Below are positions 1 to 64,000 of a stretch of DNA of 64,000 nt, in pieces. A program made the position numbers and the translations under genes. The stretch covers positions 1-64,000 of the forward strand of contig JAEUWB010000053.1 in the NCBI GenBank assembly GCA_016786595.1, read 5' to 3'. The DNA is from a bacterium (lineage in GTDB: Bacteria; Bdellovibrionota_C; UBA2361; SZUA-149; JAEUWB01). A model generated the notes under the pieces. The model was not told the origin of the DNA and made no database searches. It was given only the letters and a program-made list of their open reading frames with translations. The first letter of the stretch is position 1; every line of letters begins with the position of its first letter.

Positions 1-78
1 CTGAGCTACGCTCAGGCTCTCCTCCCGCACCAATCGCACCGCCTCGGCCTTAAACTCCTTACTGTATCTCTTTCTCAT
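1..78 (-). CDS. IS3-family transposase OrfA, N-terminal fragment
   Basis: The minus strand encodes an N-terminus starting MRKRYSKEFKAEAVRLVREE, the usual opening of the helix-turn-helix OrfA subunit of IS3-family transposases. A good ribosome binding site (AAGGAG) lies just upstream of the ATG at 78. Only 26 codons are in the window; the rest, and OrfB, lie past the left edge. OrfA binds the element's terminal repeats; OrfA and OrfB combine by frameshifting in the family. The start and family are clear; whether the element is intact is unknown. Confidence 0.75.
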   Translation of the reverse strand, partial: MRKRYSKEFKAEAVRLVREESLSVAQ

Positions 79-130
79 ACGTTCTCCTTATCACAGGTTT
101 ATACCTGTCCGGAAAACTGGGGGAGGTTCA
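1..130 (-). mobile_element. IS3-family insertion sequence, one end only
   Basis: The stretch reads on the minus strand as a transposon terminus. It begins around position 130 with a TGAACC...CCAG...TTTTCCGGAC type end, typical of IS3-family terminal inverted repeats. A short palindrome follows (ACAGGT at 93-98 against ACCTGT at 103-108), then an orfA start. The element continues beyond the left edge, so its other end and target duplication cannot be seen. Family placement rests on the OrfA N-terminus and the terminus style. Confidence 0.7.
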
Positions 131-155
131 GTCTGACGAATCGTATGACTCAGTG

Positions 156-356
156 ATGAATATATTGTGGGTACTAGCTGGCAAAGCTACAAATAGCAAT
201 AATCCGAAAGACAGATGTAAGTGGGTTAAGAAAGAAATGCATAATCTATCTAAAGGTAAAAGGCGGATTCCTGAAAATCAGCAAAAATATGACGATCTTA
301 AGCAATTATGGAAATTTTACTGTAGAAACGAGTACGGTAGTGGTAGAAGAAAGTAA
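156..356 (+). CDS. Small basic hypothetical protein next to IS end
   Basis: A 66-residue ORF from the ATG at 156 (a GTG lies one codon earlier at 153). The product is lysine/arginine-rich and ends in a basic GSGRRK tail, with two cysteines. I recognise no family. It is more AT-rich than the housekeeping genes to the right and lies between an IS end and another orphan ORF, which suggests acquired DNA. No strong Shine-Dalgarno sequence is seen, so it may not be translated. Confidence 0.35.
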   Translation: MNILWVLAGKATNSNNPKDRCKWVKKEMHNLSKGKRRIPENQQKYDDLKQLWKFYCRNEYGSGRRK

Positions 357-400
357 GAAATAATAAGAGCGAAAATTAATATATTTATTTTATTAGTATT

Positions 401-844
401 ATGAAAAATAGAAATGCAAGTAAGAAATGTTATTGGTATTGGGCAGAGCTCGTAGTGGCTTATATTGTCACGAAAGATCTTAATAGAAAGAATTACGTGG
501 GAAAATTTGAAAAAAGGCTTTTAGTAGCTTATGCCAATAATCCGCACGATGCATATAAGGTATTTATGAATGCATCTAAGCGTGCTAATTGCGGCACAAA
601 AAAAACACCCCTTACCAGAGTCAATAATAAGTCAATTGTGTCTAGATCTCTCGGGTTAAGTAAATTTGGAGTAAGTCTTGAGAATATATCAAACTGCATT
701 TCAGATAATTATTCCCCATGTGAAGTTTACTGGTCTGAGGGCCGAAGTAACATTAAAAAGCTGAAGTCAACAATACCGCGACAGGATAAATTGCTTAATG
801 ATGTGGTAAGGTTCGTCAAATCACACGGCCATGAATTACAATGA
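401..844 (+). CDS. Hypothetical protein, orphan
   Basis: A 147-residue ORF with ATG start at 401 and a stop at 842-844. The product is basic, with aromatic residues near the N-terminus (a CYWYW motif at about 10-14) and no membrane segment or motif I can assign. It is AT-rich like the smaller ORF before it and unlike the genes after 1080, so both may be remnants or cargo linked to the IS3 element. Its length and undisturbed frame favour a real gene over chance. Confidence 0.5.
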   Translation: MKNRNASKKCYWYWAELVVAYIVTKDLNRKNYVGKFEKRLLVAYANNPHDAYKVFMNASKRANCGTKKTPLTRVNNKSIVSRSLGLSKFGVSLENISNCISDNYSPCEVYWSEGRSNIKKLKSTIPRQDKLLNDVVRFVKSHGHELQ

Positions 845-854
845 CATATGCTGT

Positions 855-896
855 TTTGATAGCTGGTACAGGGTTTTTGATAGCTGGTACAGGGTT
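855..896. repeat. 21-bp perfect tandem duplication
   Basis: The 21-mer at 855-875 is repeated exactly at 876-896 (core GATAGCTGGTACAGGG). It lies in the 235-bp non-coding stretch between the orphan ORF and the DUF192 gene. I saw no other feature in that stretch. The copy is recent, since it has no mismatches, and fits replication slippage or a scar in the IS-flanked accessory segment. Confidence 0.85.
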
Positions 897-1079
897 ACTT
901 TCCCAAGCAAACGCACATAATCTCAAATGGTACTAAAAACTAAAATATTTCGGACAGCACGCAACAAATAGATAAATCTGGACGATACAGTAGTTGGAGG
1001 TGTAATTTCAGGTTCTAAAAAGAGCGCTAGAAAGTAACCCAGTACCAGAAGTTAAAGCGTTTATAAAAAGAAAAACTGC

Positions 1080-1448
1080 TTAGCTAGTCACATCCCACTT
1101 AATGGCAAGCCTAATCCCTGCTGTGATTTGTAGTTTTGAAATTGTACCAGCGGGCAATTCAATAATAATACTTGTATTTTTAATATAACGCGAAAAACGC
1201 CAGGGCCTAAGGTCGGACTTCAGCGCTAAAATATAGTAATCGGCGTTGCAAAATAAAACATCAATCGGATAACGCAAAAAACAAGTATGAATCGAACTCG
1301 CTCGATCTAAGACCAAACCTTCATGCGCCTCTAAACGAGGAGAACCTAAAAGACCAAAAAGCCGCGCAAAAAATGTATCAGCCCGATAAACGGTAAGCTC
1401 AGTACTGCCAAATATTTTCAACTTCCCAGATTGAAGATCTCTAATCAT
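1080..1448 (-). CDS. DUF192 family protein
   Basis: A 122-residue protein with the DUF192 pattern: an R-LFGLLG segment near residues 29-35, a central HTCFLRYPIDVLFCNAD stretch (the family's F-M--T-IPLDI-F-D motif), and the C-terminal ELPAG motif followed by a short segment. The family adopts a small beta-barrel; its biochemical role is not established. Most members are exported, but this one shows no signal peptide, so it may be cytoplasmic or need a different start. It stands alone, divergent from the sigma-factor gene. Confidence 0.75.
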   Translation of the reverse strand: MIRDLQSGKLKIFGSTELTVYRADTFFARLFGLLGSPRLEAHEGLVLDRASSIHTCFLRYPIDVLFCNADYYILALKSDLRPWRFSRYIKNTSIIIELPAGTISKLQITAGIRLAIKWDVTS

Positions 1449-1588
1449 AACAGCATCTTATACAAAACTAATCATGCCAGGAAAATATAAATTCCTACTC
1501 AAGCGCACAGATTCGAACACCTGAGCCATAACCAGTTTAAGCAAGCAATTGCAGGATTAGAAAGGTTTTTTTTCGGAGCGCTCATAAT

Positions 1589-2317
1589 ATGTCAGCACCA
1601 CTTCTTAAATCCACAAAGAAGACCCCTCAGACACTAAATAGTGAAGAGAAAGTAGTAATTATTCTCGAACACCAAGACTTTGCACGAAGAATCGCCTGGA
1701 AAATGCTCAACCACTGGCGCATCCGCCTCGAGAGCGATGAAGTGGAAAGCGTTGTTGGCTGCGCTCTGTGCGAAGCAGCAGAACGCTACGACACATCCTT
1801 TGATGCCAGCTTTAAGACATTTCTTTTTTACCACTTGCGAGGCCTGCTACTACGAGAAATTACGGCCTCAGTACGAGCACGTTGCAATATACCACTTGTG
1901 CTATTTCTCGGTGATGATCGCGAAGTAATTGTGGAAAGGGTGCTTGAGCCGTTAACCGAATACAATACACCAGAAAGCATGATCATCCATCGTGAGAAGG
2001 CAAACTTGTGCAAAGACGCACTAGCGACATTGGATGAAATGGAAAAAGAAGTACTTAAGCGACATTTCGTAGACGATCAGAATATTGTCGATATTGCCAA
2101 CGAACTTGGATACTGCCGCTGCCATATTTCAAGAGTAAAAAATAAAGCAATCCGCAGCTTGAGTAAAACAGTAGGAGTAATTACTAAGCCACTCGGGCTT
2201 GGATCGGCTGCACTTGCAAAAAAGAATGAAGCGCGCAGCAAATACACTGGTGGACGCGGTCGGCGTAAACAAGAAGCCCAGACTAATACTCAACTTAAGC
2301 TCGTTGTCAGTAAGTAG
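1589..2317 (+). CDS. RNA polymerase sigma-70 family factor
   Basis: A 242-residue protein. Residues about 24-95 match sigma region 2 (AERYDTSFDASFKTFLFYHLRG resembles the core-binding and -10 helices) and 142-192 match region 4 (LDEMEKEVLKRHF, then a helix-turn-helix with CHISRVKNKAIRSL). Region 3 is reduced, as in FliA/SigF-like or stress-type alternative factors. A basic tail of about 45 residues follows. GGAG lies about 10 nt before the ATG. It probably directs polymerase to a special promoter set; no anti-sigma gene is adjacent. The gene is followed by xseA with a short gap. Confidence 0.85.
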   Translation: MSAPLLKSTKKTPQTLNSEEKVVIILEHQDFARRIAWKMLNHWRIRLESDEVESVVGCALCEAAERYDTSFDASFKTFLFYHLRGLLLREITASVRARCNIPLVLFLGDDREVIVERVLEPLTEYNTPESMIIHREKANLCKDALATLDEMEKEVLKRHFVDDQNIVDIANELGYCRCHISRVKNKAIRSLSKTVGVITKPLGLGSAALAKKNEARSKYTGGRGRRKQEAQTNTQLKLVVSK

Positions 2318-2361
2318 ATTAGCGAGTTTTCTCTGCCGACTCTCTATGTTATCAGTAGCTG

Positions 2362-3801
2362 ATGCTTAGAGCTAAATATGACGAAACGCTTGCGATCCTT
2401 CAATTCTTTGGCGACACATACAATGCCAAAGACGATATTAAGCTACTTGGCAAAGCGCGCTGGCGTGGAGATATAAAATGCTGGGAAGTGTCAGTACCAG
2501 CGAATACAGAGCTCTCAAGCCTACTCGCTAAATTCCCACACGAAGTTAAAATTGAGCAGTCGAGCACAGTTCAAGCAGAAAACTCTAGCGTGCCTGCACT
2601 TAGCGTATTTGAACTTAACCTTAAACTTCAAGCTGCAATCCATCAAGCATTTCCCGGAACTATTCTGCTCAAAGCAATCGTTAGTTCCGTTAAGCGACAA
2701 ACAAATCGAGCCTTTATCGAAATCCGGGATGAGCTAGACGCAACATGTGAAATGAGTTGCATGGCAACTACCGACATGCAGAAGTTCTTTGATGCATACG
2801 AGAAAATAGGCTTCCCTCTAGATCTAGATTTAAATGTCTTATTTTCTGTGCAAGTCTCTATCGCAGGTAGCGGCGGCAGAGTCTTGTTAAAGATTATCGA
2901 GGTATTTCCGGAGTATACACTGGGTAAGGCACAGCAGGCGAGGGAGCTAACAAACGAGCGGCTGAAAAAGGAAGGTCTTTTTGAGTTGAATCGCAATAAA
3001 AGACTGCCTGTGTTGCCGATTAGATTGGCCGTCCTCACTAGCAAATCTGGCACAGTAATTAATGATTTTTTATCCTCCTTAGAGGTCGCTAGATTTGGCT
3101 TCGAGGTAATTTGGAGACATATTCCTGTACAAGGACACTCGGCAGAACGGGCAATTGTTGAGGCTCTGCGCTCATTTGCGTGTAACACTGAGGAGCACCA
3201 GGTCGATGCAATCATTCTCATCCGCGGCGGCGGAAGTGCAGGGGACTTATCGATTTTTAATTCTTACGAGATAGCTAAGGCAATTTGCCTAGCAGACATT
3301 CCAGTGCTTACAGCGATTGGCCACCAAGCTGATCAATCATCAGCTCAAGACGTTAGCTATCAAGCATTTGGAGTGCCTAAAGACATCGGACGCTTTCTTG
3401 CTGATATAATTCTTAACTTACGCAAAGAGTTAGAGCAGCGCGTGCTACAAGTTAGAAATTTATCAACTGAGATTATTAACTACTGGCAACAACGCCTCCA
3501 GTCGTTAAGTGCATTAGCACTAGCTCGAAGCGCTTCGATTCCAGATAGGGCGCAATTACAGCTGCAGCAACTCTCTAGTAAAGCCGGAATGCTTGCCCAG
3601 CAGCTAGTTCTTGAAAAAATCCAATGGACTGAGCAGCGTAGCCAATTGCTTGATTTATCTTCGCCGCAACGACAGCTCGAACGCGGCTTTATTCTCTGTC
3701 GACAAAATGGTCGGCTAGTTAAGTCGCTAAGTGCTGCTGACTACGAGAACCCGCTTGAATTGCAGTTCAAAGACAAGGTCGCAAAAGCAAAACTTTTATA
3801 A
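2362..3801 (+). CDS. xseA: Exodeoxyribonuclease VII large subunit, with N-terminal extension
   Basis: Catalytic subunit of ExoVII, which degrades single-stranded DNA with XseB. Residues about 80-185 form the OB-fold domain and 215-330 the catalytic core (RLAVLTSKSGTVINDF and IILIRGGGSAGDL). The C-terminal coiled-coil region is shorter than usual. The first 80 or so residues are extra: most XseA proteins begin close to the OB fold. The extension carries a pattern (ARWRGDIKCWEVSVPA at 32-47) reminiscent of HARP-like domains. xseB follows 24 bases later, so the two form an operon. Confidence 0.95.
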   Translation: MLRAKYDETLAILQFFGDTYNAKDDIKLLGKARWRGDIKCWEVSVPANTELSSLLAKFPHEVKIEQSSTVQAENSSVPALSVFELNLKLQAAIHQAFPGTILLKAIVSSVKRQTNRAFIEIRDELDATCEMSCMATTDMQKFFDAYEKIGFPLDLDLNVLFSVQVSIAGSGGRVLLKIIEVFPEYTLGKAQQARELTNERLKKEGLFELNRNKRLPVLPIRLAVLTSKSGTVINDFLSSLEVARFGFEVIWRHIPVQGHSAERAIVEALRSFACNTEEHQVDAIILIRGGGSAGDLSIFNSYEIAKAICLADIPVLTAIGHQADQSSAQDVSYQAFGVPKDIGRFLADIILNLRKELEQRVLQVRNLSTEIINYWQQRLQSLSALALARSASIPDRAQLQLQQLSSKAGMLAQQLVLEKIQWTEQRSQLLDLSSPQRQLERGFILCRQNGRLVKSLSAADYENPLELQFKDKVAKAKLL

Positions 3802-3825
3802 GATAAAGCACAGAGGAAACTTGAG

Positions 3826-4080
3826 ATGGCAAAGCAAGATACGACGGAAAATAAAACGGGGAGTTTTACCAGTCACTATACTAAGATCGAAACCTTAGTG
3901 AAGGAATTAGAAACGAATAAAATTAGCGTAGATGAGCTGATTCCGCGCTTAGAATCTGCCTTAGATTCCTTACAAGTTTGCAAGTCAATGTTGTCTAAAA
4001 CTCAGCTGCGTTTAAGTGAGATCAAACAGGAATTGGAACAGTTAGCGACTGATGAGTTGCCGAGCGCTGAAGATGCCTAG
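3826..4080 (+). CDS. xseB: Exodeoxyribonuclease VII small subunit
   Basis: An 84-residue, mostly helical acidic protein with the XseB pattern: an early Y-xxIxxLVKELET helix, the ISVDELIPRLESALDSLQVCKS segment, and a heptad-rich second helix. In the family several small subunits wrap the coiled-coil arms of one XseA. It lies directly downstream of xseA with AGAGGAAACTTGAG as ribosome binding region, and the pair ends at a hairpin terminator. Confidence 0.9.
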   Translation: MAKQDTTENKTGSFTSHYTKIETLVKELETNKISVDELIPRLESALDSLQVCKSMLSKTQLRLSEIKQELEQLATDELPSAEDA

Positions 4081-4084
4081 CGAG

Positions 4085-4115
4085 TGTCTCGCCGTAGGCG
4101 AGGCCTTTTATTGTT
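4085..4115 (+). terminator. Rho-independent-like terminator after xseB
   Basis: A perfect hairpin CTCGCC-GTA-GGCGAG at 4088-4102 begins a few bases after the xseB stop and is followed by CCTTTTATTGTT, a short T-rich run. It separates xseAB from the convergent receiver-like gene at 4136-4543. Confidence 0.6.
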
Positions 4116-4135
4116 ACACCAAAAGGTGAAACGCT

Positions 4136-4543
4136 CTAATGCATGTAGTTGGATTTTTTCGGCTGTTTGTTTTGGTCTGCTGCAGCTGTAGCCATTAAAA
4201 GAGTTTTTTGAATTGCTTCTAGACTGTCAGCTTTATTTGTAAAGAAAATATCTGTCTCACGCATGCCAGTTTTACCGGATGTCTGCACGAAGACCGGCGG
4301 ATGTGTTCCGACTAGACCTTCCAAGAAGGCCTCGCGTTCGGCAGAATACTCATCGTCTAAATTAACTAAAATCGCATCAATCGCTTGGGTTTCTAGAATT
4401 GTAAATGCCTCGTCACTGTCCTCAGCGTAAATGAACTCCAAGGGTGGAAGCCCAGTCAGTACACGCGCAATGCATTCCCAGACTTGAAATGAAGCCTGTG
4501 ACTCATCAATTAGTAAAAACCGTCTTGGTGACTCTTCGTGCAT
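4136..4543 (-). CDS. Receiver-domain-like protein, stand-alone
   Basis: A 135-residue protein with the layout of a response-regulator receiver domain: an acidic pair after the first strand (LLIDES), a candidate phospho-acceptor after strand three (AILVNLDDE), a Thr/Ser after strand four (FVQTSG) and a Lys after strand five (FFTNKA). There is no output domain. The weak match around the phospho-acceptor means it could be a degenerate receiver. No kinase gene is nearby. It faces xseB across the terminator. Confidence 0.55.
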   Translation of the reverse strand: MHEESPRRFLLIDESQASFQVWECIARVLTGLPPLEFIYAEDSDEAFTILETQAIDAILVNLDDEYSAEREAFLEGLVGTHPPVFVQTSGKTGMRETDIFFTNKADSLEAIQKTLLMATAAADQNKQPKKSNYMH

Positions 4544-5057
4544 AAATCCGATTAAAACCTGTTATTGGCCTTTAAATGACCTATATCTATAGGGTCGGAT
4601 GAATCTGATTATTTCTAAAGCATTCCGAAATCGCTCTACGCCTGATAAGAAACATTATCGGGCATAAACCCGCATACGAAGGTGAATTTAGACCACTTAG
4701 CAGCTAGTGCGTAAAATAAGCATGTCAAAGGAAATAGCTGAGGATTGTCTGAAAATGTGGGGATTGCAGAGAATAGCCGAACCGTAAAGAGGGAAAAAAA
4801 GAAAAACTAAAAACGAGTTGCATTGCGGTAAGCTCAATAAGATCACCTTCTAGATGCGCTCTTACGGAGCTTACCGCTGACTGCCAAAACCAAGCAAAAC
4901 TGAACAAAAACCTATAAAACATTTGCTACTTCTGCAATCCTATACAAACTAATACTTCGTATCTATAGGACTTAAAAGTAATATCTGCAGAATGAACTTT
5001 CTTTCTTAGAATTTTTTACCACAGAAAATCTACTACCATACTTAGGATGCAAAACTT
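4544..5057. other. Structured 0.5-kb intergenic region
   Basis: No convincing gene lies here. Three symmetric elements are visible: a 14-nt palindrome CCTATATCTATAGG at 4580-4593, 37 nt upstream of the receiver-like gene; a stem-loop at 4640-4663 (9-bp arms, one G-T pair, 6-nt loop); and an 11-bp perfect inverted repeat GCGGTAAGCTC at 4825-4835 against 4867-4877. The 10-mer TATCTATAGG recurs at 4960-4969. These may be operators or a small RNA. Confidence 0.5.
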
Positions 5058-5990
5058 CTAACTAGGATTCGTGGAGTAGAAATCTTCGTTTTTTCCAGGT
5101 GGCTGCGTCTTCCAGCGTCGGTGTATCCAAAACCACTCCTCAGGATAGTTTTTAACTAATACTTCAATACGGGAATGTAATTCTTGAGTAAGGTCATGAA
5201 CCTTCTCGGTAACACTCTTGCCCTGCAACTTAGCTTGCATCAACTCAGCATGAATGTAGAACCGATCATCACCGAGTGATCGTATCGCAGCAAAAATGAT
5301 TGGAGCAGAAGTTCTTTCCGCAGCAAGCGCAACAGACTTTGTAGCCGATGCTGTGTGGCCAAAGAAGTTAATGAATACTGCGTGATTAATTTTAACATTT
5401 TGGTCGATTAGCATAGCTACATCGCAACCACTCTGTAGATTTGACACAATCTTCTGATATGCACCTTTACGCTCGAAAACAGTGTTCTTTGTTAGATTGC
5501 GGCGCCGATTGATCCAGCGATCTGTATACTTTAAGTCGAGTCCACGTGCCAGGATCGATGTCGGGCGAGAGAGTAAGGCATGTACATGCACGAGTAATTC
5601 AAAACATCCATAATGCACAGTTGCAATAATAATCCCCTTACCTTCTGCCTGTTTTAGCGCAGTATCAAAAACTTTGTGAGCCTCTGCATATTCAAAATGC
5701 TGCTTGGCCCACTCCAGGGAATAATTCTCTAGCGTCAAAAAATAGTAAAAATTTAAGCCTAAGCCAGCAATCGACTGACGAAAGATTTTAACTCGCGCAG
5801 TTTGAGTAAGTTCAGGAAATACATGTTCCAAATTTCGTAAGGCAACGGCCTTAAACTTGGGCACAGCTGAAATCCCAAGCGCAGTCAATGTCATGCAGAT
5901 TTGCTTGCCAAGCTTTGCAGGTAAAATTCTGACTGCTAGGTAACAGCAATTGAGAAATGTTAATGTAAGTAAATCGATTAAGGTCTTCAC
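5058..5990 (-). CDS. LpxL/HtrB-family lipid A acyltransferase
   Basis: A 310-residue member of the lysophospholipid/lipid A acyltransferase family. An N-terminal hydrophobic anchor precedes the catalytic HX4E motif (His126, Glu131 in HYGCFE). A MLIDQNVK segment and the C-terminal EWFWIHRRWK motif are characteristic of LpxL/LpxM. In the family the enzyme adds a secondary acyl chain to Kdo2-lipid A at the inner membrane, so the cell very likely makes lipid A. It is the last gene of a minus-strand run starting with the IHF gene. Which acyl position it uses cannot be read from sequence. Confidence 0.88.
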   Translation of the reverse strand: MKTLIDLLTLTFLNCCYLAVRILPAKLGKQICMTLTALGISAVPKFKAVALRNLEHVFPELTQTARVKIFRQSIAGLGLNFYYFLTLENYSLEWAKQHFEYAEAHKVFDTALKQAEGKGIIIATVHYGCFELLVHVHALLSRPTSILARGLDLKYTDRWINRRRNLTKNTVFERKGAYQKIVSNLQSGCDVAMLIDQNVKINHAVFINFFGHTASATKSVALAAERTSAPIIFAAIRSLGDDRFYIHAELMQAKLQGKSVTEKVHDLTQELHSRIEVLVKNYPEEWFWIHRRWKTQPPGKNEDFYSTNPS

Positions 5991-6015
5991 TTACCCTCTC
6001 CTACCCTACTAGCAT

Positions 6016-6783
6016 TTACTCATTTTCAGTGGTTGATTTCAGCGAATCAGAAATATGTTCGAGGTCGTTTGCTGAGCTCGATCTCAGTACTCCTGAGGAA
6101 ATGCCGATGATCACTAGAATCAAGCAGATGATAGTTGCTGGCACAGAAATAGCAAAAAGTATACTGCAGATAGTAAAGAGTGAACTCGCACCGAGTAGCA
6201 GTTTAGTTGCACGTGACCATAAATAAAAACTAGTAAAGCTAGCAAACACGTACAGTACAGTTAGAAATAGCGGGACAATTGATTTGTTTGTGCCACCAAC
6301 GCTGATCGTCTGAACTTGATTGGGGGTCATGAGTGTCTGAGCAGGATGCTCGTATAGAAATGCCAGATACAGGCATTCAATTAACATTATGGCCATGATT
6401 GGTATGCTTGAATAAAGAAGAGCCGCCACAAGATCCACATAGCGCGCCTGATAGCGCTGATACTTAGCCGCCCCATACTGACCGAATGCTAATACCAAAA
6501 CGCTAGCTAGTAGAGCAAAAACTGAGCAAAAAATTGAAAGCTGTGAAATGCGATCGGCATTACTGCCACTACAAATTACAGAAATCAAGAGTTGAATTAG
6601 CGTCCAGGCCTTTGCCCCAAGCATGATTCTTAAGGCTGGCAAGAGGATTGCCGCTATCACTAAGGAAAAAAAGAAGCGTGGCAAGGCTGTTGAAAACAAG
6701 ATACGAAAGCTTCGATCTGGCCTGTACGGTATTGTTGCAATAGCAGACAGAGAGCTAAAAAACGACGGCTTTGCTCGCGGCAT
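6016..6783 (-). CDS. Multi-pass membrane protein of unknown function
   Basis: A 255-residue protein with about five or six hydrophobic segments (roughly 30-55, 80-105, 120-145, 165-190, 200-230). Its short basic N-terminus should stay in the cytoplasm, and its polar acidic tail holds SSSANDLEHISDSLKSTTENE-like sequence. The overall pattern recalls Yip1/YIP1-type five-helix proteins, but I see no diagnostic motif. It lies 25 bases before the acyltransferase and 6 bases after the preceding gene, so it is co-transcribed with both. Confidence 0.7.
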   Translation of the reverse strand: MPRAKPSFFSSLSAIATIPYRPDRSFRILFSTALPRFFFSLVIAAILLPALRIMLGAKAWTLIQLLISVICSGSNADRISQLSIFCSVFALLASVLVLAFGQYGAAKYQRYQARYVDLVAALLYSSIPIMAIMLIECLYLAFLYEHPAQTLMTPNQVQTISVGGTNKSIVPLFLTVLYVFASFTSFYLWSRATKLLLGASSLFTICSILFAISVPATIICLILVIIGISSGVLRSSSANDLEHISDSLKSTTENE

Positions 6784-6789
6784 ATTATC

Positions 6790-7311
6790 CTACTCTTTTT
6801 GATCCTTATGCTCAGGTAAGATGTCAATTTCTGCAGCACGTCGCACTCGCTCATAGCGTTTGGTCGGTGCCTTGCCGGTGGTAATTAATGAATAAACTGA
6901 ACCAAAAAGATCGAGTATAAATCCAATGGTAAGGCCGCCTAGAAAAGCTACAACTAATAACTTTGCCAACCCGCGACCGCCTTGCCCTGGAACATTACTT
7001 AGAAAAAGCGGTAGCGTCTGAATGTCTTTGGTGAAAAGTAGCAGAGTCGGCATACCATCGGCATTCTGCATGGCTGCACTGCTTTGCGAATTGTAAAAAT
7101 TAACCCGTCCTTGACTTTGGGCCTCAACGCGTAGAGCCCAGTTGTTCCAATGTCTGATTTGTCTGCAGTAAGCTGTTGACTCGCCTTGTTGCCGGGCAAA
7201 CCATCTTGTCGCACCCGGATTATCAACACAACGGTCAACGCAAAACTTTAAAAATAATGAAATCAGTAAAATGCCTAGAAATGATCCAAGTATCTTTCCT
7301 GCTGGTAGCAT
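6790..7311 (-). CDS. Two-helix membrane protein of unknown function
   Basis: A 173-residue protein with an N-terminal membrane segment at about 8-22 and a second at about 116-140 (a glycine-rich KLLVVAFLGGLTIGFILDLF helix). About 90 residues between them would sit outside the membrane, and a basic-to-acidic tail follows. Three cysteines lie at or after the first helix. No family is recognised. Its place between two other unknowns and the acyltransferase suggests an envelope role, which is inference from context only. Confidence 0.65.
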   Translation of the reverse strand: MLPAGKILGSFLGILLISLFLKFCVDRCVDNPGATRWFARQQGESTAYCRQIRHWNNWALRVEAQSQGRVNFYNSQSSAAMQNADGMPTLLLFTKDIQTLPLFLSNVPGQGGRGLAKLLVVAFLGGLTIGFILDLFGSVYSLITTGKAPTKRYERVRRAAEIDILPEHKDQKE

Positions 7312-7334
7312 TTGTTTGGTTACTTTTTACTAAA

Positions 7335-7616
7335 CTAATTTAGTACTTGAGCTGAGTTAGTAATGCCATAAAGTGTCCAGTAATACGCAGTCTGCCCTTG
7401 CCAAAGCGACTGCCCAGAGAGCATCAATTCCCATCCAGCAGCAGGAGTCGACTGTGCGCCCTTTGAAATCAGAGCCAATTCTTCTCCTGAGCATGTGGTT
7501 ACGATTTCAAGGCGATCCTTCCTTTCGTCCCATTTGCTAGGCTTAATGCCGGGCTGGTGTGCCCCGAGTAATACATCCTTAATTACGACACGTCGCGAAA
7601 TATTAGGCACAACCAA
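7335..7616 (-). CDS. Small protein of unknown function
   Basis: A 93-residue ORF starting 2 bases after the IHF stop codon, so translation is probably coupled. The sequence is mixed alpha/beta with a GWELMLSGQSLWQGQTAYYW stretch near the C-terminus. It has no signal peptide and no known motif. The tight spacing on both sides supports a real gene in the IHF-to-acyltransferase operon. Confidence 0.55.
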   Translation of the reverse strand: MVVPNISRRVVIKDVLLGAHQPGIKPSKWDERKDRLEIVTTCSGEELALISKGAQSTPAAGWELMLSGQSLWQGQTAYYWTLYGITNSAQVLN

Positions 7617-7618
7617 TC

Positions 7619-7909
7619 CTATGAGGCAGAATCTTCAACTTTGAGGCGATCTTTTAATTCCTTACCGACCTTAAATGCAGGTAGTCGCTTAGGATTGACC
7701 CATATTTTCTCACCAGTCTTTGGGTTACGTCCCCAATAACTGCCATAGTCCTTAACGACAAAACTTCCGAATCCACGGATTTCAATGCGCTTACCAGTCT
7801 GCAGCGCTGTTTTCATCTGAGTCAGAATTAAATTTACAATGTCTTCAGCCTGTTGATGACCGAGGCCATTGCGCTCTGCAAGAACTTCAACTAATTCGGA
7901 CTTGTTCAT
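7619..7909 (-). CDS. ihfB: HU/IHF-family DNA-bending protein, IHF-beta-like
   Basis: A 96-residue DNABII protein. The MNKSELVEVLAE start, the GKRIEIRGFGSF segment and the GRNPKTGEKI beta-arm with its intercalating proline are diagnostic. The RIEIRGFGSF version and the FKVGKELKDRL tail favour IHF beta over HU. The protein bends DNA as a dimer and helps regulate transcription and recombination. It heads an operon of unknown envelope genes and an LpxL-like gene. An alpha partner is not in this window. Confidence 0.9.
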   Translation of the reverse strand: MNKSELVEVLAERNGLGHQQAEDIVNLILTQMKTALQTGKRIEIRGFGSFVVKDYGSYWGRNPKTGEKIWVNPKRLPAFKVGKELKDRLKVEDSAS

Positions 7910-7950
7910 AAGTGTCTCCCAAGAACTAATAAATACTAAATTCTTTAAAA

Positions 7951-8024
7951 TGCCCCCGATAGGATTTGAACCTATGACCCCAGGTTTAGGAAACCTGTGC
8001 TCTATCCAGCTGAGCTACGAGGGC
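7951..8024 (-). tRNA. tRNA-Arg (CCT)
   Basis: A complete cloverleaf on the minus strand: 7-bp acceptor GCCCTCG/CGGGGGC, D-arm GCTC/GAGC, anticodon stem CAGGT/ACCTG with loop TTCCTAA (anticodon CCT), and T-arm ATAGG/CCTAT with TTCAAAT. Discriminator A. CCA is not encoded. It decodes AGG. It lies between the IHF and NlpD-like genes. Confidence 0.95.
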
Positions 8025-8123
8025 ATGCATCTACCTGCACTCTATACCTCAAACTGATAATGGTTCAATCCCTTCAAACCCCTAACATTTAAGGCAAATT
8101 CTACTCCGATTGTTACTTTGCCG

Positions 8124-8888
8124 TCAATGTCTATTACTGACATAACTGCGGCCAGTCTGCCGTAAGAATGGTAGCGGGTCGACCGCTACATAGCGTTGGC
8201 TTGGGGCCTGAATGCGCACCTCAAAGTGCAGGTGTGGTCCAGAAGCACGACCAGTTTGGCCGATTTCTGCGATTTTGTCGCCACGTCTAACAAACGTTCC
8301 GACATCAACATAATTTCTTCTATTGTGGGCATAAACTGTCGTTAAACCATCATTTGCGCGGATGATAATTAAGTTCCCATAGCCAGACATGCCGTTATCT
8401 GAATAGAGTACAATTCCATCATGCGCGGCAAATATGGGAGTGCCGCTGGGCGCGACAATGTCTATACCATCATGGAATCGCTTTGAGCGATAACCGAAAG
8501 TCGACCCAATCTTTCCTGTGCGCACAGGCCAATACAAGGCGTTAGAATTATTTAATTGCGCTTTCTTAAGCGCCTGTTCATTGTTGGTAATTTTGTCACC
8601 GCGCACGAGTTGATCTTTAAATAGCGTCACATTCTCAGTTCTGAATCCAAGAAAAAGTCGCTTACCAGGTGGCACTACTTGAGTTGAATTTAAGCCATTA
8701 AGTTTGGCGATTCTTTGTGGTGTTAGATTGAAGCGTTTGGAGATCGAATAAATTGTATCGCCAATTTGAGCTCGATAAAAAATGGGCTTCGTCGAACGAG
8801 CTAGATCTCTAGCAGGTTCTCTGGATAAAATGCTGCATCCAGAAATGAAAATAATCGAAGCAAATAGAAAAAAGACTGTCTTAGACAT
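8124..8888 (-). CDS. nlpD: LysM-M23 murein hydrolase-like lipoprotein (NlpD type)
   Basis: A 254-residue lipoprotein. A signal peptide ends in the lipobox ISGC (Cys18). One LysM domain at about 38-82 (GDTIYSISKRFNLTPQRIAK) should bind peptidoglycan. A C-terminal M23 domain at about 130-245 keeps the metal-binding H-xxx-D (FHDGID) and HLHFE motifs. It may be an active endopeptidase, or an amidase activator like NlpD/EnvC, though these usually lack the metal ligands. It follows pcm by 6 bases, matching the pcm-nlpD order of gammaproteobacteria. Confidence 0.88.
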   Translation of the reverse strand: MSKTVFFLFASIIFISGCSILSREPARDLARSTKPIFYRAQIGDTIYSISKRFNLTPQRIAKLNGLNSTQVVPPGKRLFLGFRTENVTLFKDQLVRGDKITNNEQALKKAQLNNSNALYWPVRTGKIGSTFGYRSKRFHDGIDIVAPSGTPIFAAHDGIVLYSDNGMSGYGNLIIIRANDGLTTVYAHNRRNYVDVGTFVRRGDKIAEIGQTGRASGPHLHFEVRIQAPSQRYVAVDPLPFLRQTGRSYVSNRH

Positions 8889-8894
8889 ATGCGC

Positions 8895-9530
8895 TTAAGA
8901 GGCTCTTACGAATAGGCATTCGCCTTCGTTGTAACATTTAAGCCGATCGTGGTCGCGTTCGTAAATTACTAGGTTTTGCTGCAGTTTACTGCTCTGAGCT
9001 GTTTTTAGAGTTAGCGGCGCAACTAAGCGGCCATTGTTTGCAAGTTGATCAAAAAGTTCGCTTGGAACTTCATTGAATGCTGCTGAAAGTATAATCAAGT
9101 CGAAAGGCGCGTATTCAGGCCAACCTTTCTTACCATCGCTACAGCGGATTAGTGCCTCGTGAAATCCAAGATAGTCCAAACGCTTCCTGGCATCCTGTGC
9201 AAGATTGCCAATACGCTCAATCCCATAAGCGTGAGCCTTACATCCAGCAATCAGTGCCAGAGTATAACCACAGCCAGCACCAACTTCCAGGACACGCATG
9301 CCTTCACGAATCTTACCGAGTAGCAACATTTTAATAACTGTTGATGGCTTAGAGATGGTCTGAGAAAAGCCAATCGGTAAAGCAACATCTTTGTCAGCTA
9401 ATTGCCAATACTGTCTTGATACAAATAGACTACGGTCGATAGAACCATAAGCACGGGCAACTAAAAGACGAGTGTAGTCGTCTGGTGACCTACTAGAAGA
9501 ATCAGTGAGTTGTTTGTGCGCTGATTTCAT
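8895..9530 (-). CDS. pcm: Protein-L-isoaspartate O-methyltransferase
   Basis: A 211-residue PCMT-family methyltransferase. Residues DRSLFVSRQYW and LPIGFSQTISKPSTVIKML match the family's substrate-binding start (the IGxGQTISxP motif). VLEVGAGCGYTLAL is SAM motif I. It repairs isoaspartyl residues in aged proteins. The frame is open further upstream into tRNA-Pro, but the ATG at 9530 fits the family length. The gene pairs with nlpD downstream, and tRNA-Pro lies about 80 bases upstream on the same strand. Confidence 0.88.
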   Translation of the reverse strand: MKSAHKQLTDSSSRSPDDYTRLLVARAYGSIDRSLFVSRQYWQLADKDVALPIGFSQTISKPSTVIKMLLLGKIREGMRVLEVGAGCGYTLALIAGCKAHAYGIERIGNLAQDARKRLDYLGFHEALIRCSDGKKGWPEYAPFDLIILSAAFNEVPSELFDQLANNGRLVAPLTLKTAQSSKLQQNLVIYERDHDRLKCYNEGECLFVRAS

Positions 9531-9610
9531 GATCTGAAAGGGAACTATAGAATCTAACACTAGTTTAATGCAAGATATAATTTTTACGTTTGGATTTACA
9601 CTAGCAAGAA

Positions 9611-9684
9611 TCGGGGCGACTGGATTTGAACCAGCGACCACTCGCCCCCCAGACGAGTGCGCTACCAGGCTGCGCCACGCCCCG
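9611..9684 (-). tRNA. tRNA-Pro (GGG)
   Basis: A minus-strand cloverleaf with acceptor CGGGGCG/CGCCCCG, D-arm GCGC/GCGC, anticodon stem CTCGT/GCGAG with loop CTGGGGG (anticodon GGG), and T-arm GCTGG/CCAGT with TTCAAAT. It starts with C and has discriminator A, as in proline tRNAs. CCA is not encoded. It precedes pcm. Confidence 0.95.
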
Positions 9685-9798
9685 ATACACAAGAAAGAAG
9701 CGCTACTGTTACATGATTGTACCTACGAAAATCAACCCTTACACGAGAGATTAATTTATTATCATTGCCAAAAGATATTCTTTCATGATGATTAATAC

Positions 9799-10857
9799 AT
9801 GGTAACAGCTAATTACTATGAAATTCTTGATCTAGAAACCACTGCAAGTGAGGCAGAAATAAAGCAAGCCTTTCGTCGGCTGGCCAGGAAATACCACCCT
9901 GATTCTGCTGAAGGCGCGGAAAGCGTAGCCATATTCCAGCAAGTAACTGAGGCCTACGACGTTTTATCCGATCCTGAGTCGCGCGCACGCTACGACAGAA
10001 CTATTGGAGTTGGCGATGCTCCAAAGGTAAAAACATTTGAGCAGTCTGCAGCTGCAAATCCTAATATTCAATCACTCCTTAAAAATCAGCGTGTAAATAA
10101 TGAAGCTCCGAAATGGACACAATTCAAACCTGAGGATCCAAAAGATCATCCACAAGAAACAGAAGCTAGGCAGAAGCATTCAGCGCCGAAGAGTAAATCT
10201 AGCGGCATTTTCGATACGCTGAAGTCGAAGCTAAGCAATAAAGGAAAATCTCCACTTACAGCAGAAGGCGTCACTAAGCCAGCTACACATAAATCTACAG
10301 ACGTGGAACATCTACTTCGCGGTCAGCGTGAATATATCTTTACAATCGACGCCTTGGAGTCAGTAATTGGCACGACCAGAGACGTCGTCTATGTTGAGGA
10401 CGATCAGGAAAAGACGATACGTGTTAAAATTCCTGCAGGCATTCGCGAAGGGCAAAGATTAAACGTTGCGCCAACAAGCGAATTTACTGTCCGGGTCAAG
10501 ATTGAAATCGTTGCTCACGATTTCCTCGAACGTGATGGCGAGGATTTAACATTGCATGTTCCGATCACGATTTCTGAAGCGCTCTTACAGAAAGAAATTA
10601 TCGTCCAAACGTTAGATGGCGAAAAATTAGTCAAGTTACCGCGTCTTGGATTGGATCGGGCTGCAAGCACCCTCACGCTTCGTGGTGCAGGGTTATTACA
10701 TAAGGGACTTAATCGAAGAGGTGACTTACACTTAAGACCATTTGTGGTCTGCCCTAGCGATCGTCCAGACTGGCTCGCCAATATTGCGGGTCAACTTGAT
10801 ACGATTGCAAATGGACAAGACCTGCGAAGCGCCCTCCCACAGCTTAAAAAATTGTAG
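9799..10857 (+). CDS. DnaJ-like co-chaperone without zinc finger (CbpA type)
   Basis: A 352-residue protein. Residues 1-65 form a J domain with the essential HPD at 33-35 (KYHPDS), which stimulates DnaK ATPase. A polar linker of about 110 residues follows. The C-terminal substrate-binding barrels start around 180 (RGQREYIFTIDALESVIGTT; VKIPAGIREGQRL; DLTLHVPITISEAL). There is no CxxCxGxG repeat, so it belongs with CbpA/DjlA-like co-chaperones. It stands alone, convergent with the secF cluster. Confidence 0.88.
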   Translation: MVTANYYEILDLETTASEAEIKQAFRRLARKYHPDSAEGAESVAIFQQVTEAYDVLSDPESRARYDRTIGVGDAPKVKTFEQSAAANPNIQSLLKNQRVNNEAPKWTQFKPEDPKDHPQETEARQKHSAPKSKSSGIFDTLKSKLSNKGKSPLTAEGVTKPATHKSTDVEHLLRGQREYIFTIDALESVIGTTRDVVYVEDDQEKTIRVKIPAGIREGQRLNVAPTSEFTVRVKIEIVAHDFLERDGEDLTLHVPITISEALLQKEIIVQTLDGEKLVKLPRLGLDRAASTLTLRGAGLLHKGLNRRGDLHLRPFVVCPSDRPDWLANIAGQLDTIANGQDLRSALPQLKKL

Positions 10858-10902
10858 ACACGATAGCCCTGTTTGGGTTGGACTTTCAGGATCGGTCTTT
10901 GG

Positions 10903-11229
10903 CTAGTCTCTAAAGCACTGTTTACCCACAGGCGGCTCGGTCTGATTGATCACTAGGCGCTGTTCGTCCGTATAGATTTGGCTAACAGTGAACATTCCAC
11001 TAGTAGTATCAGTTGCCGCATCAATCTCAAGTGAATGAATTAAAGCGTGTCCACGATAATTCCAAAAACCCGCTACTTCTTCGACTAAATAAACTCTTGT
11101 CGGTGCAAGATGATAGAGTCTTCTACCGCTAATTTGGAAACTATATTGACGGTCAAGCTTGAGGTCTTGCGGAAAACCTTGATCGCGCTTTAGTTTCAAG
11201 GTGTCGTTTAGTTCAATTAACGACCCCAT
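10903..11229 (-). CDS. Hypothetical protein downstream of secF
   Basis: A 108-residue protein with no signal peptide or membrane helix. It looks beta-rich (YSFQISGRRLYHLAPTRVYL; GMFTVSQIYTDEQRLVINQ) and holds one cysteine at the C-terminus. Its start is 4 bases after the secF stop, so it ends the secretion cluster and is probably translated with it. I recognise no family. A link to preprotein translocation is suggested only by position. Confidence 0.6.
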   Translation of the reverse strand: MGSLIELNDTLKLKRDQGFPQDLKLDRQYSFQISGRRLYHLAPTRVYLVEEVAGFWNYRGHALIHSLEIDAATDTTSGMFTVSQIYTDEQRLVINQTEPPVGKQCFRD

Positions 11230-11233
11230 AAAC

Positions 11234-12196
11234 TTAGGCAGCTTGCGCCTTGTTTGGCTTATAATCGCCTTTGCTTACAGCGTCTTTACCAGTTTTTGCA
11301 GCCGCATTTGGACGCTCCTTCTGCAATAACAAGACTATCGGACTGGCAATGAAAATTGAGGAATAAGTCCCGAGGATAATTCCCACCGCAAGCGTAAATC
11401 CTAAATCGATTAATGGTCCACTTCCGAGCAAATAAAAACATGCGCAGACAAAGAGAGTGGTTGTACTAGTTAAAATAGTACGGCTGAATGTTTCATTAAT
11501 ACTGCGGTTAAAAAGTTCAATTAAGCTTTCTTTCGCACCCTTGACAGGCTTAAAAAGGTTCTCACGGATTCGGTCATATACTACGATTGTGTCATTCACT
11601 GAGTAACCTACAATCGTAAGTAAAGCGGCCAAAACAGCGCCGTTGATTTCCTTTCCGACCATGACAATAATACCAGTTGTTAATAATGCGTCGTGCAGAG
11701 TTGCAACTACTGCACCAAGTCCAAATGTCCACTCAAAACGGATCATCACATAGACAAAAATACAAGCTAGTGCGATTAAAAATGCAATTAATCCGCTACG
11801 TCTGACTTCTTCTCCAATTGCAGGTCCGACAATGTCTTCTTTGAGGACTTCAACCTGAGGCAATTTAAGGAGCTCGTCTCTAACGGCTTGGATGTGAGAC
11901 TTATCATCTCCACTACCCATGCGAATCGAATATTCACCGCGATTATCCTCGAAAGCCTGAACTACGGCATCGCTCACACCAGCAGCGCTGACTGCCTTAC
12001 GGACCACATCAATACCTGGGTCCTGAGGAGTTTTAATGGCAATTTCTACACCGCCACGGAAATCCACACCAAACTTTGCATCCCCGCGCTCGACCCAGCT
12101 CAGATAGCAAACAATCGCTAAGATTACGGACAAAGCCATATTCAGGTGACGCCACCCCATGACATTGATACGTGAATTTGGATTAAACAATTCCAT
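11234..12196 (-). CDS. secF: Protein translocase subunit SecF
   Basis: A 320-residue SecF with six membrane segments and one periplasmic domain after the first (FGVDFRGGVEIAIKT). The conserved C-terminal helices include VGYSVNDTIVVYDRIREN. With SecD it uses the proton gradient to pull exported proteins out of SecYEG. It follows secD with 11 bases between them. The tail is basic and low-complexity, ending KPNKAQAA. Confidence 0.97.
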   Translation of the reverse strand: MELFNPNSRINVMGWRHLNMALSVILAIVCYLSWVERGDAKFGVDFRGGVEIAIKTPQDPGIDVVRKAVSAAGVSDAVVQAFEDNRGEYSIRMGSGDDKSHIQAVRDELLKLPQVEVLKEDIVGPAIGEEVRRSGLIAFLIALACIFVYVMIRFEWTFGLGAVVATLHDALLTTGIIVMVGKEINGAVLAALLTIVGYSVNDTIVVYDRIRENLFKPVKGAKESLIELFNRSINETFSRTILTSTTTLFVCACFYLLGSGPLIDLGFTLAVGIILGTYSSIFIASPIVLLLQKERPNAAAKTGKDAVSKGDYKPNKAQAA

Positions 12197-12207
12197 TAGA
12201 AATACCC

Positions 12208-13755
12208 CTAGATACTAACTTCACCGTTGCGATCGGTCATATTAAAGAAATAGAAACCCGCCTTACATACAAACACGGCTGTAAAAAGTGTCGCCAAGAT
12301 ACCAATCGAAAGAGTCACGGCGAAACCGCGGATTGGTCCAGATCCAAAGGCATAGAGCACAATTCCAGCAATGAGAGTTGTTAGATTTGAGTCAATAATT
12401 GTGGCATATGCGCGACTAAAGCCGGCTTCAACAGCTGCTTTTGAGCTTGCGCCCCTTCTGCGTTCTTCACGGACACGCTCATAAATAATAATACTGGCAT
12501 CTACGGCCATTCCCATTGTTAGGGCTAGTCCGGCAATACCTGGCAAGGTTAAGGTAGCACCGAAGAGTGCTAGTAACGCGAGTAGAAACAAGATATTTAG
12601 AAAAATGCAACCAACCGCGAGCAGTCCAGCCTTACGATAGTAAAGCGGCACTAGAATAAGCACACCAAGACTTCCGATTAACGCTGAGTAGATTCCCTTG
12701 GTAATCGAATCTGCTCCTAGTGTTGCCCCTACAACACGCTCCTCAAGAAACTCTAAAGGCGCAGGTAATGCACCAGCTCGAAGTACAATTGCCAGCAAAT
12801 GGGCTTCGTCAGTTGTAAAATTTCCAGTGATTTGTGCACGCCCACCACGAATCGGTTCATTGATGTTTGGGTCCGATTGCACGATTCCGTCAAGCACAAT
12901 TGCCAGCCTGCGATCGACGTTTTCTGAAGTAATGCGCTCAAATGTTCGCGCACCGGCAGCAGTAAACTCGAGTCCAACTTGCGCTCCATCAACGGAGTTG
13001 TTATCAAACTCAACGAAAGCTTTACTGATTCCATCTCCTGTCATCAAGATTTCATCTTCAAGCGTAAGTTCCCCGCCATCTTTGGTTTTAAATTCTACTG
13101 TTTGGCTACGTGGGCGATCTTGTGTAGCGACGAGTCTGAACTCGAGCTTAGCAACAGACCCAATCGATTTACGGACACGATTGATATCCTTCTCCTCAGG
13201 AAGTTGCACTAAAATACGTTCGTCCTGGCTCTTTTGTATTGTAGGTTCAGTCAACCCGAATTGATTGACGCGGTTATTCAAAACTTGAATTGCCTGGTCA
13301 ACGGCATTCTTCTTAATCTCTGCAGCATCTTTTTCGCTTAGTTGATACTCGATTTTAAGACCTTCACCTGCTGGAATTTCTGCCCCTTTCTGCAGTTGGC
13401 GAAAGTTGCTGCGCATGTATGTATCAAGCTCAGTTAGCGATTTATTTTGGGCAAGTGTAATTTCCACTTTGCGATCATCAAGTGCGCGAGCAGAAAGCAC
13501 CGGCACTTTTTCCTTACGTAACTCTGCGCGGATAGTCTGAGCATCGGCATTGAGCCTGCTCTTTACAGCCTCATCAGTTTTAACTTGCATTAAAAACGAC
13601 ACTCCGCCCTTTAAATCTAGGCCCTGCTTGAGAGCTAATTTTTTACCGGGCCAGTTTTCTGGTAGTGAATCCTTAAAAAATGTTGGGATTAGAATGTACA
13701 CTGAAACTAGCGTGCATCCTAAGATAAATAGTAGCTTGTACTTTAGATTACTCAT
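12208..13755 (-). CDS. secD: Protein translocase subunit SecD
   Basis: A 515-residue SecD. An N-terminal helix and GLDLKGGVSFLMQV are followed by the periplasmic P1 domain. The QAIQVLNNRVNQFGLTEPTI motif, the SDPNINEPIRGGRAQITG stretch and the six-helix RND-like C-terminal domain (GLALTMGMAVDASIIIYERV) follow. It is shorter than the E. coli protein, as in many bacteria outside Gammaproteobacteria. It lies between yajC and secF in one operon. Confidence 0.97.
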   Translation of the reverse strand: MSNLKYKLLFILGCTLVSVYILIPTFFKDSLPENWPGKKLALKQGLDLKGGVSFLMQVKTDEAVKSRLNADAQTIRAELRKEKVPVLSARALDDRKVEITLAQNKSLTELDTYMRSNFRQLQKGAEIPAGEGLKIEYQLSEKDAAEIKKNAVDQAIQVLNNRVNQFGLTEPTIQKSQDERILVQLPEEKDINRVRKSIGSVAKLEFRLVATQDRPRSQTVEFKTKDGGELTLEDEILMTGDGISKAFVEFDNNSVDGAQVGLEFTAAGARTFERITSENVDRRLAIVLDGIVQSDPNINEPIRGGRAQITGNFTTDEAHLLAIVLRAGALPAPLEFLEERVVGATLGADSITKGIYSALIGSLGVLILVPLYYRKAGLLAVGCIFLNILFLLALLALFGATLTLPGIAGLALTMGMAVDASIIIYERVREERRRGASSKAAVEAGFSRAYATIIDSNLTTLIAGIVLYAFGSGPIRGFAVTLSIGILATLFTAVFVCKAGFYFFNMTDRNGEVSI

Positions 13756-13770
13756 GCATTATTCCTCAAA

Positions 13771-14226
13771 CTATGCTTTCTTTGCAGCTGAGTTCGTTGA
13801 CTCACTTGCTGCTATGATGATATGCGCGGGCGCGATTTTCAATTTAGTGCCGGGGACTGATTCAATTGTAATTGCATCTGCATCAATCGACATGACCTTT
13901 CCAATAATTCCGCCAGTTGTCTGTACAATTTCATTTTTCTTAAGGTTTTCGATAAACTTTTTCTGCTTTTGTTCCTTATCAAACATCGGCTTGATCACCA
14001 TAAAGTAGTAAACAAAAAAGCCAAACATGATAAAGGAAATCGTATTCAGCCAAAACTCAGTAGAGTTTGGTACAGGCTGCTGTGTCGTAGCTGGCACTGA
14101 CTGCGCAGGATTAGCCAGCACTAAATCAGCTAGACACACATTTAAGATTGCTAGGCTAAGTAGTCCGACGAAGTGACTTGCTGCCATACGTGGTAGTGCT
14201 GATTTAGTAAATTTCATTCTGAACAT
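13771..14226 (-). CDS. yajC: Preprotein translocase accessory subunit YajC
   Basis: A 151-residue YajC. One membrane helix at about 58-78 (TISFIMFGFFVYYFMVIKPM) precedes the conserved KKFIENLKKNEIVQTTGGIIGKV domain. A signal-like N-terminal hydrophobic stretch and an ASANP-type linker precede the core, making it longer than the usual 100-110 residues. YajC binds SecDF at the inner membrane. It opens the yajC-secD-secF block. Confidence 0.92.
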   Translation of the reverse strand: MFRMKFTKSALPRMAASHFVGLLSLAILNVCLADLVLANPAQSVPATTQQPVPNSTEFWLNTISFIMFGFFVYYFMVIKPMFDKEQKQKKFIENLKKNEIVQTTGGIIGKVMSIDADAITIESVPGTKLKIAPAHIIIAASESTNSAAKKA

Positions 14227-14283
14227 CTCTTTGTGGCTAACGAAACTTTCGTCAACTGGTATGTATTTATTATGGCACTCAGT

Positions 14284-15429
14284 CTATTCCAAATTTTGAT
14301 TTTCGTTGCCTGCGTTAAAATTACCGACAAAGCTCTTTAGAAAATTATCGTAATCTTGTCTATGAATTGCTTCTTGGGCCCTTTTCATGAGGTTTTGAAA
14401 GAAGCTGATATTATGCAAGGTTGTTAGGGTAATTCCTAATATTTCTTGTGCATGAATTAAGTGGGAAATGTAGCCGGCACTGAAATTTCTACAGCAATAA
14501 CAATCACAAGTCTCTTCGATTGGATCCCGGGCTGCTCGGAATCGAGAGTTGCGTAGATTAATGGTTCCACTGCTCGTATAAGCGCGTCCAAAGCGGGCAC
14601 TGCGCGTTGGAATCACACAGTCAAATAAATCAACACCATGCTGAATCGCAAGTAGCATTTCCGCAGGACTACCAAGCCCCATCACGTAACGTAATTTCTC
14701 GGTTGGTAACCTTGGTGCTGTGACAGCAACAATACGATTTAAATCTTCAACATCCTCCCCCACACTCACTCCACCAATCGCATAAGCATCAAAGTCTAAA
14801 AGTGCCATGCGCTCTGCAGCTTCAATCCGTAGATCATCAAATAGACCGCCCTGGATAATACCAAGTATGAAATTTTGCTTGCGTTTGTAGTGAAGTTTAC
14901 TACGTCTTGCCCAATCAAGTGTTAGCTCAAGCGACTTACGTACGGCGTCCTTCGGCAAGGTATGCGCAGGACACTCATCCAGGATCATCAAGAGATCAAC
15001 TCCTAAATCAGCTTGGATCTCGAGCACCTTCTCGGGGCTGAAGAAAACCTTAGTTCCATCATGGTGCGACTGAAATTCAACACCTTGAGCTGTGATTTTA
15101 CGAAGTTTTGCCAGTGAAAAAACCTGAAATCCCCCGCTATCAGTTAAGATTGGGCCGTGCCAACCCATAAAATCGTGCAATCCACCAAGTGATTGGATGA
15201 GCTTTTCACCAGGACGCAGGTGCAAGTGATAAGTGTTAGAGAGAATGATTTCGGCACCAGCTTCTTTAAGCATTGCTGGCGTTAGCGCTTTGACAGTTGC
15301 CTGTGTGCCAACAGGCATAAAAGCCGGTGTCTTGAAATCTCCGTGTGCAGTCCGAAAGAGGCCACTACGCGCGAGCTTGTCACTAGCTTGAATCGTAAAC
15401 GGCTTGACGTGATCGGCGCTAGATTTCAT
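14284..15429 (-). CDS. tgt: Queuine tRNA-ribosyltransferase
   Basis: A 381-residue Tgt, which exchanges guanine 34 for preQ1 in GUN-anticodon tRNAs. The catalytic aspartate region ILTDSGGFQVFSL, the PTRSARFGRAYT loop and the zinc site CDCYCC...H (near residue 315) are all present. It overlaps the stop of queA by 4 bases (ATGA), so the two queuosine enzymes are coupled. The yajC-secDF genes follow, the widely conserved queA-tgt-yajC-secDF arrangement. Confidence 0.97.
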   Translation of the reverse strand: MKSSADHVKPFTIQASDKLARSGLFRTAHGDFKTPAFMPVGTQATVKALTPAMLKEAGAEIILSNTYHLHLRPGEKLIQSLGGLHDFMGWHGPILTDSGGFQVFSLAKLRKITAQGVEFQSHHDGTKVFFSPEKVLEIQADLGVDLLMILDECPAHTLPKDAVRKSLELTLDWARRSKLHYKRKQNFILGIIQGGLFDDLRIEAAERMALLDFDAYAIGGVSVGEDVEDLNRIVAVTAPRLPTEKLRYVMGLGSPAEMLLAIQHGVDLFDCVIPTRSARFGRAYTSSGTINLRNSRFRAARDPIEETCDCYCCRNFSAGYISHLIHAQEILGITLTTLHNISFFQNLMKRAQEAIHRQDYDNFLKSFVGNFNAGNENQNLE

Positions 15430-16502
15430 GACAATAACATCGAGTCTCCATAGCTATAAAACATGTAATCCCCTGTCAGTGCATGTGTGTAGATTTGCTG
15501 AATTCGATCTGCACCATAAAATGCATTAACCAGAGAGAGATGCGTCGAACGCGGCAAATGAAAATTTGTCAACAAAGCATCGATAACTTGGAATCTAAAG
15601 CCTGGAGTAATGTAAAGCGTTGTCTTGAGCAAGCGATTAAAACTAGTCTCTCTGGTAGCGCTGTCGAGTAAAGCAAATGATTCAAGTGCTCTCGTTACCG
15701 AGGTGCCAACAGCAATAATGCGCTGCTGCTTTGATTTTTTAGCTTGAATTTGTTGCCACACTTGCTCAGTGATCATGTAGTGCTCAGTAGCAGTCGGATT
15801 TGCTTCATTCTCAACTTCCAAATCCTGCATACTGTAAGCACTTAAATGCAGCACGATATTCAAGATCTCAACTCCGCGACTTTTTAGTGTAGCCAGTAAA
15901 TTATCTGTAAAATGAAGTCCTGCTGTAGGTGCAGCTACAGACCCAGGAGTTGCGGCATAAACTGTCTGATAATATTTCTGGTCTTCTGCGACTGCACGGC
16001 CGTCTCTAATATAAGGTGGAATTGGCATCACAGAATGTGCTCTAAGAATCTCAGTAATTCGTTTACTCTCAGTATCTGAAATCTCGCTGCTTGAAACTTC
16101 AACCAAAAACTCCTTGACTGATTCCCCGCGTCCACAAATTTTCGCAACAAGTGGGCCTAGGGAAAAGCTGTCAGCGGTCGTATAACGCCCACCACCGCGC
16201 ACATACGCACGCCAGCGATTAGCCCCAACTGCAGCAAGAAAAAAGAATTCAACTTCTCGACCTGAGCCAGTATGACTAAAATATGCCCGACAAGGTTCGA
16301 CTCGACTCGTGTTTACGATAAGTAAGTCGCCACTAGTTAAATATTCGATAATTCGGCTAAAACTCGAGTCGGTAATACTTGACCCAGTTCGTTGCCTTGT
16401 AGCGACAAGCAGCTTCGACTCACCACGGCGCTTATTGCGAGGCCAGAGAGCAATACGATCTTTTGAGATTTCATAATCTCTAAATTCCGCTCCTGCAGTC
16501 AC
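15426..16502 (-). CDS. queA: S-adenosylmethionine:tRNA ribosyltransferase-isomerase
   Basis: A 358-residue QueA, which converts preQ1 in tRNA to epoxyqueuosine using the ribosyl part of SAM. It shows the family's GDLLIVNTSRVEPCRAYF near the N-terminus, VAAPTAGLHFTDNLL in the middle, and LLTNFHLPRSTHLSLVNAF near the C-terminus. It begins 3 bases after the slipin stop and its end overlaps tgt. Confidence 0.97.
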   Translation of the reverse strand: MTAGAEFRDYEISKDRIALWPRNKRRGESKLLVATRQRTGSSITDSSFSRIIEYLTSGDLLIVNTSRVEPCRAYFSHTGSGREVEFFFLAAVGANRWRAYVRGGGRYTTADSFSLGPLVAKICGRGESVKEFLVEVSSSEISDTESKRITEILRAHSVMPIPPYIRDGRAVAEDQKYYQTVYAATPGSVAAPTAGLHFTDNLLATLKSRGVEILNIVLHLSAYSMQDLEVENEANPTATEHYMITEQVWQQIQAKKSKQQRIIAVGTSVTRALESFALLDSATRETSFNRLLKTTLYITPGFRFQVIDALLTNFHLPRSTHLSLVNAFYGADRIQQIYTHALTGDYMFYSYGDSMLLS

Positions 16503-16505
16503 AGT

Positions 16506-17246
16506 CTAGCTTCTCTTCATGAAAGCATTAATAAAGTCAATTGGAATCGGGAAAATAGTCGTTGAGTTATTCTCAGTCGCAATTTCTCGTAGGGTCTGCA
16601 AATAGCGTAATTGCAACGCTTGTGGCTCGGTGGCGATGATTTTTGCAGCCATAGAAAGCTTCTCTGCGGCCTGAAACTCAGCCTCAGCACCAATAACTTT
16701 TGCACGTCTTTCACGTTCAGCCTCAGCTTGCTTAGCCATCGCGCGCTGCATCTCGACAGGCAAGTCGATATGCTTAATCTCAACCATCGATACTTTAATT
16801 CCCCAAGGGTCGGTGGAGTGATCAAGAATTTCCTGCAAGCGGTTATTTAGTTGCTCGCGATTGATCAATAGATCGTCAAGCTCTCCCTCGCCGCAAACGC
16901 TACGTAAAGTAGTCTGAGCAAGCTGACTCGTTGCATAGAGATAGTTTTCAACTTGATTGATTGCACGGTTTGGATCCATTACGCGGAAATAAACCACTGC
17001 GTTAACTTTCACAGACACGTTATCTCGTGTGATTACGTCCTGTGGTGGCACGTCCATTGTTACAGTACGTAAATCAACGCGTCGCATTTGCTCAATCACA
17101 GGCCAAATCCAAACAATTCCAGGACCACGAGGCTCGACGAGACGACCGAAGCGGAAAACCACGGCAAGTTCATATTCCTTAATAATTTTAATCGCACTGA
17201 AAATAAGTGCAGCAAAAATAATAATTATCGGCATCAACGCTGGCAT
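16506..17246 (-). CDS. Slipin (SPFH/stomatin-like membrane protein)
   Basis: A 246-residue SPFH protein: an N-terminal membrane hairpin, then [20 protein letters not shown], the [20 protein letters not shown] core, and a helical segment rich in [11 protein letters not shown]. It scaffolds membrane microdomains. It lies directly after nfeD (2 bases between them), the well-known slipin-NfeD pair in which the NfeD protease/OB part acts with the slipin. QueA follows closely. Confidence 0.93.
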
Positions 17247-17248
17247 AG

Positions 17249-18694
17249 TTAGCTACTCACTTTCTCTACTGTTAAAACTCGACTGCTTGCGAAAGACTTT
17301 ACCTCAATTGGCGTATCGCGCAAAAGTTCGCTAGTTGCTGACTCTGCATCCCAAATTTCTCCAAATACAGCGACTTTCCCCAGATAACGACCGGAATCAT
17401 TACGTACAAAATTCGTTAAAACTTTACCTCTCTGACCAACCATCCCAGCCTTGCCGCTAGCTGACTTACGCCTTTGCGCAGAGATTGCCAAATAAGACAA
17501 GATTAATAGTAGGCAACCAACTAGACTAGCAGCTGAACCGAGCAGCAAGTAATCTACTTCGATACTACCCGCACCCCAAATTACACTCGTATCAATTACA
17601 TAAATTGCACCAAGCACAGTGCAAATTAAGCCTGCAATGGCAAAAACGCCAAAGCTTGTTGAAAAAAGCTCTGCTGCAAAAAATATAAAGCCCAGTATCA
17701 GCAAAGCAACTCCGCCAGAATTGAGCGGCAAGATCTGTCCAGCAATTAGTGATAAAATTAAACACGTCACGCCGACAACCCCAGGCAAAATAACTCCCGG
17801 ATGATAAAGCTCAATTGTAATTCCAAGCATTGCACCAAGGCCGAGCAAAATTGCAATATTTGGGTCGGATAAGACACTTGCGACCTGCTGCTTGAAGGTC
17901 ATCTCTAGAGTATGTCGCTCGAGCGTTGAGACTTTAGGCATAGTATAATCTCTGCCGGCAAGTTTAATTTTTCTCCCCTCAGCGCTTACTAAAGCTGAAT
18001 TTAGATCGCCCGCAAGATAATCAATGACTTTTTTATCTAGAGCCTCACCATCTGTAATTGCAACACTTTTACGTACAGCCTCTTCAGCCCAGTTAGCATT
18101 ACGCCCGCGCTCTGTTGCGATTGCCTTAATTAGCGAGACTGCGAAATTCTCAACTTTCTCATTCATCTCCTTAGTCATTTCCTGCCCACCAGCTTGCACC
18201 GGGTGTGCTGCGCCGATGTTCGTTCCGGGTGACATGACTGCTAGATGACCTGCCATAGTAATAAAAGCACCCGCTGAGATAGCGCCGCCCCCACTTGGTG
18301 ATACGTAAACCATCACTGGGGTATGAGATTTTAAAATTTGCTCGACCATGCTCTGCATTGAAGTTACGAGGCCACCGGGAGTATTAAGTTCAAGTACTAG
18401 CATCGCAGCATTACGTTCTACGGCTGCAGCTAAGCTAGTTTTTAAAAAATCATCTGTTGCCGGAGTAATTGGTCCGTGAATCGTAAGAACCAGTACTGGC
18501 CCGGTTAGACTCCGCTCTGAATTTAGCTTCTCTGAGTTTGTCTTCTCTGGGTTTGTCTTTTCTGAGTTTGTCGTTTCTGGGTTTGCCTTTTCTGGCGTTA
18601 GTTGAGCATAGAGAGTGCCTGCTGAGCTTAAGAGCATCAAGCTAAGAGTGATGCAGACAAGAATAATGACCTTTCGCCAGAAAAACTTGATCAT
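17249..18694 (-). CDS. nfeD: NfeD-family membrane serine protease (long form)
   Basis: A 481-residue long-form NfeD. A signal peptide is followed by a repeat-rich linker (about residues 33-60, units of [10 protein letters not shown]). A ClpP-class protease domain keeps the catalytic serine region [15 protein letters not shown] and the [11 protein letters not shown] oxyanion region. Four membrane helices and a C-terminal OB domain ([10 protein letters not shown]) follow. It probably cleaves membrane proteins together with the slipin encoded next. Confidence 0.93.
18516..18590. repeat. Five 15-bp tandem repeats inside nfeD
   Basis: Units starting TCTG at 18516, 18531, 18546, 18561 and 18576 repeat with period 15 and a few substitutions (consensus TCTGRGTTTGTCTTY). 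On the coding strand they specify five-residue [10 protein letters not shown]-like units just after the signal peptide. Copy number may vary between strains without breaking the frame. Confidence 0.85.
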
Positions 18695-18698
18695 ATAA

Positions 18699-19478
18699 CT
18701 AAATCGATTGCGCGTTAATGGGGATGCCTAGTCGGAGCATCACAGTCTTTAAATCCTCCCAGAAGGGCTTTTTTGCGGGCGGATTTCGCAGTAAATATGC
18801 AGGGTGGAAGGTCGGCATCAAGGGTATTCCCTGCCACTCTAACCATGTTCCACGTACTTTAGTAATTCCGGTTTTGTTGCCAGTTAACGTGACAAAGGCA
18901 GGCGAACCCAAAGTAATAATAACTTCTGGCTTAATCAAGGCAATTTGTCGTTCCAAAAAAGGTCTACAGGCTTCGACTTCATCTGGTAGTGGCGCACGAT
19001 TCTCTGGCGGACGACACTTCACCACATTACAAATATAGACCTCCTCACGCGCAATACCAATTCCTTTAGTAATTGCTGCTGTGAGTAATCGCCCTGCACG
19101 ACCAACGAAGGGTTCTCCTTGCTGATCCTCATCTGCACCTGGCCCCTCGCCAACGAAACAAATTTTAGGTGACTTAGTATTGCCCACACCAAAGACAACC
19201 TTATTGCGGGTCTCACAGAGACGACAGCGGGTGCACTGCTGGGCCTCAGTGTTAAGTTCAGATAGAGTCTGCCCGTAGCGCAAATCACTAGAGACTAGCT
19301 GCGCTGATGCCCCAGTGCTTTTGCCTACTTGCTCCATATTGTTCTGATTCATTGCTGACGTCTCACCTGTTACAAATTGCTCTTGAACCTGCTGGTGCGC
19401 AAACCAGTCCCGTGGAAGGCCAGTTATCCCTTGAGCCTCCAAGCTCTGCTTCAGGACCTCTAGTAAGCGATTATTCAT
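18699..19478 (-). CDS. udg: Uracil-DNA glycosylase, iron-sulfur family 4/5 type
   Basis: A 259-residue protein. After about 75 poorly conserved residues comes CTRCRLCETR, the first pair of cluster cysteines. GEGPGADEDQQGEPFVGRAG is the active-site motif. VKCRPPENRAPLPDEVEAC supplies the other two cysteines and HPAYLLRNP the C-terminal motif. It removes uracil from DNA. GEGPGADED favours family 4. It overlaps coaBC by 4 bases. Confidence 0.92.
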   Translation of the reverse strand: MNNRLLEVLKQSLEAQGITGLPRDWFAHQQVQEQFVTGETSAMNQNNMEQVGKSTGASAQLVSSDLRYGQTLSELNTEAQQCTRCRLCETRNKVVFGVGNTKSPKICFVGEGPGADEDQQGEPFVGRAGRLLTAAITKGIGIAREEVYICNVVKCRPPENRAPLPDEVEACRPFLERQIALIKPEVIITLGSPAFVTLTGNKTGITKVRGTWLEWQGIPLMPTFHPAYLLRNPPAKKPFWEDLKTVMLRLGIPINAQSI

Positions 19479-20698
19479 AACTTACTTACGTTAGTAAAAA
19501 TGAAATCTGCAAGTTCAATCTTACTGCCCTTGGAAAATACACTAGCATCTGTCTGATTGACCATGACCGCACGCGTCCGATCTGTCTCGAAAGAATCAAG
19601 CAAATTACCCACAACATAATCCAAATGTTTAGCTTGAAGTTTCCTTCTGGCAAGCGCTTCAAGATCTGAAAAGTCACCAGACTCAGCTGCAAAACCGATT
19701 AGCGTCAATTTTGTTTTGAGCGCTGCTTGATAAACTTCACGTCGGGAACCAACTTCAAATGCAATGTCTGGATTTGGAACTAGCTCAATTGAGTAACTCT
19801 CACTTTTGCTGACTTTGAGCTTGTTCGAGGAAACCGATTTTGGACGGTGATCGCACACTGCTGCAGCAAAGATTACAATCGTGTGTTCAATTCCAGGCAC
19901 TTGCTCGCCGAGGTAAGTCTCTACCTGTTGTGCCATTTCCAGTGCGGTGCTGACCTGGACGACTCGATCTGCCCCCGTTAACGCATGATCTACTGGACCT
20001 AAGACCAGATCGACATGGGCACCGCGCTTTTTTGCTATTTCAGCTAAGGCTTGACCCATTAATCCTGAGGAACGATTGCTAAGAAATCTAATCGGATCAA
20101 TCCACTCACGAGTGGGTCCTGCAGTGATAATCACCCGTGTTCGCTTTAAATCTGTACTCAAATTTAAGAGCGTTTCCACGACGGACATAATCTCAGCGTT
20201 TTCTGGAAAATGCCCTTTACCCATCCAACCACAAGCTAGCTTACCCTCAACAGGGTCGACAAAAATTGCGCCACGAGTCTTAAGTACTTTAATACTTTCT
20301 TGTGTTACAGAATTTTGCCACATCTTAACGTTCATCGCCGGAACATAAATTACTGGTTTAGTTGTTGCCAATAAAACCGCCGTGACTACGTCATCTGCAA
20401 TTCCCTGAGCGGCTTTGTTGAGGAGATCTGCCGTTGCCGGAGCCACAATAATTAAATCGGTGTCGTTGGCCAGTGAGATGTGTCCGATTGACTGTTCTTC
20501 GTTTTGGTTGAACAAGTCGATAGCAACTTTCTCACCGCTTAAGACTTCGAAACTAAGTGGCCGCACAAACTCCTGCGCTGCCTTACTCATCGCAACACGC
20601 ACACGCAAACCGCGTCTCTGTAAGTCGCGCATTAAATCGATTGCCTTGTACGCTGCAATTGACCCGGTAACCAAAAGTGTGGCCGTTAGCTGCGCCAT
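19475..20698 (-). CDS. coaBC: Bifunctional phosphopantothenoylcysteine decarboxylase/synthetase
   Basis: A 407-residue CoaBC. The N-terminal flavoprotein CoaC half (TGSIAAYKAIDLMRDLQRRG; the PAMNVKMW motif near 120) decarboxylates, and the C-terminal CoaB half (ITAGPTREWIDPIRFLSNRS) ligates cysteine to phosphopantothenate. Together they do two steps of coenzyme A synthesis. It overlaps the MBL hydrolase stop by one base and udg by four. Confidence 0.96.
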   Translation of the reverse strand: MAQLTATLLVTGSIAAYKAIDLMRDLQRRGLRVRVAMSKAAQEFVRPLSFEVLSGEKVAIDLFNQNEEQSIGHISLANDTDLIIVAPATADLLNKAAQGIADDVVTAVLLATTKPVIYVPAMNVKMWQNSVTQESIKVLKTRGAIFVDPVEGKLACGWMGKGHFPENAEIMSVVETLLNLSTDLKRTRVIITAGPTREWIDPIRFLSNRSSGLMGQALAEIAKKRGAHVDLVLGPVDHALTGADRVVQVSTALEMAQQVETYLGEQVPGIEHTIVIFAAAVCDHRPKSVSSNKLKVSKSESYSIELVPNPDIAFEVGSRREVYQAALKTKLTLIGFAAESGDFSDLEALARRKLQAKHLDYVVGNLLDSFETDRTRAVMVNQTDASVFSKGSKIELADFIFTNVSKL

Positions 20699-21381
20699 TA
20701 TAAAGTTGCCCCTGCTTGCCAGATCTTCACAAACGGATTTTTACCAAGCTCAGCTGCCACAGTCGTATTTGGGCCATGTCCAGAGAGTAGTTTTGTCTCT
20801 CCCGGAAGTTTGAGGATTTTATCTAGAATTGATGACTTTAAAACTTGTTCATTTCCGCCGGGCAAATCTACGCGACCGACGGAACCACTAAAAACAGTAT
20901 CGCCTGCGATTAAAATCTGATGACTCTTGAAATAAAGAGCCAAATGCCCTGGCGAGTGACCAGGGGTATAAATTACCAGCGCAGATAGGCTACCGACTCT
21001 AAACTCTTCTCCTCCGCTAAGTTCATGATCTGGTTCGGGGCAATTTTTATATTGAGCCGGATCTAGTCCATACACTGGAACTAAGGATTCTATCGTAGCT
21101 CGAAAGTCACGTTCATTTGGGTGCGCATAGAGTTTAGCCTGCTGACCCTGTATCGTTCTTAATGCTATTTGCAGGTCTTTAACTCCCCCAGCATGATCAA
21201 TATGAGAATGCGTAAGAAAAATACTTTCAATCGTCACTTTTCTAGCCTGAATCTCATCGGTAATTAGCTGCACATCACTCCCGGGGTCCACTACGCAAGC
21301 AGAACTGGTAGATCGGTCAATCAGAATCCTGCAGTTCTGTGAAAAGTCAGATACTACTATTGTTGCAATTTCCAAGCTCAT
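20698..21381 (-). CDS. Metallo-beta-lactamase-fold hydrolase (glyoxalase II-like)
   Basis: A 227-residue MBL-fold hydrolase with THSHIDHAGG as the HxHxDH zinc motif, TPGHSPGHLALY for the second histidine, GDTVFSGSVGRVDLPGG for the bridging aspartate, and a late SGHGP histidine. This arrangement fits YcbL/GloB-like thioesterases; the true substrate is not known. It heads the long minus-strand run and starts 26 bases from recD2, on the opposite strand. Confidence 0.9.
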   Translation of the reverse strand: MSLEIATIVVSDFSQNCRILIDRSTSSACVVDPGSDVQLITDEIQARKVTIESIFLTHSHIDHAGGVKDLQIALRTIQGQQAKLYAHPNERDFRATIESLVPVYGLDPAQYKNCPEPDHELSGGEEFRVGSLSALVIYTPGHSPGHLALYFKSHQILIAGDTVFSGSVGRVDLPGGNEQVLKSSILDKILKLPGETKLLSGHGPNTTVAAELGKNPFVKIWQAGATL

Positions 21382-21407
21382 ATAGGTTATATCTCTCTAG
21401 CAAATAT

Positions 21408-23657
21408 ATGAATTTGGAGCAAAAACGACAGAACGATAAGGCCACAGACGCACAGCAGTCAATTCGTGGCATCGTCGAGCGTGTGACTTATTTTTCTGCT
21501 GATACGGGCTACCATGTGCTCAAGGTCAGTCTTGATTTTCCAATTAAAGAAATTGCCGTAGTTGGCTACAACACAAAATCAATTACTCCAGGGGTTCATA
21601 TTCTTGCGCATGGAAGCTGGATCGAGCACCCTAAATTCGGCAAGCAATTTAAGGCAAGCTCCATCGTCGACACTCCGCCTCCAACAAAAGAAGGACTCAT
21701 TCGCTATCTCGGCGCAGGCCAATTAAAAGGTATTGGGCCAGTCCTTGCTGAGCGGATTGTGGATCATTTCGGCACAGAGGCACTAAACATTATTGAATCA
21801 AATCCGCAGCGTCTCGCCGAAGTCCCGGGAATCGGCAGGAGAAAAGCTGAAGAACTCGTTAGTGAGTGGGAAAGTAAACGCAGCCAGAGAGAGAGTTTAC
21901 TTTTCTTCACAAGCTTCAACATTCCAATTGGCACAGCTAATCGTATTATTAAGCACTTCAAAGCAAATGCAATCAAAATTGTTAAGGAAAATCCGTACCA
22001 ACTTGTCTCAACTGTCTGGGGCATAGGTTTTAAAACGGCTGACCGCATCGCTCAATTGATTGGTATTGACCCCAGCGCTGCGATCCGACTTCGCGCAGGA
22101 TTAGCATACACACTCAAGCGTGCTAGTGAGGAAGGGCATTTATTTCTAACTCAAGAAATTTTACTCGCCAAAGCGCAGTCTGTGTTAGGGTTTAATGATG
22201 CGGAAATTCTTAGCCAAGAGCTTGAGAATTGTGTCAGTTATGGCGAAGTCATCCGTGATTATGGGCGACTTTACTTACCGCAACTACATACCGCAGAGAA
22301 AGGTGTTTCAGAGTTTTTTGAGTCGCGCTTAAAACGTAATTTTTCATTAGAAAAAACGATTCCTACCGACCAAGTTAATTCGATCGTTGCACAAAGCAGT
22401 TTCTCTCTCTCCGAAGACCAGCACCGCGCACTCCAGCTAGTTGCTAACCAGTCAGCTGTTTTAATTACCGGCGGTCCTGGATGCGGTAAAACTACAGTAG
22501 TTAAAACAATTGTCGAACTTTTCAAACGCGCACGTATTAGCTTTAAGCTTGCCGCTCCAACTGGGCGTGCAGCTCAGCGTCTAGCAGAAGTTTGCGAAGA
22601 AGAAGCTTCAACAGTGCATCGCTTACTCAAATATGACCCTTTCACCAACTCTTTTGTACACAATCAGCATCATCAACTTCCCTGCGAAGCCTTAATTATT
22701 GACGAATGTTCAATGGTCGATATCCCACTTGCAGCAAACTTACTTGCCGCTGTATCTGACAACACCAGGCTAATTCTAGTCGGCGATGCCGATCAACTAC
22801 CGAGTGTAGGCCCAGGGCTATTCTTTGCTGATCTACTGAGCGTGCCTGCAATCCCCCAAGTCCGACTTTCGCGTTTGTTTCGTCGGTCGGCAGAGTCAGA
22901 AATCACTGAAATTGCACACTCGATTAACAATGCTGTTATTCCTAATATTCAGCTGCTAACTAATCGTCCCACAGCGACAGATAGCTTTTTCGTCGCTGCC
23001 ACAGGCCCAGAGCATGGTAGTGAGATTGTCACTAAGTTGATTTCAAGTTTTATTCCTGAAAAATTTAATTTTTCTCCACAAGATATTTCCGTGCTCACAC
23101 CCACAAATCAAGGCCCACTGGGCGTGATTGCATTAAACCAAACGCTACAGGCCGCCTTAAATCCAAAGCAGCACGGTGGCCCAACAGTGCGTGTCGGAAA
23201 CATCGAATATCGAGTTGGAGACCGTGTTTGTCAGCGTGCAAACAATTACGATCTGGGTGATTCAGGGGTTTTTAACGGCGATCAAGGCTATATCACGGCA
23301 ATTGATCCTAAGGCTGAGTCCATCGATGTCAAACTTTGGGACGGTCGCTTGATTACTTATCCAGCTGAGCACTTAAGCGAACTTGACTTGGCATATGCGA
23401 TTACAATTCACCGTTCGCAAGGTTCGGAAATGCCTGTTGTCGTAATGACACTGCATGATTCTCACGCCATTTTATTAGAGCGCCAGTTAATCTATACAGG
23501 AATTACTCGAGCGAAGCGCTTATTGATTATCGTAGGAACTAAGCGCGCACTGGCAATGGCCATCAAACGTGAACGTAGCAAAAAGCGCATGACCTTACTA
23601 CCCGAGCGGATTCAAGGTTTAAAGCAAAAGGTGTTTCAACCTGCGGTGCAGATTTAA
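21408..23657 (+). CDS. recD2: ATP-dependent 5'-3' DNA helicase RecD2
   Basis: A 749-residue RecD2-type helicase. After an N-terminal OB-like region (IRGIVERVTYFSADTGYHVL) come helix-hairpin-helix motifs (GIGPVLAERIVDHFG; VPGIGRRKAEEL). The motor has Walker A GGPGCGKTT, Walker B LIIDECSMVD, and the SH3-inserted C-terminal part with ITIHRSQGSEMPVV. It works without RecBC. The ATG at 21408 matches the family start better than the upstream TTG/ATG options, which run into the divergent MBL gene. Confidence 0.95.
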   Translation: MNLEQKRQNDKATDAQQSIRGIVERVTYFSADTGYHVLKVSLDFPIKEIAVVGYNTKSITPGVHILAHGSWIEHPKFGKQFKASSIVDTPPPTKEGLIRYLGAGQLKGIGPVLAERIVDHFGTEALNIIESNPQRLAEVPGIGRRKAEELVSEWESKRSQRESLLFFTSFNIPIGTANRIIKHFKANAIKIVKENPYQLVSTVWGIGFKTADRIAQLIGIDPSAAIRLRAGLAYTLKRASEEGHLFLTQEILLAKAQSVLGFNDAEILSQELENCVSYGEVIRDYGRLYLPQLHTAEKGVSEFFESRLKRNFSLEKTIPTDQVNSIVAQSSFSLSEDQHRALQLVANQSAVLITGGPGCGKTTVVKTIVELFKRARISFKLAAPTGRAAQRLAEVCEEEASTVHRLLKYDPFTNSFVHNQHHQLPCEALIIDECSMVDIPLAANLLAAVSDNTRLILVGDADQLPSVGPGLFFADLLSVPAIPQVRLSRLFRRSAESEITEIAHSINNAVIPNIQLLTNRPTATDSFFVAATGPEHGSEIVTKLISSFIPEKFNFSPQDISVLTPTNQGPLGVIALNQTLQAALNPKQHGGPTVRVGNIEYRVGDRVCQRANNYDLGDSGVFNGDQGYITAIDPKAESIDVKLWDGRLITYPAEHLSELDLAYAITIHRSQGSEMPVVVMTLHDSHAILLERQLIYTGITRAKRLLIIVGTKRALAMAIKRERSKKRMTLLPERIQGLKQKVFQPAVQI

Positions 23658-23693
23658 CGGGTTTGTCACGAAATTTGGTTTTGCGTGAGACCC

Positions 23694-24401
23694 CTAAAGC
23701 CGCTCTTTATAGATCAGGCGGGCAAGGCGTAAATCTGCGGGCACTGTAATTTTGATATTATCTGGGTCGCCTTCACAGGTGACAATCTTTGATTTTAATG
23801 TTTTTTCAATTAATTCAGCATCATCTGTGGTGTTTAGTTCGAGTTGTCGTGCCTTGAGATGAGCGTCGACAAGGTCTTGATAGCTAAAGCCCTGCGGCGT
23901 CTGGGCCTCAAAGAGGCCTTCACGAGGAACTGTTTTTACAATTTCATTATTTCTTGCATGTTTAATTGTGTTAGTGACTGCGACAACGGGAACTGCTGCC
24001 CCACTGAGGGTGGTTGCCTCAATCACGCGCTTAATTAACTCTACTGAAGGTAGAGGCCTGGCGCCATCATGCACTAATACATAATTTACTTTCTGAGGCA
24101 GTGACTGTAAGCCTAAGTAGACTGATTCTTGACGAGACAAACCGCCACGAATGATTTGATAAGGACTCTGAGCCAAAATTTTCCCGGCAAGATCTTGGAT
24201 ATGCTTTTCAATTTCCTTGGAAACCACAAGCGCATAGCAGTGGATTAAATTGGATCTTTTTAGTGCAAACAGTGTCGAGGCAATCACTGGAATTCCAGGT
24301 GCAATTGTCTCTAATAATTTCTGAGTGTTTGGTCGGTAGCGAATGCTATTACCTGCTGCGACAACTACAACTCCAACTTTTGCTCTGACCTCAACCGACA
24401 T
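23694..24401 (-). CDS. ispD: 2-C-methyl-D-erythritol 4-phosphate cytidylyltransferase
   Basis: A 235-residue IspD, which makes CDP-methylerythritol in the MEP isoprenoid pathway. It shows the family's nucleotide-binding VVVVAAGNSIRY start with a lysine further on (NTQKLLE), VHDGARPLPS for the second motif, and TDDAELIEK near the end. Usual length. It follows carD by about 120 bases; carD-ispD linkage is seen in several phyla. Confidence 0.94.
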   Translation of the reverse strand: MSVEVRAKVGVVVVAAGNSIRYRPNTQKLLETIAPGIPVIASTLFALKRSNLIHCYALVVSKEIEKHIQDLAGKILAQSPYQIIRGGLSRQESVYLGLQSLPQKVNYVLVHDGARPLPSVELIKRVIEATTLSGAAVPVVAVTNTIKHARNNEIVKTVPREGLFEAQTPQGFSYQDLVDAHLKARQLELNTTDDAELIEKTLKSKIVTCEGDPDNIKITVPADLRLARLIYKERL

Positions 24402-24521
24402 GACTGTGTTTAATATTCGATCTGAAGGAAATTTGCTATGGTTAGATTTAAGACGTCCAGAAACACGCTTAAAAACTAGGAATCTCTGGAAGTCAAAAAT
24501 GTATTACAAAAACACTAGCCG

Positions 24522-25220
24522 CTAAGCGTGGCAAATGCCTTGAATTTCCTTCTTGATTTGGTCTTCAGTGCGCGCCTTAGCAATTGAGATTTCTTTAACG
24601 AGTAGCCCTTCAGCAGCATCCAACATTTTACGCTCACCGAAGGAAAGCTCCTTGTCTAATTTAAGCACTGACAGATCGCGAATGACTTTAGCGATTTCGA
24701 AAAGCGAACCAGTCTTTAATTTCTGAGTATACTCACGATAACGACGATTCCAAGTCTGAGTATCAACGGTAATTTTGCGATCACGCAAAATATCGTACAC
24801 TTTTTCAATTGTCTTAGTGTCAATTACTCGGCGCAAACCAACAGTCTCAACTTGGCCGACAGGCACCATAATTGTAGCACCATTTTCGAGAATATTTATC
24901 TTGTAAAAGCGTTGTTCAAAAGTGCCAATCTTTCGAGCTTCGATGCTCTGAATAACTCCGACGCCTTGCGCTGGATAAACAACTTTATCCCCTACTTTAA
25001 ATGTTGAGATTTGAGCACTTACTGGTCGCTGAGTGGTTTCTTGAACTATAGCGCTTCTTAACGGAGAAATTGATTTTGTAATCGCACTACTGTTACTGGT
25101 ATTTGACTTTGTCTTACTTACTAATAGTTTAGGTGCAGCAACATTCTTTTTGGTGACAGCACCATTAGTTGCCTTCTTACCTGGTTTTGTTTTCTTGATA
25201 GCCACTTTCTTAGTTGTCAC
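24522..25220 (-). CDS. carD: CarD/CdnL-family transcription regulator
   Basis: A 232-residue protein. A lysine/serine-rich N-terminal tail of about 75 residues precedes the CarD domain: FKVGDKVVYPAQGVGVIQSI is the RNAP beta-subunit-binding Tudor-like part, and RRYREYTQKLKTGSLFEIAK with SFGERKMLD is the helical DNA-binding part. Such proteins stabilise open promoter complexes, often at rRNA promoters. The start is probably GTG with GGAG about 11 nt before. The basic tail is longer than in typical CdnL. Confidence 0.92.
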   Translation of the reverse strand: MTTKKVAIKKTKPGKKATNGAVTKKNVAAPKLLVSKTKSNTSNSSAITKSISPLRSAIVQETTQRPVSAQISTFKVGDKVVYPAQGVGVIQSIEARKIGTFEQRFYKINILENGATIMVPVGQVETVGLRRVIDTKTIEKVYDILRDRKITVDTQTWNRRYREYTQKLKTGSLFEIAKVIRDLSVLKLDKELSFGERKMLDAAEGLLVKEISIAKARTEDQIKKEIQGICHA

Positions 25221-25348
25221 AGGATCTTAGTCTCCGTTTAGCCGCTTTTTTTGAGCATAAATGTATATTTATTACGCTTAAAACGGACGATGGATAATAC
25301 AATAACTAATTAATTTCGTCAATATAAGTCGCTATTACTACAGTGATT

Positions 25349-25840
25349 TTATAAATTAGGGCGATTAGTGACAAATTGCATTAGGAGAGCATCCTCCTGA
25401 GGATTACGGTAATAAGCTTGTCGAACTCCGTATGGCTTAAAACCACAAGTATCATATAAGCAAAAAGCCTCATGATTAGAGTGTCTTAACTCAAGTAAAA
25501 TTCTACTGGTAGAAGTCGCTCGAGCATGATCGATTAATTTGGTTATTAATCGCCTACCAATTCCCTTGCCTCGCTCAGCTTTACTAACTGCAAACTCTAA
25601 TACTTCAAGTTCGTCCTCAATTCGATGAGCAAATAGATATCCTACTAGCTGGGAATCACTCAAAGCAGCAAATCTAATAGAATTTTTACTATTTAACTCG
25701 GAAAGAAAACTATCTCGACTCCATGGATTGGAAAAACTTAGCTTCTCGATCTCAAGGATCTGATCAACCCAGTCAGCGCCGAACTGGTCAATTAAAGTAA
25801 TATCACTGACGCAATCTGTAGCCGTTTGCTGTGACTGCAT
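25349..25840 (-). CDS. rimI: Ribosomal protein S18-alanine N-acetyltransferase
   Basis: A 163-residue GNAT protein with the RimI hallmarks: a short N-terminal FSNPWSRDSFLSEL segment, the acetyl-CoA loop RGKGIGRRLITKLIDHA, and LELRHSNHEAFCLYDTCGFKPYGVR. It acetylates the N-terminus of S18 or related proteins. Its ATG lies 38 bases inside pheT, so translation is coupled. Confidence 0.9.
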   Translation of the reverse strand: MQSQQTATDCVSDITLIDQFGADWVDQILEIEKLSFSNPWSRDSFLSELNSKNSIRFAALSDSQLVGYLFAHRIEDELEVLEFAVSKAERGKGIGRRLITKLIDHARATSTSRILLELRHSNHEAFCLYDTCGFKPYGVRQAYYRNPQEDALLMQFVTNRPNL

Positions 25841-28250
25841 GCATTAACCCCTTTTGTAATTCTTGCAACTCCTCGTTACTAATTGTTCCCGCATCTGAAG
25901 CAAAACGCATTTTAACTGAAATGCTTTTTTCGTCAGGTTCAAGAGGTTTCCCTTGATAGACGCTTAAAATTTCCATTCCACGAAGTAACCCCTGCGGTGT
26001 TGAGTTTTTCAGTAGTCTTTGCAGCTTCGAAAATTCTGCGTGCTCGTGCATAATCACCGACATTTCAAAGAATGACTCTGGGTAGCGATTGACTGGAGTA
26101 AAGAAATCACGCTCATCACGCAAAGCATAAAGTCGCCCTAGGTCAATTTCAGCGCAGACTACTTTCTGCCCCGCAAGCGTAATGGCCCCAGGAATAACTT
26201 GCGCAATCACTCCAAGGTCATCCGTACGGCCTTTGGTCGCTAACTTCAATAAACCCTTGCGATAAGGATGCATCCAGCGCTTTTCTTCAAATAAATCCTC
26301 ATGCTCAGCACTTTTCCACTCTGGCAGTATTTCCATTGTCTCAATCGTCACTTGCCTCACGATGCGATTAAGTATGCCGACTAAGGCATAAAAGAGTTTA
26401 TCGTCATCAGCAACCAGCCCCAACGATAGCATACGTCTTTCATTGCATGGTTGGGCAAGTGCTTCGGTATCATTCCAAGCTTCGAAAACTCGACCACACT
26501 CAAAGACCATAATTTCACGTGTATGACGTGCGTTAGTCTCCAGCGCAGTTAGTAAATTTGGTATCAGCGAAGACCGCATAAATCGCTCTTCAGCTGAGAT
26601 TGGATTCTGTAATTCAATCGCTGCTTGTAGATTATAACCACAGCGCCGTGAAAACTCTTCATTGACAAAAGAGTATGTAGATATTTCATTAAATCCAGCG
26701 CCGCGTAATAACTCACGCACACTATTCTCGAAACCCTTGAGCTCATCGTATCGTGGAGCTAATGCTGCAAAGAGCGGTGCGGCTTCTGGTATACGCTCAT
26801 AGCCATAAATACGTCCAACTTCTTCGACTAAATCATAAAGAATCCCTACGTCTTTAGTTGCTCTGTAGTATGGGACAGTAATTGTCTCTCGCTCAATCTT
26901 AAAGGAAAGTGCAGTTAAGATCTCAGCTATTTCTGGGTCGGAAATTTCTGCTCCGAGCAATTCACGAATTTTTACTGGAGCATAAGGGATGCTAACCACC
27001 TGCTGCTTAATTGGATAGACATCTAATAATTCACCGCGAACTTCAAATTTAACCCCGCACTGATTTAGCAACTCCAGATAGCGCACAGTTCCAAGCACGA
27101 CTGACTCAGCACTTTGGTCTTTTTCAAAACGATTTGAACTGTCTGTGCGAATTCCAGTATGCTTCATCGTGCGTCGCACACGCGTTGGGTTCCAATTTTC
27201 AGTCTCAAGTAGAACTCGCGTCGTTACATCAGAAATAGAGCTTAACGCACCGCCGAGTACTCCGCCAAGACACTGACAACCATTTTCATCGGCAACGACA
27301 ACTTCTTGAGGATTAAGTGCTCGAGTTTCTCCATCAAGACCGGCAAATTTCTCCCCTGGCTCGGCATTGCGAATCTGAAGCACTTTTCCCGAAAGTCGAT
27401 CTGCATCGTAAGTATGATTCGGTTGACCAAGATCAAACATTACATAGTTACTAAGATCAATTAATAAGCTCTTCGGATTAGCGCCAATACTAGTAAGTCT
27501 TCTGCGTAGCCATGCAGGGCTTTTGCGCGAGTCTAAGCCAGTAATCTCAATCGCGGTAAAACGTCGGCATTCCGTGTTGGCATCGATTTTGATTTGAAAA
27601 TCAGTCTTACCTTTCGCAAACTGAGCAATGTATTTTGTAACTAATTCCGGGCTAGTTGCAAATTGATCGTAATCAGACTTCAATGGGCGCTTTAAAATCG
27701 CGGAAAGTTCCCGCGCAAAGCCAAAATGACTCCAAAGATCTGGGCGATGCGTTAGTGACTTATTGTCAATTTCAATGATCGCATCAGAAGCACCGTAGAC
27801 CTCCCTCAGCTTTTGTCCGACTTTCAAATCAAGTTCTAAGATTCCTGCATGATCGCTGGAGATCCCAAGTTCCGCCTCAGAAGCAAGCATCCCAAAACTT
27901 GTCACTCCACGTAATTCACGCTGCTCTATTTTGATTTTACCATCTGTACTTTCAATCGTGGACCCAATTGGCAAGAAAGCAGTTGTTAAGCCACTGCGGC
28001 AATTTGGGGCTCCGCATACAACTTCATACTGAGTTTTACCATCAGTCACTGTTGCAATCTGCAGCTTATTAGCCTGTGGATGTGCTTTAGTAGCTAAGAT
28101 TTCGACGACAACAGCAGTGTCAAGGCCTAGACCGATCTCCTCAATTGAATCAACTTCTGCGACCTTGGTAGTCACAATTGTCTCAAATTCAGCATGGCTT
28201 AAATCGCTGATGTCAACAAAATCACAAAGCCAGGCTTTAGAAATTTTCAT
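25803..28250 (-). CDS. pheT: Phenylalanyl-tRNA synthetase beta subunit
   Basis: An 815-residue PheT of the long bacterial type. The EMAP/tRNA-binding domain is at about 40-150 (HPQANKLQIATVTDG; VVCGAPNCRSGL), followed by the B3/B4 editing domain (RTDSSNRFEKDQS), B5 (VPYYRATKDVGILYDLVEEVGRIYGYE), the catalytic-like core, and the C-terminal ferredoxin-like FDX-ACB domain (FFTPVNRYPESFFEMSVI). With PheS it forms the alpha2beta2 enzyme. It starts 6 bases after pheS. Confidence 0.97.
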   Translation of the reverse strand: MKISKAWLCDFVDISDLSHAEFETIVTTKVAEVDSIEEIGLGLDTAVVVEILATKAHPQANKLQIATVTDGKTQYEVVCGAPNCRSGLTTAFLPIGSTIESTDGKIKIEQRELRGVTSFGMLASEAELGISSDHAGILELDLKVGQKLREVYGASDAIIEIDNKSLTHRPDLWSHFGFARELSAILKRPLKSDYDQFATSPELVTKYIAQFAKGKTDFQIKIDANTECRRFTAIEITGLDSRKSPAWLRRRLTSIGANPKSLLIDLSNYVMFDLGQPNHTYDADRLSGKVLQIRNAEPGEKFAGLDGETRALNPQEVVVADENGCQCLGGVLGGALSSISDVTTRVLLETENWNPTRVRRTMKHTGIRTDSSNRFEKDQSAESVVLGTVRYLELLNQCGVKFEVRGELLDVYPIKQQVVSIPYAPVKIRELLGAEISDPEIAEILTALSFKIERETITVPYYRATKDVGILYDLVEEVGRIYGYERIPEAAPLFAALAPRYDELKGFENSVRELLRGAGFNEISTYSFVNEEFSRRCGYNLQAAIELQNPISAEERFMRSSLIPNLLTALETNARHTREIMVFECGRVFEAWNDTEALAQPCNERRMLSLGLVADDDKLFYALVGILNRIVRQVTIETMEILPEWKSAEHEDLFEEKRWMHPYRKGLLKLATKGRTDDLGVIAQVIPGAITLAGQKVVCAEIDLGRLYALRDERDFFTPVNRYPESFFEMSVIMHEHAEFSKLQRLLKNSTPQGLLRGMEILSVYQGKPLEPDEKSISVKMRFASDAGTISNEELQELQKGLMHAVTANGYRLRQ

Positions 28251-28256
28251 TAATAC

Positions 28257-29282
28257 CTATACAATGCTGGAGAACTGCTTAAGAAATCTTAAATCCGCAC
28301 CTTGTAAATAGCGGATGTCATCAATTTTATATTTACTCATCACTAAGCGACTTAGCCCTAAGCCAAAGGCAAAGCCCGACCACTCTCGTGGATCGATTTT
28401 GCCATATTCCAAAACGCGCGGATGAATTAGTCCACAAGGTAGTAATTCCAACCAACGGTCTTTAAACCAAATATCAAGCTCGAATCCAGGCTCAACGAAA
28501 GGGAAATAGCCAGGTCGCAGACGAATTTTCTGCTCGCTGCCAAAAATCTCACGCAACAGGGTCTTCATGAAGTAAATCAAATTTCCAACGGTTACATGTC
28601 GATCAATTAACATTCCTTCCATTTGATAGAAGGTATGTTCATGCGAGCTATCAATACGCTCATAACGAAAAACACGTCCCGGCGCGACAATCCTCAGCGG
28701 CGCGCCCATTTCCAGCATTGAACGCACTTGCATTGGTGAAGTATGTGTGCGCAGTAAATGACGTGTTGTTGTCCAAAAAGTATCTTGCATGTCCCGCGCC
28801 GGATGGGTTTCAGGCACGTTCAATGCTTCAAAATTATAAAATTCACTCTCCACCTCCGGGCCATCAACTACAGTAAATCCCAGGCCGGTAAAGATGCGCT
28901 CCAGATCGCGTTGCACACGAGTTAATGGGTGTAGTGATCCAATTTGCGAGATCGGTAATGCTTGATTTAATGGCAAAGTGACATCTAAATACTCACTACT
29001 GAGCTTAGATCTAACTTCTGCTTCTGATATTTCTTTAAGACGCCTTTCTAGAACAGACTCTAACTCTACTCGCACTTCGTTAACGAGCTTGCCAAAGTCC
29101 TTACGCTCAGTCTCAGGTATATCTTTAAGTGCTTTTAATGCTTGGGTGATTCTGCCGGTCTTACCAAATAAAGCTTGCTTAATCGATCCCAGCTCTTCGG
29201 TCGACGCGACTTCATGAATCGACGCGATGTAAGTCTTTTTGGCAGCTACTAATTCTTGCGTAAGCGTTGCTGAATTCGACAC
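28257..29282 (-). CDS. pheS: Phenylalanyl-tRNA synthetase alpha subunit
   Basis: A 341-residue class II synthetase subunit. An N-terminal coiled-coil arm covers about 1-85. The catalytic domain has GFTVVDGPEVESEFYNFEAL (motif 1), DTFWTTTRHLLRTHTSPMQVR (motif 2), the phenylalanine-pocket region RPGYFPFVEPGFE, and motif 3 GFAFGLGLSRLVM. It lies between rplT and pheT in one operon, which in many bacteria also contains infC. Confidence 0.97.
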   Translation of the reverse strand: MSNSATLTQELVAAKKTYIASIHEVASTEELGSIKQALFGKTGRITQALKALKDIPETERKDFGKLVNEVRVELESVLERRLKEISEAEVRSKLSSEYLDVTLPLNQALPISQIGSLHPLTRVQRDLERIFTGLGFTVVDGPEVESEFYNFEALNVPETHPARDMQDTFWTTTRHLLRTHTSPMQVRSMLEMGAPLRIVAPGRVFRYERIDSSHEHTFYQMEGMLIDRHVTVGNLIYFMKTLLREIFGSEQKIRLRPGYFPFVEPGFELDIWFKDRWLELLPCGLIHPRVLEYGKIDPREWSGFAFGLGLSRLVMSKYKIDDIRYLQGADLRFLKQFSSIV

Positions 29283-29315
29283 CTTGCACCTGAACGAGTT
29301 GTAAATGCCTGCTAC

Positions 29316-29666
29316 TTACGACGCTGCGCCTTGGGCAACCTTTACAACTTCTTGAAACGCAAGCGGCTCTTCTACAGCAAGAGCAGCTAAAACTTTACGA
29401 TCAAGCTCAACACCAGCTACTTTCAAGCCGTTAATGAACTTAGAATATGACATCGCTTCACCTAGTGCTGCATTGATGCGAGTAATCCAAAGTGAACGGA
29501 AATTGCGTTTATTCGTCTTACGATCGCGATATCGGTACGTTAGCGACTTTTCAGCGCGTTGTGTTGCTTGACGAATTGTATTTTTCGAACGTCCACGAAA
29601 ACCTTTTGCGATTTTCAATACGCGATTACGACGTCGACGTGCTTTTACTCCACGTTTTACTCTCAT
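29316..29666 (-). CDS. rplT: 50S ribosomal protein L20
   Basis: A 116-residue L20, with the highly basic N-terminal arm [16 protein letters not shown] and the conserved globular [20 protein letters not shown]. It binds 23S rRNA early in assembly and in many bacteria represses its own operon. It follows rpmI by 35 bases with an AGGGAG-type binding site. Confidence 0.98.
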
Positions 29667-29701
29667 AAAAACTCCCTCTAATCTTCAAATATCTTTAGCG
29701 C

Positions 29702-29902
29702 TTAATTGCCGTACGGTAATAGGCGGTTTGCATCCTTGCGATTCGCACTGCTGACTTCGGTAGTCTGCCTTAAATTGCGTTTACGCTTACGATTCTTGTT
29801 CGTGAGAATGTGACGCTTACCAGCCTTGGCACGCTTTACTTTTCCACTTCCAGTGGTCCAGAGACGCTTTGCCGCGCCTCGGTGTGTTTTCATCTTTGGC
29901 AT
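29702..29902 (-). CDS. rpmI: 50S ribosomal protein L35
   Basis: A 66-residue L35: [20 protein letters not shown] and the [13 protein letters not shown] basic stretch are diagnostic. It heads rpmI-rplT-pheS-pheT-rimI. infC, which usually precedes rpmI, is absent; a long repeat-bearing spacer lies upstream instead. Confidence 0.98.
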
Positions 29903-30081
29903 AAAAAATCCTGATTATTCAAAAGAGCGCGCAATATAGGGAAAAATGGCTGTTATGTAAAGTGGTTAGGTTATCTAAAGATTGCCTAGCAAAATTCCTA
30001 GATTTTTCCATAATTGAGCCTAAAAAGTAGGCGATTTTATTAAGAAAGCGTTGGGCCCTGGGCTTTTGACTGTCTTAATGA

Positions 30082-30143
30082 TTGGGGATCTTTCGACTCG
30101 TTGAATGCTCACTATATTCGCATTCAATTCGCTCAAGATGATG
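30082..30143 (+). repeat. Dispersed palindromic repeat, copy 1
   Basis: A member of a family with ends GGGGATCTTTCGACTC and CGCTCAAGATGA and a variable inner stem. Here the stem is TTGAATGC...GCATTCAA. Related copies lie at 34223-34283 (reversed), 34331-34396 and 37467-37528. It resembles intergenic REP-type hairpins. Confidence 0.8.
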
Positions 30144-30453
30144 AAATGGACCTTTTCTTTCCCTTTACTCTACACTCCGAGTGCTCTTACTGAAACTTTT
30201 TCTCGGTCGTACTCAGCCGAACTAACCTTAGTGATTAACTGAACGAAATGAAACCGGCCTGCGTAGGCCCTCGAAAAACTTCCATCAAGCGTTCGATCGA
30301 ACTACTCTCGGCCTGAGCCCTCGGCGTGAGCTCGGTCGAACGCTCGAGTCAAAGGCACGCCGAGGTCCCACTCTACGCTCTATTGAAAATACTCGAACCC
30401 CAAATAATTATAGAAAAACAGCTAGTTGAAATTAATACCTTGAGTGGCTGAGA

Positions 30454-30572
30454 CCCTGGGTGGGGAGAGGTTTGAAGAAAGTAAAGCGCAGCCCGAGTCG
30501 TAATTGCTGGTGGTTTGCAGACCAAGTTTGGCCAAGGGCGAGCCATTTCTGAAAATCTCTCCCCACCCAGGG
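30454..30572. repeat. 119-bp inverted-repeat structure
   Basis: Perfect 15-bp arms CCCTGGGTGGGGAGA (30454-30468) and their complement (30558-30572) flank about 90 bases. The arms extend inward imperfectly (GGTTTGAAGAA against the complement of TTCTGAAAA). The structure could be a hairpin RNA, a terminator-like barrier or a short non-autonomous transposon. No coding capacity is seen inside. Confidence 0.75.
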
Positions 30573-30734
30573 CCGATAAGCATAATCATTGAAAGGTCCA
30601 TACATGACAACAATAAACCATACCTTAGTCTGCTACCGCCCATCACTCCGCATCCCGTCCACGCCGTTTCACCAAGAAATTCTCCTAATTCTAGACTTCA
30701 ACCTGAGCCGCTGCTAATATCCGCGCACCTATGG

Positions 30735-30809
30735 AGGCGTGTAGCTCAGTGGGAGAGCATCTGCTTGACGTGCAGAGGGTCGGCGGTTCAATCCCGTCCA
30801 CGCCTACCA
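30735..30809 (+). tRNA. tRNA-Val (GAC), CCA encoded
   Basis: Acceptor AGGCGTG/CACGCCT, D-arm GCTC/GAGC, anticodon stem TCTGC/GCAGA with loop TTGACGT (anticodon GAC), T-arm GGCGG/CCGTC with TTCAATC, discriminator A and a genomic CCA at 30807-30809. The nucleoside-phosphorylase-like reading frame begins in its 3' end. One copy of the last 14 paired nucleotides lies about 140 bp upstream. Confidence 0.95.
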
Positions 30810-31534
30810 TTGCCATTTTAACTCCAGGTTTTCTGATCCGCGATATCTTTTTAAATCAACTCAAAAGCCGCTCCATTACAATCAACTCAAGCAAACGCTT
30901 ACTTTCCGCAACCAATTATTACGCCACAGCTGACAACAAATTATTAGTTACTGGCCCCTTCATGGGCGCCCCCTTTGCTGTTGCCATTTTAGAGGAATTA
31001 GTTAAGCGCGGCATACGAGAATTTATTTTAGTCAGCATTGCTGGTGGCTTGGGAGATTCATTTCAAGTCGGAGATTACATATTGCCAACTACTGCGATCA
31101 GCGACGAAGGGACGAGCGCAAACTATCTACAAGATACTGGCTCAACTTCGCATGCAATGCCTGCGCAACCCTCTCAAAATATCCTTAATCAGTTTATTTT
31201 ATCAGCAAAGATTGAGCCCAACAGTGCATTCGGCATACACCGCACAACAATCGCCAGCACAGATGCGCCATATCGAGAAATCCCAGAAAAAATTTACAAT
31301 TTAATGCGCCGTGGCGCACGCACAATTGACATGGAATATTCGGCACTTCTGTCTGCAGCAAATTTTCACAAGGTAAGCCTGCAGGCTGTTTTTGCCGTGT
31401 CTGACGTCGCCGCAGAAAGTGGATTCGCATCGCGCAAGCTTAAGCAGGCGCTAACACAGATTTCCTCTGCAGTTATTGATTTTTGCCGAGATTCAGTTTT
31501 CGAGAACGAAAATACTCCGCTCCACCGACCATAA
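30809..31534 (+). CDS. Nucleoside-phosphorylase-family protein, start unclear
   Basis: The product resembles the PNP/UDP phosphorylase family: TIAILTPGFLIRDI (nucleotide-binding start), FMGAPFAVAILEELVKRGI, FILVSIAGGLGDSFQVGDYI and TIDMEYSALLSAANF (the ribose-binding EMES-like motif, here DMEY). About 240 residues. The conserved N-terminus begins exactly where tRNA-Val ends, and no ATG, GTG or TTG lies outside the tRNA before residue 52 of this frame. The first frame-consistent rare start is ATT at 30809; the first ATG, at 30962, would remove conserved sequence. The end overlaps the convergent flippase-like gene by 62 bases. Confidence 0.65.
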   Translation: MAILTPGFLIRDIFLNQLKSRSITINSSKRLLSATNYYATADNKLLVTGPFMGAPFAVAILEELVKRGIREFILVSIAGGLGDSFQVGDYILPTTAISDEGTSANYLQDTGSTSHAMPAQPSQNILNQFILSAKIEPNSAFGIHRTTIASTDAPYREIPEKIYNLMRRGARTIDMEYSALLSAANFHKVSLQAVFAVSDVAAESGFASRKLKQALTQISSAVIDFCRDSVFENENTPLHRP

Positions 31535-32447
31535 CTAATACGCAAAGCTCAAGCACATGCGTAAGTATTGCAAAACCTAAAGCAATTTCACGATTGTAAC
31601 CATAAATCCCGGATACTGCAGCGACGCTACCGGCTTGATAGGTGCCCACAAACCCTGGGGCAGCAGGAACTGCCACGGCAATTCCAATCATTGAGCTCAA
31701 TGCAAATCCCGTCCCAAGCGGCGCCTGAGCATCGAATGCAGAAAATCCAAAGTAATACTTAATGCTGTATAAAACCCAAATCACGAGCGACAACAGTATT
31801 GCAGCAATTAACGCCCGCAATGACCCCACTCCGCCTAAGCCTTGTAAAAAATCCTCGACTAACTTTAGTAATTTAGACCTCAATCCGAGTGGTGCAAATT
31901 TGAGCACAGTCTGCGCTGATTTAAGAATTAAATTAGCCTTGAAATATCCAAGCAGCACAAAAAGACCGGCGCAACTAACAAGCACAACTAATACCTGGAC
32001 GCCTCGCTCTGCTAACTCTGGAAGATTCGCTCTACCACCCAAGGCAATGCTAAAAACTACAAGTAGCGCCAAAATATCAAAGATTCGCTCCGTTACACTT
32101 GAAGCAAGAGCACCTGTAAAACTAATTCTTCCAGTCTTCTGCAGAAGTGCTGGACGCACAAACTCACCGGCGCGAAAGGGCAACATTACACTCGCTAGAA
32201 TACCAACGGCATTGGCTGCATGTAGTGTTGAAAATGATAAATCGGATTTCGGCAGTAGATATTTTAAGCGCAATGCCCGCAGGGGAAATGCCAGAGCGCC
32301 ACAAATCACAAATGGGATCAGCCGTGGATATGATACTGTTCCTATAACTTGCCAGAACTTTTCCCACTCGACATTCCAAAATAAAGCAACAATTAGAACG
32401 CAGCTAACTATTAGACTGACTGCAAATGTAAGATGTTTTTTACTCAT
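31473..32447 (-). CDS. Lysylphosphatidylglycerol synthase TM-region-like membrane protein
   Basis: A 324-residue multi-pass protein of the UPF0104/LPG_synthase_TM (flippase-like) family. It shows about eight helices, the family's FPLRALRLKYLL-type motif after helix two, VMLPFRAGEFVRPALL in the middle, and SVTERIFDILALL. Relatives act in lipid or polyprenyl-linked glycan export, but this one's substrate is unknown. I chose the ATG at 32447, with TTAGGT just upstream, over the earlier in-frame starts. The 3' end overlaps the phosphorylase-like gene tail to tail. Confidence 0.85.
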   Translation of the reverse strand: MSKKHLTFAVSLIVSCVLIVALFWNVEWEKFWQVIGTVSYPRLIPFVICGALAFPLRALRLKYLLPKSDLSFSTLHAANAVGILASVMLPFRAGEFVRPALLQKTGRISFTGALASSVTERIFDILALLVVFSIALGGRANLPELAERGVQVLVVLVSCAGLFVLLGYFKANLILKSAQTVLKFAPLGLRSKLLKLVEDFLQGLGGVGSLRALIAAILLSLVIWVLYSIKYYFGFSAFDAQAPLGTGFALSSMIGIAVAVPAAPGFVGTYQAGSVAAVSGIYGYNREIALGFAILTHVLELCVLVMVGGAEYFRSRKLNLGKNQ

Positions 32448-32630
32448 TTGACCTAATCGCATACAATTACAACGACTTAACTCTATATAAGCCACGTGTA
32501 TACATATTGCATCAATTTTTCACGCAAGTTCTTGCTTCATCTAACCGATAGTTATACTAGAAGCACACGAATTGAGCTTAAGAAAGCCAATTCTGATATC
32601 GCTCATGCAGAACAAGGAGCCTGGTATTAT

Positions 32631-32990
32631 ATGTTTGGACTCACGTTGTTTATGATCCGCACAATAATTCATTGGGGATTCTATGCCTTGACTGCAGTCG
32701 CAGTGCTACATGCGGCTGAACATAGATTTCTTGAAATTAAACACCCCTTGCTGAAAACTGCTTGTGACTATGTACCAGTTATTGCCAATCAAATCCATTC
32801 GCAGGCAATGAATTATGCGCCAACAGTTGGACAAACAACGCTTGCGCTTTACGACAAAATTAAAAATCCAAAAATTGCATACCCAGAGCTAGAAAAGCTT
32901 GAGGCCGCAATCAGCGCAGAATATGTTTACAAACAATATCTTGCCGCGCAAAAGCAGGACAAGCAAAGTCCAGGCATAGTTAAGTTTTAA
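32631..32990 (+). CDS. Hypothetical protein with one membrane segment
   Basis: A 119-residue protein starting at an ATG with AAGGAG 11 bases before. An N-terminal hydrophobic segment (about 2-24) is followed by a helical soluble domain with QIHSQAMNYAPTVGQTTLALYDKIK. The open frame extends to 32496, but the upstream part lacks a binding site and overlaps the promoter region of the flippase-like gene. No family is recognised; an inner-membrane-anchored periplasmic or cytoplasmic helical protein is likely. Confidence 0.6.
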   Translation: MFGLTLFMIRTIIHWGFYALTAVAVLHAAEHRFLEIKHPLLKTACDYVPVIANQIHSQAMNYAPTVGQTTLALYDKIKNPKIAYPELEKLEAAISAEYVYKQYLAAQKQDKQSPGIVKF

Positions 32991-33020
32991 ATTTGATTCC
33001 TTGCAGCGAAGCGTCGCGTA

Positions 33021-33512
33021 CTAAACAGGCAAAAACAACAACCAAGCCTCAGGCAAACGGTGATTAAGCTTAAAGCTGATTAGCGGCAACCACTCTGGTT
33101 GCACTGGTCTTCGCGCCAACATCATATGCGCTTCCTGCGGGGTGCGACTTCCCTTTTTTCGATTGCAATCTGCACATGCTGAGACAATATTTGACCAATT
33201 GGTCGATCCGCCTTGTGAACGAGGAACTACATGGTCCAATGTGGCAGAACGGTAATTCAAAGTGCTGTGACAATATTGGCAGCGAAAATTATCACGCGCC
33301 AAGATATTCATTTTCGTAAGAGGTGGTCGCCGGCGACTTAAGGTCACATATTTTAGCAATCTAATCACAGCGGGCATTTTAATCGATAACGACACCGCAT
33401 GAATTTTGCGGTCATATTCTTCAACTACTTCAGCTTTTCCAAGAAAACTAAGCGTCAGGGCACGCTGCCAATGAATAACCTTAAGCGGTTCATAACTAGA
33501 ATTGAGTAGCAG
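33021..33512 (-). CDS. HNH endonuclease, non-ATG start
   Basis: HNH-family nuclease with a treble-clef: CQYCHSTL (first zinc pair), LDHVVPRSQGG (catalytic DH), NIVSACADCNRKKG (second pair and N). A GTG at 33395 gives only 124 residues, but the frame continues upstream with SSYEPLKVIHWQRALTLSFL and GKAEVVEEYDRKIHAV, the conserved N-terminal part of this family (recalled as LNASYEPL...WQRAL). The gene therefore begins near 33512-33545, where no ATG/GTG/TTG exists; CTG at 33512 or ATT at 33545 are candidates behind a GGGAAGGGGGAAAG purine tract. Role unknown; relatives are common stand-alone bacterial genes. Confidence 0.8.
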   Translation of the reverse strand: MLLNSSYEPLKVIHWQRALTLSFLGKAEVVEEYDRKIHAVSLSIKMPAVIRLLKYVTLSRRRPPLTKMNILARDNFRCQYCHSTLNYRSATLDHVVPRSQGGSTNWSNIVSACADCNRKKGSRTPQEAHMMLARRPVQPEWLPLISFKLNHRLPEAWLLFLPV

Positions 33513-33630
33513 AGTTAACTCGAAGTTCTTTCCCCCTTCCCTAATAGCTACATTTTACCTCAGATCACCCAGTATTTGACAAGGAAATTTTACACTTTCG
33601 GGCGTAAAATCCTGGAAATCTTGAAAAAAG

Positions 33631-33659
33631 TTGACATTGGGACCTTTAAAACATAATTT
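33631..33659 (+). promoter_or_regulatory. Near-consensus sigma-70 promoter for tRNA-Ile/tRNA-Ala
   Basis: A perfect -35 TTGACA at 33631-33636, a 17-base spacer and a -10 TAATTT at 33654-33659 stand 48 bases before tRNA-Ile. The predicted transcript would start near 33666 and run through tRNA-Ile and probably tRNA-Ala. This is the strongest promoter I can see in the window. Confidence 0.75.
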
Positions 33660-33706
33660 TCCACGTCCCAAATCAATGTGTTGCTATCAGAGTTTTCACA
33701 CTGTTT

Positions 33707-33783
33707 GGGCCTGTAGCTCAGTTGGTTAGAGTGCACGCCTGATAAGCGTGAGGTCGGAAGTTCAAGTCTTCCCAGGCCCACCA
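33707..33783 (+). tRNA. tRNA-Ile (GAT), CCA encoded
   Basis: Acceptor GGGCCTG/CAGGCCC, D-arm GCTC/GAGT, anticodon stem CACGC/GCGTG with loop CTGATAA (anticodon GAT), T-arm GGAAG/CTTCC with TTCAAGT, discriminator A and genomic CCA at 33781-33783. Followed 119 bases later by tRNA-Ala(TGC), the pair usually found between 16S and 23S rRNA; no rRNA is present here. Confidence 0.96.
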
Positions 33784-33902
33784 TTTGACTCGTTAAATAT
33801 TGGCTCGCTTGTCGCGAGCCAATAAAGCCAGTCGAATGTCATGAGTAACTCTAGCTTGCTAGAGTTTGCTGAAAGACATAGATAGCATTGGTTTCCAATT
33901 AT

Positions 33903-33975
33903 GGGGTCATAGCTCAGCTGGGAGAGCGCCTGCCTTGCACGCAGGAGGTCGTCGGTTCGATCCCGACTGGCTCCA
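33903..33975 (+). tRNA. tRNA-Ala (TGC)
   Basis: Acceptor GGGGTCA/TGGCTCC (with G-T pairs), D-arm GCTC/GAGC, anticodon stem CCTGC/GCAGG with loop CTTGCAC (anticodon TGC), T-arm GTCGG/CCGAC with TTCGATC, discriminator A. CCA is not encoded. Pieces of its T-arm and acceptor recur in the repeat region immediately downstream. Confidence 0.96.
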
Positions 33976-34010
33976 TTCATCTTATAAATTCCCACTTACT
34001 TTTCCAGCCA

Positions 34011-34064
34011 GTCGGGATCGAACCCGTCACGCCCCGGGGCGTGACTAACGATGCTGTGATCCCG
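34011..34064. repeat. 54-nt structured repeat, copy 1
   Basis: Starts with GTCGGGATCGAACC, the exact complement of the tRNA-Ala T-arm. It continues into the perfect 20-nt palindrome GTCACGCCCCGGGGCGTGAC (34026-34045) and closes with GATCCCG, which can pair with CGGGATC at 34013-34019. Copy 2 at 34165-34218 differs at two positions only. Confidence 0.85.
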
Positions 34065-34164
34065 GTTCGAGCTTCAGCTCGAACTTACTGGCTCCACTTA
34101 CTTTTCTTTTCACGAAAAAAGAAAAGTAAGCAAAAGAAAACCGAATTTATTCCATTTGAGCCAT

Positions 34165-34218
34165 GTCGGGATCGAACCCGTCACGCCCCGGGGCGTGACC
34201 AATGATGCTGTGATCCCG
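34165..34218. repeat. 54-nt structured repeat, copy 2
   Basis: 52 of 54 positions match copy 1; the two changes (T to C, C to T) fall just after the central palindrome and leave the stems unchanged. Both copies have the same orientation, opposite to the tRNA-Ala gene as judged by the T-arm piece. Confidence 0.85.
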
Positions 34219-34222
34219 CAAC

Positions 34223-34283
34223 TGTCATCTTGAGCGAATTTTGTGTGAACGTCAGTGAGCACAAAATGAGTCGAAAGATCTCG
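34223..34283 (-). repeat. Dispersed palindromic repeat, copy 2
   Basis: Read on the minus strand: GAGATCTTTCGACTC, a stem ATTTTGTGC...ACACAAAAT, and CGCTCAAGATGACA. Opposite orientation to the copy at 34331. Confidence 0.8.
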
Positions 34284-34330
34284 AAAGGAATCCACCTGGA
34301 AATTTAACAAATCAGGCATGCAATTTACTT

Positions 34331-34396
34331 GGAGATCTTTCGACTGCGCTTGTAGTCATTCTATCGAATGAATACATTGCTCGCTCAAGATGACAG
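34331..34396 (+). repeat. Dispersed palindromic repeat, copy 3
   Basis: GGAGATCTTTCGACT at the left and GCTCGCTCAAGATGACAGG at the right match the family ends; the inner stem is diverged (TGTAGTCATTCTATCGAATGAATACA). It lies just before the end of the DUF2063 gene's downstream spacer. Confidence 0.75.
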
Positions 34397-34515
34397 GTTG
34401 GTGATGACGTGGCAGAGCATTACTCATTAACATTTTTCCAACTCTTCTCAGGTTATTCAGAGCAAGATTCATCTCTAACAAATTCAAATATGCAGAAATG
34501 AATCCCCAATATCTG

Positions 34516-35421
34516 TCAGCTTATGTTCTTTTCTTGATAAAACCACCCCAGACTTTGCCATTCTGCAAATGAAGACTGCACACTAACTGGGTCAATCGCA
34601 GATAATTCAGGACTGGCAAAGATTTGACTGATTACTTTATGGTCACGAATTTCAGAGAGAATTCGAAATTCATAATCTCGAAGTCGCTTATAGTAAACCG
34701 TAAACTCTACCCTGTGCACCGCTAGATAAACGTCTTCTCTTTCAGGAAGCATACGCTGAGTGACTGCAGTAGCTTCAAGCTGCCCCGTGCTTGCCTCAGA
34801 ATACGATTTCGTAATCTGATCCAGTCTGCCATTTCTCAAGGCAAGAACAAAATCGTCAAAAGGATAATCTAGGCGCAGTAATGTAATGTGCGGCTGTAAG
34901 TTTAAAGTCAATGCAGAAATATCTTGATTTACTAGGTCAGTTTGCTGGAGCGGCTCGTGATGCGCAGCATCAAAAGCAACAATCTGGGCCCATTCAAGAC
35001 TTGCAAGCTGAGCGGCAGCAGTAAAGATTTCACGGCTATCGCAATTTGCTAAAAGAAACGCCGAGAAGTTTATCCCTAAATCACGCAATGAATATGACCG
35101 AGAAGGATAAATCTTTAAATAATCAATCACTGTTTGGTAAAACGAATCATCTCCTAAGAGTGCATGCACTCCTGGGAAGTCTTCATAAATGCAGTCGATT
35201 AATCTAAACCAATACTGGCGATTATAAATCTCAACCCGCTCTAGACTTGTTAGTCTAGAATTCGGTTTAACCAGTGAAGCTGCAAGCTCAGCAGTATTCT
35301 GACCAGCGCTATCTGTAGGTTTTATTCTTTGCTGGTCCGTCAATTCTTCAAAAACAAAACTTGCAAACGCGCGTTGCAAATCTCTAAGTTGAGAAGATTC
35401 TTTGCTTGCTACCTCTTTCAT
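34516..35421 (-). CDS. bufC: DUF2063/BufC-like MNIO partner protein
   Basis: A 301-residue DUF2063 protein. The helical N-terminal domain is typical (LRDLQRAFASFVF; RLTSLERVEIYNRQYWFRLI; EDFPGVHALLGDDSFYQTV). A beta-rich C-terminal half is thought to bind the precursor peptide. In characterised bufferin systems this protein assists the MNIO enzyme in modifying cysteine-rich precursors. Its ATG overlaps the bufB stop (ATGA). The open frame extends upstream, but the ATG at 35421 with the overlap is the natural start. Confidence 0.88.
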   Translation of the reverse strand: MKEVASKESSQLRDLQRAFASFVFEELTDQQRIKPTDSAGQNTAELAASLVKPNSRLTSLERVEIYNRQYWFRLIDCIYEDFPGVHALLGDDSFYQTVIDYLKIYPSRSYSLRDLGINFSAFLLANCDSREIFTAAAQLASLEWAQIVAFDAAHHEPLQQTDLVNQDISALTLNLQPHITLLRLDYPFDDFVLALRNGRLDQITKSYSEASTGQLEATAVTQRMLPEREDVYLAVHRVEFTVYYKRLRDYEFRILSEIRDHKVISQIFASPELSAIDPVSVQSSFAEWQSLGWFYQEKNIS

Positions 35422-36299
35422 TCTGCCCCAGCTTCGACGTGAGCATCTTTTAAGGCTACGCTTTTTAAAGAGGACTGCAGAAATTTCTCTGCCTTTGAAG
35501 CCTCTTGATATACCTCTTCGAACGTTGGAATATTTGCATCCCATTCGAGTAAAGTGTTCGTTGGTCCGATTCTACGAATTAACTCGGCATACAATTCCCA
35601 AACTGGATCACAGACCGGTTGGTCATGCGTATCAAGTAAATAGCTACCAAAATCTCTGTGACCAGCCAGATGAATTTGCCCAACGCGGCTTAAATCTAAG
35701 CCGTTTAAATAGTCCAAAACATTAAATTCATGATTCTTAGATGAAACATAAATGTTGTTTACGTCGAGTAAAATCCCACAATCAGCTTTCTCAGCTACTT
35801 CTTGCAGAAATTCCCACTCTGTCATTTGCGATTCATTAAACTCAGCATAAGAACTTACATTTTCAACGCAAATTGGAACTTCGAGAAAATCTCTAATGTA
35901 CTTAATTCGCTCGACTGTGTTTTTGACAGCCGAAAATGTGTAGGGCAAGGGCAATAAATCGTGAGTGTAAGTTCCGTCGATACTGCCCCAGCAGAGATGA
36001 TCTGATAAAAATTTAGTATTGGTCCGCCGCACCAGTGCTTTAAGTTGACTTAGGTGAGTTCTGTCGTAACGATCGGTTGATCCGAAATATAGGGAAACGC
36101 CGTGCTGGACGACTTGATAGTGCTCGAGAATTTTATCAAGCACAGCCAAAGGTCTTCCGCCTTTGACCATGTAATTCTCAGAAATAATCTCAAACCAACC
36201 ACAAACAGGCTTTTTCTCGAGAATATGATCATAATGCGGAATTCGTAACCCCAGCCCGACACCTAGTTCGGTAAACCCATTATGACGATTTGCAGGCAT
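35418..36299 (-). CDS. bufB: MNIO (DUF692) multinuclear iron oxidase, BufB-like
   Basis: A 293-residue DUF692 TIM-barrel enzyme. Family motifs in order: LGVGLGLRIPHYDHIL, WFEIISENYM, HGVSLYFGS, KFLSDHLCWG, ICVENVSSYA, ILLDVNNIYVSS, QIHLAGH and DTHDQPV, which supply the His/Asp/Glu iron ligands. MNIOs modify cysteine, for example to oxazolone/thioamide or thiooxazole, in RiPP precursors. It sits between a cysteine-rich precursor gene and bufC. No clear Shine-Dalgarno sequence precedes the ATG; an A-run and a hairpin do. Confidence 0.93.
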   Translation of the reverse strand: MPANRHNGFTELGVGLGLRIPHYDHILEKKPVCGWFEIISENYMVKGGRPLAVLDKILEHYQVVQHGVSLYFGSTDRYDRTHLSQLKALVRRTNTKFLSDHLCWGSIDGTYTHDLLPLPYTFSAVKNTVERIKYIRDFLEVPICVENVSSYAEFNESQMTEWEFLQEVAEKADCGILLDVNNIYVSSKNHEFNVLDYLNGLDLSRVGQIHLAGHRDFGSYLLDTHDQPVCDPVWELYAELIRRIGPTNTLLEWDANIPTFEEVYQEASKAEKFLQSSLKSVALKDAHVEAGAE

Positions 36300-36317
36300 T
36301 TTTTTTTGTAGAGATGA

Positions 36318-36348
36318 GCGAGGCTAATCAATCAAGAATCAGCCTCGC
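36318..36348 (-). promoter_or_regulatory. Stem-loop between bufA and bufB
   Basis: Perfect 8-bp arms GCGAGGCT (36318-36325) and AGCCTCGC (36341-36348) with a 15-nt loop stand between the precursor stop and the enzyme start. No T-run follows on the coding strand, so it is more likely an mRNA processing/stability hairpin or partial terminator than a full terminator. Confidence 0.7.
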
Positions 36349-36369
36349 AGTTTTAAAACTAGAGCTTAA

Positions 36370-36699
36370 TTATTTCTTTGCAGCGCATCCAGCTTTTGCT
36401 TTGCAAGATGCTTTATCGGCAGCACCACCGCAGCTATCTTTGCCGCAACTTGCTTTAGCACTACAAGATGCTTTATCTCCTTTCTTCCCATCGCACTTAC
36501 AAGTGTCAGTACCGCAAGACTTTCCGTCGCAAGAATTTTTTCCGCAACAGCCGTTCATACCTTTACAGCTTGCTTTATCCGTAGCAGCTGGAGCTGTCGC
36601 AGCTCCAGAATTTGATTTGGCAGCTGGCGTACAGCCGATCATTAAGCCCATCAATGCTGCAGATGCCAAAGCAGCAGTAGTAGTCGTTATTTTGTTCAT
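36370..36699 (-). CDS. bufA: Cysteine-rich lipoprotein-like bufferin precursor
   Basis: A 109-residue protein. A signal peptide ends in the lipobox-like LMIGC (Cys23), then an Ala/Ser/Thr linker, then a Lys/Cys/Gly-rich region with twelve cysteines in short motifs: DKASCKG, GCCGKNSCDGKSCGT, DTCKCDGK, DKASCSAKASCGKDSCGG and ADKASCKAKAGC. It resembles bufferin precursors, metal (copper) chelating RiPPs made by BufB/BufC, but those usually have a cleaved Sec signal rather than a lipobox. AGGAAGGA precedes the ATG. Assignment rests on operon context and composition. Confidence 0.85.
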   Translation of the reverse strand: MNKITTTTAALASAALMGLMIGCTPAAKSNSGAATAPAATDKASCKGMNGCCGKNSCDGKSCGTDTCKCDGKKGDKASCSAKASCGKDSCGGAADKASCKAKAGCAAKK

Positions 36700-36729
36700 A
36701 GTCGTCCTTCCTAAATTTAAAGTTTCTTA

Positions 36730-36746
36730 CTGTAAAACATTTACAG
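36730..36746. promoter_or_regulatory. Palindromic operator candidate upstream of bufA
   Basis: CTGTAAA-ACA-TTTACAG is a perfect dyad with 7-bp arms, 31 bases before the bufA start codon. Its position fits repression of the buf operon. The half-site does not identify the regulator; TGTAAA half-sites are known for several repressor families. Confidence 0.6.
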
Positions 36747-36808
36747 CACTAGTGAAGAGCAATATAGACGAATCTAACTCTAAAATCATACAACTATCGC
36801 GATCGAAG

Positions 36809-37408
36809 CTATTTAAGCATTATTGTTCTAATGAATTCTGCAATGCCTGTTAAAAGCATTTGCACGGCAACTGTGATCAAAAGCATGCCCATTAAACGTT
36901 CAATCGCGATTAAACCCTTCTCGCCTAAGTAGCGAGTGAAATACCCAGAAAAGTAAATAATAATTGCAGCCATTAGCCAAGCAAGAAAAAGCGCGGTAGT
37001 CCAATCCAGCCAACGTGAAGGATCTTTACTCATAAGCAGTAGCGATGTTGCCATCGCAGAAGGTCCAGCCACATAGGGAATTGCTAGCGGCACAATAAAT
37101 GGCTCATCGTCAAAGTCTTCTCTCAGAGACTTATCGTGGCTAGGGAAAATCATACGGATAGCAATAATCATTAAAATTATCCCACCCGAGGTTGTTAACG
37201 CGGTCTCTGAAAGATGCAGTAGCTGCAAGAAATACTGCCCCAAGAACAAGAAACTCATTAAAACAAATAGAGCAATGATTAATTCGCGTAATACAACTTG
37301 CTTTTGCCTTGAGACCTCCACTTTTTTTAATGAGGTCATAAAAAGCGGGATATTCCCTAGTGGGTCGATCACAAAAAATAGCAGCACCGCAGCAGATAAG
37401 GTGGTCAT
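36809..37408 (-). CDS. MarC/UPF0056-family membrane protein
   Basis: A 199-residue protein with six helices. VLLFFVIDPLGNIPLFMTSLK near the start, GGIILMIIAIRMIF and PLAIPYVAGPSAMATSLL match the MarC family. The function is unsettled; older links to multiple antibiotic resistance in E. coli were not confirmed. It is upstream of bufA on the same strand with about 110 bases between. Confidence 0.92.
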   Translation of the reverse strand: MTTLSAAVLLFFVIDPLGNIPLFMTSLKKVEVSRQKQVVLRELIIALFVLMSFLFLGQYFLQLLHLSETALTTSGGIILMIIAIRMIFPSHDKSLREDFDDEPFIVPLAIPYVAGPSAMATSLLLMSKDPSRWLDWTTALFLAWLMAAIIIYFSGYFTRYLGEKGLIAIERLMGMLLITVAVQMLLTGIAEFIRTIMLK

Positions 37409-37466
37409 ACCCTAGATCTAGAATTTGATCTTAACTTTTGTAAAGCAAATACTATATTATAATAAT

Positions 37467-37528
37467 TGGGGATCATTCGACTCATTGAATGCATCATCCG
37501 ATGTGCATTCAATCCGATTAAGATGAGA
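37467..37528 (+). repeat. Dispersed palindromic repeat, copy 4
   Basis: GGGGATCATTCGACTC at left, the stem ATTGAATGCA...TGCATTCAAT, and CGATTAAGATGAGA at right. The same family as copies 1-3, in the spacer between marC and the pilin-like gene. Confidence 0.75.
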
Positions 37529-37568
37529 GTAACCTAGGCTGCCATCTTTATCTTAATGGCCATACTAG

Positions 37569-38078
37569 CTATCCAGCGCCACCACTTTTAACATATCCCC
37601 CCATTTCACTCGTAGGACATGTGGCGCTTTTACCAAAAATCACACCTCTTGGTCCGACTAGTGGCAAAGAAGCTGGAATAGTATTAGATGAAAACCAGAA
37701 TACTTTTTTACTCTTTGGGTGACATGCCGCCAAAATAAATCCATCTTGCGCGCCACCACCAATCTCGGCGCTATTACTAAACCCATAGCTAATTCCTGGA
37801 ACTTCAGCTACATCTGCTAAGTATGCCATGCTAGTGGGTATATTATCTTCCTTACCTGTTGATCCAGGATAGGATTGATTTGCAACGTAGTGACCTTCTT
37901 CGGCAATGATCAAATTTCTAATTTGCATTCGTGCCTGATGGTCATAGACCTTCTCTTTATATTCTTGGAAATGAGTAACAGCGACTGTAGATAAAATTCC
38001 AATACAAGCTACAACCATCATCAACTCAATAATCGTAAATCCAGATTGATTAGTTGGTTGCGCAGATCTTAAAATCAT
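37569..38078 (-). CDS. Type IV pilin-like protein
   Basis: A 169-residue protein with a class III leader: a short basic N-terminus, then G/FTIIELMMVVACIGILSTV, the prepilin peptidase site and the pilin helix with Glu5. The tail resembles a pseudopilin or type IVa pilin domain (a Cys pair, CHPKSKKVFW and SATCPTSEMGG). It would be assembled in a type IV pilus or type II secretion pseudopilus, but no other pilus genes are here. The ATG at 38078 gives the standard short leader. Confidence 0.88.
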   Translation of the reverse strand: MILRSAQPTNQSGFTIIELMMVVACIGILSTVAVTHFQEYKEKVYDHQARMQIRNLIIAEEGHYVANQSYPGSTGKEDNIPTSMAYLADVAEVPGISYGFSNSAEIGGGAQDGFILAACHPKSKKVFWFSSNTIPASLPLVGPRGVIFGKSATCPTSEMGGYVKSGGAG

Positions 38079-38198
38079 AATTCTCGTGATACTTATAGAT
38101 AATATCGTCTTAATACTATTGTTGGCTAGAGGAATATGCCAATTCTCTCTACGGCAATCTCTTATTTGGTGCATTTACTTGGTTTTAATTGAATTTCC

Positions 38199-39545
38199 AT
38201 GTATATAAGCGCACTCGTGGAAACAAAAATTAAATACTTTATCGGCAAACTTATTGAAGATCCCCGCACAGCCAAATTAGCGCTGGTGCTCGGGTCTAGC
38301 TCCAAGCTTTCACTCGTCGGAGGCTGCGTAAGAGATGCCCTACAACATCTTGGCTCACGTGATTTAGATTTTGCCTCCGCCTTATCTGTTGGCGAGTTAG
38401 AATCATGCTTAAGTTCAGCTCAAATTCAAACTTATCAAACAGGACTCAAGCATGAAACCTTGACAGTCTTACCCTACCCAGGACTTCCGCCAGTAGAAAT
38501 AACAACATTTCGCGGCCCGACCCGTAGCTTAGAAGAAGATCTTTTACTTAGAGATTTTACTATTAACGCAATCGCCCTCGACCCGTGGACAGGTAAACTC
38601 ACTGACCCAGCAAGTGGGCAGGAAGATCTCGCTGGTAAAATTATTCGCGCTGTCGGCAATCCGCTTAAGCGTTTCGAGGAAGACCCATTAAGAATTATGC
38701 GCGCGGTACGCTTTGCCTGCAAGAACGGCTTTACACTTGATAGTTTAACTTGGCATGCGGCGATTAAACTAGTCGATTCTCTGAAAACAGTTAGCATTGA
38801 ACGCATCAGAGATGAATTCTCAAGAATCTTAATTTCCGATCGCCCTAACCATGGACTCGAACTCCTTGCCGAGGCTCGCGTGCTTGCCTTACTTTTTCCA
38901 GAAATTGAAGCGATGCGCGGTTGTGAACAAAATAAATTTCACAAGGCCGATGTCTTTTACCATACACTTGAAGTTGTTGCGCGTACGGAGCCAGAAATAA
39001 TCTTGCGCCTTGCAGCACTCTTTCATGATATTTCCAAACCAGAGACCTTAAGCATTGGCATAGACGGTGAAAGGCATTTTTATAGACATGAATATGTCGG
39101 CGCCAGTCGCGTCAAGGAAATTCTTACTCGCCTTCGTTTCTCTAACCATGAAATCGAAACGGTAAGTAATCTTGTCGAGACGCACATGCGACCACTGGAT
39201 TGTAAGGCGCCTGGACTACGCCGGATTTTACGTGACACGGGTGACCATTACAAAACCTGGCGCGCTCTGAAGGAGGCTGATTTACGTTCTTGTAATTTTA
39301 CCCAAGCAGAAGTGTCAGCGATGCTTGCTGAATTTGACGAAAATATGTTGCAAGTTCAAAAAGAGCCAAGCGTCTCCCCTCTTTCTGCGCTCGCGCTTCG
39401 TGGTGGAGATTTACTCGAGCTTGGCGTTCCTTTTGGACCAAGAATCGGAGAAATTTTGCGAGCGCTGCATGAGAAAGTGTTAGATGACCCAACACTAAAC
39501 GAGCGTGAGACCTTATTGAAGATCGCTGAATCCTTACTTCCCTAG
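38199..39545 (+). CDS. cca: CCA-adding/poly(A) polymerase-type tRNA nucleotidyltransferase
   Basis: A 448-residue class II nucleotidyltransferase. The catalytic head has LVGGCVRDALQHLGSRDLDF with the metal-binding DLD; DFTINAIALD and FEEDPLRIMRAVRFAC are the nucleotide-specificity and arm motifs. A C-terminal HD domain (LAALFHDISKPE) follows. Since most tRNAs here lack a genomic CCA, a CCA-adding activity is expected. Poly(A) polymerases of this family differ subtly, so the substrate is not certain. Confidence 0.9.
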   Translation: MYISALVETKIKYFIGKLIEDPRTAKLALVLGSSSKLSLVGGCVRDALQHLGSRDLDFASALSVGELESCLSSAQIQTYQTGLKHETLTVLPYPGLPPVEITTFRGPTRSLEEDLLLRDFTINAIALDPWTGKLTDPASGQEDLAGKIIRAVGNPLKRFEEDPLRIMRAVRFACKNGFTLDSLTWHAAIKLVDSLKTVSIERIRDEFSRILISDRPNHGLELLAEARVLALLFPEIEAMRGCEQNKFHKADVFYHTLEVVARTEPEIILRLAALFHDISKPETLSIGIDGERHFYRHEYVGASRVKEILTRLRFSNHEIETVSNLVETHMRPLDCKAPGLRRILRDTGDHYKTWRALKEADLRSCNFTQAEVSAMLAEFDENMLQVQKEPSVSPLSALALRGGDLLELGVPFGPRIGEILRALHEKVLDDPTLNERETLLKIAESLLP

Positions 39546-39555
39546 CCTTATCGAG

Positions 39556-40503
39556 CTAGGATGATGTTGACGTATAATCGCTAATTTTTTCTAGGTTGAG
39601 ATACACCGTCCCATCATCAGCATAAGACAGCATATTAGAGAAGCGCGCGTTCCAAACGAGATCTTCTGCCAAGTAGGAGGTGCGTGAATATACAGTCTGG
39701 GAATACGAATCATCCATGCCGTTAATGAGCACTAAAAATTCTGCCTCAGATTCAAGTAATTCTCGCTCAGTAACTTTATAAAGTGGGCTCGTTTCATCAA
39801 TGATATGCACAATATTCCAGTTTAGTGGCAAAAATAAGACCTGGTCACGCTCAAGCTTTAATTCATGAAATCTTCGGACGCGATCATTTCCTACTTTTTC
39901 TCGCCGCGAAACTAATACTCGCGCTGATAAATGCAAGAGTTGGCTATTGCGTTCATTGGCAACTCTAAATTGCAGTGAATAACCTGAACGATAGGGGGAA
40001 ATTAACGCGTTCTTGCTATACAAAAGCTGCGCAGTTGGTCGAGAAAATCGCGCAAAGAATAACCCTGTTGCCAGCGCCACGGTCATCAGTCCGGTGATTG
40101 CTTCGAAAGTGACAATAAAGTTCGCCGTGAGGTTATTTGGCCCAATTTGACCGTAGCCGATTGTTGCCAGTGTTTGCACACTAAAGAAAAAGCATTCCAG
40201 GAAATGACCAATTATAGTTGGGCTTTTTAATCCATTCAGGCCGTCTTTCCCTAAGAGAAAATAGGCAGAGCCAAAAACTAAATTTAAAGCAAGATAAACA
40301 AGTAAAATTAGTCCGAGAAATTTCGCCCAACTAATGCGAATGCAATACTGATAAAGTGTCTGGTTACGAAAAAAAGATAGTCCCGTGCGTTTTACGTTGA
40401 ATGTCCCGTCAATATTCAACAAGCGTGCTTCACTACGCTTTGGAGCATCGTTACCAAATCCAAGATCTGGGGCTGTCCATTCTTTTTCTTCAGATTTAAT
40501 CAT
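39556..40503 (-). CDS. KirBac-like inward-rectifier potassium channel
   Basis: A 315-residue channel. Two membrane helices (about 62-85 and 124-148) flank the pore loop with the selectivity filter TIGYG at 114-118. A C-terminal immunoglobulin-like cytoplasmic domain of about 150 residues matches Kir channels (QFRVANERNSQLLHLSARV; HIIDETSPLYKVTERELLES; AEFLVLINGMDDSYSQTVY, the family's gating and G-loop region). It conducts potassium and is gated by lipid or pH in studied members. It is adjacent to mrp. Confidence 0.92.
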   Translation of the reverse strand: MIKSEEKEWTAPDLGFGNDAPKRSEARLLNIDGTFNVKRTGLSFFRNQTLYQYCIRISWAKFLGLILLVYLALNLVFGSAYFLLGKDGLNGLKSPTIIGHFLECFFFSVQTLATIGYGQIGPNNLTANFIVTFEAITGLMTVALATGLFFARFSRPTAQLLYSKNALISPYRSGYSLQFRVANERNSQLLHLSARVLVSRREKVGNDRVRRFHELKLERDQVLFLPLNWNIVHIIDETSPLYKVTERELLESEAEFLVLINGMDDSYSQTVYSRTSYLAEDLVWNARFSNMLSYADDGTVYLNLEKISDYTSTSS

Positions 40504-41286
40504 TTAATTTACAATTTCAACCTGGGGTCGAGCTTGATTTTCTAGCGTAGCTAAAACAATTTTGCTTACTTCACGCATTTTAAGCGCCGCCTCAGAACTA
40601 TCCTGCAAGACAAAGGGCCTGCCTGAATCAGAGTTCTCGCGCACTGCAATTTCTAGCGGTAGTGATCCAAAAAATGGCGTATGATATTGCGCAGCAAGTT
40701 CCTTGCCGCCGCCGCTTCCAAAAACTTCTAGAACTTCACCGTTAGGAAGCTTTAATCCGGCCATATTTTCGATTATGCCCAACACCGGCACATCTACTTT
40801 TGCAAACATATTAATCGCACGACGCACATCGACAAGAGAGACTTCCTGAGGAGTAGTTATCATCACCACGCCAGACATTTTTACGAGTTGAGACATCGAA
40901 AGCTGAGCATCACCTGTACCTGGGGGCATATCAACTACCAGTACGTCAATGCCACCCCATTCCACATCTTGAAGTAATTGCTGAATCGCCTTACCAAACA
41001 TCGGACCGCGCCAAACAACCGCGTCATCGGGATTTTTAAGAAAAAACGCCAGCGACATATATTTCACACCGTGCTTTAACGGCGGAATAAACTTGCCCTC
41101 ATGATTTGCCTGAATTTCTCCACCACCCATCATTGTCGGGATACTTGGTCCATAGAAATCAATATCTAGGAGACCAACTCGAAGCTTTTCGAAATTCGCT
41201 AGCGCCACAGCCAAGTTCACAGCAATAGTAGACTTGCCAACCCCGCCCTTACCACTTGCTACTGCAATAATTTTTTGCGCGATCAT
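40504..41286 (-). CDS. mrp: Mrp/NBP35-family P-loop ATPase
   Basis: A 260-residue ATPase. Deviant Walker A GKGGVGKST at 12-20, then LLDIDFYGPSIPTMMG, DVLVVDMPPGTGDAQL (Walker B) and TTPQEVSLVDVRRAINMF. The protein family carries iron-sulfur clusters to apoproteins. The usual CxxC of the cluster site (ENMSYFVCPHC in typical members) is replaced here by ENMAGLKLPNGEVLEVFGSG, and no N-terminal DUF59 domain is present. It may act without a bound cluster or as a different Mrp subtype. Confidence 0.9.
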   Translation of the reverse strand: MIAQKIIAVASGKGGVGKSTIAVNLAVALANFEKLRVGLLDIDFYGPSIPTMMGGGEIQANHEGKFIPPLKHGVKYMSLAFFLKNPDDAVVWRGPMFGKAIQQLLQDVEWGGIDVLVVDMPPGTGDAQLSMSQLVKMSGVVMITTPQEVSLVDVRRAINMFAKVDVPVLGIIENMAGLKLPNGEVLEVFGSGGGKELAAQYHTPFFGSLPLEIAVRENSDSGRPFVLQDSSEAALKMREVSKIVLATLENQARPQVEIVN

Positions 41287-41373
41287 ATCAATTCTTTAAT
41301 GGCTGATTAAAAATGAAGGCCCCCTGTTTTTTTACGACAAGGAGCCTTACTAACAGGTTATCAATCGTCTCGA

Positions 41374-43014
41374 CTAGTCAACTTGTCGGCGTAGAAAAGT
41401 AGGAATTTCGTATTTTTCATCTTCTTCTCCACTAGGCATAGCTTGTGCTTGCATCCGCTTACGCTTCATCATTTCGTCGAAATTTTCGCGCTGTTGACGT
41501 ACAAAAGTCGGCACATCTAAATCGCGCTCACCTGCACGTGTATCTAATCGAGGAGTTACGCTTGCAGTAGGAATTGATGGACGGCGCTGAGCGACATCAC
41601 CAAAACCAGTGGCAATTACAGTCACGCGCACAACATCTTTAAGCTCTGGGTCAATCACCATACCCCAAATGATGTTTGCGTCATCATGTGCTTCGCTGTG
41701 AATTAATTGTGCAGCTTCGTTGATTTCTTGCAGCGTTACATCTGGACCTGCAGTCACATTAATGAGCACGCCCTTAGCACCATGGATTGAAATATCTTCA
41801 AGCAATGGACTAGATACTGCTTTTTCTGCGGCTTCAACGGCACGGTTCTCACCATGACCTTCGCCAGTTCCCATCATCGCCATACCCATTTCACTCATCA
41901 CAGCCTTAACGTCAGCAAAGTCAACGTTAACAAGACCTTCAAATAAAATCAGATCTGAAATACCGCGCACCGCTTGATAGAGCACATTGTCCGCCATGCG
42001 GAATGTATCCAACAAAGTTGTATTGCGTCCGGCAATCGAGAGTAAGCGTTGGTTAGGAATGGTAATCAATGTATCAACTTCGCGCTTGAGCGCTTCAATG
42101 CCAGCGTCAGCATTAGTCATGCGGCGTTTGCCTTCAAAAAGAAACGGTTTAGTTACTACACCAACAGTCAGTGCTCCCATTTCTTTAGCGATTTGCGCGA
42201 CGACATGAGCTCCACCACCGCCAGTTCCACCGCCCATTCCAGCTGTGACAAACACCATGTCTGCTCCAGCAAGGGCCTGCTTAATGTCTTCAATGCTTTC
42301 CTTGGCTGCGCCTTCTCCAACGAGTGGATTTGCACCTGCACCCAAGCCCTTAGTTAAGGCCAATCCGAGTTGTAGCTTTGATTCAGCGCTAGATGACTTC
42401 AAAGCTTGCGCATCAGTGTTCGCAGCAATAAATTCTACACCCTTCAAGCCAAGTTTGATCATATTATTAACGGCATTACCGCCTGCGCCACCAATACCGA
42501 TAACCTTAATGCGCGCACCGAGTGGATCATTACTATAGTCGCGTCCATCATCAGCAAAATTACTGAATGGCGAGCGTGTCGGCGTTGACGTGCCGGAGAC
42601 ATGAATTGTCTGAGCAAGTTTTACTTCACCCTGTTTTGCCTCGTTTGTTTTTGTCTCAATGGTTGAAGTGGAGTTATTTTTATTTTCAGACATAGGTACT
42701 ACTTGCTCCTCTTTTAGGTTGTCTATTGTTTGATTCTTCTCGAAACTAAATTCCTGCTCGGTTGATTCATAACTTGCAAATTCAGTTACTGGATTTGCAA
42801 ATTCCATTTCTGTGCGCGCTAAATTTTCCACACTTGAAGTGCAAACTTCGGCGGTGTCAGATAATAGATCTTTATCGTTGGGAGAAAAAGTGTCTGGGGC
42901 AGAATTCTCAGAAAAATTTTCAACTGACCCGCCGCTTGGAGAACTAGAATTTGAAAAATTAAGCCCCAAATTTGCATTTTGCCTGCGTTTACGACGTTTA
43001 CTGCTTTTTCCCAT
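41374..43014 (-). CDS. ftsZ: Cell division protein FtsZ, with long N-terminal extension
   Basis: A 546-residue FtsZ. The GTPase core starts only at about residue 165 ([18 protein letters not shown]), with [18 protein letters not shown] as the tubulin signature. The conserved C-terminal peptide [10 protein letters not shown] binds FtsA and ZipA. The extension opens with a basic [12 protein letters not shown] segment, then a low-complexity Ser/Glu/Asn-rich stretch. The ATG at 43014 follows AGGGA. An internal ATG at 42693 (MSENKNNST) follows AAGAGGAG with 12 nt spacing, so a shorter form is possible. ftsA lies divergently next door. Confidence 0.94.
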
Positions 43015-43278
43015 TGTAAATTCCCTAAGCAATATTTGTTAATTTACATGTAATATCCTGTATTTCTTCAGAATATCCATGTTCAAATAAAAATTACATG
43101 GTTTTACTAGCAAAGTTTTATGTTTAGTTCAACTAATTTAAATAAATATCTTGATAGATATACTTTTACAGTATATTTGTGCCTTTATTCTTGTTCCAAG
43201 TATTAGCGACTGAGCCTGCTCACGCTACTATCTGGCTTAAGTATTTTGAGGTCTAAATTAGCTGTATTGTGGAGGACC

Positions 43279-44523
43279 GTGGCTCAAAAATCTAACATTG
43301 TTGTCGGCTTAGACATTGGAACAACCAAAATTGCCGTTGTAGTAGCCGAGCGTACTAGCTCTAGTAAGTCTGAGAGCAAACTCGATATCATAGGTGTGGG
43401 CACACATCCCTCAACAGGACTTCGTAAGGGAGTTGTGATTAACATTGAGGCCACCGTTAATTCAATTAGGCGTGCAGTTGAAGAAGCGCAAATTATGGCG
43501 GGCTGCCAAATTTCTAGCGTCTATGCTGGCATTGCCGGCAGTCACATCAAGAGTTTTAATAGTCACGGAATTGTTGCTGTCAAAAACAAGGAAGTCACAC
43601 CAAAAGATGTCGAGCGCGTAATTGATGCAGCGCGCGCGATTCCGATCCCACCGGACAGAGAAGTTTTACATATCCTCCCACAAGAATATATAGTGGACGA
43701 TCAGGATGGCATTCGTGATCCGATCGGCATGGCTGGAGTGCGCCTTGAAGCTAAAGTGCATATCGTCACGGGTTCCGTTTCTAGTGCGCAAAATATTGTA
43801 AAGTGCGCAAATCGAGTTGGTTTGAATGTATTAGACATTGTGCTCGAGCCGCTTGCATCAGCAGAAGCTGTGCTTTCACCTGAAGAGAAAGAACTTGGCG
43901 TTGCGATGATTGATATTGGTGGTGGCACAACCGATATCACGATCTTTCACGACGGCGCAGTGAAACACACTGCAGTACTACCTATTGGCGGCAACCATTT
44001 AACCGCTGATATCGCTGCAGGGTTAAGAACTCCAACTTCATCAGCAGAGGCGATTAAGAAAAAATACGGCTGTGCACTTGCTTCACTAGTTGCCAATGGT
44101 GAAATGGTTGACGTGCCTTTAACTGGTGGCCGTGAACCGCGCAGCATGACTCGCCAAGCTCTAGCTGAAATCATCCAACCACGCGCCGAGGAGATTTTCA
44201 CTTTAACTCACCGTGAACTGCTACGTTCTGGCCTAGATGAATTATTATCAGGCGGGGTAGTAATTTGTGGTGGAAGTTCTTTACTTGAAGGCACTGCTGA
44301 ACTCGCTGAACAGATCCTCAATATCCCAGTGCGCAAAGGATCGCCAACGGGCGTGGGCGGATTGATTGATGTGGTCAATTCACCAGCTTATGCAACTGGC
44401 GTGGGGCTAGTGCTTTACGGTGCTCAAGAAGGCGAATATGAAGCCTTGAAAATAAGTCACGATCAGTCGCTCTTTACTAAAGTTAAAGCACGAATGATCG
44501 AGTGGTTTGCTGATCACTTCTAG
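43279..44523 (+). CDS. ftsA: Cell division protein FtsA
   Basis: A 414-residue actin-like protein. NIVVGLDIGTTKIAVVV is the phosphate-1 motif. The 1C domain with MAGCQISSVYAGIAGSHIKSF follows, then DIGGGTTDITIFHDGAVKHTA (phosphate-2) and GVVICGGSSLLEGTAELAE (adenosine). It tethers FtsZ filaments to the membrane by a C-terminal amphipathic helix (FTKVKARMIEWFADHF). The start is unclear: GTG at 43279 has GGAGG close by; TTG codons at 43246 and 43267 are alternatives. No ftsQ or mur genes are near, unlike the usual dcw cluster. Confidence 0.94.
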   Translation: MAQKSNIVVGLDIGTTKIAVVVAERTSSSKSESKLDIIGVGTHPSTGLRKGVVINIEATVNSIRRAVEEAQIMAGCQISSVYAGIAGSHIKSFNSHGIVAVKNKEVTPKDVERVIDAARAIPIPPDREVLHILPQEYIVDDQDGIRDPIGMAGVRLEAKVHIVTGSVSSAQNIVKCANRVGLNVLDIVLEPLASAEAVLSPEEKELGVAMIDIGGGTTDITIFHDGAVKHTAVLPIGGNHLTADIAAGLRTPTSSAEAIKKKYGCALASLVANGEMVDVPLTGGREPRSMTRQALAEIIQPRAEEIFTLTHRELLRSGLDELLSGGVVICGGSSLLEGTAELAEQILNIPVRKGSPTGVGGLIDVVNSPAYATGVGLVLYGAQEGEYEALKISHDQSLFTKVKARMIEWFADHF

Positions 44524-45731
44524 CGCTTAGATTTAGCTAGGCTATCAACAATCAACTTAATGCTTTCTGGCGTAAAAGGAATCTCGATCTTAATTTTATT
44601 AATAAACACTGTCGGTGTTGAGTTCACCCCAATATCGCCACCAAGCTTAGCATCGCTAATGACCTGCTGAATCTCCTCGTGGTCATTCACGCACTTTAAA
44701 ACTTGAGTGGGATTTGCTCCGATACTAGACAATACCTGAGTGGCGTTATTTTCATTCACACTATCTGCAATGATCGCAGCATAAATTTCCCAGAAATAGT
44801 CGGGCCTTTCACGTCCTGCACATCGTGCTAGCTCAGCAAAGTAGCACGCCTGCGGATGCATTAGCGTTGTCAGATTTGGATTACACTCTTGATGTAAGGG
44901 AAAATTCTTATAAATAAATTTTACTTTAGTTTTATATTCTTCAATCAGGTCATCAAAAAAACCAGAAAGTTTTCTACATCCAGGACATTCAAAGTCGCTA
45001 AACATTACAATTTCAACTGGCGCATCTACGTCACCTTTATAAAAATCACGTTGATCGTCGATTTTTAATTCTTGACTCGGAGGCGTATTCAACCAATGCT
45101 CAAGAGCTAAGCGGCTATCATGCAGCTCTTTATGACTATTTATATCGACATATGCTAAGGCGAGTTGATTTGAAAAATACGTTAGCGAACCTACGCAGAT
45201 TATTCCGAAGATAATTGAAGCAATTACTGAGAGAAAAGTCGTTTTTGCTTCGACAGCTGATAAGCCTGTGATCAGCAGTTCACTTAGCCTGGGCCTCTCA
45301 ACTTGTAGATTTTCCCTTTTCCATTTGATGACAACAGCCGCGAAGGTAAGATTAACAACATAGATAAATGTACAGAAAATGCAGATTTTTTTGATGATTA
45401 CGAATGAAATTATAGCAAAAACCACTGTCGCGAAAATGAGTAGGTAACTCCAAAAGCAAGCAAAGTTAAATTGCCTTTGAGTATCCGCACGATAGCGCTG
45501 CAGACCAAGTAAAATAAAAATATACGTAACGACTGCGAGCACAGGATTTGGAATGCCAAAAATCTCTGAATATTGGCTCTTTGCTATTGCGGAACAATCG
45601 ACTATTTCATTTAAATGGCAGAATGATAGATTACCTGAAGACAAGCCATATTTAACTTGGTTATGTTCCCATAACAGTACGAGGCTTATAAGGATCCCGA
45701 GAATTGCAAGAAAACGAAGTCGTAACGTCAT
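44520..45731 (-). CDS. VKOR-DsbA fusion, thiol oxidase/disulfide isomerase
   Basis: A 403-residue fusion. The N-terminal vitamin-K-epoxide-reductase-like domain has five membrane helices, loop cysteines 38 and 46 and the active CIFC at 117-120. A C-terminal DsbA-type thioredoxin domain has CPGC at 249-252 and a cis-proline NSTPTVFIN. It should reoxidise its own thioredoxin domain with quinone, replacing separate DsbA and DsbB. The ATG at 45731 is chosen over an upstream candidate that overlaps the divergent gene. The stop overlaps ftsA tail to tail. Confidence 0.9.
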   Translation of the reverse strand: MTLRLRFLAILGILISLVLLWEHNQVKYGLSSGNLSFCHLNEIVDCSAIAKSQYSEIFGIPNPVLAVVTYIFILLGLQRYRADTQRQFNFACFWSYLLIFATVVFAIISFVIIKKICIFCTFIYVVNLTFAAVVIKWKRENLQVERPRLSELLITGLSAVEAKTTFLSVIASIIFGIICVGSLTYFSNQLALAYVDINSHKELHDSRLALEHWLNTPPSQELKIDDQRDFYKGDVDAPVEIVMFSDFECPGCRKLSGFFDDLIEEYKTKVKFIYKNFPLHQECNPNLTTLMHPQACYFAELARCAGRERPDYFWEIYAAIIADSVNENNATQVLSSIGANPTQVLKCVNDHEEIQQVISDAKLGGDIGVNSTPTVFINKIKIEIPFTPESIKLIVDSLAKSKR

Positions 45732-46300
45732 CGAATATAAAAAAAATAAATTCACAGTGGAAAATACCACTGACAGTCTTCTTTTACACAGCAATTGTCA
45801 TTGGCGCAATGATCTGGTCGGGGCAGTCCGAGCAGCGTTCGATTTATGACCGTTTTGTCGTTCGGTATGACGGAATCGTGATTGCCGCTAGCGATTTTTC
45901 ACAAACAGCAGAATTTTTATCTCAGATTTTGGATTTTGAAGAAATCATCACAAAGCATGCTGAGCTAAAGGCATTTTTGGGCCCTGACAAGCGGCGCCTA
46001 CTGTTAAACGCAAGCGCTAAGCCTGTTATTCTTGTCTATAGGATCAAGACTTCAATCAAGAAATTGCATCAATTATTAGCCAAGCGCTTTGCGAAGAAAG
46101 ACATCGGTGAGGTGCGAGAGTTAATTACGAATACTCTTTTAGCGGCGTCTCAAGAACTTCCTGCACCCGGCTTATCAAATCTGATCACCAATGAACGTGG
46201 CACTGCTTTCGTAACTAAAGACCCAGGTGGAAATATGTATGTGTTCTGGGATGCCAAGCCTTTTTCACGACCCAATTTGACACGTCTACCGATTGATTAA
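45704..46300 (+). CDS. Membrane-anchored protein, possibly VOC-fold
   Basis: A 198-residue protein with a membrane anchor at about 20-38, then a soluble domain. The beginning (VRYDGIVIAASDFSQTAEFLSQILDFEEI) and end (GTAFVTKDPGGNMYVFW) have the spacing of a VOC/glyoxalase half, with DPGGN in place of the common DPDGN. Metal ligands are not evident, so it may bind rather than catalyse. The TTG at 45704 would overlap the head of the VKOR-DsbA gene by 28 bases; a later start is possible. Confidence 0.5.
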   Translation: MQENEVVTSSNIKKINSQWKIPLTVFFYTAIVIGAMIWSGQSEQRSIYDRFVVRYDGIVIAASDFSQTAEFLSQILDFEEIITKHAELKAFLGPDKRRLLLNASAKPVILVYRIKTSIKKLHQLLAKRFAKKDIGEVRELITNTLLAASQELPAPGLSNLITNERGTAFVTKDPGGNMYVFWDAKPFSRPNLTRLPID

Positions 46301-46322
46301 TTCAACGCGGACAGTCTCAGAC

Positions 46323-46805
46323 TTATTCAATATTATAAAAAAACTTTCTTGGCCTGTAGCGTCTTTCCAGAGAAATCGTTTCTTTACCACTACGCAGCAG
46401 ATCTTCATAAAAGACTTCAAAGTGTTTGGGATCGCTAACTTTATCTTTACCTACGGCGAGTATGATATCGCCTGTTTTTAAACCGAGTGGATTATCCCCT
46501 ACTTCTCTAATCCTCAGACCCATGATTTTCTTTTCGCGATCGAGTTCTGTTTCAAGTTTTAGCTTACTATTTTGCTGAAACGATTGAACGGCTTTCTTCG
46601 TGAGTGAGAAGTAATCAACTAGTTTATTATCGAAATCTTTAACATCACGACCATTTGCCTGGACATAAACCTTCATCGGTCCTCGCTCTACGTAGGCAAT
46701 TGGTTTATCTTGTGGAACGAGTTCGACTTTTGTAATTGCAGGAGATTTATTTTGCGAGCACGAAGCGAAGATCAAGAATAAAATGATTTGCAGTAAAGTT
46801 CTCAT
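46323..46805 (-). CDS. PDZ-domain lipoprotein
   Basis: A 160-residue protein. The signal sequence ends with a lipobox FASC (Cys16). A linker with MKVYVQANGRDVKDFDNKLVDYF follows, then a PDZ-like domain at about 100-150 (LGLKTGDIILAVGKDKVSDPKHFEVFYED). The layout resembles GspC-type proteins but with a lipid anchor. It faces the VOC-like gene tail to tail. Confidence 0.75.
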   Translation of the reverse strand: MRTLLQIILFLIFASCSQNKSPAITKVELVPQDKPIAYVERGPMKVYVQANGRDVKDFDNKLVDYFSLTKKAVQSFQQNSKLKLETELDREKKIMGLRIREVGDNPLGLKTGDIILAVGKDKVSDPKHFEVFYEDLLRSGKETISLERRYRPRKFFYNIE

Positions 46806-47102
46806 ACGGATTTAGTGCATACTTAATAATTAAACACTGATTGTGCCCATAAAAGGCTATTGCTATTTTCGTTCAGAAGTCGCTTTTTATATGTACTAAT
46901 TCAAATGCGGACCTTGTGCAATTTTTAAAACTTACGCAAAATGTGAGTGTAATAAAAAACCCCGGTGTTTTAAGCACCGGGGTTTGGAGTGTGGATGGTT
47001 CGAGCTAGTGTGACTGTAGGATTTTAACTTTCATTTTCCTGCAATCGAGTGTTCTGACGCTTGCTGGGGTGCAATATTCAAGACCATAAAAAAAATAATT
47101 CT
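46806..47102. other. 297-bp intergenic region with an orphan terminator
   Basis: Upstream of both the PDZ lipoprotein (minus) and the GT87 gene (plus). It holds the hairpin at 46957-46985 described separately. Otherwise I see no gene; promoters for both flanking genes are expected here but no clear -35/-10 pair stands out. Confidence 0.5.
46957..46985 (-). terminator. Strong hairpin terminator on the minus strand, orphan
   Basis: AAACCCCGGTG and CACCGGGGTTT form an 11-bp stem around a 7-nt loop. On the minus strand the stem is followed by T-runs (GGGGTTTTTTATT), an ideal intrinsic terminator. On the plus strand only TTTGGAG follows. No known minus-strand gene ends here; the next gene to the left starts 150 bases later. 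Confidence 0.75.
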
Positions 47103-48296
47103 ATGTCCGATATCAGGGACAGAGCTCTTCAGCTAACCTATTGGCTCTCAATAGCTTTTTGTATTTGCACTGTAATTTGGACGCAAATTGTTCCATTGAC
47201 GCAAGCATTAAGTGACGGCCAACTTGTGTATGGAGAATATGGCACGAATGATTTTATTGAGTATTGGTCGGCCTGGCATGCGTATGCGGCTGGTCTAAAT
47301 CCGTACGATCCGTATGTCATGCAAGCGACCCAGAGGCTTGTGGATCCGAGTATCGACGTACCGCTAATGATGTGGAACCCACCTTGGATTTTAACGCTTT
47401 TTAGCCCAATTTTATCGCTGAGCTTTAGTACTGCGGCAATACTTTGGTTGATTGTTAATTTTTTAATTTATCTAATCGCTGTGCGTTTATATTCGAATGA
47501 CAAAGATGCGTTATTGCTATCACTTTTATTTGCACCATTTTGGCATTCAATGTTTGTCGGCCAACTCGGATCTTTTTTGGCACTTGGTGCAGCCTGCATT
47601 TATCGTGGACTAATCTCCCGTATTTCAATCTTAATTGCTGTCGGCATTCTTTTCCTAAGCCTTAAACCTCATTTTTGCATTCCACTAGCAATATTTATTT
47701 TTTGGAAAGAGTTTTTTCATGGAGATAAAGCCATAGTTGCCCGTACAGGATTAATATTGCTCCTAATGTTACTTATAATTTGCACGCACATGATTGAATT
47801 ACTTCAGGCCTGGAATCAGGCAATCAATTCAGCTACGGCAATTGCTCTAGTTCCACATCCCAAAGCTTGGCTTAGCTTAACCCTAGTTAGTTATATGCGC
47901 AGTATCATCCCTGAAATCTGTGACGTATATTTACAGCGAATATATCCAATTATTCCTTTTATATGCGGACTATTACTAATAATATTTAATTATTACACTG
48001 CTAGACTAGAAAATAATATTAAAACGTTCTCTCTGATCCTATTTTTAGTAATAACCAATGCTCCTCTAGCATGGGTATTTGATTATGCGATAATTGCGCC
48101 GCTTGCTGTACGCTGGCTGGAAAACAATAACAAAACTAGGTTCCAAAGTATTTTAATTCTACTAATTCAAGTTTACTTATTTTATGTTATCACACAGCAA
48201 CCACAAGAGCATCATAATTTATGTTGGCTTGTTATATCGATCTATGTGTTTATTATTTATAAATATCAATGCTGCATGCGTAACTTTAAAAAATGA
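47103..48296 (+). CDS. GT87 (DUF2029)-family membrane glycosyltransferase
   Basis: A 397-residue polytopic protein with about nine to ten helices. The first external loop carries EYGTNDFIEYWSAWHAYAAGLNPYD and MWNPPWILTLFSPIL, the DUF2029/GT87 signature (mannosyltransferases using polyprenyl-phosphate sugars in actinobacteria). TTG at 47061 is an alternative start. The stop overlaps the next ATG (ATGA), opening a four-gene operon of surface-glycan genes. Confidence 0.85.
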   Translation: MSDIRDRALQLTYWLSIAFCICTVIWTQIVPLTQALSDGQLVYGEYGTNDFIEYWSAWHAYAAGLNPYDPYVMQATQRLVDPSIDVPLMMWNPPWILTLFSPILSLSFSTAAILWLIVNFLIYLIAVRLYSNDKDALLLSLLFAPFWHSMFVGQLGSFLALGAACIYRGLISRISILIAVGILFLSLKPHFCIPLAIFIFWKEFFHGDKAIVARTGLILLLMLLIICTHMIELLQAWNQAINSATAIALVPHPKAWLSLTLVSYMRSIIPEICDVYLQRIYPIIPFICGLLLIIFNYYTARLENNIKTFSLILFLVITNAPLAWVFDYAIIAPLAVRWLENNNKTRFQSILILLIQVYLFYVITQQPQEHHNLCWLVISIYVFIIYKYQCCMRNFKK

Positions 48297-49285
48297 ATAC
48301 CTTATTAGAAGTAAGAGTCGAACGTGTTAATTCGCTAAATAATTCGTTCTGGGATGAGTTTGTTGATCAGTCAAATAATGGAACAATTTTTCATAAACTA
48401 AAATTTCTAAGCTATCACCCCACTGACCGCTTTGAATTTCATAATCTAAAATTTACTGATCACAACGGCAACATCAAAGCGATCCTTACTGGCGTCGAGA
48501 AAGATGGTAAATATATTTCATGCTTAGGTGCAAGCTATGGCTCATTAATTTGCCGCGACCTTTCATTGATTGAATATGAAAAAATTTTTGATTGCCTAGA
48601 AGACTATGCAAGACAAATGGATTGGTTAGAGATAAGGCTAACCCCCCCACCTTTATTTTATCAAAAGAACTATAATCAAGTTGAAGAATTTCTCTTACAT
48701 TATAAAGGCTACATCCCGACCGTAAGCTTAATCACTCACGCCGCAGATTTATCGCGCTTCACCTCTCGTGAAGACATAGATCAACTCATCTCAGATGCAC
48801 ACTATCGAGCAATTAAGAAATCTTTTAATTCTGAAATAAGAGTAAATTTTTCAGATGATTGGGACAGCTTCTATCCAATGCTTCTCGAAAACAAATCAAA
48901 ATTTGATGCACATCCTACTCACACGTTAGAAGAATTAGTCAAATTACATCAACTATTCCCAATGGAAATAAAACTGCTCAATGCCTATGATTCATTGAAC
49001 AATAATATTGCAGCACTTGTTTTATTTAGTTGCAACACTGAGGCGGTTTTGGCATTTTATATCGCGCATTACTATAGATACCAACAGCTACGCGCAGTTA
49101 ATAGACTGTTTCTCGAAGCTATGGTTTGGGCAAAAGAGTCGGGCTATAATTGGCTCGATTTTGGCGTTTCAATGAATACACAGTCAGATAATTTGATGGA
49201 GCCCAGTCGCAGTTTGATCTTTTTTAAAGAAGGAACCGGTGCGCAAGGTTTCAGAAGAACCACATACGTTAAGCAGCTAAAATGA
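48293..49285 (+). CDS. GNAT/FemAB-like acyltransferase
   Basis: A 330-residue protein with the two-GNAT-domain layout of FemAB-type enzymes. The first half includes NNGTIFHKLKFLSYHP and YGSLICRDLSLIEYEK; the second has LLNAYDSLNNNIAALVLF, YHYY-type sequence and NWLDFGVSMNT with SLIFFKEGTGAQGFRR near the end. The closest groups transfer amino acids or acyl groups to cell-wall or glycan precursors. The actual acceptor is unknown. It overlaps both neighbours by four bases. Confidence 0.75.
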   Translation: MNTLLEVRVERVNSLNNSFWDEFVDQSNNGTIFHKLKFLSYHPTDRFEFHNLKFTDHNGNIKAILTGVEKDGKYISCLGASYGSLICRDLSLIEYEKIFDCLEDYARQMDWLEIRLTPPPLFYQKNYNQVEEFLLHYKGYIPTVSLITHAADLSRFTSREDIDQLISDAHYRAIKKSFNSEIRVNFSDDWDSFYPMLLENKSKFDAHPTHTLEELVKLHQLFPMEIKLLNAYDSLNNNIAALVLFSCNTEAVLAFYIAHYYRYQQLRAVNRLFLEAMVWAKESGYNWLDFGVSMNTQSDNLMEPSRSLIFFKEGTGAQGFRRTTYVKQLK

Positions 49286-50133
49286 AAATAGCACTATTTT
49301 GTTCAGGCGATACTGGCGTGGTGGCAATTGAAGCTATTGACGCCTGTCTCAATGTGAGTGATTTACTAGTCATTACATCCACAAGAATGCCAAATATCCC
49401 ATCAAAACTAAGAGTCAATACTGAGATGCTTATTTTTGATGGTAGTTTCGCTCAGATCCAAGAGCGGCTAAAAAAAACCAAATATGATCTAGTAGTTAGC
49501 TCTGCGTTTGGATCTTTAATTCCAGCATCAGTCTATGAACTTGCTCGGCATGGAGGAATTAATATTCATGCAAGTTTGCTTCCTAAATATCGAGGTCGCC
49601 ATCCACTAAACTGGGCTTTAATTAATGATGAATTAGAAACTGGAGTCAGTATTCATAAATTATCTAGCCGATTCGATGAAGGAGAGATTTTTCTACAGAA
49701 ACGCTTTTTAATCGATGACAATGATAATATTAATACTATCAGAGCAACTGCTCTCAACATCGGAGCTCAATTACTTAAGCAAATCATTAGACTAATTGAC
49801 AGCACAGGAGGTTTACCTGAAAGCTTCAAGCAAGATCCGAAAGAAGCCAGCTACGCTCCATTACGCAAGCCTGAAGACGGAAATATTTCATGGTCTGATT
49901 CAACTCGTAAAATTTTCTCCAAAATTAGAGCCTTGCTGCCACCTTATCCCGGTGCTTATTGTCTTCGTAACAACGGACAGAAAGTTACTTTCAAAAATTA
50001 CTACATTCACAAGCAACCTGGTCAAGTCATATTAAAGCATCAGAACTATCACTTAATAAGCTCCAGAGACGGGGTTATATTAGTTGAAGCAGACTGCGAT
50101 TTAGCAATTGGTGAAAATTTACTAGATGGTTAA
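49282..50133 (+). CDS. Formyltransferase of the Fmt/ArnA sugar-formylase type
   Basis: A 283-residue protein with the formyl-transfer core: NIHASLLPKYRGRHPLNWA with catalytic Asn94 and His96, and FDEGEIF with Asp132, the usual triad using 10-formyl-tetrahydrofolate. A C-terminal OB-like part follows. The gene lies in a glycan operon rather than with def or fmt, so it more likely formylates an amino sugar than initiator tRNA. It overlaps the GT2 gene by eight bases. Confidence 0.85.
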   Translation: MKIALFCSGDTGVVAIEAIDACLNVSDLLVITSTRMPNIPSKLRVNTEMLIFDGSFAQIQERLKKTKYDLVVSSAFGSLIPASVYELARHGGINIHASLLPKYRGRHPLNWALINDELETGVSIHKLSSRFDEGEIFLQKRFLIDDNDNINTIRATALNIGAQLLKQIIRLIDSTGGLPESFKQDPKEASYAPLRKPEDGNISWSDSTRKIFSKIRALLPPYPGAYCLRNNGQKVTFKNYYIHKQPGQVILKHQNYHLISSRDGVILVEADCDLAIGENLLDG

Positions 50134-50866
50134 TCAAAATAAAATATCAGAAGAAAAGGGCTTAATAATCATTACATGTTATAATCAATGTATTGAAATC
50201 GAGAAAGTCATAAATTCATGCATTGCGCTTAGACGCCCAGAAACAATATTAATTGTTGATGATGGATCAACTGATGGCTCAGTCGAAATAATCCGAAAAA
50301 GTGGGCTACAATTCATCTCGCACACCCATAATCAGGGCGTTGGCGCAGCAATTCGCACAGGATTGGAGTATGCATTAAAGCATGACTACAGTTACATTGC
50401 GCTGGTTTCTGGCAATGGGAAGTCACCTCCCGAATTTATCAAAGACTTAGTTGACCCGATTTTAACGAATCAAGCAGATTATACGACCGGCAGTCGTTTT
50501 ATCCCAGGTGGAAGTAGTCCCGGGTTACCACTTTTTCGAAAGATAACTATCCCAATTTTTTCAAACATTGCTAGTATAATTTTGCGTAGAAAATTTACCG
50601 ATATTACATGTGGATATCGTGCATACCGCCTGTCCTTTTTGATGCACGCCTCAGTTCATATTTCACAATCATGGCTCGATCGCTATGAGCTCGAATACTA
50701 TTTACATTACTATGCTTGCAAGTTGAAACTTAGAATTAAAGAAGTCCCAGTTACAATTAAATACGACCATTTGCATAAATCTAGAGTATCCCATATCCGC
50801 GTCATGCACGATGGATGGTCAATCATCAGAACTTTTCTCTTACTGCCACTTGGGCTGAAAAAATAA
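50126..50866 (+). CDS. GT2-family glycosyltransferase
   Basis: A 246-residue GT-A fold protein. LIVDDGSTDGSVEII is the nucleotide-sugar motif, HNQGVGAAIRTGLEYAL follows. In place of the usual DxD (MDGDGQ) it has VSGNGKSPPEF, as in one subfamily of dolichyl-phosphate-mannose-synthase-like enzymes. No C-terminal membrane helices. It probably makes or uses a polyprenyl-linked sugar. It ends 2 bases from the stop of the convergent DUF2142 gene. Confidence 0.88.
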   Translation: MVNQNKISEEKGLIIITCYNQCIEIEKVINSCIALRRPETILIVDDGSTDGSVEIIRKSGLQFISHTHNQGVGAAIRTGLEYALKHDYSYIALVSGNGKSPPEFIKDLVDPILTNQADYTTGSRFIPGGSSPGLPLFRKITIPIFSNIASIILRRKFTDITCGYRAYRLSFLMHASVHISQSWLDRYELEYYLHYYACKLKLRIKEVPVTIKYDHLHKSRVSHIRVMHDGWSIIRTFLLLPLGLKK

Positions 50867-50868
50867 TT

Positions 50869-52215
50869 TTAAATAAAAATATTTTTTACGATCAACCCAA
50901 TAGCACCCCAGCTAGAACTAAAATAGAAATTAACAGAGGCATTTAATAATAGAAAATTTAAAAGTATTAAATAAGATATAAATGTAAATTGATATCTATG
51001 AGATCTACAGTTCATACAAATTGCAAGGCCTAAGGCTGCAGGTAAAGCATATCGCCCCTGAAACTGACTCCCCACAACATCATACCAATAGTAATCAACT
51101 CCGATTGTAAATGCTATATATAAAAAAAAGTAAATGCAAGAAAATTTGCTGAACATATACTGATCTAAACATCGCGGCCGCATAAAGGTAAGAATAATTC
51201 CGAAACAAGCAAAAATTGTGGCAACCCAATAAAAATAAATTTGTAGTCCAAATTGCATCCAACCTAATGCGCCCCAATAACCTGAGAGAAAATCGGGCAA
51301 GCGAGTCCATAATAAAGAAACGTATTCAAACATTGACACGTCAGCTGGTTTTGCTCCGTGAAACTGCAAAATCGGAGGTGACCACTTCAAACGCAAAAAG
51401 TATAAAACTAAAAGACTTACACCTCCTATCCCTGCGCTTTGATAGATTGCAGGCCTTGTCTTATGTTTGAAATATATTCCTTCGAGTAAAATCAAAGTCG
51501 GATAGAGCACTAAAGCAGCTGGTTTAATCAGATTGCAAATTAAAGTACAAAACCACATGCCAGCAGCTAGAGAACCACGACAATGGTATTTGTAAGAGTA
51601 AATCATTACCAGCAGTCCGCAGGGTATTAAAATTGAATCCGGATTAATGCTCGATGATAAAAACGGCACCATTGGGTTCAGCAGTAACCATGTAAGTAGG
51701 TAATTACTTAGCCCCACCTGTGTTAAGTTTATTTTAACAAGGATCCACAAACATGCTGCTAGAAAACAAGTCAGGATGCGAAGTAACAGAAAAATAGAGT
51801 ATTCGCTTTGCGGCGCAATGAAATTGCTAGTAATATTTTCACAATAGTGTAGCAATAAATAATAAATTGCCGGGTAGGCAGCAGCGGTGGTTGTGTATGA
51901 TTGCGCCCTAATAGCCGATTCACTTTTAATATTAAGTAAGTACTCAAGCTCAGTATCATTAAGCTTTTGTTCTTGCACATAGTCTCGGCCTGTAATTCTT
52001 TCTAAAACAGGATCGTTATACAATTTAATAACAGCATTAACCTTAAGCTCAATGTTTTGAACAGGGAGTCCCGGTAAAACATACAAACCAGACTTAATGC
52101 TTAGATAACGTACATAATGAGCATATTCATCCGGCGCCTGAAAAGGTGGCTTGACCAGAGCCCAAAACACGAAATACGTAAATATTAAGACACATGTTAA
52201 AATATTCTCTCGCAT
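50869..52215 (-). CDS. DUF2142 membrane protein (GT-C-like)
   Basis: A 448-residue polytopic protein with ten or more helices. The first loop carries PPFQAPDEYAHYVRY, where Asp29-Glu30 is the GT-C acidic pair of DUF2142 proteins. C-terminal VVGSQFQGRYALPAALGL with GRY matches the family. It is a probable lipid-linked-sugar glycosyltransferase of the inner membrane. It follows the GT39-like gene by 12 bases in a minus-strand operon with an MTase. Confidence 0.85.
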   Translation of the reverse strand: MRENILTCVLIFTYFVFWALVKPPFQAPDEYAHYVRYLSIKSGLYVLPGLPVQNIELKVNAVIKLYNDPVLERITGRDYVQEQKLNDTELEYLLNIKSESAIRAQSYTTTAAAYPAIYYLLLHYCENITSNFIAPQSEYSIFLLLRILTCFLAACLWILVKINLTQVGLSNYLLTWLLLNPMVPFLSSSINPDSILIPCGLLVMIYSYKYHCRGSLAAGMWFCTLICNLIKPAALVLYPTLILLEGIYFKHKTRPAIYQSAGIGGVSLLVLYFLRLKWSPPILQFHGAKPADVSMFEYVSLLWTRLPDFLSGYWGALGWMQFGLQIYFYWVATIFACFGIILTFMRPRCLDQYMFSKFSCIYFFLYIAFTIGVDYYWYDVVGSQFQGRYALPAALGLAICMNCRSHRYQFTFISYLILLNFLLLNASVNFYFSSSWGAIGLIVKNIFI

Positions 52216-52227
52216 AGAAAATTATAA

Positions 52228-53763
52228 TTACCTTTTCAAGCCGAATAGGTAGATTGCAGGGTCTCTTTTTCTGCTTACATTAAAATTAAGTTCAGAGAGA
52301 AATTCCGCATCATAATTTAAGCCGTTGACGCCACCAACTAATTGATAATGAGAAGAAATTTCATTCATTATGATACTTGAATATTCGTCGAATGCATCGG
52401 TAATACTCCTGTAGAAATAGGAGTTCTCAGCAAGTGCAATTGCTATATACTTTGGTGGATTTGAACTAAGTTCACTTTTAAATTCTTCTACATATCGCTT
52501 CGTTTCGGATGTTTTTAAAGCAAGCGGTGCTTGAATGATGTAGCGTGAAGAGCTAAGCCGTTTAGCATACCATAAAATCTCAGGTTCTAGCCCTGCAACT
52601 AATATACGATCATTCTGAGTAGTTAACTCATTTAAGCGCTCACCTATTTTTTTTGCACCTGTAAAATTATTATTCGACTCGTTGTATATGAACCAAGAAT
52701 ATAGTTCGGGCTTAAGTAATATATATTGCAAACTCGGGGAAATACTAAAAGTGAAAATTACAGCTAGAACTGCTATCCGGTCTCGAGTTGAATGTGATGT
52801 ATAAATATTAGCCAATAAATAGGCAAGACCTATGCTTGCGATGAGAGCTATATATGGAACTAGCATGATCGCGTAATGTGGGAATACCGACCACCGCATA
52901 ACCAAAATTGAAAGAGTTAACAAACAAAGTGGTAAAATATGGTTTTTAGATTTAAGCTGCCCATAAAATCCGAGTATCAAGAAAAACACAAGAACACTTG
53001 ACTCCCTCATATTCACATCTAAAGCAGCCCAGGGTTCAAAAAATTGAATATATAGGCGATTAAATCTAACAACGGAATCATACATAGCATATATAGCATC
53101 TACACTAAGAAAAGGCGCGAGGATCATCAACATAGCAGCCGCGCCTCCAAGAACAACAAAGAATAAACGGGTAACTGCCAAATTAAATTGAACCTGATAG
53201 GCCCAGCACAATACCAATAGGACTGTTGCTGGCATGCATATCGGTTTAGTAAAAAGCGCAATCGCTAATAGTGCGCCAAAAATCGCCGACTGCAGTGAAT
53301 CACTTTTGCGAGCAAAATAATATCGCTCCAATGCAAGAGTGAGAGGTAAAATCATAAAAATTTCTGTATTGGCAACGAATGCAAAGAAGCTAGGAAGAGA
53401 CAATAGACCAAAGTTGAAATACGCACCGACCCAAAAATATTCTTTTCCAGTGAATTTGGCTGCAATCTTTGCGACAAGTAGCGAAGTGATAATGGATGAT
53501 AAAAAAGCCAACAGTCGAAATGGTAAAATGGGGTGGTCGCTAAGCATCATTCCAAAGCGATAAATGTGGATAATCATTGGTGGCTTTTGCAGAAATGTAT
53601 CAACGTAAGGCAGCATGCCTTTGGTCATAATCCAGGCGCCATAGGCATACTCACCTTCATCGCGTTCTAGTGGTGCTGTGAATGTATTCCAGCGCATCAG
53701 TACGGCAATACTTAGAAATATTAAAAAACCTAAAAACTGCTTTTTAGAAAAACTAGCAGTCAT
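52228..53763 (-). CDS. GT39/ArnT-like membrane glycosyltransferase
   Basis: A 511-residue GT-C protein. APLERDEGEYAYGAWIM with Asp35-Glu36 in the first external loop and KPPMIIHIYRFGMML are the PMT/ArnT hallmarks. About eleven helices and a C-terminal soluble domain follow. It transfers a sugar from a polyprenyl carrier in the periplasm; the acceptor is unknown. Its start overlaps the methyltransferase stop by one base. Confidence 0.88.
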   Translation of the reverse strand: MTASFSKKQFLGFLIFLSIAVLMRWNTFTAPLERDEGEYAYGAWIMTKGMLPYVDTFLQKPPMIIHIYRFGMMLSDHPILPFRLLAFLSSIITSLLVAKIAAKFTGKEYFWVGAYFNFGLLSLPSFFAFVANTEIFMILPLTLALERYYFARKSDSLQSAIFGALLAIALFTKPICMPATVLLVLCWAYQVQFNLAVTRLFFVVLGGAAAMLMILAPFLSVDAIYAMYDSVVRFNRLYIQFFEPWAALDVNMRESSVLVFFLILGFYGQLKSKNHILPLCLLTLSILVMRWSVFPHYAIMLVPYIALIASIGLAYLLANIYTSHSTRDRIAVLAVIFTFSISPSLQYILLKPELYSWFIYNESNNNFTGAKKIGERLNELTTQNDRILVAGLEPEILWYAKRLSSSRYIIQAPLALKTSETKRYVEEFKSELSSNPPKYIAIALAENSYFYRSITDAFDEYSSIIMNEISSHYQLVGGVNGLNYDAEFLSELNFNVSRKRDPAIYLFGLKR

Positions 53764-54521
53764 TATGATTTTGCTTCGACTAACGCCATCCAGGCAACAA
53801 GCTCGGCCCGCGGTACAGTTCTCATTAATGCAAGATCGAGCTTGCGTAACGGCAGAAGAAGGAAAAATAAAATGCCTCGAGTAAGACGTGCAAATAACAA
53901 TGGAAGCAGAAAAGGAGTAAGAAAATAATAGGCTGTCACTTTAGATTTATTACATTTCGATAATACACTATTAAGTTGCGACATTGAGAGGTAATTAGGA
54001 GATGTCTGGGAAAACTTTGAGCCAAGTAAACGATATAGGATTGCCACTGGATGATGTTTTAATGGTTCAACGATTATCGCAGCCCCTGCTTGTTTAATCA
54101 CTCGTAAAAGTTCTTTAATTTGCTCAGCAGCGCGCATATGCATCAGCACTAATGACTGGTAACTTACACCAAAGGCATCGTCTCTAAACGGCAAGCAATG
54201 CGCGTCAGCTAATACGAAAAAGGCATTCGGAAATGCCTTGCGCGCGCGTTTAAGACCTTCAAGCGAAATATCTACTGCAACAATTTTGCATCGCGCGTCA
54301 CTGAAGCGACCTAACTCAGATCCTGGCCCACATCCAATTACAAGCAGCGGTCCAAACTCTTCATACTTACGCACTCGCTCACGAGCATCACTTAACAAAT
54401 CACCACGCACTCGATTTAGATCATTTTCAAATTGCTCATCATTTGCATGCGCAGTCCAAAAATTGTCGTAAAACGAACGCACGTCTCCAGTTGATTCACG
54501 TCGTTTGTCTTTACCATTCAT
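53763..54521 (-). CDS. SAM-dependent methyltransferase
   Basis: A 252-residue class I methyltransferase. GPLLVIGCGPGSELGRF is motif I; VAVDISLEGLKRAR, FVLADAHCLPFRDDAFGVSYQSL and IVEPLKHHPVAILYR follow. The C-terminal part has two hydrophobic stretches that may bind membrane. In this operon it may methylate a lipid-linked sugar. It heads the methyltransferase-GT39-DUF2142 operon. Confidence 0.83.
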   Translation of the reverse strand: MNGKDKRRESTGDVRSFYDNFWTAHANDEQFENDLNRVRGDLLSDARERVRKYEEFGPLLVIGCGPGSELGRFSDARCKIVAVDISLEGLKRARKAFPNAFFVLADAHCLPFRDDAFGVSYQSLVLMHMRAAEQIKELLRVIKQAGAAIIVEPLKHHPVAILYRLLGSKFSQTSPNYLSMSQLNSVLSKCNKSKVTAYYFLTPFLLPLLFARLTRGILFFLLLPLRKLDLALMRTVPRAELVAWMALVEAKS

Positions 54522-54600
54522 AATTCGTTACTTCTCAGATGCATTTAAATCACAACAGTAATCAATCTGATACAGTTTAAATACTCAGGTCGACTCGACT

Positions 54601-55703
54601 TTGCCATAATTGTTCAACAGTTTTATCGATTTTAAAATTACTCTCATCAATGCCGCTTTTTTGAGAGAATCAACTAACAATTCTCATTCTGCCACTAAAC
54701 CAGAGCTAGCACCAGATAGTGAACTGCACTTTTTTTCTAGATGAAATTCAAGTCGTTAATGGCTGGGAGCCTTTTGTCAACCGCTTACTCCGCACCAAAG
54801 ATTATTATGTTTATATCAGCGGCTCTTCAGCAAAACTATTAAGCAAGGAAATCGCTACCTCAATGCGGGGTAGATCACAGTATCGAAATGTTCCCATTTA
54901 GTTTTAAAGAAATACTGTCTGCTGAAAATATTAAATTTAAAAATGCGAATACTAATGAGCAAGCAAAGATATTGAGCCGTTTTAGGAAATACACCAAGGA
55001 GGGTGGCTTTCCAGAAATACTATTCGAAACAAAAAATAAACAGATTCCCGTACTGCAGGAATATTTTAGTGTTTTGCTGTATCGTGACATTTTTGACCGC
55101 TACAATCCTAACAACCCACAAGCTGTAAGTGAAACATTTAAAACTCTTTTCAGTCAAACGTCCTCATTTTACACAGTAAATAAGCTTGTTGCAAAAATTG
55201 CTTCTCTCGGATTAAAAGTTAGGAAGGATGAAATCTCGGACTACATCGACTGGGCAGAAGATTGTTATGCATTATTTTCGGTACAATTATTGTCCCCTTC
55301 ATACTCCCGCAGACAAGTAAATCCAAGAAAAATATACAGTATCGATAATGGATTAACATCTGCCCTGAACGTAGCATTTTCAGAGAATAAAGAGTTATTG
55401 TTAGAAAATGCAGTCTTCCTGGAACTTAGGAGAAAAACAAAAAACATTTTCTATTATAAAAGCAAAGCTAATTATGAAGTAGATTTAGTAGCCGAGATTA
55501 GTAATAAATATAAGTTAATTCAAGTTTGCGAAAGTCTTAAAAATGAAGCCACTAGGCGTAGAGAATTAAGAGGCTTGCAATCTGCAATGAGAGAGTTATC
55601 GATCAAACATGAGCAAATAGTTAGCATGGATGAGCGTGAAGAAATAAAACTTCCAGAGGGTCTAATTCAAGTAATTCCAGCCTGGGAATTCTTCACTATT
55701 TAG
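54601..55703 (+). pseudogene. Decayed AAA_14/DUF4143 ATPase gene
   Basis: Remnant of the DUF4143 ATPase family. In one frame: INAAFLRESTN... to DSELHFF. After an extra T in the T7 run near 54730 the next frame reads FLDEIQVVNGWEPFVNRLL (Walker B). Another break near 54880 switches to MFPFSFKEILSAENI... through the C-terminal nuclease-like DUF4143 domain to 55703. The Walker A region is missing. Two frameshifts and 5' loss mean it is not functional. The intact family acts as toxin/antitoxin-linked or transferred ATPases. Confidence 0.85.
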
Positions 55704-56397
55704 TCAGTTTCCAGTACATATTAACTCTCGCCCGCTGGGGAACAATACTTTCGAGCCAGAATAATGCATTAATAACTAACCTCGGTAAGTAACGATAGAT
55801 TAACGGAGTAAAGAGAAACGCACCCTCCTCGACTTCAATTTGATAGCCAATCTTCTGGGCCACCTCAACAACTTGTCGTGGGGCATGCAGATAGACATCT
55901 CCTCCGCAAAATCTTGACACTCCAGGAATTGATTTTGGACTCCACGTCGCAGTATTGCCAACTAAACTACCGCCGGGCTTTAAGACCCGATACACTTCCT
56001 TAAAAAATGGTTCGAGACTCTCAATATGAAAAAGAAAACGCAAAGTCACAACTGCATCTAATGAATTATCTGGAAATGGCAATTGAAAGGCATTTAAGCG
56101 GGTAGCATGATTGATTCGACCTGCAGACTTCGAAAATAGTAACATTGGCAATGAATAGTCACCGGCAATCACCTTTGCCGCATTGCTTGGCCGATCCAAT
56201 AAGCGCTTAGTCAGTCGACCTGTCCCCGAAGGAACATCAAGAATTAATTTAGCATCACCGAGTAAGCGCACACAAATTTCACACTCACGTTGATCTACAT
56301 ACTGACCACCGGCTCCGCCAAAGCGCAAATATTCATAGCGCTGAACTACGTCAGGTAAGGAGTAATATTCTTGCTTTTCTGCTAAGGTCATCGGCAT
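55696..56397 (-). CDS. SAM-dependent methyltransferase
   Basis: A 233-residue class I methyltransferase: LILDVPSGTGRLTKRL is motif I, VIAGDYSLPMLLFSK motif II, LDAVVTLRFLFHIESLEPFFKEVYRVLKPGGSLV the post-I region. Its stop overlaps the end of the pseudogene, and its start overlaps the GT4 gene by 10 bases. Last gene of the minus-strand glycan operon. Confidence 0.85.
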   Translation of the reverse strand: MPMTLAEKQEYYSLPDVVQRYEYLRFGGAGGQYVDQRECEICVRLLGDAKLILDVPSGTGRLTKRLLDRPSNAAKVIAGDYSLPMLLFSKSAGRINHATRLNAFQLPFPDNSLDAVVTLRFLFHIESLEPFFKEVYRVLKPGGSLVGNTATWSPKSIPGVSRFCGGDVYLHAPRQVVEVAQKIGYQIEVEEGAFLFTPLIYRYLPRLVINALFWLESIVPQRARVNMYWKLTK

Positions 56398-57554
56398 ATG
56401 ACTAAACTCTGATAGAGCTTTAAATATGCCTCGCCAATAGCTTTTGGCGAAAGTCTTTTTTCGTAATATTCTCGCTGCGAGTGCTTCATCGAAGTTAATC
56501 TACTTTGATTCTCACATAATTCTACAATTTCGCGAGCTAAACTATACACCCCGCCTCGCTCCCATAATATGCCCCGCTCACCTCCTCCCAAAAGTTCTCG
56601 ATAGCACGGAAAATCCGAGGCAATTACTGGAAGACCTAAACTAATCGCCTCAAGAATTGTATTGGGAAACATTACCGTTCCAAAACTTGCACGGTACGGC
56701 ATCACTAATACACTTAACGCTGACATAAATGCAGAAACATTTACTTCTCCAAGTATGCGTACGCGCCGTTTTAGTTCACCAGGAATTGAAGCTTCAAGCT
56801 GCTCACGAGAGCCAAGGCCACTATGTGCGAGGCAAAGATAGTAATCATCCGGCAAATACTTCAAGGCTGAGACAAGTTGGTCAACACCCTTAACATAGAA
56901 AAAATGCCCAAGGTTCCCAATGAGCTTTGCGTTATCCGGGATAGCATGTGCATGATAAAATTCTTTAGGGTCAAGATAAGTCATTGGGCGACACAAATTA
57001 GAAATCACATGAACTTCCCGTTCGGCATAGCCCAGAGAAATTAATTCACTTTTTTGAGTTTCAGCAGCAACAATATAAGCCTTAACAGTGTTTGCACGGC
57101 TCGACTTCTTACGTGCAAAATATCGATTATTAATCAGCATGCGCGGGCCAAAAAAAGCCGGATCTTTAAAACAATGCTTAATTAAGCTTAAGCTGGACTG
57201 GTCAAGCAAAACTCCATCGAAAAAGACAACAACAGGAATATTTACGAGCTTGACTAAGCGCTCAGCTAAAAATGAAAATGCTGGTGAGGGTAAATGCAAT
57301 TGAATTAAATCTAAATTCTTAGCATTTTGTGCCACGCGTTGAGGAATATTTAATAAATTCTTGATTTTAAAAAAAAGTCGCTCTTTGTGAGAGTCGATTT
57401 CGGAGCCCGTCTTTTGCAGTGAATCACCCAGAGTTATAGCCAAACCCTGCTTTTGCAACAACGCTGACAAATTTCTAATACTTTGGGTTTCACCTGAAAT
57501 TGCGTATTCAAGATGAAAACTAAAAAGGCCAACTTTCATTGACGACTTTTCCAT
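56388..57554 (-). CDS. GT4-family glycosyltransferase
   Basis: A 388-residue GT-B enzyme. The N-terminal acceptor domain (GLFSFHLEYAISGETQSI; DLIQLHLPSPAFSFLAERL) and a donor domain with AKLIGNLGHFFYVKGVDQLVSAL, MPYRASFGTVMFPNTILEAISLGLPVIAS carrying the paired glutamates. It adds a hexose to a growing surface glycan on the cytoplasmic side. Overlaps the GT2 gene by 19 bases. Confidence 0.9.
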   Translation of the reverse strand: MEKSSMKVGLFSFHLEYAISGETQSIRNLSALLQKQGLAITLGDSLQKTGSEIDSHKERLFFKIKNLLNIPQRVAQNAKNLDLIQLHLPSPAFSFLAERLVKLVNIPVVVFFDGVLLDQSSLSLIKHCFKDPAFFGPRMLINNRYFARKKSSRANTVKAYIVAAETQKSELISLGYAEREVHVISNLCRPMTYLDPKEFYHAHAIPDNAKLIGNLGHFFYVKGVDQLVSALKYLPDDYYLCLAHSGLGSREQLEASIPGELKRRVRILGEVNVSAFMSALSVLVMPYRASFGTVMFPNTILEAISLGLPVIASDFPCYRELLGGGERGILWERGGVYSLAREIVELCENQSRLTSMKHSQREYYEKRLSPKAIGEAYLKLYQSLVICR

Positions 57555-58276
57555 GCCTGCTTAAGTTGAGCAGCTTCAGATCGGAAAGCCATTAGATTCT
57601 TAAAGTAAACCAGACTGTCTTTTAGTATTTTCACTGTCGTCCCTGTGGTATGGTCACGTAAATACAATGTAGGAACTTGATCGATTTTCAGTCCTGCATA
57701 CTTGGCGCGAGCGCATATCTCAGTGTCCCAAAACCAATGTGGGTCCTTGATTGCCTCGAGCACGGGAATAATTTTCTCACGGTTAAAAAATTTAAAGCCA
57801 GTTTCCGTGTCTAGATCACCCAGTTCAAGAAAATAGTGCACCAGAAAGTGATAACCGCGGCTTAAGATCCAGCGATGTGAAATCCTGGGGCTGACTTTGT
57901 AGATTCGCCAGGCCATGCACATATCAACACCGGAAAGGACGCGCGAAACTATCTCCGGGATGTACCATGCAGCAGTAGCTAAGTCGATATCGACAAAGCC
58001 TGCGACCTTGCCTTTTGCAATCTTAACGCCATCGGTAACAGTCCGGCCGCGTCCAGCATTTTTTTCATGAAATAAATAGCGTAAGCGCGAATCTTCCGCG
58101 CAAAGACGTTGAATAATTTCACGTGTATTATCTTTACTACAATCATCGACAAAGATAATTTCATAATTATAGTTTGTACGATCGAGCACCTGCTTAATAC
58201 GCGCAATATTACGTTCCAGAACTAACTTCTCATTGTAGCAAGCGACTACTAGTGATAGGTCAATTTGTTCCGCCAT
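57536..58276 (-). CDS. GT2 polyprenyl-phosphate glycosyltransferase
   Basis: A 246-residue GT2 protein. SLVVACYNEKLVLERNI and YEIIFVDDCSKDNTREII form the nucleotide site, and GFVDIDLATAAWYIPEI is the DxD-like motif. A DTETGFKFFNREKIIPVLEAI stretch matches dolichol-phosphate mannose/glucose synthases. No C-terminal helices. It probably charges polyprenyl phosphate with the sugar used by the GT39-like enzyme encoded next upstream. Confidence 0.9.
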   Translation of the reverse strand: MAEQIDLSLVVACYNEKLVLERNIARIKQVLDRTNYNYEIIFVDDCSKDNTREIIQRLCAEDSRLRYLFHEKNAGRGRTVTDGVKIAKGKVAGFVDIDLATAAWYIPEIVSRVLSGVDMCMAWRIYKVSPRISHRWILSRGYHFLVHYFLELGDLDTETGFKFFNREKIIPVLEAIKDPHWFWDTEICARAKYAGLKIDQVPTLYLRDHTTGTTVKILKDSLVYFKNLMAFRSEAAQLKQAWKSRQ

Positions 58277-58277
58277 T

Positions 58278-59780
58278 TCATCCCTTTGGTGTCTTTTTTA
58301 GTTTATACAGACCGTATTTTCCAACCCCATAAACTGGTTCAGCATAATCGATCAAGGCCTGCCTAGGATAGACCTCAAATGAAAGGAACCCGAACGGCCC
58401 AACCACGATATAATCTGTGTCTTTTTCCCAAAATCGGTAAGCGTAATCTTGATTGGTTCCATCTAAACTGCGGTTCAAAAACTTATAGTGCACGTCTAAT
58501 GGCGGAAATCGAGTAGTTCTATCTAACAAAAAAGCTATATCCCACTCATACGTCTCAATCTTCGCCGCGACAGGAATTTTTGCATTAATATATTGAGTAA
58601 TTTGCGCTGCTGAGTTGTCAGCAGGTAAATTAATAAAATCGTTAATCAGATTCCTCATGCCAAATAAGCTTAAACAAGTAAGTGAGCCAATTAAGACTAA
58701 GCGCGTTGCAGCACTAACTACAGTAATCAATTCGTAGAGTGCCAAAGCAATAATCAAAGCAGTAAAGAAATAGCCGGGGAACCCGTAGCGCCACCAACCG
58801 ATTGAGACAAACAAAAACCACGCTTGCCAACCAATCGCGATAGCAGCAATCTCCCAGCTCAACAGTGAGTTACGATAGTTCAGTTTACGAAATAAAAATA
58901 TGCACGCTGCTAGAAGCGCAAAAAAAACAACTCGGCGTTGACTGTCGACAACATTACCTAAATCGACTGCATCTTTTCCACCCGCATGAACGATTAATCG
59001 CGTTGCAGCAACAGACAAGTATCCCATTTGTTCAAGAAAAGCATTGATGCCAACCGGGGCAATTAATAAGACCGTTTGCATGCCAATGATTAGCAAAAAA
59101 CCCAGAACAAAAGTAAGTTGCTGGAGCAAACATGCCTTGACCTGCTTAAATTTATGCCAAGAAAACAGCAGTCGCACCAAAACCAATAGCGCGACCGCTA
59201 AAAGCATTTGAGGTTTCGCAGAAACGGCAAGGCCAGCAAATATTCCCGAAATGACATTTTGCTTACTGCCGACCTTCGCGCCATGAGCGTGCCAAATTAA
59301 GATGCTCGTCAGTAAATAGGTTGTGGCCGCAACTTCTCCCAACACATTCCTAGCAAATGCAGAGTAGCCAATCATTTGCAGTGGGTCCGTAACGATTAAC
59401 GCAGCAGCAATTAACCCCACAGAGCTGTGCTTTAATCTTTCACCGAGTTTAATCACTAAGCAAATTGAAAGCAGCGCAAAGACTGCCATCACCAAGCGTG
59501 CAACGATCAAATCTACGCCAAAAATTTTAAATGCGCATGCAATTGGCAGAATCACGCTTGGTCCAACAGAAATATGCCCAATGCGAAAATAATCTAATAG
59601 ATGAATTCCGTAGCGACCTTCATTTGCAAATGTCTTTGCAGTCGTAAGAAAAAAACCTTCGTCATACCAAATCGGAGGCAACTCGCCGATACGGTAGAGG
59701 AGTAACCATACCGTAAAAAGCAAAATTACCAAGCTCATCAGCTTAGTCGTACGCTGTGAAAGATTCTGATCACAAATCAT
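58278..59780 (-). CDS. GT39-like polytopic glycosyltransferase
   Basis: A 500-residue GT-C membrane protein. PPIWYDEGFFLTTAKTFAN holds the Asp40-Glu41 pair of the PMT family; the periplasmic C-terminal part includes WEKDTDYIVVGPFGFLSFEV. It should use polyprenyl-phosphate sugars made by the adjacent GT2 enzyme. Starts at the last base of the WecE gene. Confidence 0.88.
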   Translation of the reverse strand: MICDQNLSQRTTKLMSLVILLFTVWLLLYRIGELPPIWYDEGFFLTTAKTFANEGRYGIHLLDYFRIGHISVGPSVILPIACAFKIFGVDLIVARLVMAVFALLSICLVIKLGERLKHSSVGLIAAALIVTDPLQMIGYSAFARNVLGEVAATTYLLTSILIWHAHGAKVGSKQNVISGIFAGLAVSAKPQMLLAVALLVLVRLLFSWHKFKQVKACLLQQLTFVLGFLLIIGMQTVLLIAPVGINAFLEQMGYLSVAATRLIVHAGGKDAVDLGNVVDSQRRVVFFALLAACIFLFRKLNYRNSLLSWEIAAIAIGWQAWFLFVSIGWWRYGFPGYFFTALIIALALYELITVVSAATRLVLIGSLTCLSLFGMRNLINDFINLPADNSAAQITQYINAKIPVAAKIETYEWDIAFLLDRTTRFPPLDVHYKFLNRSLDGTNQDYAYRFWEKDTDYIVVGPFGFLSFEVYPRQALIDYAEPVYGVGKYGLYKLKKTPKG

Positions 59781-60937
59781 TAGGTTTCTTTGAGGGCTTG
59801 TAAAAATACCTCAACTACACGTTCCTTTTCCGCTTGCGTCATATTTGCATAGATCGGGAACCTCAAAATTGACTGCGCTACTAGTTCTGTAATCGGCAAA
59901 GACGGCACAGTTTTGCCTGAATAAATTTCGCGGCGCGCAAAGGGCGAGGCATGCAGTGGTTGATAATGAGTTGTGGCTTGAACTTGATTTTTCTGCATGT
60001 AATCTAGAATACTGTCGCGGCGCTGCGGATCCAGCAGAACATAAAAGATGTGCCCATTGTGAATTGCTTTTGCGTGAGGCTTTACTAATTGCACTTCACC
60101 GGAACGAGAAAGATCAGCTAGTTGTTGGCGATACCACTCCCATGTATGCAAACGGTCGTCTGTAATTTCCTTTACACGTTTGAGCTGCGAGAGCAGTAAA
60201 GCCCCGAGTAAGTCAGATAAGATATAACTGCTTCCAATGTCGACCCAGGTATACTTGTCAACCTGTCCGCGGATAAATGCCGCGCGGTTTGTGCCTTTTT
60301 CGGCGATAATTTCAGCAGTATGAAAAAGCCCTTGATCGCGAGTTAAAAAAACTCCCCCTTCGCCACATCCAAGGTTTTTAGTCACATGAAAACTAATGCA
60401 GCCAGCATCGCTAACTAATCCTAGCGGCTCGTCTCCCCAAAATGCCCCAATTCCTTGAGCCGCATCTTCAACCACAAATAAACCGTGCTTTTTGGCAATT
60501 TGGCGAATTGCGTCCATATCACAAGAAACGCCCGCATAATGGACAACGAGAATCCCTCGCGTGCGTGACGTAATCAGTGATTCAATATGCTGGGGATCGA
60601 TATTTAAATCATCCTGCTTGATATCGGCGAAAACACAGTTCGCGCGTTCTCGCACAACAGCATTAGCAGTTGAAGGAAATGAAAAACTCGGAACAATCAC
60701 TTCGTCCCCTGGTCCAATACGCAACGACTCCATGGAAAGCTCTAATGCGTCAGAGCAAGAAGTTGTGGGAATTGAATGCGAAGCCGGATAGAGCTTAGAA
60801 AAGGCAGTATGCAATTCTTTAGTAATTGCGCCGTTTCCACCAATGCTTCCAGAGCGAGCGGCTTGTATTAACGCCTCGATATCGGACTCGCCTAAGGCGG
60901 GCTTAGAAAAAGGGATTTTTGAATTGAACGTGCTCAA
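59780..60937 (-). CDS. wecE: WecE/RffA-type dTDP-4-keto-6-deoxyglucose aminotransferase
   Basis: A 385-residue DegT/DnrJ/EryC1 PLP enzyme. SFHVTKNLGCGEGG holds the PLP lysine, EDAAQGIGAF the PLP phosphate region, and EKGTNRAAFIRGQVDKYTW with DIGSSYILSDLLGA is close to what I recall of E. coli WecE. It should make dTDP-4-amino-4,6-dideoxygalactose. I place the start at TTG 60937 (SD GGAG six bases before); TTG 60997 and ATG 60982 are alternatives. A perfect hairpin touches the SD. Confidence 0.92.
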   Translation of the reverse strand: MSTFNSKIPFSKPALGESDIEALIQAARSGSIGGNGAITKELHTAFSKLYPASHSIPTTSCSDALELSMESLRIGPGDEVIVPSFSFPSTANAVVRERANCVFADIKQDDLNIDPQHIESLITSRTRGILVVHYAGVSCDMDAIRQIAKKHGLFVVEDAAQGIGAFWGDEPLGLVSDAGCISFHVTKNLGCGEGGVFLTRDQGLFHTAEIIAEKGTNRAAFIRGQVDKYTWVDIGSSYILSDLLGALLLSQLKRVKEITDDRLHTWEWYRQQLADLSRSGEVQLVKPHAKAIHNGHIFYVLLDPQRRDSILDYMQKNQVQATTHYQPLHASPFARREIYSGKTVPSLPITELVAQSILRFPIYANMTQAEKERVVEVFLQALKET

Positions 60938-60945
60938 ACGATACT

Positions 60946-60976
60946 CCGATACTATGTTGCCAGGACATAGTATCGG
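60946..60976 (-). promoter_or_regulatory. Hairpin over the wecE ribosome binding site
   Basis: Perfect 11-bp arms CCGATACTATG (60946-60956) and its complement (60966-60976) with a 9-nt loop. On the wecE mRNA the 3' arm ends with CGG, the first two G's of the Shine-Dalgarno GGAG. It could limit wecE translation, or be a protein operator. Confidence 0.65.
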
Positions 60977-61030
60977 TATCATGCGAAACCTACTCAAGCC
61001 ATGTTTATCTGACTTGAGATATATATAGCT

Positions 61031-61414
61031 CTAGAATATTTTACCCAAGACATCCCCAATTCCCTTACCTATTCCATCACTAAAAAAGTCTCCAACTTTC
61101 GAGAAGATTTTACTAAAAAACCCGCCACTTTTCTTCTTTGATGGATTGATTGGGGGTGTTTGCATTCCACCAATAATTTTCTCGAGAAATGAGAATAACT
61201 GCCCGAGCGCTTGGTCGAGTAGCGTTTTAACCATGTCGCAAATTTGGTTGCCAACTTCATTTGGTAGATAAATTAAATCTGTCTTTGGACGACATGAACA
61301 TGGTTGTATGTCGTTAACACCGGGAGCATTTTGCTTAATGATCTCAGCACTTAAGTTGCCTTGCACCTTAGGCATTTGATCATAACTAGTGGTAGATGAA
61401 GCTTGAATTGTCAT
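61031..61414 (-). CDS. Small protein with Gly/Phe-rich C-terminus
   Basis: A 127-residue protein with strong SD GAGAGGAAAATTT before the ATG. Residues 1-60 are polar with PCSCRPKTD (two cysteines). Residues about 60-80 form an amphipathic segment. The C-terminal 30 residues are rich in Gly, Phe, Lys, Ser (GGFFSKIFSKVGDFFSDGIG...DVLGKIF), like amphipathic membrane-active peptides. No signal peptide; no known family. On the same strand, just before wecE. The role is open: bacteriocin-like peptide, secreted effector or envelope factor. Confidence 0.65.
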   Translation of the reverse strand: MTIQASSTTSYDQMPKVQGNLSAEIIKQNAPGVNDIQPCSCRPKTDLIYLPNEVGNQICDMVKTLLDQALGQLFSFLEKIIGGMQTPPINPSKKKSGGFFSKIFSKVGDFFSDGIGKGIGDVLGKIF

Positions 61415-61503
61415 AAATTTTCCTCTCTAAATCGAACTTGAATAATTAAAATAATGTCTTACATCTTTATATTCGGCCGGTTAGAGTCCGTTGTTGCCTC
61501 AAA

Positions 61504-62739
61504 ATGAAAAAAAACATCATATTTTTTGCACTAATTTTTTCTGTATCATTTTTCTCGGCGCTACTGCTGACACCTCCCCAAGTTGCAATTCCCGGCTACA
61601 AGCAACTTACCCTTTCAGATTTCGCCTTCTGTATCACAGCAGCACAAGGTGTTTTCTTTGAAGGCGCAGAACATATTTATGTAATTGGTGAGATCCGTAA
61701 CTTACTGCGTTTGCACTTCGAATCAACGCTTCAGCATGCGATGCCTTTTGCTCATCCGCCGACTGCATTGTTTTTATTTTTTCCCTTTGCGCTTTTGGCT
61801 AGTAAAATAAGTCTTTACAGCGCTCAGTTCGTCTGGACGATGCTTTCTATTGGAATTTTCCTCTATGCTTTGAGTTTGTCTCGACTACAATCTAGATCGA
61901 AGTTAATATCTCTCGTAGCAATCCTGACGATTCTATTTTCAAAAACAACAATCAATACCGTTCTAATCGGGCAGTCATCACTAATCGTAACTGGATTACT
62001 AATCCTGCTCTATGATTTAGCGAAAAACAAACAAACTCTTGCAACTACGACACTGTTGATATTTTCCGGTATCTGCTGTGGATTTAAACCACACTATGCT
62101 CTACTAGCACTACTAATCGCTCAGCAGCGACACTCCCTTTCCCTAGCTCTTAAAATATTGCTCGGATATTTATCGATCACACTTTTCGTCACATTTTTCT
62201 TATCGCCAAATTGGATTTATGAATGGCTACAAAGCTTAAAGCTTTTCACTGCAGAACCCAAAAACCCTTTGTTTCAAGCGGTGTTTGATCCTAAAATTAT
62301 GTTCACATTTGCTCAGGTAACGCGTGATCTATTCGGCTATTTACCTGCACTCAGAATTTCTAATGCATTTAGTAGTCTTGGCCTACTAATTCTAGTAACT
62401 CAATTATTTCGAAATTCAAGAACTCCCCCAGCATGGCTAATATTTCTAAGCACATACTGGCTCTTTTCTCCGTATTTAAATTACTACGAAGATCTTGTCT
62501 TAGTGATCCCACTTGTGATGATCTTACGCGATCAACTCGCTAGCCGCAGGCTCTCGATTTGCTTACTTTTTCTGCTAAGTATCGTGCTGAATTATCAAAT
62601 TTTCGCTTTATTAATAGCCCAGCAAGGAATCTATCTCGCAAAAGTCATCTATTTACTAACATGTTGTTGGATATTTTCCTCAACAACTGACGAGATCGAA
62701 GCAAGTAAGCTTGCCCCAGATCCATCGAGAATCTCCTGA
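61504..62739 (+). CDS. GT87 (DUF2029)-family membrane glycosyltransferase, second copy
   Basis: A 411-residue polytopic protein. Signature elements: LTLSDFAFCITAAQGV in the first loop, HAMPFAHPPTALFLFFPFALL, GFKPHYALLALLI and LFSPYLNYYEDLVLVIPL. It resembles the GT87 protein at 47103 in layout. It diverges from the small protein at 61414 and its last 91 bases overlap truB on the other strand. Confidence 0.85.
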   Translation: MKKNIIFFALIFSVSFFSALLLTPPQVAIPGYKQLTLSDFAFCITAAQGVFFEGAEHIYVIGEIRNLLRLHFESTLQHAMPFAHPPTALFLFFPFALLASKISLYSAQFVWTMLSIGIFLYALSLSRLQSRSKLISLVAILTILFSKTTINTVLIGQSSLIVTGLLILLYDLAKNKQTLATTTLLIFSGICCGFKPHYALLALLIAQQRHSLSLALKILLGYLSITLFVTFFLSPNWIYEWLQSLKLFTAEPKNPLFQAVFDPKIMFTFAQVTRDLFGYLPALRISNAFSSLGLLILVTQLFRNSRTPPAWLIFLSTYWLFSPYLNYYEDLVLVIPLVMILRDQLASRRLSICLLFLLSIVLNYQIFALLIAQQGIYLAKVIYLLTCCWIFSSTTDEIEASKLAPDPSRIS

Positions 62740-63383
62740 AAAGATTTTGCTGCAACTGTCGTGTAAGGGCCAATCTGCTCACGTCTGATAGTTAGGGCAT
62801 GCGCTACTGTTCCAAGTGCATTTCCCACTTCCTCAGCAAGCGAACGAACGTAGGTTCCGTGCGAACAGACTAGCGCATATGAAAGTGTGACTTGATCAAC
62901 AAATCCCAAGTCAAGTTGGAATATTTCTATTTGTTTAGGCTCAAGCTTGACCACCTCACCTCGCCGAGCCAAGTCATAGGCGCGCTGACCATTAATTTTT
63001 TTTGCCGAAAACTGCGGAGGCATCTGCAAGCGCTTACCTAACAACTTCTGCGCTACATTTAAAAGCGTAGCACTCGATAGATCTTTGGGGATTTCAGCAC
63101 TCTCAACAACTTCCCCAGATGCATCGCCTGTATTAGTTTTAACACCAAGCTTAAATTTCCCTGTATAAGTCTTAGGCAAAGTCATAAAGCTGTCTTGTAG
63201 CTTTGTAGCTTTACCGATCAGCACAATCAGCAGCCCCGTAGCATCAGGGTCTAGTGTCCCTGCATGGCCGACTTTAATATTCTTTTGCTTCAGTTCACGT
63301 CGCAAAATACCGCGAATTTTAGCGACTACCCCAAAGGAAGTAATTCCAGCTGGCTTATCAATCAATAAGATTCCAGAAATCAT
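62649..63383 (-). CDS. truB: tRNA pseudouridine(55) synthase
   Basis: A 244-residue TruB. GILLIDKPAGITSFGVV, KVGHAGTLDPDATGLLIVL with the catalytic Asp45, KTYTGKFKLGVKTNTGDASG and the LVCSHGTYVRSLAEEVG motif are present. A C-terminal PUA domain is missing, as in short forms. It modifies U55 of tRNA. nrnA-like ends six bases upstream. The last 91 bases overlap the GT87 gene, so one of the C-termini may tolerate variation. Confidence 0.95.
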   Translation of the reverse strand: MISGILLIDKPAGITSFGVVAKIRGILRRELKQKNIKVGHAGTLDPDATGLLIVLIGKATKLQDSFMTLPKTYTGKFKLGVKTNTGDASGEVVESAEIPKDLSSATLLNVAQKLLGKRLQMPPQFSAKKINGQRAYDLARRGEVVKLEPKQIEIFQLDLGFVDQVTLSYALVCSHGTYVRSLAEEVGNALGTVAHALTIRREQIGPYTTVAAKSFQEILDGSGASLLASISSVVEENIQQHVSK

Positions 63384-63389
63384 TAAAGG

Positions 63390-64000
63390 TTATTTATACT
63401 CTTTGATCGCCTTTAAGAGTCCGGCTTCGATTTGCTCTAATGAGCCGCGCATTTTGCAACCAGCAGCAGCAGGATGTCCGCCTCCGCCGAATTGACCGGC
63501 GATTTTATTGACATCAATGTCTTCACGCTTAGAACGCAAACTTGCCTTCCATAAAAACCCCGGCGCTTGAGACGGATCCTCAGACGACATTTCACGGATT
63601 AAAACCGCAACTTGAACGCCACTAATAGACCTAAGTTCGTCAATAATCCCATCTGTATCTTCAGGGATACAACCAGTCTCCGCTAAGTCTTTTAGCGTTA
63701 GACTAACATAGGCAGTCTGATCTAGGCGCTTGACCTTACTCAGTGCACGTGCACGTAATTTAAACACTCGCTCGGGAACATCAAAATAAAGTCGCTCAGA
63801 AATTGCATTCGGACTAGCCCCAAATGCTACTAATTGACTGGCATGAATATATGTCTCCGGCTTGGTATTACTATAGCGGAATGATCCTGTATCATCCATC
63901 ACGCCAGCAAGTAATGCAGTCGCAATCTCCGAGCTCAAGGGGTAAACACCAAGAGTTTCAGCAAGAGATAAAATGATTTCTGAAGTTGAAGCAAACTCTG
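63390..64000 (-). CDS. DHH/DHHA1 phosphoesterase, NrnA-like, 5' end outside window
   Basis: The window holds the last 203 codons. The sequence LSSEIATALLAGVMDDTGSF is the family's third metal/phosphate motif (DHH and DDTGSF) and GGGGHPAAAG the DHHA1 RNA-binding motif. The frame stays open to the window edge (upstream residues EIILSLAETLGVYP), so the gene is longer. NrnA degrades nanoRNA and hydrolyses pAp; the truB linkage fits the infB-rbfA-nrnA-truB cluster of many bacteria. Confidence 0.9.
   Translation of the reverse strand, partial: EFASTSEIILSLAETLGVYPLSSEIATALLAGVMDDTGSFRYSNTKPETYIHASQLVAFGASPNAISERLYFDVPERVFKLRARALSKVKRLDQTAYVSLTLKDLAETGCIPEDTDGIIDELRSISGVQVAVLIREMSSEDPSQAPGFLWKASLRSKREDIDVNKIAGQFGGGGHPAAAGCKMRGSLEQIEAGLLKAIKEYK

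Follow-up and report, generated by a model that had tools for sequence, protein, structure and literature searches.

A bufABC operon, probably of the Buf2 lineage, with a divergent and predicted lipid-anchored precursor

A three-gene bufABC operon is encoded in the window, the whole stretch of 64,000 nucleotides of bacterial DNA that was analysed, and its product is most likely a cysteine-rich, enzyme-modified copper-binding peptide that is lipid-tethered to the cell envelope. We consider it likely that the operon belongs to the bufferins of the Buf2 (Cys-Lys) lineage and that its precursor is divergent and lipid-anchored. Unusual is the combination of a degenerate 12-cysteine core in BufA with a matching change at the selectivity position of the enzyme.

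Operon layout and enzyme phylogeny

The genes are arranged in the order bufA, bufB and bufC on one strand (Table 1). The initial annotation had read this succession of precursor, MNIO enzyme and DUF2063 partner as a bufferin layout, and the open reading frames at these coordinates together with the Pfam and NCBIfam matches confirmed it. BufB matched PF05114 with an E-value of 4.5e-105 and the MNIO_BufB model NF050167 with 349.7 bits, thus above the curated threshold of 310, while the score against the HvfB model, 245 bits, was far under the cut-off of 360. The conserved motifs of the family are retained in an alignment with 3bww, and bufB is the only MNIO gene in the genome. The likely start codon of bufC is the ATG at 35421, which overlaps the bufB stop codon (ATGA) and yields a protein of 301 amino acids. 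BufC homologues were present in 80 of 101 related loci, with 38-41 % identity in the best Buf2-type loci.

Table 1. Features of the bufABC region in the window
Feature	Position	Strand	Evidence or remark
tRNA-Ile(GAT)	33707-33783	+	
tRNA-Ala(TGC)	33902-33976	+	
bufC, DUF2063 partner (PME type 1), 301 aa	34516-35421	-	PF09836, E=7.1e-16
bufB, MNIO (DUF692) bufferin maturase, 293 aa	35418-36299	-	PF05114, NF050167, relative of PDB 3bww, tree
Codon of BufB Ala255, beside the proposed catalytic base Asp254	35535-35537	-	motif DANIPT
12-bp stem-loop between bufA and bufB	36318-36348	-	fold; similar in most related operons
bufA, Cys-rich precursor, 109 aa, Sec/lipoprotein signal ending LMIG|C23	36370-36699	-	ORF and translation
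Codon of lipobox Cys23, predicted lipidation site	36631-36633	-	translation; PS51257-like rule
Shine-Dalgarno-like AGGAAGG ahead of bufA	36706-36712	-	read from sequence
MarC-family membrane protein gene	36809-37408	-	109 bases upstream of bufA

The absence of an adjacent DoxX gene, also remarked on earlier, holds: the neighbours are a marC gene upstream and tRNA-Ala, tRNA-Ile and an HNH-like open reading frame downstream. MarC was rejected as an operon member and probably stands outside the system, because a homologue was found in none of the 101 related loci, those of the window's phylum covering only about 1.5 kb on each side. The two tRNA genes lie side by side; the usual place of a tRNA-Ile(GAT) and tRNA-Ala(TGC) pair is the rRNA spacer.

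The 80 closest MNIO homologues from named genomes belonged mostly to Acidobacteriota, Verrucomicrobiota and Planctomycetota, and in 74 of these loci the upstream gene codes for a secreted Buf2-type peptide whose core resembles HSCKGKNDCKGKGGCKSSDNGCKGKNSCKGKGGC. The Cys-Lys pattern of such precursors in the clade of BufB is seen in HSCKGKNSCKGKGGCK, and a further Buf2-type core is HSCKGKNSCKGKGGC. Against the BufA2 model NF050166, representatives of these relatives scored 37-49 bits, themselves under the cut-off of 60. The tree comprised 49 enzymes and placed BufB in a clade of 33 rows, with the enzymes of Buf2 operons (SH-aLRT 99); since the Buf2 rows had been fetched by similarity to the BufB of the window, this nearness is partly given by construction. 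The same does not apply to the exclusion of the phylum's own enzymes linked to EGKCG, CSGxK and DUF2282 precursors, all of which were placed outside the clade. Inside it were the enzymes of three operons of the window's phylum (L006-L008). Seven other loci of this phylum (L013-L016, L018-L020) encode mostly precursors with CSG[ED]K repeats and apparent type-I signals, and their MNIO enzymes form a clade of their own (SH-aLRT 96); the L018 precursor, the sole one of that group scanned, could not be matched convincingly to any curated family of precursors.

Horizontal transfer was considered as a possible origin of the operon, with regard to the clustering of BufB with enzymes of Verrucomicrobiota, Acidobacteriota and Planctomycetota and to the tRNA genes close by. 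Against it stand the G+C content of the operon, which is the window's own (0.423 vs 0.427), and the position of the L006-L008 operons in the same BufB clade.

Precursor core and selectivity position

BufA begins with MNKITTTTAALASAALMGLMIGC, followed by TPAA. Of its 13 cysteines, 12 follow the lipobox cysteine and constitute the core, with the elements KASCKGMNGC, GKNSCDGKSC, KASCSAKASC and KASCKAKAGC. Searches against Pfam (E up to 1), DUF2282 included, and NCBIfam (E up to 10), the BufA2 model NF050166 included, gave no match. The initial annotation had placed the cysteines outside the EGKCG and DUF2282 patterns, and indeed neither NF050137, NF050188 nor DUF2282 matched; that comparison had overlooked a third described group, Buf2 with its Cys-Lys precursor BufA2, which the enzyme phylogeny and the core motif make relevant. 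A close BufA homologue was not found in the 46 genomes of the phylum, the best hit being a weak low-complexity match (E 0.002, 37 % identity), and family-level searches returned only the window's own genome.

The proposed search against the known BufA and DUF2282 groups thus gave no family assignment, but a resemblance of the ordered core to the Buf2 profile was obtained. In four settings that differed in the profile and in the composition correction, the score of BufA was reached by 0, 0, 1 and 11 of 2000 composition-matched shuffles. Hence the order of the core, beyond its content of cysteine and lysine, resembles Buf2. Judged by its sequence, BufA is a degenerate 12-cysteine relative of the Buf2 core. 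Against the Buf2 reading count the missing match to the curated BufA2 model and the lack of a following lysine at 9 of the 12 core cysteines; only three are followed by one. The same features would agree with a metallothionein-like lipoprotein that binds metal mainly unmodified, the core having drifted from recognition by BufB and the modification being partial or lost. This is improbable: bufB and bufC are intact and of full length, the family motifs are kept in BufB, and L006 and L007 likewise show joint changes of the core and the selectivity position.

This position, Ala255 in BufB, is equivalent to Phe250 of FonB and Asp251 of BufB2. MNIO enzymes acting on Cys-Lys substrates have here, next to the catalytic Asp, a further Asp that was modelled in contact with the substrate lysine (PMC12668002). 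The FonB variants F250D and F250A still modified the native substrate (PMC12668002), thus this residue adjusts selectivity and is not decisive for activity. The motif reads DD in 73 of the 80 fetched relatives and DA (Asp254-Ala255) in the BufB of the window as well as in L006, L007 and L008. Lysine followed cysteine in a mean of 78 % of cases in the 70 Buf2 operons with Asp at the selectivity site, and the mean fraction was 0.50 in operons with another residue vs 0.78 with Asp (80 operons, Mann-Whitney p = 6e-4); this association is a lead, not proof, because the rows are related, only ten operons are of the non-Asp type and two of them, L008 and L050, are exceptions. The precursors of L006-L008 contain SCSG/SCNG, KASC or CKGKEGC repeats, and Cys-Lys pairs are few in two of them.

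Tentatively, we propose that the product of the operon is a lipid-anchored bufferin, that its maturase, having lost the Asp for recognition of Cys-Lys, accepts cysteines in varied contexts, and that the precursor could thereby drift to a dense 12-cysteine core, a co-divergence of the two within the phylum. If true, the replacement of Asp by Ala beside the catalytic Asp, paired with the loss of lysines behind the substrate cysteines, would offer a natural experiment on the choice of cysteines by MNIO enzymes. The repeats of L006-L008, similar in appearance, and the Ala that their enzymes share with BufB would also fit a distinct phylum-specific cysteine-rich group with KASC/SCSG repeats that serves another metal or a stress and not copper, and other metals are allowed for some MNIO products (PMC12452194). 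We give this explanation little weight: the L006-L008 enzymes nest within the Buf2 enzyme clade, and in Caulobacter vibrioides the function of Buf2 is like that of Buf1 (PMC12452194).

Lipidation, intercistronic hairpin and proposed route

The LMIGC sequence of BufA conforms to a rule like PROSITE PS51257, with the cysteine at position 23, precisely where the hydrophobic core ends, and G, I and M at positions -1, -2 and -3. Lgt and LspA are both encoded in the genome. Given the motif and these two enzymes, the product of BufA is likely a lipid-anchored chelator, as the initial annotation had supposed. Type-I signals are nearly general among related precursors: the lipobox rule applied to a single one of 74 Buf2 relatives (L100, VTGC, beside a close BufB), and the signals of relatives from the window's phylum terminate in AFA/ASA-type sites. 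An ordinary soluble periplasmic bufferin, with a coincidental LMIGC and cleavage by signal peptidase I just behind it, e.g., at CTPA|A, would be in line with these relatives. The placement of Cys23, the agreement with the lipobox rule and the presence of Lgt and LspA speak against such a soluble product, and we regard it as rather unlikely. In E. coli, the residue after the lipobox cysteine directs the lipoprotein to its membrane, Thr suggesting the outer one. For the lipid-anchored product, the Thr after Cys23 suggests outer-membrane sorting by this rule, which may not be that of the phylum.

The initial annotation had called the lipobox-like signal unusual, but precedents exist. Lipoprotein signals are predicted in about 16 % of Buf2 bufferins (PMC12452194) and occur in a subset of bufferins and oxazolins (PMC12636315); the oxazolin-type NedA was isolated in tri-acylated form, each of three motifs being lighter by 4 Da (PMC12636315). 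Bufferins with a lipid anchor are thus already a described kind. If the prediction is true, such bufferins are extended to a further, sparsely sampled phylum.

The 83-nt stretch with the stem-loop between bufA and bufB folds with -19.1 kcal/mol (z = -3.0). Among the gaps of 65 related operons, taken from loci L025-L104, the median z was -2.83 and 49 had z <= -2 with dinucleotide shuffles, mononucleotide shuffles having been used in a first pass; the operons are related to one another and do not represent 65 independent cases. Equal stretches inside bufB served as control, with a median z of -0.16 and 3 of 65 at <= -2 (Wilcoxon p = 2e-11). In 22 related operons a T-rich tail came after the best stem, as in a leaky terminator; the hairpin of the window is without such a tail. 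Terminators or hairpins are not mentioned in the MNIO survey text of PMC12452194. The hairpin may provide more precursor than enzyme, via partial termination or protection of the bufA message, and its wide distribution suggests how such operons make the precursor exceed the enzyme.

For chemistry, lipidation, sorting and metal binding, we infer the following route. BufA would be produced in excess over BufB and BufC, possibly with the aid of the hairpin between bufA and bufB. BufC would present BufA, still in the cytoplasm, to BufB, which would oxidise a subset of the 12 core cysteines, most likely to 5-thiooxazoles. The product would pass through Sec, Lgt would add a diacylglycerol to Cys23 and LspA would cleave before it. 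With Thr and not Asp behind Cys23, the product would probably be sorted to the outer membrane. There, at the membrane face towards the periplasm, it would chelate copper that is in excess and perhaps further soft metals. Buf1 bufferins contain 5-thiooxazoles and act as periplasmic copper chelators, and the chemistry of Buf2 has been characterised only in part (PMC12452194). We infer for BufA a membrane-tethered copper chelator.

Comparison with known systems

Buf1 bufferins with DUF2282 share with the operon the BufB family, the type of partner and the presumed chemistry; the window differs in having no DUF2282 domain, in number and spacing of the cysteines and in an enzyme of another clade. 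With HvfA and the oxazolins (EGKCG; NF050137, NF050188) an MNIO enzyme and a DUF2063 partner are common, but a KCGExKCG match is missing and the MNIO score is below the HvfB cut-off. The DAG-RiPPs NedA, a lipidated oxazolin, and DybA (PMC12636315) likewise are MNIO-linked precursors with a lipoprotein signal; BufA lacks both the EGKCG repeats of NedA and the CPACGMG motif of DybA (PMC12636315). Buf2 systems, with the Cys-Lys captophorins BufA2 (NF050166), have in common with the window the bufABC order, the BufB clade, the DUF2063 partner and a cysteine-rich core with SCKG/KNSC elements and 12 core cysteines, published Buf2 precursors having 6 or 12. From these systems the window differs in the failure of the BufA2 model, the few lysines after cysteine, Ala255 of BufB in place of the usual Asp and the lack of an adjacent DoxX gene. 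In this comparison, the bufABC operon probably encodes a divergent, lipid-anchored bufferin of the Buf2 lineage.
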